Virus record (IMG/VR): IMGVR_UViG_3300048126_000541
Location: 1 to 22,874 of that record
From: a virus
Length of the DNA stretch: 22,874 nt
Direction: 5' to 3' (one strand)
Positions 1 to 22,874 of this stretch are shown here, piece after piece. The first letter of the stretch is position 1. Each line of letters begins with the position of its first letter. The notes below the pieces were generated by a model that ran no database searches, was not told where the DNA came from, and worked only from the letters and a program-made list of their open reading frames with translations. The translations under genes were made by a program, and so were the position numbers.

Positions 1-90
1 AAAAATGGTTCAAAGGAAATTCTTCCTCCAAACGTGTTAAAAACTGACGAGACTAATATCGAAATTAGTGGAGGAACAATAACCATTTAA
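1..90 (+). CDS. C-terminal end of an unidentified protein (partial)
   Basis: The first 29 codons of the window are an open frame that enters from the left edge and stops at TAA (88-90). The visible tail is hydrophilic, then turns beta-rich and glycine-rich, ending GGTITI. That is compatible with the end of a virion protein, but far too little is present to name a family. The hub gene starts nine bases later, so the two are probably co-transcribed. Confidence 0.6.
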   Translation, partial: KNGSKEILPPNVLKTDETNIEISGGTITI

Positions 91-99
91 AACTAGAGT

Positions 100-1581
100 A
101 TGGCATTAGATAATCATATACTTACAATTACTGAACCTACCCTTGAGCTTGATGAACTAAAATACAAAGCATATCAAGAGGAAGAAGGAGGTAGTAAAAC
201 ATCACACGGTTACGGAAATGAAGCACCGCTAATTGTTATTAATGGATATACTTTTAATGATGCAGACATACAATCTATGGTAATAGATGTTGAAGGTAAA
301 ATTCCTAGCATTTCTCTTGTTATCATAGATGGACAAGCAGGCCTTATGGCCGATCAGTTTCCCAGAGACGGAGATGTAATAAATGTTAGAATAGCATCTA
401 GACAAGTAGATACCTTTAAAGATATTAGAATAGATTTTGATATAGATTCAGTAATAGGTCCTAAACAAAACAACGTTGAGAAGGGAACTGGTGGAGCTAA
501 ATTTAGTTTAAGTGGTAAAATGAAAGTTCCAGGTTTATTTGCGGAAGATTGTAAAGCCTTTGGTAAAGGAACTTCTCTTGACCACATTGAAGCGATAGCT
601 AATGATTTAGGTCTAGGATTAGCAACAAATATAGACTCATCTGATGATGAAATGAATTTAATTGTAGCGTACGAACCTACTATAGATATTCTTAATAATC
701 TAGTAAAGCATTCGTATGTAGGTGAAGAATCATTCCAAACATATAATATTGACCCTTATTATTATTTAAATTATGTTGATGTTAATACGTTACTAGATTC
801 TCCTGAAGATATTGAACTTACTTTTGCTAATCTATTAGAAAACTTTAACAATGAGAATGCAGACGGAGACCCTGAAGAGGATAAAGATGAAGGTCCTATG
901 TTATTGTCTAATCATAGTAAGGTAGAAGGAACTAATTTTTTTGTACAGGGTTATTCAGTAAAACAGGACGCTGGAAGAGCCGCAAAAGAGAATGGATATA
1001 AAAGAGTAATGCAATATTTTGAAAATGATTCTGAAGAAAGCGTTGTTAGTTTTGAAATGGAAGCTTTAGCTAGTAAAGAGTTAAAGGATATTGAAGAGCC
1101 TCAGAAGGGTAGAAGGGGTGAAGAACACTATAAAAAAGAAATAAAGTATAAGTATGCAGGTAGAAAAAATACAGACCCTGATACTGCAAGTACACATTTA
1201 AACTATTCATTCGCTGCGATTCATAATCATCAAAACATGGTTGAATCTACTAAATGTAAGCTTTTACTAGAGCTGAATGGATTTTCACCTAACATACATC
1301 GATGGCAAAAAGTACCTGTTGCTATATTTGGAGAGACACAACAACAGGTTTTTGCGGCAGATGGTGTAAAGCAGGCGAAAGAAGAAAAAGGATTTGAAGT
1401 AAAAGACAAGGTCGATAGAGATGATGACCTCAAAGACCCTGCTGTTTTAGATGAATTTTTAAGTGGATTCTATACAGTTGGAGGAATGAAAATAGTATAT
1501 AAAGCCAGAGATGAAAAGGTAAAACAAACCTTAGTACTATATAGAAGAGAATGGCCAGGTAGATTAAACAATATGGGTTAA
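100..1581 (+). CDS. Baseplate hub protein, gp27/gpD-like
   Basis: Likely the hub protein that sits under the tail tube and holds the spike. The region from about residue 45 to 115 (VINGYTF, then VEGKIPSISLVI, then FPRDGDVINVRI) has the beta-barrel character of the hub/late-control-D family. The C-terminal half ends with a segment like the end of hub proteins: GFSPNIHRWQKVPVAIFG near residue 390, then a 'sGFYTVGGMKIVYKAR' strand pair and RREWPGRL at the end. An acidic, low-complexity stretch lies around residues 245-265. The start is secure: an in-frame TAG at 94-96 lies just upstream. The next genes (tube-like protein, OB-fold spike) are the natural partners of a hub. Assignment rests on remembered family character and gene order, not on a search. 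Confidence 0.65.
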   Translation: MALDNHILTITEPTLELDELKYKAYQEEEGGSKTSHGYGNEAPLIVINGYTFNDADIQSMVIDVEGKIPSISLVIIDGQAGLMADQFPRDGDVINVRIASRQVDTFKDIRIDFDIDSVIGPKQNNVEKGTGGAKFSLSGKMKVPGLFAEDCKAFGKGTSLDHIEAIANDLGLGLATNIDSSDDEMNLIVAYEPTIDILNNLVKHSYVGEESFQTYNIDPYYYLNYVDVNTLLDSPEDIELTFANLLENFNNENADGDPEEDKDEGPMLLSNHSKVEGTNFFVQGYSVKQDAGRAAKENGYKRVMQYFENDSEESVVSFEMEALASKELKDIEEPQKGRRGEEHYKKEIKYKYAGRKNTDPDTASTHLNYSFAAIHNHQNMVESTKCKLLLELNGFSPNIHRWQKVPVAIFGETQQQVFAADGVKQAKEEKGFEVKDKVDRDDDLKDPAVLDEFLSGFYTVGGMKIVYKARDEKVKQTLVLYRREWPGRLNNMG

Positions 1582-1605
1582 TCTTCAAAAATGAATATAT
1601 AAGAT

Positions 1606-2814
1606 ATGGCAGACTTTAAAACAACGAAAGACTTTAGAAAAGGAAAGCTTAGTAACTATCCTTACCAAGACCCGACATACTTGTCGTTTGTCTTGTTATT
1701 CGATAGGTCAAACCCTGCAAGGTCTCCTTTATTCTCAGGTGAAGCTGAAAGGTGGATGCAAGAACAACTTATAGATGGTAATAATGTTAACGCTAGTAAA
1801 TGGGAAGAAAAGTTAGAAGCTCTTCAGAATTTTAAGAAAGCTCTTTTTGAGATTAATTTACAATTGCCATGGACATTTCAATCATTAACCGGTTTAGATA
1901 GATTAGCCAAATATAATAAATTAAACGCATACTGGGGTGGAGATGATGCCGTAATAAGTATTGCATGTTTAGAAAGTTTAAATCTTAGTGCTACCGGCCT
2001 AATGCACTTATATAAAAAGGCGGTATGGGATGATGAAAAGTGGACTTATGTTTTACCCGCTAATTTAAGAAAATTCTCTGTAGGAATATATGTTACTGAA
2101 GTTAGACAAATAAAAAATGAGTCTAAGCCCAAGATAGGTGGCATACCTAAAGCGAATAAAGAAGGGCTAAGAGGTTTTCCAAAGAATTTTAAACCTTCTC
2201 TAGGTATAGAAAATAGTAATAGTGGAATATCAGGTTCTAAAGGCCGACCTTTCTTTTTATTTCAATTAGGATATTGTGAATGGTTATTAGATAGTGGTTC
2301 TGCGGTTTTTGCGGATTTAAGTAAAAATCCCGAGGCAGCTGTAAATACAATTGATTTTACGTATGAACAAATGTATAAGATGGATGCTAGAGTTTTAAAT
2401 GGAATGATTATTGATTCTAAAAACGATGAAAGAGATGCACCTTCTTACGATCCTGAGGACCTAGAACATGGAAGTTTAAAAGACTATCTGTTATCTAAAG
2501 GAGAAGAAAAGTTAAATGAATTAGCAGAAAGAGCTGAAGGAGATTTGAGAAGAATGGGCGAAAATAAAGTTAATGAGTTAAAGCAATCAGCCTCTGATAT
2601 TGTTAGAAGAAATACACCTAACTTTGAAAACATTTATCAAGATTTTGTAAAAGGTGTTGATAGTGCAACTGACCTTCCTAGCCAACAAAGAGAAGTTTCA
2701 CGACAAATATCTGAAAACATTTTTACCGACAGTCTTCCACCTGGAACGTCTGTTGGGTCTGCACTTAATAATGCTGCAGCTGAATCCTTAGGAAATATAC
2801 ACGATGGCAACTGA
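1606..2814 (+). CDS. Baseplate/tail structural protein, possibly tube initiator (gp48/gp54-like)
   Basis: A 402-residue protein between the hub and the spike. The N-terminal half is globular. Residues about 95-170 contain a long ordered core (LNAYWGGDDAVISIACLESL, then a helix LMHLYKKAVWDDEKW, then VLPANLRKFSVGIYVTEVRQI). I associate the 'vLP.NLr.Fs..iyv.E.R' strand pair with tube-fold proteins of large contractile phages; gp48 and gp54 of T4, which connect baseplate to tube, share the tube-protein fold. The last 130 residues are charged and mostly helical (repeated KLNELAERAEG-like segments). The gene starts 24 bases after the hub stop and its end overlaps the spike gene by 11 bases, which suggests coupled translation. 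The structural role is well supported by context; the exact gp48/gp54 equivalence is inference. Confidence 0.5.
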   Translation: MADFKTTKDFRKGKLSNYPYQDPTYLSFVLLFDRSNPARSPLFSGEAERWMQEQLIDGNNVNASKWEEKLEALQNFKKALFEINLQLPWTFQSLTGLDRLAKYNKLNAYWGGDDAVISIACLESLNLSATGLMHLYKKAVWDDEKWTYVLPANLRKFSVGIYVTEVRQIKNESKPKIGGIPKANKEGLRGFPKNFKPSLGIENSNSGISGSKGRPFFLFQLGYCEWLLDSGSAVFADLSKNPEAAVNTIDFTYEQMYKMDARVLNGMIIDSKNDERDAPSYDPEDLEHGSLKDYLLSKGEEKLNELAERAEGDLRRMGENKVNELKQSASDIVRRNTPNFENIYQDFVKGVDSATDLPSQQREVSRQISENIFTDSLPPGTSVGSALNNAAAESLGNIHDGN

Positions 2815-3523
2815 TAACGAACTATTAAGAGATAATTTAAGAGAGACTCATTGGCTAGGTGAGGTTATCGATAACGAAGACCCTGGTAATTTAGGAAGAT
2901 GTAAGGTAAAAGTTATAGGTAAATTTGATAATTTACCAGATGATGCTATTCCATGGGCAACACCTATGAATAGAGACCACGTTGGAGCTCATTCAATTCC
3001 TAGAGTAGGTGACATTGTAGCTGTTAGATTTGACAATGGTAATCTTTATCACCCTGAGTATTGGTTTCAAGTTAATCAAAACAAAGAGTTAAAGGAAGAC
3101 ATCTTAGATACATCTGATGAACCACATAACGTTATTTCATTAGTATATGATGCTGAAAGAAATTTAAGAATATATCATTCTGACAAAGACGGTCTTGTAA
3201 TTACAAGAGGTGAAGGCCCTAAAAAAAGACCAATAATTCAATTGGATGAAAAAGGTATTATCAAAATTTCTTCAGATGAAAAAATATTTTTAGACTCGGG
3301 AGACATCTTTATCTCAAACACGGGCGAAGGTAGTGAAGACCCATCTCAGCCTGCAGTGAGAGGTGTTTCGCTTGAAGATTGGTTAAACGCGTGGTTAGAT
3401 GACTATAAAGCTCACACACATCCAACTGGAGTTGGTCCAACTGGAGCACCTTTACCACCCACCCCTATTTTTATTAGTACTGCTAAAAGTAAGCACATTG
3501 ATTATCAACAAAAAAATAAATAA
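2804..3523 (+). CDS. Baseplate central spike protein, gp5/gpV-like OB-fold
   Basis: The membrane-puncturing spike at the tail tip. Residues 16-91 form a typical gp5/gpV OB-fold: HWLGEVIDNEDPGNLGR, then a KVKVIGKFDNLPDDAIPWA strand-loop, then IPRVGDIVAVRFDNG and the YWFQV end. A beta-rich linker follows (residues 110-190: repeated short strands such as IIQLDEKGIIKISSDEKIFL) that could make a short beta-helix. The C-terminus carries HTHPTGVGPTGAP (residues 204-216), common near the end of gpV-type spikes; an H-x-H pair in the spike tip of P2 and phi92 binds iron, but here that is only a possibility. At 239 residues it is far shorter than T4 gp5 (575) because no lysozyme domain is present. The start overlaps the upstream gene by 11 bases. 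Confidence 0.85.
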   Translation: MATDNELLRDNLRETHWLGEVIDNEDPGNLGRCKVKVIGKFDNLPDDAIPWATPMNRDHVGAHSIPRVGDIVAVRFDNGNLYHPEYWFQVNQNKELKEDILDTSDEPHNVISLVYDAERNLRIYHSDKDGLVITRGEGPKKRPIIQLDEKGIIKISSDEKIFLDSGDIFISNTGEGSEDPSQPAVRGVSLEDWLNAWLDDYKAHTHPTGVGPTGAPLPPTPIFISTAKSKHIDYQQKNK

Positions 3524-3525
3524 GA

Positions 3526-5448
3526 ATGCCTGCACAGTGGCCTACATTCATTAAGAACGTGTCTGATCGCATGGCGAGTCAGAGTAGTATTTCTAGAGAT
3601 GAGTTTGCTCTCTATGTTTCTAACGAGTATTTCAACGCGGTTAAAGGTAACGCGCAATCTCCTTATGGTGATAAGCATGTTCCAGGTATTAAACCTGTTT
3701 TAGATGCAGGCTTTGTAGAAGCCTTTGAACAAATTTATACAGAAGAAAGAATACTATTTGACGATAAACCGGATATAGCGAAATTCGCAGACTTTAATGA
3801 ACCTTCTGTTGTTCCTAATTTTAAAACCGACCCGAACTGTGAAATAGAGCACTGTATAAAACAACAAGCAGGTGAGACAGTTACGTATATTGATTATAGA
3901 GAAAATGAACCATATCCTACTAGGAATCATACTTATGATAAATTTAACTACTTTTCATTTTTTCCTTCAATGTGCCCAGTTCCCTTCGAAGAAGAAGTAG
4001 ACTTTACAGGTGGTATTAATATAGAAGAATTTATATTAGACAAGGTTGCTGCTGAAAATGCTTTAATCGAAGAAGCTGAAAATGAACCAAGACTATTTGC
4101 AACCATGAGTATATTTGGATTTACGGAAGATGTAAAGTATAATTTTTTATATACGCTTAATGGAGAAGAACAACCTATCACTAGTGCAGATGAGAATGGT
4201 ATATTAATAGTTAGCGTGCCTGTTACACCTGGTAAATATAATTATGTTTTTAAGAGTGTTTTTGACGATGAAGAAAATTTAATAAAGAATATAGATAAAA
4301 GAGCTTCTGTAGAAATACTAGAAAAAGGAGAGCCCATAGTTATTAATGTTTTAGAAGATGAATCAGATAAGAATGAACCTACTCCTAAAATAGACCCAAT
4401 AATGCTAGTAGACTTCGATACTTCTAATCCAAGGGATGAAGGTCTTTTAGACTTTATAGTAGAAAATTTAGTTGGAAGAATTTTGCTACAAAATGATGAA
4501 TCTGAAAATTTTCACTGGTGGGTTAAAAGATTTGGAGGACAGGTTCATGAGGCAGGAGGATATGGCAGGTTGGTAAATAGAATTTCAGGAAGAGTAAAGG
4601 ATAGAATTTTAGAGCTTCAGCAAATCGTAAATGATAAAATGTATGAAGAAGCTGTTAAAAACGATGATTGGGCTTTTCAACTACGATACATTAGAAGCAA
4701 TGCTAATTCGAATAATAATCTTAACAAGAAAATAACAAACAGGTTTGACGTTAAAGAAATACGTGAAGAGTTTGCTGAAAAGTTAAATCAATATGTGTGG
4801 CAGCCTGATACGCTATTCGATATTGATATGCCGAAGTGGATGGATTACAAGTTTATCACCGCGTTTACGTATGATGAAAGACATGATGGAGTAAACTGGA
4901 CTGGAAATAGAATTCCGAGAAGCGGTAATGATAGTACTGGGTTCGGAGGTTTAAGAAATGAAAGAATCACCAGGGATAAAAAGAAAAACGAACACAAGAA
5001 AGAAAGAGATAAATGGTTTAATAGGCTTACTGCATGCGTAAGTAACAAAGCTGATAGTGATGATAATGAACCTGATTCTCTAGGTAATGATGGATATATG
5101 AGAATGGCTAAGGGTATTATCGATTATTGGAAAAGTTGCGGAGTACAGCCTTTATCTAAAACACCTCCAATTCCACCATGTGCTATACCTGCTCCATTAA
5201 CTGGAATATACGTTCCAATTTATTATGGTAGTCAAACGCGATTAGCTAATCATTTAAGAAGGGCATGGAATACTGGAAAAAGATTTAAAACACCAGGAGT
5301 ACATAGGCCTCCTTCGACGGCAGTTGCTACTGCTGTCGCATCTGCATGTAGTTTACACTTATTAGAACTTAAATTTATTTACCTAGGTGGAATTCCAACA
5401 ATAGCGGGACCGGTCCCTATGATAGGATTTATGCCCGTTGTTTTCTAA
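3526..5448 (+). CDS. Large structural protein with Ig-like insert, function unknown
   Basis: A 640-residue protein starting two bases after the spike stop, so almost certainly translated together with it. Visible layout: an N-terminal helical module (residues 1-75: WPTFIKNVSDRM, EFALYVSNEYFNAVKG, then DAGFVEAFEQIY); a region with several cysteines (about 100-155); an Ig-like beta domain (about 185-275: LFATMSIFGF, VKYNFLYTLNGEEQPI, VTPGKYNYVF); an acidic linker; a mixed helical region; a very basic stretch (about 476-498, RDKKKNEHKKERDKW); and a C-terminal module (about 550-640) with GIYVPIYYGSQTRLANHLRRAW followed by a small-residue and hydrophobic tail. I do not recognise a named family. 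Position argues for a hub or spike-associated virion component. No lysozyme or peptidase motif is evident. Confidence 0.5.
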   Translation: MPAQWPTFIKNVSDRMASQSSISRDEFALYVSNEYFNAVKGNAQSPYGDKHVPGIKPVLDAGFVEAFEQIYTEERILFDDKPDIAKFADFNEPSVVPNFKTDPNCEIEHCIKQQAGETVTYIDYRENEPYPTRNHTYDKFNYFSFFPSMCPVPFEEEVDFTGGINIEEFILDKVAAENALIEEAENEPRLFATMSIFGFTEDVKYNFLYTLNGEEQPITSADENGILIVSVPVTPGKYNYVFKSVFDDEENLIKNIDKRASVEILEKGEPIVINVLEDESDKNEPTPKIDPIMLVDFDTSNPRDEGLLDFIVENLVGRILLQNDESENFHWWVKRFGGQVHEAGGYGRLVNRISGRVKDRILELQQIVNDKMYEEAVKNDDWAFQLRYIRSNANSNNNLNKKITNRFDVKEIREEFAEKLNQYVWQPDTLFDIDMPKWMDYKFITAFTYDERHDGVNWTGNRIPRSGNDSTGFGGLRNERITRDKKKNEHKKERDKWFNRLTACVSNKADSDDNEPDSLGNDGYMRMAKGIIDYWKSCGVQPLSKTPPIPPCAIPAPLTGIYVPIYYGSQTRLANHLRRAWNTGKRFKTPGVHRPPSTAVATAVASACSLHLLELKFIYLGGIPTIAGPVPMIGFMPVVF

Positions 5449-5466
5449 AGTTATACCTCAAAACAA

Positions 5467-5476
5467 GATATATAAA
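5467..5476 (+). promoter_or_regulatory. Candidate late promoter element upstream of the S1-like gene
   Basis: GATATATAAA, preceded by A, lies in the 63-base gap between the 640-residue gene and the S1-like gene, 45 bases before its ATG. The same 11-mer recurs at 6812-6822 before the amidoligase-like gene, and a close relative (GATATATAG) at 20516-20524. It resembles the T4 late element TATAAATA in base content. In AT-rich DNA such strings also arise by chance, so this is tentative. Confidence 0.35.
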
Positions 5477-5511
5477 AAGTAATTTACAGTTTAACCTTTA
5501 AAAAAATATAA

Positions 5512-6696
5512 ATGATTCAAGAAGTTACAGATTCCCAAGTAGAAGAATTCGATTGGGAAGCATACGAGGCAGATTGCCCGACAAAGGCCAGAAAGCCAAA
5601 TCCTCACATTAAAACTCCAAAAGGAGTAAAAATCTTTTCAAGAGAACCTTACGCACAAGAACTATTTGACTTATATGAAAACCACGATAAAGAAGGTGTA
5701 GTTTTCAAAATAAAGATAGGTCAAACATACTCCGGTAAAGTATATGGTATTGACGATAACTGGGCTTCGGTTGATATTGGATTTAGAGAAAACGTTTATA
5801 TTGACCTAGGTAGAGAAAGTTCTGAAATTAAAGATGCTATTGCACATGGAATGATAGTTGATGTTGAAGTAACTTCCGACAAATCTTTAAACAGAAGAGG
5901 ATTTGTTGTAGGTTCTATTGGTGCCGGAATGGCAACCGCTAAATTTAATGAGATTTTAGCTTCTATCGAAGAAGGTAACACGGCCTATGTTGGTAAAGTA
6001 TTAAAAATGATTCCAGGTGGAGGTTACATGGTAGACATTCAAGGAGTAGAATGCTTTATGCCAGGTTCATTAGCTGGAATTAATAAATTACACGACTTTG
6101 AATCTATTATAGGTAACGAAATGTACTTTGTACCTGTGACATATTCTCATGATAAATCGACTATCGTCGTATCTCATAGAAAATATTTACAAGCTATGAT
6201 TCCTGGAGAAATTGAAAAGCTTAAAGGTGATATAGGAAATATGCAAAAAGGACATGTAACTGGAAGTGCCAAGTATGGTGTTTTCATAGAATTTAATACA
6301 TGTTTAACGGGTATGATTCATGTCAATGACCTTTCTACAGATTACTTAAAGAGACATAAGAATCAAGATATAAAACCAGGAGAAGAATTAGAGTTTAAAA
6401 TAAAAGATATTATCAGCAATACTAAAATAACTTTAACGCAGGTTGAAAGAGTTGAGAGAGTTAATCCATGGAATGGAGTTTCTGGTAAATACAAGACTCC
6501 TTGTAGAATAGACGGTAAAATTAAATCAGTTAAAGACTATGGGGTCTTTATCGAAATAGAAGAAGGTGTTGCTGGACTTTTACATATATCTGAACTTCCT
6601 GAAAATTCACTAAAAGAATATAAACAGGGTAATTCAGTTAACGTTGAAATATCCAGAATAGAAGAAGAAACCAGAAAAGTTTTCTTAAAGATATAA
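5512..6696 (+). CDS. Ribosomal protein S1 homologue, four S1 domains
   Basis: An RNA-binding protein with four S1 (OB-fold) repeats: residues about 70-136, 155-222, 244-312 and 330-394. The strongest signatures are YGVFIEF (255-261), MIHVNDLS (268-275), YGVFIEI (343-349) and GLLHISELP (355-363). The second repeat has FMPGSLAGI (182-190), matching the F-LPGS motif of domain 2 of bacterial ribosomal protein S1, and the spacing between repeats follows S1 domains 1-4. In E. coli S1, domains 1-2 dock on the ribosome and the following ones bind mRNA, so this looks like a shortened S1 (394 residues against roughly 550-600) keeping both parts. A 65-residue acidic N-terminal extension is not typical. 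It sits inside a baseplate gene run. Likely role: helping host ribosomes take late phage mRNAs; this role is inferred. Confidence 0.88.
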   Translation: MIQEVTDSQVEEFDWEAYEADCPTKARKPNPHIKTPKGVKIFSREPYAQELFDLYENHDKEGVVFKIKIGQTYSGKVYGIDDNWASVDIGFRENVYIDLGRESSEIKDAIAHGMIVDVEVTSDKSLNRRGFVVGSIGAGMATAKFNEILASIEEGNTAYVGKVLKMIPGGGYMVDIQGVECFMPGSLAGINKLHDFESIIGNEMYFVPVTYSHDKSTIVVSHRKYLQAMIPGEIEKLKGDIGNMQKGHVTGSAKYGVFIEFNTCLTGMIHVNDLSTDYLKRHKNQDIKPGEELEFKIKDIISNTKITLTQVERVERVNPWNGVSGKYKTPCRIDGKIKSVKDYGVFIEIEEGVAGLLHISELPENSLKEYKQGNSVNVEISRIEEETRKVFLKI

Positions 6697-6729
6697 AAAA
6701 TCTGCTTAGAATTTTTTCCGGTCGTATTT

Positions 6730-6749
6730 TTTTAGTATATTTACTAAAA
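6730..6749 (+). other. AT-rich perfect inverted repeat downstream of the S1-like gene
   Basis: TTTTAGTA (6730-6737), loop TATT, TACTAAAA (6742-6749): eight perfect base pairs with a four-base loop in the 3' region after the S1-like gene and 25 bases before the terminator stem. It follows a T-run. It could be a weak hairpin, an mRNA 3'-end stabiliser or a two-fold-symmetric protein site. Being A+T-only apart from one G-C pair, it is thermally weak. Confidence 0.35.
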
Positions 6750-6774
6750 GATAATTAGATTTTATTGAGAAGCT

Positions 6775-6807
6775 AAGCCTGGGTAACCTCCAGGCTTTCT
6801 TCTTTTT
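6775..6807 (+). terminator. Rho-independent terminator after the S1-like gene
   Basis: AAGCCTGG (6775-6782) pairs perfectly with CCAGGCTT (6790-6797) around the seven-base loop GTAACCT, and the descending arm runs directly into a T-rich tail (TTTCTTCTTTTT, 6796-6807). It is GC-rich against its AT-rich surroundings, and nothing comparable was noticed in the other gaps. It would end transcripts of the S1-like gene and upstream baseplate genes before the amidoligase-like gene. Confidence 0.82.
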
Positions 6808-6812
6808 AGAGA

Positions 6813-6822
6813 GATATATAAA
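6813..6822 (+). promoter_or_regulatory. Candidate late promoter element upstream of the amidoligase-like gene
   Basis: GATATATAAA (A at 6812 completes the 11-mer shared with 5466-5476) begins six bases after the terminator's T-tail and 33 bases before the ATG at 6846. A terminator followed at once by this motif is the arrangement expected if a new transcript starts here. No Bacteroidetes housekeeping -7 box (TAnnTTTG) is seen just after it, so a phage-specific late factor would be needed. Confidence 0.42.
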
Positions 6823-6845
6823 CCAACTTAAGTATACATTCTAGA

Positions 6846-8138
6846 ATGAACAACATAGAAGAAACTAAATTTCTGTCAAACGCTTTAGTCGGAGTCGAGT
6901 TTGAATTTTACTCCAACATTAGTATTGAGAAGACGGCCAAAGAGCTCGGTATCCTATTAGGTAAAGAGATTAGGGTTGAAGAAGAGGCACATAGTGATTT
7001 TGAAGTAACTGATAAGGTTTTTAAATTAGAGCCAGACATGAGTGGTGGTCGAAAACTAATGGAGCTCGTCACAGGAGCCATACCTTACCATAATGCAAGA
7101 TTAATGATTATTAGAGTGTGTAAGTGGATTGAAGAAAACGGATACACTAATGACAGAAGTTCTATTCATTTAAATATTTCTTTTGACAAGAAAAAAATAG
7201 GAGACAAATACAGAATATCTAAGATGAATGTTTTAAAGTTTATTTTAGACTTTAAAGAATCTCAGATATTTAAGTTTTTTCCAGATAGAGAGAACTCTGC
7301 CTATGCAAAATCTATAAAATTTGTTTTACCTAAAAGTGATGTTTACACGTTTGACGGAAACCATATTAATGCTAATAACTTTGTTTTTCCAGATTCTAAA
7401 TATTATGGAGTTAATTTTGAAAAAAGACATAAGAACTATTTAGAGTTTAGATATTTAGGAGGAAAAGATTGGGAAAAGAAAACCAGCAAGATATTACATG
7501 TTTTAGATTTATTCATATCGCAATTATGGAAGAGCACTGAAGATTCTAATTTTAATCAATTAAACGCGATAGAATTAAGAAAAATTCTTGCAAAAAATGA
7601 TAGAGTAATTAAATCATTTCACAACTGGAAAGAAATAGAAAAGAAATGGAAAAACGTTGAACTTTTTGTTGACCTACAAAAAGACTCTAGAATTGTAGAC
7701 CTACATTGGCCTAGCATCAGAGAAAGAGTAATGAAGTTATTTACACATGGTGGTTTAGTTTCAGGTAGAATCAACTATGACTCAGATGCTGGTAGAATTC
7801 AAGTTGAGAATGGTAGATTAGAATATTGTGTAGACATTCAAGCTTATGAATTTGTAAAGTGTTTTCTAAGAGGAGAACTCATACATTGTGATATATTTGG
7901 ATGTGATGTTGAAGGTTCCGATGTAACTGAATGTAACTTCTATCAAAGTTCTCAAATAAATTCCTCTAAATTAAAGAGTTGTTATATACATAGTTCTGTC
8001 GTAGCCAAAGACTGTTATGTTTTTGGCCATGGCCAATTTAAAGGAACTATGAACGGAGGTATTTTTAGAGAAGGTACATACGATAAAAAAACAGCTAGGT
8101 TTAACGATACAGAAATGATATTATATACTGAAGCGTGA
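6846..8138 (+). CDS. Amidoligase-like protein (glutamine-synthetase fold) with C-terminal beta-helix
   Basis: Probably an ATP-dependent COOH-NH2 ligase of the amidoligase group. The family signatures appear in the right order: GVEFEF (16-21, first metal/ATP strand with paired Glu), LEPDMS (61-66) followed by LMELVTGAIP (71-80), a helix, then SSIHLNIS (105-112, where many relatives have H-x-H), and NYLEFRYLGGKDW (197-209) with the E-F-R motif. Residues 210-330 are mostly helical with a beta segment. Residues about 340-415 change to short repeats rich in C, S, D and N (HCDIFGCDVEGSDV, ECNFYQSSQ, SCYIHSSVV, DCYVFGHGQF), like a pentapeptide-type right-handed beta-helix. The substrate is unknown: a virion protein, a peptide or a small molecule. 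It has its own candidate promoter and follows a terminator, so it may be a separate unit in the cluster. Confidence 0.68.
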   Translation: MNNIEETKFLSNALVGVEFEFYSNISIEKTAKELGILLGKEIRVEEEAHSDFEVTDKVFKLEPDMSGGRKLMELVTGAIPYHNARLMIIRVCKWIEENGYTNDRSSIHLNISFDKKKIGDKYRISKMNVLKFILDFKESQIFKFFPDRENSAYAKSIKFVLPKSDVYTFDGNHINANNFVFPDSKYYGVNFEKRHKNYLEFRYLGGKDWEKKTSKILHVLDLFISQLWKSTEDSNFNQLNAIELRKILAKNDRVIKSFHNWKEIEKKWKNVELFVDLQKDSRIVDLHWPSIRERVMKLFTHGGLVSGRINYDSDAGRIQVENGRLEYCVDIQAYEFVKCFLRGELIHCDIFGCDVEGSDVTECNFYQSSQINSSKLKSCYIHSSVVAKDCYVFGHGQFKGTMNGGIFREGTYDKKTARFNDTEMILYTEA

Positions 8139-8160
8139 AATATTTAACTAAACAATTAAA

Positions 8161-8178
8161 TAAATAGAGTAAATAGAA
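8161..8178 (+). repeat. Two 9-base tandem units in an A-rich leader
   Basis: TAAATAGAG and TAAATAGAA lie back to back in the 55-base gap before the 277-residue gene. The whole gap (8139-8193) is A-rich with very few G or C, so the mRNA leader should be unstructured. It could serve as an A-rich translation enhancer or S1-binding stretch, or contain a diverged TAAATA-type late element. The repeat is short and may be chance. Confidence 0.3.
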
Positions 8179-8193
8179 AAATAAAGTAAAGAA

Positions 8194-9027
8194 ATGAGTA
8201 ATATATTTGTAGGCGATAATAACGCTTTAAACACTCCACCCTCTTACGATAGTGAATGTTTTAATAATTTCATTAACGAATTAGCTGACGATGTTACTGG
8301 CTCATGTATGATTCCTATGAATCTTCCTAAAAAGGAGGTTCAAAATATAGTCAAAAGAGCTAAAAAGTGGTTCTATAAGAATTATGAGTACTCTGTTAAA
8401 GAGAACTTTTTAATAATTCCTAAAGAAGTATTTAAAACAAGTGCTTTTAAAAATAGTAGAAGCCTTACCCTACCTGCAATGAATACTGCAACTGGTGGTG
8501 GAGAAGTATTTTCAGTATACGGTGTACAAGAAACCGGAACTAGATATGGGGCAGGAATGGATGTTGACTTTACTTCTGGAGATTTTGCTATCGAAAGAAT
8601 GATGTATCAAGGATTATATGGCGGTGCAAACCTCGTAGAAGGTGCAGAAAACCTACAGTACTATGTAGTTAATGAGTCTTACTTTGATTTGGTCAGACAA
8701 ATTCTTCACAACCCTATTAGTTATGATTATAGTAGATTAACACATGAACTTAAATTTACAGGAGAAACTCCAAAAAAAGACCTTGTTTTAAATGTATACG
8801 AAACCGTTCCAGAGTGTGCATTATTCGGAGATGAAGCATTCTTTAGATATTGTGCTGCTAAAATTAAAGTTTCTCTAGGTCAGAAAATGGGTATATTCGG
8901 TTACTCGCTTCCTGGAAATATAGAAGTAAATCCGGACGCTATTTCAGGTTTAGGTGAAACAGAACTTGAAGCGGTGATTGAAGAAATAAAAGGAGATGAA
9001 GGCGTCGACTGGATGATGCATTCTTAA
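8194..9027 (+). CDS. Probable virion structural protein next to gp25, function unknown
   Basis: A 277-residue protein with mixed alpha/beta content. Visible blocks: a Pro-rich start, a helix with KEVQNIVKRAKKWFYKNYEY (about 47-66), a FLIIPKEVF strand, a LTLPAMNTATGGGEVFSVYGV region, a long YFDLVRQIL helix, a VLNVYETVP strand, and a C-terminal helix FFRYCAAKIKVSLGQKMG followed by YSLPGNIEVNPDAI and an acidic tail. I recall similar layouts in unnamed structural proteins of large T4-like phages, but cannot name the function; neck, connector and baseplate are all possible. It starts after a 55-base A-rich leader and is followed after 16 bases by gp25, so it likely heads the wedge operon. Confidence 0.45.
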   Translation: MSNIFVGDNNALNTPPSYDSECFNNFINELADDVTGSCMIPMNLPKKEVQNIVKRAKKWFYKNYEYSVKENFLIIPKEVFKTSAFKNSRSLTLPAMNTATGGGEVFSVYGVQETGTRYGAGMDVDFTSGDFAIERMMYQGLYGGANLVEGAENLQYYVVNESYFDLVRQILHNPISYDYSRLTHELKFTGETPKKDLVLNVYETVPECALFGDEAFFRYCAAKIKVSLGQKMGIFGYSLPGNIEVNPDAISGLGETELEAVIEEIKGDEGVDWMMHS

Positions 9028-9043
9028 ACAAATATATAGTTAA

Positions 9044-9397
9044 ATGGAATTCTATATCAGAGACGTTGGTGACCCTAATTTCGATCAGAATAAACTAGAA
9101 GCAGGTTCAGAAATTGCACAGCTTTTAGCACAGATCGAAACTCTTCTTTTTACGAGAAGAGGAGATGTAATGGGTGACCCTAACTTTGGAGCAAATTTAG
9201 ATGATTTGGTATATTCTTTAAGATATAATGATAGAATGATAGCGAGTACAATAGAAGACCAGTTAGAATCATACGTTCCTTTATCAAGAAAATATAACAC
9301 AAGGGTAAACGTTGATTTTACAGAAGAAGTTGATAGACACTTGTTGTTTGTAAATATAGATATAGACTCTAAATACCAAGTAGGAGTTTACATATAA
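9044..9397 (+). CDS. Baseplate wedge protein gp25
   Basis: The small sheath-initiating wedge protein that, with gp6 and gp7, forms the core bundle of contractile baseplates. Length (117) is typical of the gp25/GPW family. The family core is clear: a helix SEIAQLLAQIETLLFT, then RRGDVMGDPNFGANLDDLVY (38-57), where the 'R.G.....dp.FG..l..l' signature lies, a helix with TIEDQLESYVP, and paired strands TRVNVDF and LLFVNIDI. Sixteen bases separate it from the upstream gene and 15 from gp6, the same order as in T4 and in simple contractile systems. Family members are often mislabelled lysozyme; nothing here suggests enzyme activity. Confidence 0.88.
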   Translation: MEFYIRDVGDPNFDQNKLEAGSEIAQLLAQIETLLFTRRGDVMGDPNFGANLDDLVYSLRYNDRMIASTIEDQLESYVPLSRKYNTRVNVDFTEEVDRHLLFVNIDIDSKYQVGVYI

Positions 9398-9412
9398 AAT
9401 TAGAAAATAAAA

Positions 9413-11233
9413 ATGGCAGATAAAAAATTCTTAAGTACTTCTAGAATAAGGGTCAACGAAATGATCGCTGATACCAAGGCCTATATGACTAGGGTATACA
9501 ATAAAACCGGAGAGCTATTTACTACAGCTTCTCCTTTTGCACAAATCTTACAAGTTCTAAAGCAACTAACAGGTTTGGTTTTCTTCTATATTGAAGACGC
9601 TACAGTAGAGCAAAACATATTAACTGCTCAAAACCCTGAATCAATATATGGTCTTTCTAGACTTGCAGGTCACGATCCATTTAGAGGTTCATCAGCTACA
9701 GGAGAAATAAAACTTAGATTAAACACGTCAGGAGCTAATGCAATTGCCGGAGATGCTCTTAATATACCAGCTAATTGTATTATCAAGTCAAACGATAATA
9801 CCTTAGATTACATCTTAAGAACTAACAACGATCAGTTTAGAATCGATAAAAGTAATTCTGAGTATGTGTTTATACCTATAATACAAGGAACTATAGAGTC
9901 TCAAACTGTTACTTCAACTGGTGAGGCATTTCAATCTTTTAATATAGTTACTAAATCTAACACTGACCATCATCATGTTAAAGTATCTGTAAACTCTGTT
10001 CCATGGACAAGGTATGATTCTTTATATGACATGAAAAAAGATACTGAAGGATTCATAGTCAAAACCGGTATTTCAGGAGGACTAGATATTTATTTTGGTA
10101 ATGATGCGTTTGGAGCAATACCTGCAACAGGTTCTTCTATTGGCGTTGAGTATATAAAAACTGATGGTGCTAAAGGAAATTTAATCGGCTCAAAAGATTT
10201 AACTTTTAAATTTGACAGTGAAGGTACTGATAGCCTAGGAAACCTATACAATTTAAATGACCTTTTAGAATCTTCTTTTACAGTTACTCCAAGATTAGGT
10301 TCAGACCCTGAACAATTGGAGCTAACCAAATTAATAGCTCCACTTCAGTCTAATTCATTTGTACTTGCAAGACCTGAAAATTATGAACACTTCTTATCAA
10401 GATATGGAATGTTCTCGTATTTAGATGCATATAATACAACCGAAGACGGCTACCTAGACGACGATAATGTAATTTACTTATTTATGTTACCGGACACAAA
10501 AAGAAAACTTACAAAGGATAGAGATTATTTTAGCTTAGCTGTAGATGAATTTACGTTTTCTCAATTAGAGAAAGATGCTATTTTAGAATTAATTGAAAAT
10601 TCAAATCAACAAATGGTAACAACAGAAGTTAAAATAGTTGAGCCTAGTGCTCAATATTTTAGAATGGATATTAAAGTTAGATATTTTGAAGGTTATCACA
10701 AAGAAACTCTTTCTACTCAAATTAGAAGTAAGATATCGGATTACTTGATGTCTATCACTAGAAGAGATAGACTTCCTAAATCAGATATTGTAGCGTTGCT
10801 TGAAGGAATTGAAGGAATCGATTCAGTTAATGTTAGATTCAGTTCAAAGGCCGAAGAAGATGCGAGAAGACTAGGATTTTATACAGTTGAAACCGTTAGA
10901 GTGACTCCTTCAACCCCTGTATTAGAAGACATAGGAAATGGAAAACAAAAATATGTTTTCTTTAAGAGAAATATTAAGAAGACTAGAGTATCTTTTGAAT
11001 CAGGAGCTGCTTTACCAGAAGAAGTTATTAATCTAGATTCTTTTGGAGATATTATTTTAGGAAAAGAAGAAATAGCTTTATTTAGAGGTGGATGGAACGA
11101 TAGAGATAATGTTTTAGTTTCTGATAGCGCTGCTATTGGAGAAATGGCTGCTTTGTCTATTTATTTTGATGAGCCTGCAATTCCTAATACAGTGTTTACT
11201 AAGATACAGGCTAAAAACAGAAACCTTCTATAA
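9413..11233 (+). CDS. Baseplate wedge protein gp6 (baseplate J-like)
   Basis: The main wedge protein, whose dimers link into the ring that opens during contraction. At 606 residues it is close to T4 gp6 (660). Recognisable features: an N-terminal helical stretch (ILQVLKQLTGLVFFYIEDAT, 45-64), TAQNPESIYGLSRLAGHDPFRG (71-92), typical of the gp6 family, then beta-rich J-like domains with SSATGEIKLRLN and IPANCIIKSND, and C-terminal helices with LSTQIRSKISDYLMSITRRD, where J-like proteins carry a similar helix-strand unit. The stop overlaps the next start by one base (TAATG), implying coupled translation with the 90-residue gene. It comes immediately after gp25, as expected. Confidence 0.85.
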   Translation: MADKKFLSTSRIRVNEMIADTKAYMTRVYNKTGELFTTASPFAQILQVLKQLTGLVFFYIEDATVEQNILTAQNPESIYGLSRLAGHDPFRGSSATGEIKLRLNTSGANAIAGDALNIPANCIIKSNDNTLDYILRTNNDQFRIDKSNSEYVFIPIIQGTIESQTVTSTGEAFQSFNIVTKSNTDHHHVKVSVNSVPWTRYDSLYDMKKDTEGFIVKTGISGGLDIYFGNDAFGAIPATGSSIGVEYIKTDGAKGNLIGSKDLTFKFDSEGTDSLGNLYNLNDLLESSFTVTPRLGSDPEQLELTKLIAPLQSNSFVLARPENYEHFLSRYGMFSYLDAYNTTEDGYLDDDNVIYLFMLPDTKRKLTKDRDYFSLAVDEFTFSQLEKDAILELIENSNQQMVTTEVKIVEPSAQYFRMDIKVRYFEGYHKETLSTQIRSKISDYLMSITRRDRLPKSDIVALLEGIEGIDSVNVRFSSKAEEDARRLGFYTVETVRVTPSTPVLEDIGNGKQKYVFFKRNIKKTRVSFESGAALPEEVINLDSFGDIILGKEEIALFRGGWNDRDNVLVSDSAAIGEMAALSIYFDEPAIPNTVFTKIQAKNRNLL

Positions 11234-11505
11234 TGGCAGATTTACACACTAACTTATTTAAGGTAAGAAGAAAAAGAACCTATGACGCAAGGAAAACTGC
11301 AGTAGATAATAGAAAGAACTTAGGTAACGATTACACAGAGAACGCTGTAAAGAATTCCATTTCTTCTTATATTTTTAGAAACAAATATATGAATGACTTT
11401 GTTACATTAATTCAATTTGTAATTAGCGATTTAGTAGATGCTGTTACAACATTAAAATTACATAAGTCATACACACATAACAAAAGAGATAAAAAGGTTA
11501 GATAA
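11233..11505 (+). CDS. Small basic protein locked between gp6 and gp7-like genes
   Basis: A 90-residue, lysine- and arginine-rich protein I do not recognise. The first 30 residues hold clusters such as KVRRKRTYDARK; a more hydrophobic helix (about 53-78, FVTLIQFVISDLVDAVTTL) is followed by a basic tail (NKRDKKVR). It is joined to both neighbours by one-base TAATG overlaps, so expression is probably tied to gp6 and the gp7-like protein. A role as a wedge assembly factor or minor wedge subunit is plausible from position only. A tail-anchored membrane protein is less likely because the hydrophobic helix contains two Asp residues. Confidence 0.6.
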   Translation: MADLHTNLFKVRRKRTYDARKTAVDNRKNLGNDYTENAVKNSISSYIFRNKYMNDFVTLIQFVISDLVDAVTTLKLHKSYTHNKRDKKVR

Positions 11506-14243
11506 TGGCCAAGTACGAAAATTTAAAATTCTTTGATAGTCAGTCTAACGACTTAAACATGTCATACGATTCAGTCGCTGAAAAGTGGACAGGGAATGTG
11601 TATTTACCTGAAGTTTCTGCCGGCTTATTCGAGACAACTACTATTTATATACTAGAAGAAGTAGAGGGTACTTTGGGTCAAACAGGATATGTTAACCCTA
11701 TCTCTGAAAATGGAAATTCAGTTAAATTTAGATTTAATTTTACTAATGAATACGGTTCTTCTGATGACGTATATTTATATAAAGCTGAAAGCAGAGATTC
11801 TAAATTTTATGTTAAAAGAATAGAACACTTCGATGCAGATTTACAAGATGCATCAGTCTCTTCATCCGTTTCAAATGGAATAAAGGTAATTTCATCAAAG
11901 CCTAAAACAATACCAATGAGTTGTAATGTTACTCTTTCTAGTCAGGTTGAAGATTATCACAGTAGAATTTTACAGATTCATGAAAGAGTTGGTGATGTAA
12001 ATACTCATCTAGTGGCAGAAATCAGAATATACGGAGAGGTTGAAGGTGAAGATGAAAGATTAAAAGACCTATTAACTAACATAGGTATGAATTTAGAAGA
12101 AGCTGACTATTTACTTTTTAAAAGGTCAGACGTAAAAGAACTTTCTCCTAACTATCATATAATTAATGAAAAAAGAAGAGAACTTCTTTTAGAAGCTAGC
12201 CAAATAAAATCTTTTATAGGAACGTATAAAGCTCTTTTAAATGCAATAAAGTTTTATGGATATGATAACCTAACTCTAAAGGAGTATTGGTTAAATATCA
12301 ATGAACAAGCTGAGAGTTTTGGAAAACTGATAGCGGTTGCGGTTCCTAATCAAGAAATTAAAGGCTTCTTAGCGGCAAAAAATATAGATAAGGAGCTTCC
12401 TAACTCTAATCATAAAAAGACATCTAGATTCTCTTTAGTTTATAGGCTTAATAATTTTAATGGAGAATATGACAAGTATGACCTTCCACAAGTAGAAGAA
12501 GTATTTGATTTTTCACCAGATGAAATTTTAATAAAGTTATATGGGTTAAAAAACAAGCTTCAAAAATACTATCTACCTCTACAAGCTAAGATTATAGATA
12601 TTACAGGTGAAGGAGATTACTTTACAAGAGTTAATACTAGGGTATTTGACAATCAACAGAAGATAGAGGATATTGATGAAGGAGTTAGGGTTGCTTATGA
12701 AGTTACACCCGACATTAGAAGAGTATTTGTAGAAGATTTAAGAAAGGTTGATTATAGATTAACAGGGTTAGGTCAAGATTTTGATGCTTTGATTATATCG
12801 AACGATAAACAAGCAGTAATGGATAACATAGACGGCTTTTACGGTTCGTATTATGATACTGACATGAATTCGTTTCAAACCCTAGATGGAATTCCTATCG
12901 GAGCTCCAATAAATTTAAAAGCAAACTCAATACCTCAAACATGGGATTCAGCAGACTTTACATTTTTAGATGTTGAAGAGAGTGGAGACGATTTACACTG
13001 GAATAACTGGTGGTACAGAAACATATATGAAGTTGAATGGGTTATTACAGGTCCTAATAATTATTCTAAAATTCTAAGAGGTCCGATCGCATATTATTAT
13101 GAAGTTCCTATAGTTTTACCTTATCATGGAACATATAATGTAGAATTAGCTTTTCATGATTTATTTAATGTTAGAAGTGTAGATAGAAAACCACAGTCTA
13201 TTATAGTATCTCAAAAAGAAGTTGAGATTTACGGAGTATATGAAAAGATTTATCCACAATTATCATGGAGAGACTATAAAACTCCTTGGGAAATTTCAGG
13301 TTCATCTTGGGATTGGGCTCATGAAAATAGAGAAGAGGTTAGAGACGTAATCGGAACATACTATTTAACATTGAATAGGGCAAACTATTTACATGGTATA
13401 GAAAATGGATTTCAGTTCTCTATGGTTAGAAGATATTTAGACCCATCCTCACCAACAGGATATTCAGAAACACCTGGACCATATCAATGGAGAAACTTAA
13501 GAACACATCAATGGAACGATGGTGACCAAGTTAGTTGGGAAATGACAAGAGTTGGCGCAGATATTAACTCATCATTTAAAATAGATTTAAGAGTAGACCA
13601 AGGACATACTGGAAATGGAGAACTTATATTAACATGGGTAGACCCATCAGACAATCTAGTTCAAACAGACTCATATACCATAACCTCCGCATATCCTGCT
13701 GACTCATCTGATTTAAATGGATGGCAAGCAATTGCAGATGAACTAAATGCTTTAACGGCAGAAGACCATCCTAGGCTTTCTAGATTTAATTACAACCCCG
13801 TTTTCGTTGATGTTGATGGAACTGTAGTTTCTGGTTATACGCTTGGACAAGACACATGTGAATTTATATTAGCGGTTGCTGAGGAACCTGGAAGAAATTA
13901 TGACTTCACGGATATTCAAATATCAGATGGCTCTATTAGCGGAGAACAACAATATACAAGCTATAATCCATCTTTTGAAAACTTAAATATCTTAAGAGAC
14001 CATGAAACTGTAAAAATGTTGAATCATTTAACATTTTCATATGATTTAACTAATATGCCCGGTATAATAAAACAAGTGTGGACTTTAATAAATAATAGTC
14101 TAGATGAAAAAGATATATACTACAACAATCAGTGGCTGACTTATTTGTTTGAGAACAAGGGTGACTATACAATAAAGCTAGAATTGACTGATTCTAATGG
14201 AAATAAAAATGTAACAACAAAAAACATCTTAACAATAAATTAA
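11505..14243 (+). CDS. Baseplate wedge protein, gp7/tail-protein-I-like, with PKD-like domains
   Basis: A 912-residue protein in the T4 gene 7 position (T4 gp7 is 1032). Residues about 140-285 look like the wedge core: long helices around VEDYHSRILQIHERVGDVN and NEKRRELLLEASQIKSFIGT, then YKALLNAIKFYGYDNLTLKEYW, which matches the 'GT..ali.a++..G.....EyW' pattern of tail protein I. Residues about 500-570 form an Ig/PKD-like sandwich (EVEWVITGPNNYSKIL, PYHGTYNVELAFHDLFN), a Trp-rich region follows (about 580-680), and the C-terminus (about 838-912) is a second PKD-like domain (YLFENKGDYTIKLELTDSNG). The added domains probably decorate the wedge exterior or hold peripheral proteins. The start is coupled to the 90-residue gene by TAATG. 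Confidence 0.62.
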   Translation: MAKYENLKFFDSQSNDLNMSYDSVAEKWTGNVYLPEVSAGLFETTTIYILEEVEGTLGQTGYVNPISENGNSVKFRFNFTNEYGSSDDVYLYKAESRDSKFYVKRIEHFDADLQDASVSSSVSNGIKVISSKPKTIPMSCNVTLSSQVEDYHSRILQIHERVGDVNTHLVAEIRIYGEVEGEDERLKDLLTNIGMNLEEADYLLFKRSDVKELSPNYHIINEKRRELLLEASQIKSFIGTYKALLNAIKFYGYDNLTLKEYWLNINEQAESFGKLIAVAVPNQEIKGFLAAKNIDKELPNSNHKKTSRFSLVYRLNNFNGEYDKYDLPQVEEVFDFSPDEILIKLYGLKNKLQKYYLPLQAKIIDITGEGDYFTRVNTRVFDNQQKIEDIDEGVRVAYEVTPDIRRVFVEDLRKVDYRLTGLGQDFDALIISNDKQAVMDNIDGFYGSYYDTDMNSFQTLDGIPIGAPINLKANSIPQTWDSADFTFLDVEESGDDLHWNNWWYRNIYEVEWVITGPNNYSKILRGPIAYYYEVPIVLPYHGTYNVELAFHDLFNVRSVDRKPQSIIVSQKEVEIYGVYEKIYPQLSWRDYKTPWEISGSSWDWAHENREEVRDVIGTYYLTLNRANYLHGIENGFQFSMVRRYLDPSSPTGYSETPGPYQWRNLRTHQWNDGDQVSWEMTRVGADINSSFKIDLRVDQGHTGNGELILTWVDPSDNLVQTDSYTITSAYPADSSDLNGWQAIADELNALTAEDHPRLSRFNYNPVFVDVDGTVVSGYTLGQDTCEFILAVAEEPGRNYDFTDIQISDGSISGEQQYTSYNPSFENLNILRDHETVKMLNHLTFSYDLTNMPGIIKQVWTLINNSLDEKDIYYNNQWLTYLFENKGDYTIKLELTDSNGNKNVTTKNILTIN

Positions 14244-14249
14244 AAAGAA

Positions 14250-14810
14250 ATGGCAAGTATTACAACAATTAATGGAACAGATAGTCTTTCAACTTCGAGA
14301 GTAGTTATCAATGATAACTTTAGTGCTCTTGATAGCGGACTGGATGGAATCACGGCCCTATTAGATACAACTGGGCAAAACTTAACTTTATCTGGCTCAA
14401 TGACAGGTTCAAGTTTAACTTTAACAGCGAGCAACACTAACAGATTTGTTGTTAGTTCAACTCAAATAGTTAACAGTTTACCAGCTACGTTTGAAGGCCA
14501 GCTTATTATAGAAGACGGTATCAGATACTCTACAGTATCTCCAACTATTTTACCTGCTGCAAACAGCTATGAATATAGCACCTTTATATTAAGCTCTACT
14601 ACTTTTAGTGGAACTAACGTATTGGCTGCAGGCGATGAAGGTCAAGAAATTACCTTAATAGCAAGTGGAGGTGGCGTTGATATTGACCACAATAATATTG
14701 CTGGAGTTACAGCACTTATTAGTATGGCTGATAACGGAACGTTAACACTTAGGTATATAGGAGCATCTTGGTATGTTATTTCATTCGCTAATACGACAGT
14801 AACTTATTAA
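14250..14810 (+). CDS. Short fibre-like virion protein
   Basis: A 186-residue protein rich in Thr, Ser, Leu and Gly, with almost no cysteine and few basic residues, as in beta-structured phage appendages. The N-terminal segment (INGTDSLSTSRVVINDNFSALDSGL, about residues 7-31) is a typical fibre or whisker attachment start. The middle has repeated LTLSGSMTGSSLTLTAS strands, and the C-terminal part (EGQEITLIASGG, GTLTLRYIGASWYVISF) resembles the jelly-roll-like ends of fibre and head-decoration proteins. It follows the gp7-like gene by six bases. Likely a trimeric short fibre or appendage; its target is unknown. Confidence 0.55.
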   Translation: MASITTINGTDSLSTSRVVINDNFSALDSGLDGITALLDTTGQNLTLSGSMTGSSLTLTASNTNRFVVSSTQIVNSLPATFEGQLIIEDGIRYSTVSPTILPAANSYEYSTFILSSTTFSGTNVLAAGDEGQEITLIASGGGVDIDHNNIAGVTALISMADNGTLTLRYIGASWYVISFANTTVTY

Positions 14811-14829
14811 AAAATATAAAGCTAACTAA

Positions 14830-16797
14830 ATGGCAACACCACTAGTAAGGATTCCACAGGAACAAGGCGGTACATTATATGCATTCGCTAGTGCTGCAAG
14901 AGATTTAACCAGGGCATATTACAATCCTGATATAAACTTTGAATTTTCAAAGTTTGCTCTTTTAGATATTCCTGTAGTATCTGAGCCGGCCCAAGGCTCT
15001 ACAAATAACTACATTCAGTTTGACAACCTATTTGAAGGAGGACCGGTTGCGCAAAACCAATCTGCGCCATCATACGATCCTACAGTCCCGGATGATTCTG
15101 CGAATCGCCATTTCGCGCAGACATTCCAAAACTACGCGTTAAATCTTGAAAATTATATTCTTACTGACGACGATTTTGATTCTACTGTATACACAAGCGA
15201 TGCTGAAAAGATATTTTTTAAATATCTTAATCACCTGGGTGCATTTAGAGTTAGAACCGCCACTTCACAAGAAGTAGCAACAGGTTATTCAAGGGTTATT
15301 GAAGAAGATGATTCTGTGTTAACCGGAAGTGAATACAGCCAGGTTGTAAAATACCTTGGAGAAATAGATGTAACCAACGATAAGAATTATGGTGGTGAAG
15401 TATTTAGTGAGATATTTATCAACGTCCCTTCTAATGTAGGATATACTCCTGAAATTCTATTTAAAGCAGCCGACTTTAATACTACAACGAGTTCATATCA
15501 ACCTACTGGCAACTTTATTAATGGAAGAGATAATCAAACACATCCTGACCCTAATATAAATTTAGACCCACTAGCGGATAATAATCAAGGTACTCTCAAT
15601 GTAGATGAGACACAAGTTTATAGTTATGGAATTGAGTGGGACCCTGCTTATTACGCAAAAATAGATAACGATCCCTCTTTAAACAATATGTTAGAGTGGT
15701 CTAGAAGAGGTGGTGATTTTAGATTTAATGCTATTGCGGTTTACTATGACTTATATTCTAAGTCTAACGCAGGAAATAGAGCAACAAACTTATATGGAAT
15801 AATTATATTAGACCAGTGGAAATATGATTCAGGTTCTACTGGATGGTATATTCCTGAACTATCTAAATTTAAGCCTAATGAAATTACAGGTTTAAATGGA
15901 AATGCTTTTGCATTAAAATTAAATCTTAAGTTTAATTCTTCACTTGACAATGTCGGTGTTGAGAAAAACATTAATGATTACACTACATTCTCAATGGACG
16001 TATTCTTTGATACTACGTCAGCTCTTGAAAATGCTACTGAAATTTTAAAAAGTGCAAACAACAGATACAGTAAGATTGCCGAAAGATTAGACAATCTGGA
16101 AAATGTAATTCTCACATCTTCACAACTACAGAATCTAAATACTAGAATGGATGAAATAGAAGAAGACGTTCAGAATGCATCTCTTAATTTAAAGAGCCCA
16201 TCATCTTTACTAGAATTAATTACATCAGTTAACGGTAGAGTAAATGACGTTATATCAGGTACAATACCTACTTCTGTACAATACAATACAGACGTTATTA
16301 AACAGGGTGCAGGTGTATTATTAGAAAAATCTAATCAAAAATTAAAACTGACAAACACAGGTGGTGTATATTCTATGAGCGAGTTATTTTCAATAGACCT
16401 AGTATCTAAAGTGATTAGCCCTACTGAAATTACTTCAGCCACTCCATTTAATCCTGTCACTGCTTCTGTAAATGGAATCTGGGCAAGATTAAAGAATTTT
16501 GAAAACTTACTTAGAATCAACATAGATAGTGGAGATATACCAAGTGGTTCTAATCTGAATATATACTTAGATGATAGTGTAGTTTCTTTCAAAAAAGGAC
16601 AAGTTGTAAAACTTTCTTTTAAGACCGAACTACCTAACATGTCTGGAAAGACAATAAGAGTTTGGACCGATAAAATCGGTGGTTGGGTTATGAAACATGA
16701 AATTTCAGGAGCACAACTTTTAAGTAACAAACCTTACATCGAACTAATTTGTATCGATGAAACAAATAAAACGTTAGAATCTGACATTATTAGATAA
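14830..16797 (+). CDS. Large baseplate-periphery structural protein (T4 gene 8/9 position)
   Basis: A 655-residue virion protein. The N-terminal half is beta-rich and aromatic (GGTLYAFASAARDLTRAYYN, FSKFALLDIPVV, then HFAQTFQNYALNLENYIL), with a middle domain containing EWSRRGGDFRFNAIAVYYDLY. Residues about 396-480 are predicted coiled coil (LENATEILKSANNRYSKI, RLDNLENV, NLNTRMDEIEEDVQNAS). The C-terminal 170 residues are beta-structured (VLLEKSNQKLKLTN, LNIYLDDSVVSFKKGQVVKL). I read it as a body domain, a trimeric stalk and a distal or joining domain. It sits in the place of T4 genes 8-9 but is about twice the length of gp8, and I see no clear gp8 signature, so the equivalence is positional. 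It ends two bases before the next start. Confidence 0.5.
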   Translation: MATPLVRIPQEQGGTLYAFASAARDLTRAYYNPDINFEFSKFALLDIPVVSEPAQGSTNNYIQFDNLFEGGPVAQNQSAPSYDPTVPDDSANRHFAQTFQNYALNLENYILTDDDFDSTVYTSDAEKIFFKYLNHLGAFRVRTATSQEVATGYSRVIEEDDSVLTGSEYSQVVKYLGEIDVTNDKNYGGEVFSEIFINVPSNVGYTPEILFKAADFNTTTSSYQPTGNFINGRDNQTHPDPNINLDPLADNNQGTLNVDETQVYSYGIEWDPAYYAKIDNDPSLNNMLEWSRRGGDFRFNAIAVYYDLYSKSNAGNRATNLYGIIILDQWKYDSGSTGWYIPELSKFKPNEITGLNGNAFALKLNLKFNSSLDNVGVEKNINDYTTFSMDVFFDTTSALENATEILKSANNRYSKIAERLDNLENVILTSSQLQNLNTRMDEIEEDVQNASLNLKSPSSLLELITSVNGRVNDVISGTIPTSVQYNTDVIKQGAGVLLEKSNQKLKLTNTGGVYSMSELFSIDLVSKVISPTEITSATPFNPVTASVNGIWARLKNFENLLRINIDSGDIPSGSNLNIYLDDSVVSFKKGQVVKLSFKTELPNMSGKTIRVWTDKIGGWVMKHEISGAQLLSNKPYIELICIDETNKTLESDIIR

Positions 16798-16799
16798 AC

Positions 16800-19700
16800 A
16801 TGAGCGCTAGCAATTCTATATCACATCTACTCGAACAATTCTTAGAATTAAACACTAATTCCTTAGAAACATTTGAACGCATTAACGAAGCTATAACTAC
16901 TGATAAACAAACAGTAACTATTAATATATTTGACGATGCCAAGGGAGAACTTAGACCTATCCAAATCCCTGCCTTCGGGTATCTAAAAAGAGAGGTAGAA
17001 AGATTAGATAAGAATGTGAAAGCTATTTCAGGCTTAGATAATAATTCAGTTAACATTAGATTAAAGGATGGTTCTTTTAAAAGAATACATACTGCGAAAT
17101 TAAAGTCGCCAGCAAAGGATATAAAGAACCTAGCGGCTCCTGTAAACTTTAGTACTAAATTAAATGAGTTTTTTGAGGATTTCTTAAATCCTTTATTAAC
17201 TATTAACTTAGACGTAACTGGACAGATTCCTGTAGAAACTGAAAGAGTTTATCTAGAGAGATTTATATTTGATAGTAATGATTTAGCAACGTCAACTGCA
17301 TTTGAAGAAGCCTACAAAGGTGAAAGCGAATTAGATTACACTGCTTTTAAAAATGAAATAGCGGAAAACAATTACAAATATCACGTAGACAGTGAAGTTG
17401 TAGATATGCCGATGAGAGAGGTTCAATATAAAGGAGCCTTTGATGTAATTAACATATCTAACGAGCAAAAATCTCAAGTAGTAGACGGTGTTACTAATAC
17501 TAAGAGTATAAAATTATTTACATTGAATAAGCTTACATATTCTGATTCTTCAAAGTCTATGAAAGACACTGAGGTTTTAAGAGTAGGAGATTCACTTGTA
17601 GTAAACAGTGGAAACTATAACACAAGATATGAAATCATTTCAATTGATAACTCTACATTACAAGTTGAGTTAAAATTAATAGAAGGATTTGAAAATATAA
17701 AAATAGGTTCGGAGTCTTTAATTGTTCATAAAGGAATAGATTCTAATCTAGAAATAGAAGTTAAAATAGGTTACAATGAGCGTCAAGTAGTTTTTATTAA
17801 AGCTATTGACCCTGTTTCTAAATTACCTTCAAATGAATATTCTCCAGGTATTGGATTTTATTCTAACGAATTAACTATCGTGTTAGATGACGGAAGTACA
17901 CAGAGTTTAGCAATGTACTATAAAGATTCAGTTGCTGATTTTGGACAATTTATCAAATCATTAAAGGTGGATTATATACCACCTGCTTCTGAAGGAATTG
18001 AACCAGATTCACCTGTCTTAAACTCTGCAAACTTTAAGGTAGTACAAATTAACAAACACTTAACGGATAATACTACAACTGAACAAATAAAACAGTTGAA
18101 GTCTGATAAAACATCGGCCGAGCAACAGCTTGTAAAATTAGACAGTACTATTAGAAAGAAGAGAGCTCTTTTTAACACTAAGAAATTTCAATCTAAAATT
18201 GAAAAAGACAATTTAAGAAGTGAACTGTCATCTCTAGTTTCTCAAAGAGAGTCTGAGACCAAGTTCTACTCATCAGCGGTAACACAAATAAAATCAACTT
18301 CACAATCAACCGATATTGCTAAAATTTCTCCTAAATTCAGAGTAAGAGGTTTTTGGTCTATTCCTGAATCTAAAGATGTAGGAGAAGGTATTTCACAAGA
18401 AGTTGTACAATTTAAGATTAGATACAGATACGTTTCAACATCTGGAAAAACTTCACAGGTTGAACAAATCAATTTTGAAGATTCTATAAATGACACTAGT
18501 AAAACAGCGGCCTTTTCAAACTGGGTTGAAGTTGAAGGACCAGTTAGAAAAAGAAAGATATTAGACAACGGGAGATATAGCTGGGTTTTAGAGAGTGAAG
18601 AAGACGCACAAGCAATAAACTTTAACTCTTTAGATATTTCTATTAATAGCGGTGAAGTAGTTGAAATCATGGTAAAATCTTTATCAGAAGCTGGATTCCC
18701 TGCAAACCCTATTGAATCTGAATGGTCAGACATTATTAAAGTTGAATTCCCGGATGGAGAATTAAATACTGACGGAATTGGTGAACTTTTAACTCAAAAT
18801 GAATTAGATAATTTAAAAGTAGAATTAAGAGCTGATTTAGAAGCAGAGGGCTTGTTTACACACCTTGCGGACGGATTCTCTTCTAATGAAACTTACTTTG
18901 CACATAATGCTGTTAATCTTGCTTCAGGATTTTTAACAGGTGAACAATCACCTATTTCAGTGTATGATAAACTTACTGAAATGCAAGCTACTATAGATAG
19001 ATTAACGGCTGCTATAACAGGTGCCGTTGGAGAGTTACAAGTTTCGATTGTAGATGAAGATGGAAATGAGAGAAGAGTTAAAAACAACTCTACTATTAAA
19101 TTATTTGCAGGATACTATGTAGATGAATTACCTGCAACTGATAAAAAAGGATTTATTGTAACTAAGAACTATAAGATTGAGTTATCAAACACTAAGTCAA
19201 CCGCTTTAGAATTAGTTTCAAAATTAGTAGGAGATATTACACAACCTGCATTTATTTCTAGTACTAGTACTGCATTCGGTTTAGGAACCGGAACTATAGA
19301 TTCTACGGTGGCAGATAATACATATTATACGACTGAAGGAAAATATGATTTAGTTCCTGTTGGTTATCAAAACATAGATGCTGCACAAGCATCTGCTAAT
19401 ACGTATTTTAATTCTATTCCTAATCAATCAACTCAATTAAATGGTCAGTTTATCTACTCAAGATTTAAGAATGTAGCAAACAGTGAAGCAAACTATGTCG
19501 AGACTGATGTACATGCTGGAGATGAAACAGGATATGACATTTATGAATATGGTCTAAGTTACAATTCATGTACACCTGAAAACGATGGAACTAAAGACTG
19601 GTCCGATAGTAACAACATTACTACACAAACCTACACTGATTCATCAGGTCAAAATGAATATATTTGGAATGGAGAGTATCAACCTATAACAGGTAATTCT

Positions 19701-20495
19701 GCTCCTTATTCAGGAGGTGAACCAAAATTAACCAAATTGAATACGGTTACTGCAACTGCTTATGATAACGGTATATTTTTACATGCAGACCACCCGTTAA
19801 TTAACTCACACATAGCTGAAGTAGAATCTACTGGAAATGCTGGACTTAGCTCTTTAGATATTCAAAGTAATGGTATGGTAGGTTTTGCTAAAACTGCACC
19901 GAAAAGAGCTAATGATGTAGATGGTAAAAAACAAACCCCTTTAAGAATAATTAATAATATAGATAATACAGGTTCAGAAAGTATTAGAAAAACTATTAAG
20001 CAAGGGTTTGAAGCTAACGATCAATACTTATTAGGTGGTAAATCATGTGGTTCTTTCTTATACTTGGCACCTATTAATACTTCATCGATTGTAGTTGATG
20101 CTAATAATAAGTTTGGTAAAAAGAGAATTAATGCTGGAGATGGTAATTCAATTTCAGTAGACATGGTTTTCCAATATAGAATGACAGACTATAATTCAGA
20201 AGGTTCAACTGGAAATGGCCGAGTAGGCGGTGTTGTATCTAACTTCTTTACAAATCTGACATATTCTAAGAAAATAGGAATTGACTTAATAGATTCTTTT
20301 AGTAATGCATTCTCATTTGATGTAGAAGTGTTTGCAAAATACAGAGCAACTGGAAGAAATGTTAATTCTATTACAAGTAGACAACTTTCAAGATTTAGAT
20401 TAACCGGCCCAATGGGCTTAGGATACAGAAGCTTTATTGACGGTGAATATGACTTTAGTAGCGACATTCAGTACAACTTAAGATATTTCCAATAG
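16800..20495 (+). CDS. Giant tail/baseplate protein with coiled coil and fibronectin-like region
   Basis: The largest complete gene here, 1231 residues. In order: an N-terminal helical part (about 1-85); beta-rich domains (about 120-410); a coiled coil (about 421-500, EQIKQLKSDKTSAEQQLVKL and LRSELSSLVSQRE); a fibronectin-III-like region (about 511-650, FRVRGFWSIPE, VVQFKIRYRYVSTSGK, AFSNWVEVEGPVRKR, VEIMVKSLSEAGFPANP) like those in host-contact proteins; and a long C-terminal part (about 800-1231) rich in Asn, Ser, Thr and Tyr, ending RYFQ. The layout suggests a hub-attached or peripheral protein with a distal, possibly receptor-binding, end. It ends with TAG; readthrough would add only ten residues before a TAA. 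No peptidase or glycosidase motif was recognised. Confidence 0.5.
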   Translation: MSASNSISHLLEQFLELNTNSLETFERINEAITTDKQTVTINIFDDAKGELRPIQIPAFGYLKREVERLDKNVKAISGLDNNSVNIRLKDGSFKRIHTAKLKSPAKDIKNLAAPVNFSTKLNEFFEDFLNPLLTINLDVTGQIPVETERVYLERFIFDSNDLATSTAFEEAYKGESELDYTAFKNEIAENNYKYHVDSEVVDMPMREVQYKGAFDVINISNEQKSQVVDGVTNTKSIKLFTLNKLTYSDSSKSMKDTEVLRVGDSLVVNSGNYNTRYEIISIDNSTLQVELKLIEGFENIKIGSESLIVHKGIDSNLEIEVKIGYNERQVVFIKAIDPVSKLPSNEYSPGIGFYSNELTIVLDDGSTQSLAMYYKDSVADFGQFIKSLKVDYIPPASEGIEPDSPVLNSANFKVVQINKHLTDNTTTEQIKQLKSDKTSAEQQLVKLDSTIRKKRALFNTKKFQSKIEKDNLRSELSSLVSQRESETKFYSSAVTQIKSTSQSTDIAKISPKFRVRGFWSIPESKDVGEGISQEVVQFKIRYRYVSTSGKTSQVEQINFEDSINDTSKTAAFSNWVEVEGPVRKRKILDNGRYSWVLESEEDAQAINFNSLDISINSGEVVEIMVKSLSEAGFPANPIESEWSDIIKVEFPDGELNTDGIGELLTQNELDNLKVELRADLEAEGLFTHLADGFSSNETYFAHNAVNLASGFLTGEQSPISVYDKLTEMQATIDRLTAAITGAVGELQVSIVDEDGNERRVKNNSTIKLFAGYYVDELPATDKKGFIVTKNYKIELSNTKSTALELVSKLVGDITQPAFISSTSTAFGLGTGTIDSTVADNTYYTTEGKYDLVPVGYQNIDAAQASANTYFNSIPNQSTQLNGQFIYSRFKNVANSEANYVETDVHAGDETGYDIYEYGLSYNSCTPENDGTKDWSDSNNITTQTYTDSSGQNEYIWNGEYQPITGNSAPYSGGEPKLTKLNTVTATAYDNGIFLHADHPLINSHIAEVESTGNAGLSSLDIQSNGMVGFAKTAPKRANDVDGKKQTPLRIINNIDNTGSESIRKTIKQGFEANDQYLLGGKSCGSFLYLAPINTSSIVVDANNKFGKKRINAGDGNSISVDMVFQYRMTDYNSEGSTGNGRVGGVVSNFFTNLTYSKKIGIDLIDSFSNAFSFDVEVFAKYRATGRNVNSITSRQLSRFRLTGPMGLGYRSFIDGEYDFSSDIQYNLRYFQ

Positions 20496-20496
20496 G

Positions 20497-20536
20497 TTTT
20501 GGTTATACAAATGTTGATATATAGCTAAAACCAAAA
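20497..20536 (+). repeat. Inverted repeat after the giant gene
   Basis: TTTTGGTT (20497-20504) and AACCAAAA (20529-20536) are perfect 8-base complements separated by 24 bases, filling most of the 54-base gap. The loop contains the GATATATAG motif. No T-run follows, so it is not a standard terminator; it could fold in RNA or mark a regulatory site around the candidate promoter. Confidence 0.35.
20516..20524 (+). promoter_or_regulatory. Candidate late promoter element before the last gene
   Basis: GATATATAG lies 34 bases before the ATG at 20550, close to the 33-base spacing of the 6813 copy. GTTATAC occurs seven bases upstream here and ten bases upstream of the 5467 copy. It differs from the other two copies at the last positions, so support is weak. 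Confidence 0.28.
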
Positions 20537-20549
20537 ATAGGTCCGATTA

Positions 20550-22874
20550 ATGGCTGCTACAAATTTACAATCCCAAAACAATTTAGTAGAAAATAAATCA
20601 TTCGCAATTTTAAGGGCTAACCCAAAGCTTAGTACAAACACTAAATTGGTAGTTGATTCTTCTAACGATATTTATTTAAGTTCATTCAAGGCTAACAGAA
20701 CCTTGTCTAGGGCAGAGTATCAGAAGTTCGAATTGAAGGAAAGCGGAAACTATTCTCGAGATATTGCTAGGTTTTTTAATAAAATATCAAAAGACGATAG
20801 GTATCAGGTTTCCAGAAAAAATAATGATTTAACAGTATATTCTGACTATGCATCTCAATACGAGAATCAATATACGTACGGAGCTTCTTTTAATTCTACT
20901 AAATTATATGATGAGCAATATAAAATCTTAGCACCTATGTGGTTAGATAAGGTTATGCCTAGCAAGTTTATAGTTTACAGGGTTGAAGGAGTTGACTATG
21001 AAGAAAGGTATGACAAGGGTATAGCTGGTCAGAATTCTAGAATTTTAGACCTTTTAAAAGATGCAACTATTGTTAAGACCTTTGATTTAAAGGATTCAAA
21101 AGTAGGAAGTTATCTAGATAATCACGTAAATAACCCTTTATTTCCATCTTCTCCTTTGAGTTTCTCATTTGAAGAAGATGAGCCATGTATGTATAGAGGC
21201 ATTGATGTCGTCAAAGGTGGCTTTGTGAGTAAACCTGAATATTTAGAAGATGAATTTTATAGAAAAGACTCTTTAGAAATTTTAAGTAATGAATTAATTA
21301 CTGAGGGTTTTAAAAGAAATGGAATTGCAATAGCCAACTTAATGAATCTAGAATTTTTATTCGACGATTCAACGGCAACGGACTATAAAGTTTATAGATA
21401 CTTCGGATTATATGTCGATGATATAAAGGAAGGTTCTTTTGATTGTATAGGTGTTAATAGATCGGGTGTAATTCAAATAGAAAAAGACAGTTATACTACG
21501 GTATATCCTTTACCAATAGGCTTAAAGGAAAGAGACATGTTTATCTCAACTGATGAAACTACAAAACCTATCCTATCGTATATAAAAAATAAAGATGGTA
21601 AGTTATTTCATGTCAAGAATTTAACTAAGTTTAAACCGGACTCTATTCCTGTTTCGTTAAATAGCGCCGAAGATATTAAAACATTTGAAGGTTTAGCTAA
21701 ATCAAAAATTAATTTACCTTGTTTGCCCGAAAAACCAGCAACTAAAGGATTTATACAGCTAGATGTAATCGCTGTTCCTAATCATAATGATAGGTTTTTT
21801 ATACTAGATAAGTCAGAATTAGAGATTGAAGAATATAATTTAGGTAATTTCACAATCGTTGCAGACCAATCTTTACCAGCTGGTACTCATTCTACATATA
21901 GATTTTCAAATCAAGGTAGTCTGGAGATGATTGCGGTTGCTATATCAAAGGCAATTCAAGAGGGCCAAATCATGATGTACGATACTATGGTAAATGGAAC
22001 CTTAGTGACAATAAAAGATTACGGTATAGGTAGCGATAGAAATAAGACTGCCCTGGGAATTTTAAGTGCAAATATAGTTGACTTTTTAGAGATTAAAACG
22101 GGTGTATCAAATGACATCGGTTTAAATCAAGTGGCTATACCTTCTAGTACAAATACTGTGTTTTCGGATTGGAATATCTTTACAATGACAGGTGGTTCAC
22201 AACAGGGTCAAGCTCTTTTAGTTGCTGATATTGATTTGCCTAAAGTTTCAGTCGGACAAAGCGTAAAAATTCCTAAGTCTAATAAGTTCATAAAAATAAT
22301 CTCTATAGTTAGCGATCCTGAAAGGCCAGGATTTAATAGAGTTGTTTTTAATAAACAAACTAAGTTAGCAAGTGATAATGTAATAGAACTCTATGAAGAT
22401 TACAGTGTTGAATTTGGTAAATTTTCAGTATATGATTTTAAAGATTTTGATTATGACTTTTATGACACTACATACTCAGACCCAGGTGAACTACAATACG
22501 AAGAAGAAGCGTTATTTGAATTTTTAAATGATGTATTAGAAGTTGAAGACCCTGACACTGAAGAAATAGGAGCCTCTAAAATTAGTTCTGAATATGACCG
22601 ACTTCATGAAAATCAATTAAAACAAACTTCTCTTACAAGTAGAGTAGTTCCCTGTATTTCTAAATTTGCACTGAAAGATTCTACTAATGCAAGAAATTTA
22701 AATTATCTTCTAACTGCAAGTGAGGCGTTTGGAGTAGACAATATGTCGCCTTCAGTAGATGATGATGAAGGTAGAAAGTTTGAATCTCTTAATATGGAAT
22801 ATTTTCATATAAATAAGTTTCCTAAAAAAGCTGAATATAATGCTACAGATGACGTTAAAAAAGATTTAAATAGT
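20550..22874 (+). CDS. Very large virion structural protein (5' part; continues past window)
   Basis: An open frame of 775 codons with no stop before the right edge. The start is taken at the ATG that follows the 54-base gap (GATTAATGGCTGCT), giving MAATNLQS. Residues 18-37 (FAILRANPKLSTNTKLVVDS) and the following beta segment form a domain I recall from very large uncharacterised structural proteins of uncultured tailed phages. Around 130-147 is MWLDKVMPSKFIVYRVEG, another conserved-looking block. The rest is beta-rich with acidic linkers (for example 640-690). It comes after the baseplate-periphery genes and is likely part of the tail fibre or baseplate apparatus. The function is not known to me, and the C-terminus, which would decide it, is outside the window. 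Confidence 0.6.
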   Translation, partial: MAATNLQSQNNLVENKSFAILRANPKLSTNTKLVVDSSNDIYLSSFKANRTLSRAEYQKFELKESGNYSRDIARFFNKISKDDRYQVSRKNNDLTVYSDYASQYENQYTYGASFNSTKLYDEQYKILAPMWLDKVMPSKFIVYRVEGVDYEERYDKGIAGQNSRILDLLKDATIVKTFDLKDSKVGSYLDNHVNNPLFPSSPLSFSFEEDEPCMYRGIDVVKGGFVSKPEYLEDEFYRKDSLEILSNELITEGFKRNGIAIANLMNLEFLFDDSTATDYKVYRYFGLYVDDIKEGSFDCIGVNRSGVIQIEKDSYTTVYPLPIGLKERDMFISTDETTKPILSYIKNKDGKLFHVKNLTKFKPDSIPVSLNSAEDIKTFEGLAKSKINLPCLPEKPATKGFIQLDVIAVPNHNDRFFILDKSELEIEEYNLGNFTIVADQSLPAGTHSTYRFSNQGSLEMIAVAISKAIQEGQIMMYDTMVNGTLVTIKDYGIGSDRNKTALGILSANIVDFLEIKTGVSNDIGLNQVAIPSSTNTVFSDWNIFTMTGGSQQGQALLVADIDLPKVSVGQSVKIPKSNKFIKIISIVSDPERPGFNRVVFNKQTKLASDNVIELYEDYSVEFGKFSVYDFKDFDYDFYDTTYSDPGELQYEEEALFEFLNDVLEVEDPDTEEIGASKISSEYDRLHENQLKQTSLTSRVVPCISKFALKDSTNARNLNYLLTASEAFGVDNMSPSVDDDEGRKFESLNMEYFHINKFPKKAEYNATDDVKKDLNS

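Follow-up and report, generated by a model that had tools for sequence, protein, structure and literature searches.

Phage-encoded ribosomal proteins

The occurrence of ribosomal protein S1 in a few giant phages has already been published (PMC7162821), as has the idea of a translational role for phage-encoded bS21 (PMC9723584). Al-Shayeb 2020 observed that huge phages with S1 rarely have Shine-Dalgarno (SD) sequences, proposed a hijack of initiation and left it undecided whether S1 acts on or off the ribosome (PMC7162821). The bS21 described by Chen et al. 2022 is likewise a phage copy of an initiation-aiding protein of the 30S platform with late-type placement; late expression was reported, and other ribosomal protein genes were absent from their complete genomes (PMC9723584). 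Cyanophage PhiMa05 also encodes a bS1, which groups with Vampirovibrio proteins in the respective publication (PMC13157829) and was left out of the tree presented here. Phage S1 has up to now figured as a domain annotation, and one survey excluded it as functionally ambiguous (PMC6375957).

Here, we analyzed a stretch of 22,874 nucleotides from a virus (IMG/VR record IMGVR_UViG_3300048126_000541), termed the window in the following, that encodes an S1 homologue. This protein falls into the same viral clade as the huge-phage and Lak rpS1 proteins (support 100/100), and the gene is syntenic with that of huge phage LR756500. Unlike in the picture drawn in PMC7162821, the family is large, occurs on contigs of up to ~236 kb, has the gene locked into a baseplate cluster as a probable unit of its own, and features an anchor of the Bacteroidota type. 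The Lak S1 proteins have three domains as compared to four in the window's S1; lengthening by TAG recoding was considered and dismissed, as reading TAG as Gln still yields three domains. The bS21 phages of Chen et al. differ in that a different protein is encoded and a second ribosomal protein gene is lacking, whereas S1 phages can carry both (PMC9723584). Judged against the open-access literature, the new elements are the breadth of the family, the fixed late-type position of its gene, the motif of the anchor and the pairing with bS21. The phage S1 family thus adds a new and widely distributed branch to an idea already known and is not a new kind of system.

Identity and domain architecture of the phage S1 protein

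The S1 gene spans positions 5512–6696 on the plus strand, exactly the limits given in a preliminary description of the window, starts with ATG and encodes 394 amino acids arranged in four OB/S1 domains. The preliminary description had taken the product for an S1 homologue with four S1 repeats, an FMPGS motif in the second repeat and a repeat spacing like that of domains 1–4 of bacterial S1, and all of this held. The protein matches PF00575 (Pfam, 2.3e-25) with OB3 and OB4 as the individually passing repeats, residues 63–393 are co-linear with full-length bS1 models of NCBIfam, and a profile built from 18 relatives aligns end to end with residues 16–344 (OB1–OB4) of E. coli S1 (E 5.5e-55). An AlphaFold2 model (mean pLDDT 80.6, pTM 0.51), in which the folds of the single domains are reliable and their mutual arrangement is not, contains four OB barrels with strands at residues 72–135, 159–221, 245–309 and 331–393. 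They correspond to OB1 (5707–5919), OB2 (5974–6180), OB3 (6229–6447) and OB4 (6484–6693), all on the plus strand. FMPGS resides at residues 182–186 in OB2 and is conserved family-wide.

Repeats closer to those of Tex or PNPase had been named as a finding that would speak against this identity. The top matches of the phage profile among solved chains are bS1 by a wide margin, while PNPase chains reach only ~1e-5 over one domain, and the best structural matches of the model are bS1 in 30S mRNA-delivery complexes with 314–323 residues aligned. Tex, PNPase, RNase R and NusA were rejected as identities, since their matches in profile and structure searches were weaker and mostly confined to single domains.

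Gram-negative bS1 has six domains, and OB5-6 together with the C-terminal tail are absent from the phage protein. Shorter bS1 exist among the curated bS1 models (NF005208, 391 aa). The NCBIfam equivalog cut-off for bS1 is 524 bits versus 159.6 bits for the best score of phage S1; the cut-off of TIGR00717 was itself reached by only two of 14 control genomes. We class the protein as a viral bS1-like protein and not as rpsA itself. The dN/dS ratio of the gene is ~0.06 (against relative L003). That the product is bS1-like and that purifying selection acts strongly on it is about as certain as sequence comparison allows.

Distribution and phylogeny

A single scan of IMG/VR retrieved 28 relatives with 50–86% identity, and at least 555 stretches encoding S1 relatives were found by a profile scan. 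Among cultured phages (INPHARED set), no S1 homologue was detected except on contaminating bacterial contigs, and five cultured relatives with related baseplate genes, searched over their whole length, contain neither S1 nor bS21. Acinetobacter 'phage' rpsA matches (CAKLQH020000011.1 and CAKLQF020000009.1), situated in a cmk-rpsA-himD arrangement, were set aside as bacterial chromosome and likely contamination. MT835643.1, which is labelled as phage and encodes a plain Bacteroidota bS1 of 597 aa, was set aside as bacterial bS1 and is likewise probably contamination.

The best bacterial matches listed from 84,980 species genomes are chromosomal bS1 with 25–33% identity. OB1–OB4, the FxW anchor described below, FLPGS/FMPGS and RNA-binding residues are common to phage S1 and Bacteroidota bS1 (rpsA), while the phage protein differs in the absence of OB5-6 and the C-terminal tail, a longer linker, Arg in place of Lys43 and its position in a separate clade. 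A tree with Bacteroidetes S1, a check suggested in the preliminary description, was calculated on the columns of OB1–OB4. The 27 viral sequences, comprising the window's S1 family, five huge phages and Lak, lie on one side of a branch with 100/100 support on very long stems and far from every bacterial bS1; within them, the window's S1 family forms a clade with 95/98 support. In an AU test, a grouping of the viral clade with Bacteroidota bS1 was neither required nor rejected (p 0.31).

We see next to no chance that the gene was recently captured from a host or that it sits on a bacterial fragment contaminating the record. Bacterial rpsA does contaminate phage records, as just described, but the phage synteny is the same in 28 of 28 relatives, no bacterial bS1 among the matches listed exceeds 33% identity, and the viral S1 form a single long-stemmed clade. 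This low identity and the 100/100 support for that clade indicate that phage S1 is an old viral lineage and not a recent theft.

Baseplate neighborhood and probable host

As far as each contig reaches, the position of S1 is identical in all 28 relatives. The order is baseplate-V, S1, the gene starting at 6846, Ad2, gp25 and gpJ, with the variable gene 3526–5448, where present, preceding S1; LR756500 (a 462-kb huge phage) follows the same order through Ad2. In the window, the baseplate-V, S1, 6846, Ad2, gp25 and gpJ genes reside on the plus strand. The upstream part holds a baseplate-V/spike OB protein (2804–3523; PF04717, 1.2e-8) that is syntenic in the relatives. A head-tail adaptor Ad2-like protein (8194–9027; phrog_211, 1.9e-9), a gp25-like baseplate wedge protein (9044–9397; PF04965, 1.7e-4) and a gpJ/gp6-like wedge protein (9413–11233; phrog_219, 5.5e-34) follow downstream. 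The placement of S1 inside a baseplate cluster, as first proposed from the sequence of the window, is therefore substantiated by its PF04717, gp25 and gpJ/gp6-type neighbors.

Two further neighbors deserve mention. The 640-aa gene directly upstream of S1 (3526–5448) is variable, with a short recognizable part in many relatives and none detected in others. The immediate downstream neighbor in all 28 relatives (6846–8138, plus strand) encodes a protein of 430 aa without assigned function; for a suspected resemblance to amidoligase-like proteins, Pfam gave no support. Within the phage collection, this protein occurs exclusively in LR huge phages, all of which bear S1.

The nearest annotated relatives of the gpJ/gp6-like wedge protein stem from Prevotella Lak, Tenacibaculum, Flavobacterium and Chryseobacterium phages, from huge phages and from 'Sphingomonas' phage PAU, which points to Bacteroidota as the host.

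Promoter-like motif and probable late transcription

A promoter-like motif, GATATATAAA (5467–5476, plus strand), precedes the start of S1 by 45 nt, and a related motif is present 36–54 nt upstream of S1 in 30 of 31 representatives. A second copy of GATATATAAA (6813–6822, plus strand) lies 33 nt before the 6846 gene, and between S1 and that gene a terminator-like hairpin of nine pairs is followed by a T-run (6775–6807, plus strand). Most relatives also have a hairpin after S1, though with a different sequence. The word GATATATA is among the top enriched intergenic words of these phages (63 of 125 intergenic regions, ~31x expectation), and in 31 loci the gene strand holds 85 copies of GATATATA[AT] versus a single one on the opposite strand. 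In a 167-kb relative (G008) the strand ratio is 15 versus 0, and 11 of these 15 copies have an ORF start no more than 80 nt away as compared to 9.6% of random places. There, GATATATAA precedes S1 and the next gene as well as the prohead protease, terminase-small-like and tail tube genes. It is also found before a DprA-like gene and others, such that some of the downstream genes are non-structural. In the window, GATATATAG, which is related to the GATATATAA motif, was noticed upstream of position 20550. Promoters of the sigma-70 consensus type showed no excess over chance.

Probably, GATATATAA is read by a phage sigma factor. The 167-kb relative encodes a 199-aa sigma-70 family protein with regions 2 and 4 (L208:5302-5901), a candidate late sigma factor for this motif. 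We infer the label 'late' from the identity of the genes that follow the motif. A promoter-like motif shared with late genes and a terminator-like hairpin suggest that S1 is probably transcribed alone and at late times. The earlier proposal of expression with the late cluster thus holds as regards the late structural surroundings and the motif common to late genes; S1 is not merely carried along with the baseplate genes, having its own promoter-like motif and, in the window and most relatives, a terminator. The late placement, described at first as unlike that of most takeover genes, has precedents among phage ribosomal proteins, as phage bS21 has been reported among late structural genes (PMC9723584) and phage S1 in huge phages lacking SD sequences (PMC7162821).

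The fixed position in the baseplate cluster of all relatives might also be taken to mean that S1 is a component of the virion or baseplate, or is packaged and injected. We regard this as very improbable given the full bS1-like architecture with its RNA-binding residues, the promoter-like motif and terminator that separate S1 from the flanking genes, the genomes of Lak and the 635–735 kb huge phages, where S1 and the gene for the gpJ-like baseplate protein lie apart, and the cultured relatives that have related baseplate genes without S1.

Leaders and avoidance of Shine-Dalgarno sequences

SD-like 4-mers precede one of 15 genes in the window and 27 of 486 genes (5.6%) across 31 related loci versus 12–13% at random positions, which means that SD sequences are avoided and not simply absent. 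The leaders are rich in A with a maximum at -13 (68% A). Neighboring genes without SD sequences and with A-rich leaders had already been noted in the preliminary description. Such leaders are in keeping with initiation in Bacteroidota (PMC9976891); in F. johnsoniae, addition of bS1 resulted in an approximately two-fold amplitude of initiation on one SD-less mRNA (PMC9976891).

Just before its start, the S1 gene itself has a leader patch, TTTAACCTTTAAAAAAA (5490–5506, plus strand), of a TTAAC-TTTTAAAA type that was defined post hoc and is present in 24 of 31 S1 leaders versus 8 of 486 other leaders. The identity of whole S1 leaders among relatives is modestly above that of other intergenic leaders. 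It is possible that the patch serves as an autoregulatory site, a post hoc lead at this point. Rfam returned nothing above gathering score over the window. On the host side, Bacteroidales rpsA leaders have TAATGTCTAAC in common and those of Flavobacteriia contain AATACAAAT-like words, possibly host promoter or rpsA regulatory elements.

Residues with a probable role in ribosome docking and RNA binding

In E. coli, Phe5 and Phe9 of the N-terminal helix of S1 stack on Phe32 of uS2 (PMC4288201, PMC10123108), and the F5A or F9A exchange in this helix abolishes ribosome binding (PMC4288201). Sequence comparison revealed an anchor motif of the Bacteroidota bS1 type (FxWxx[FYHL]) at the N-terminus of the window's S1, F13-D-W15-E-A-Y18-E (5548–5568, plus strand). 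The FxW anchor is present in 31 of 31 representative phage S1, with flanking tails that differ in length and sequence. F[DN]W..[FY] was found in 28 of 30 Bacteroidota bS1, the two others looking like fragments or miscalled starts, and in no bS1 of the other bacterial phyla tested. The FDW form is missing in four huge phages of 635–735 kb. Sharing of the anchor between phage and Bacteroidota S1 may be ancestral or adapted. The linker between anchor and OB1 (CPTKARKPNPHIKTPKGVKIFSREPYAQELFDLY..., 5569–5706, plus strand) exceeds that of bacterial bS1 in length and is partly common to the S1 of Lak and LR756500.

Arg92 in OB1 (5785–5787) takes the position of E. coli Lys43, which adds a minor salt bridge (PMC4288201, PMC10123108), and Asp88 that of Asp39; Arg occupies the Lys43 position in 30 of 31 phage S1. 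In OB2, Tyr172 and Phe182 correspond to Phe120 and Phe130, positions that are Tyr and Phe, respectively, in all phage S1 compared. The aromatic and His residues of OB3 and OB4 are the best-kept part: RNA-binding-type residues Y255, F258 and H270 are retained in OB3, and Y343, F346 and H358 of OB4 in all phage members. The E. coli contacts K117 and F79 are not retained. Bacteroidota uS2 retains H15, F16, H18, D188, N203 and D205, and its position 32 is F or Y in 12 of 13 sequences. None of the 27 S1-phage records searched encodes uS2, such that docking would need uS2 of the host. The view that both the docking and the mRNA parts were kept and the last domains lost agrees with a uS2 anchor type and mRNA-binding domains that are present and a final pair of domains that is absent.

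The strong conservation of OB3/OB4 could also suit a free RNA-binding protein that protects, unfolds or delivers late phage mRNA off the ribosome or activates or restrains an RNase, as known for host S1 and T4 RegB. Such roles of host bS1 outside the ribosome occur during infection by T4 and Q-beta (PMC13157829, a review), and the on/off-ribosome question was left undecided by Al-Shayeb 2020 (PMC7162821). This explanation does not account for an anchor of the Bacteroidota type that never varies, for a basic residue in place of Lys43 or for the pairing with bS21, and we consider it unlikely. Alternatively, loss of OB5-6 and the large divergence from bacterial bS1 could indicate a blocker that occupies the site of host bS1 and shuts off host translation that needs the full-length protein, instead of furthering phage messages. 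This appears improbable as the RNA-binding residues and the aromatic residues of the OB2 pocket are under strong purifying selection and a blocker would be better served by early synthesis. In addition, E. coli survives without OB5-6, with OB1-3 being essential and OB4 helpful (PMC3858243).

In summary, the FxW anchor, a basic residue where E. coli has Lys43, the residues of OB3/OB4 and the avoidance of SD sequences favor a role on the ribosome. We think it reasonably probable that the phages produce a variant of bS1 late in infection, which binds to the 30S subunit of the host and shifts initiation toward phage mRNA.

Pairing with bS21 and a possible mechanism

In E. coli ribosomes, bS21 contacts OB1 of bS1 (PMC10123108). 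Twenty of 39 S1-bearing records, many of them incomplete and some near-duplicates, also encode bS21, among them four of the six named huge or Lak phages. In IMG/VR records, bS21 is located ~15–25 kb upstream of S1 on the same strand, and the position of Bacteroidota Tyr54 is Tyr in all phage bS21 sequences read but one (Phe). Bacteroidota-type bS21 genes were recorded at L201:17836-18033 and in L209, L210, L211, L212, L213, L217-L222 and L224.

In the mechanism we propose, a phage late promoter (GATATATAA) would drive transcription of S1 as a unit of its own inside the baseplate cluster. The FDWEAYE helix and OB1 would attach to the uS2 of the host where the 30S subunit has its mRNA exit and compete there with host bS1, while OB2–OB4 would catch the A-rich, SD-less phage leaders and position them for initiation. 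In many relatives, phage bS21, the neighbor of bS1 at that site, would be supplied as well. Homology, domain content, the conserved anchor and RNA-binding residues, the promoter-like motif, the terminator and the pairing with bS21 can be read from the sequences themselves; docking, competition with host bS1 and message bias are what we infer from the conserved residues and the context. A further-reaching version, put forward tentatively and more doubtful than the reading above, is that phage bS1 and bS21 together rebuild the host mRNA-exit platform late in infection, yielding a phage-specialized, SD-independent ribosome that chooses late phage messages by traits of their leaders, for instance the A-rich tract; the leader of the S1 mRNA would serve as an autoregulatory site.

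The family bears on the question of whether viruses swap ribosomal proteins to select the messages that are read. With a conserved gene, defined anchor residues, a promoter-like motif as a predictor of timing, SD-less leaders and bS21 as a partner, it offers material for testing this in Bacteroidota, for which SD-less initiation has been worked out in Flavobacterium johnsoniae.
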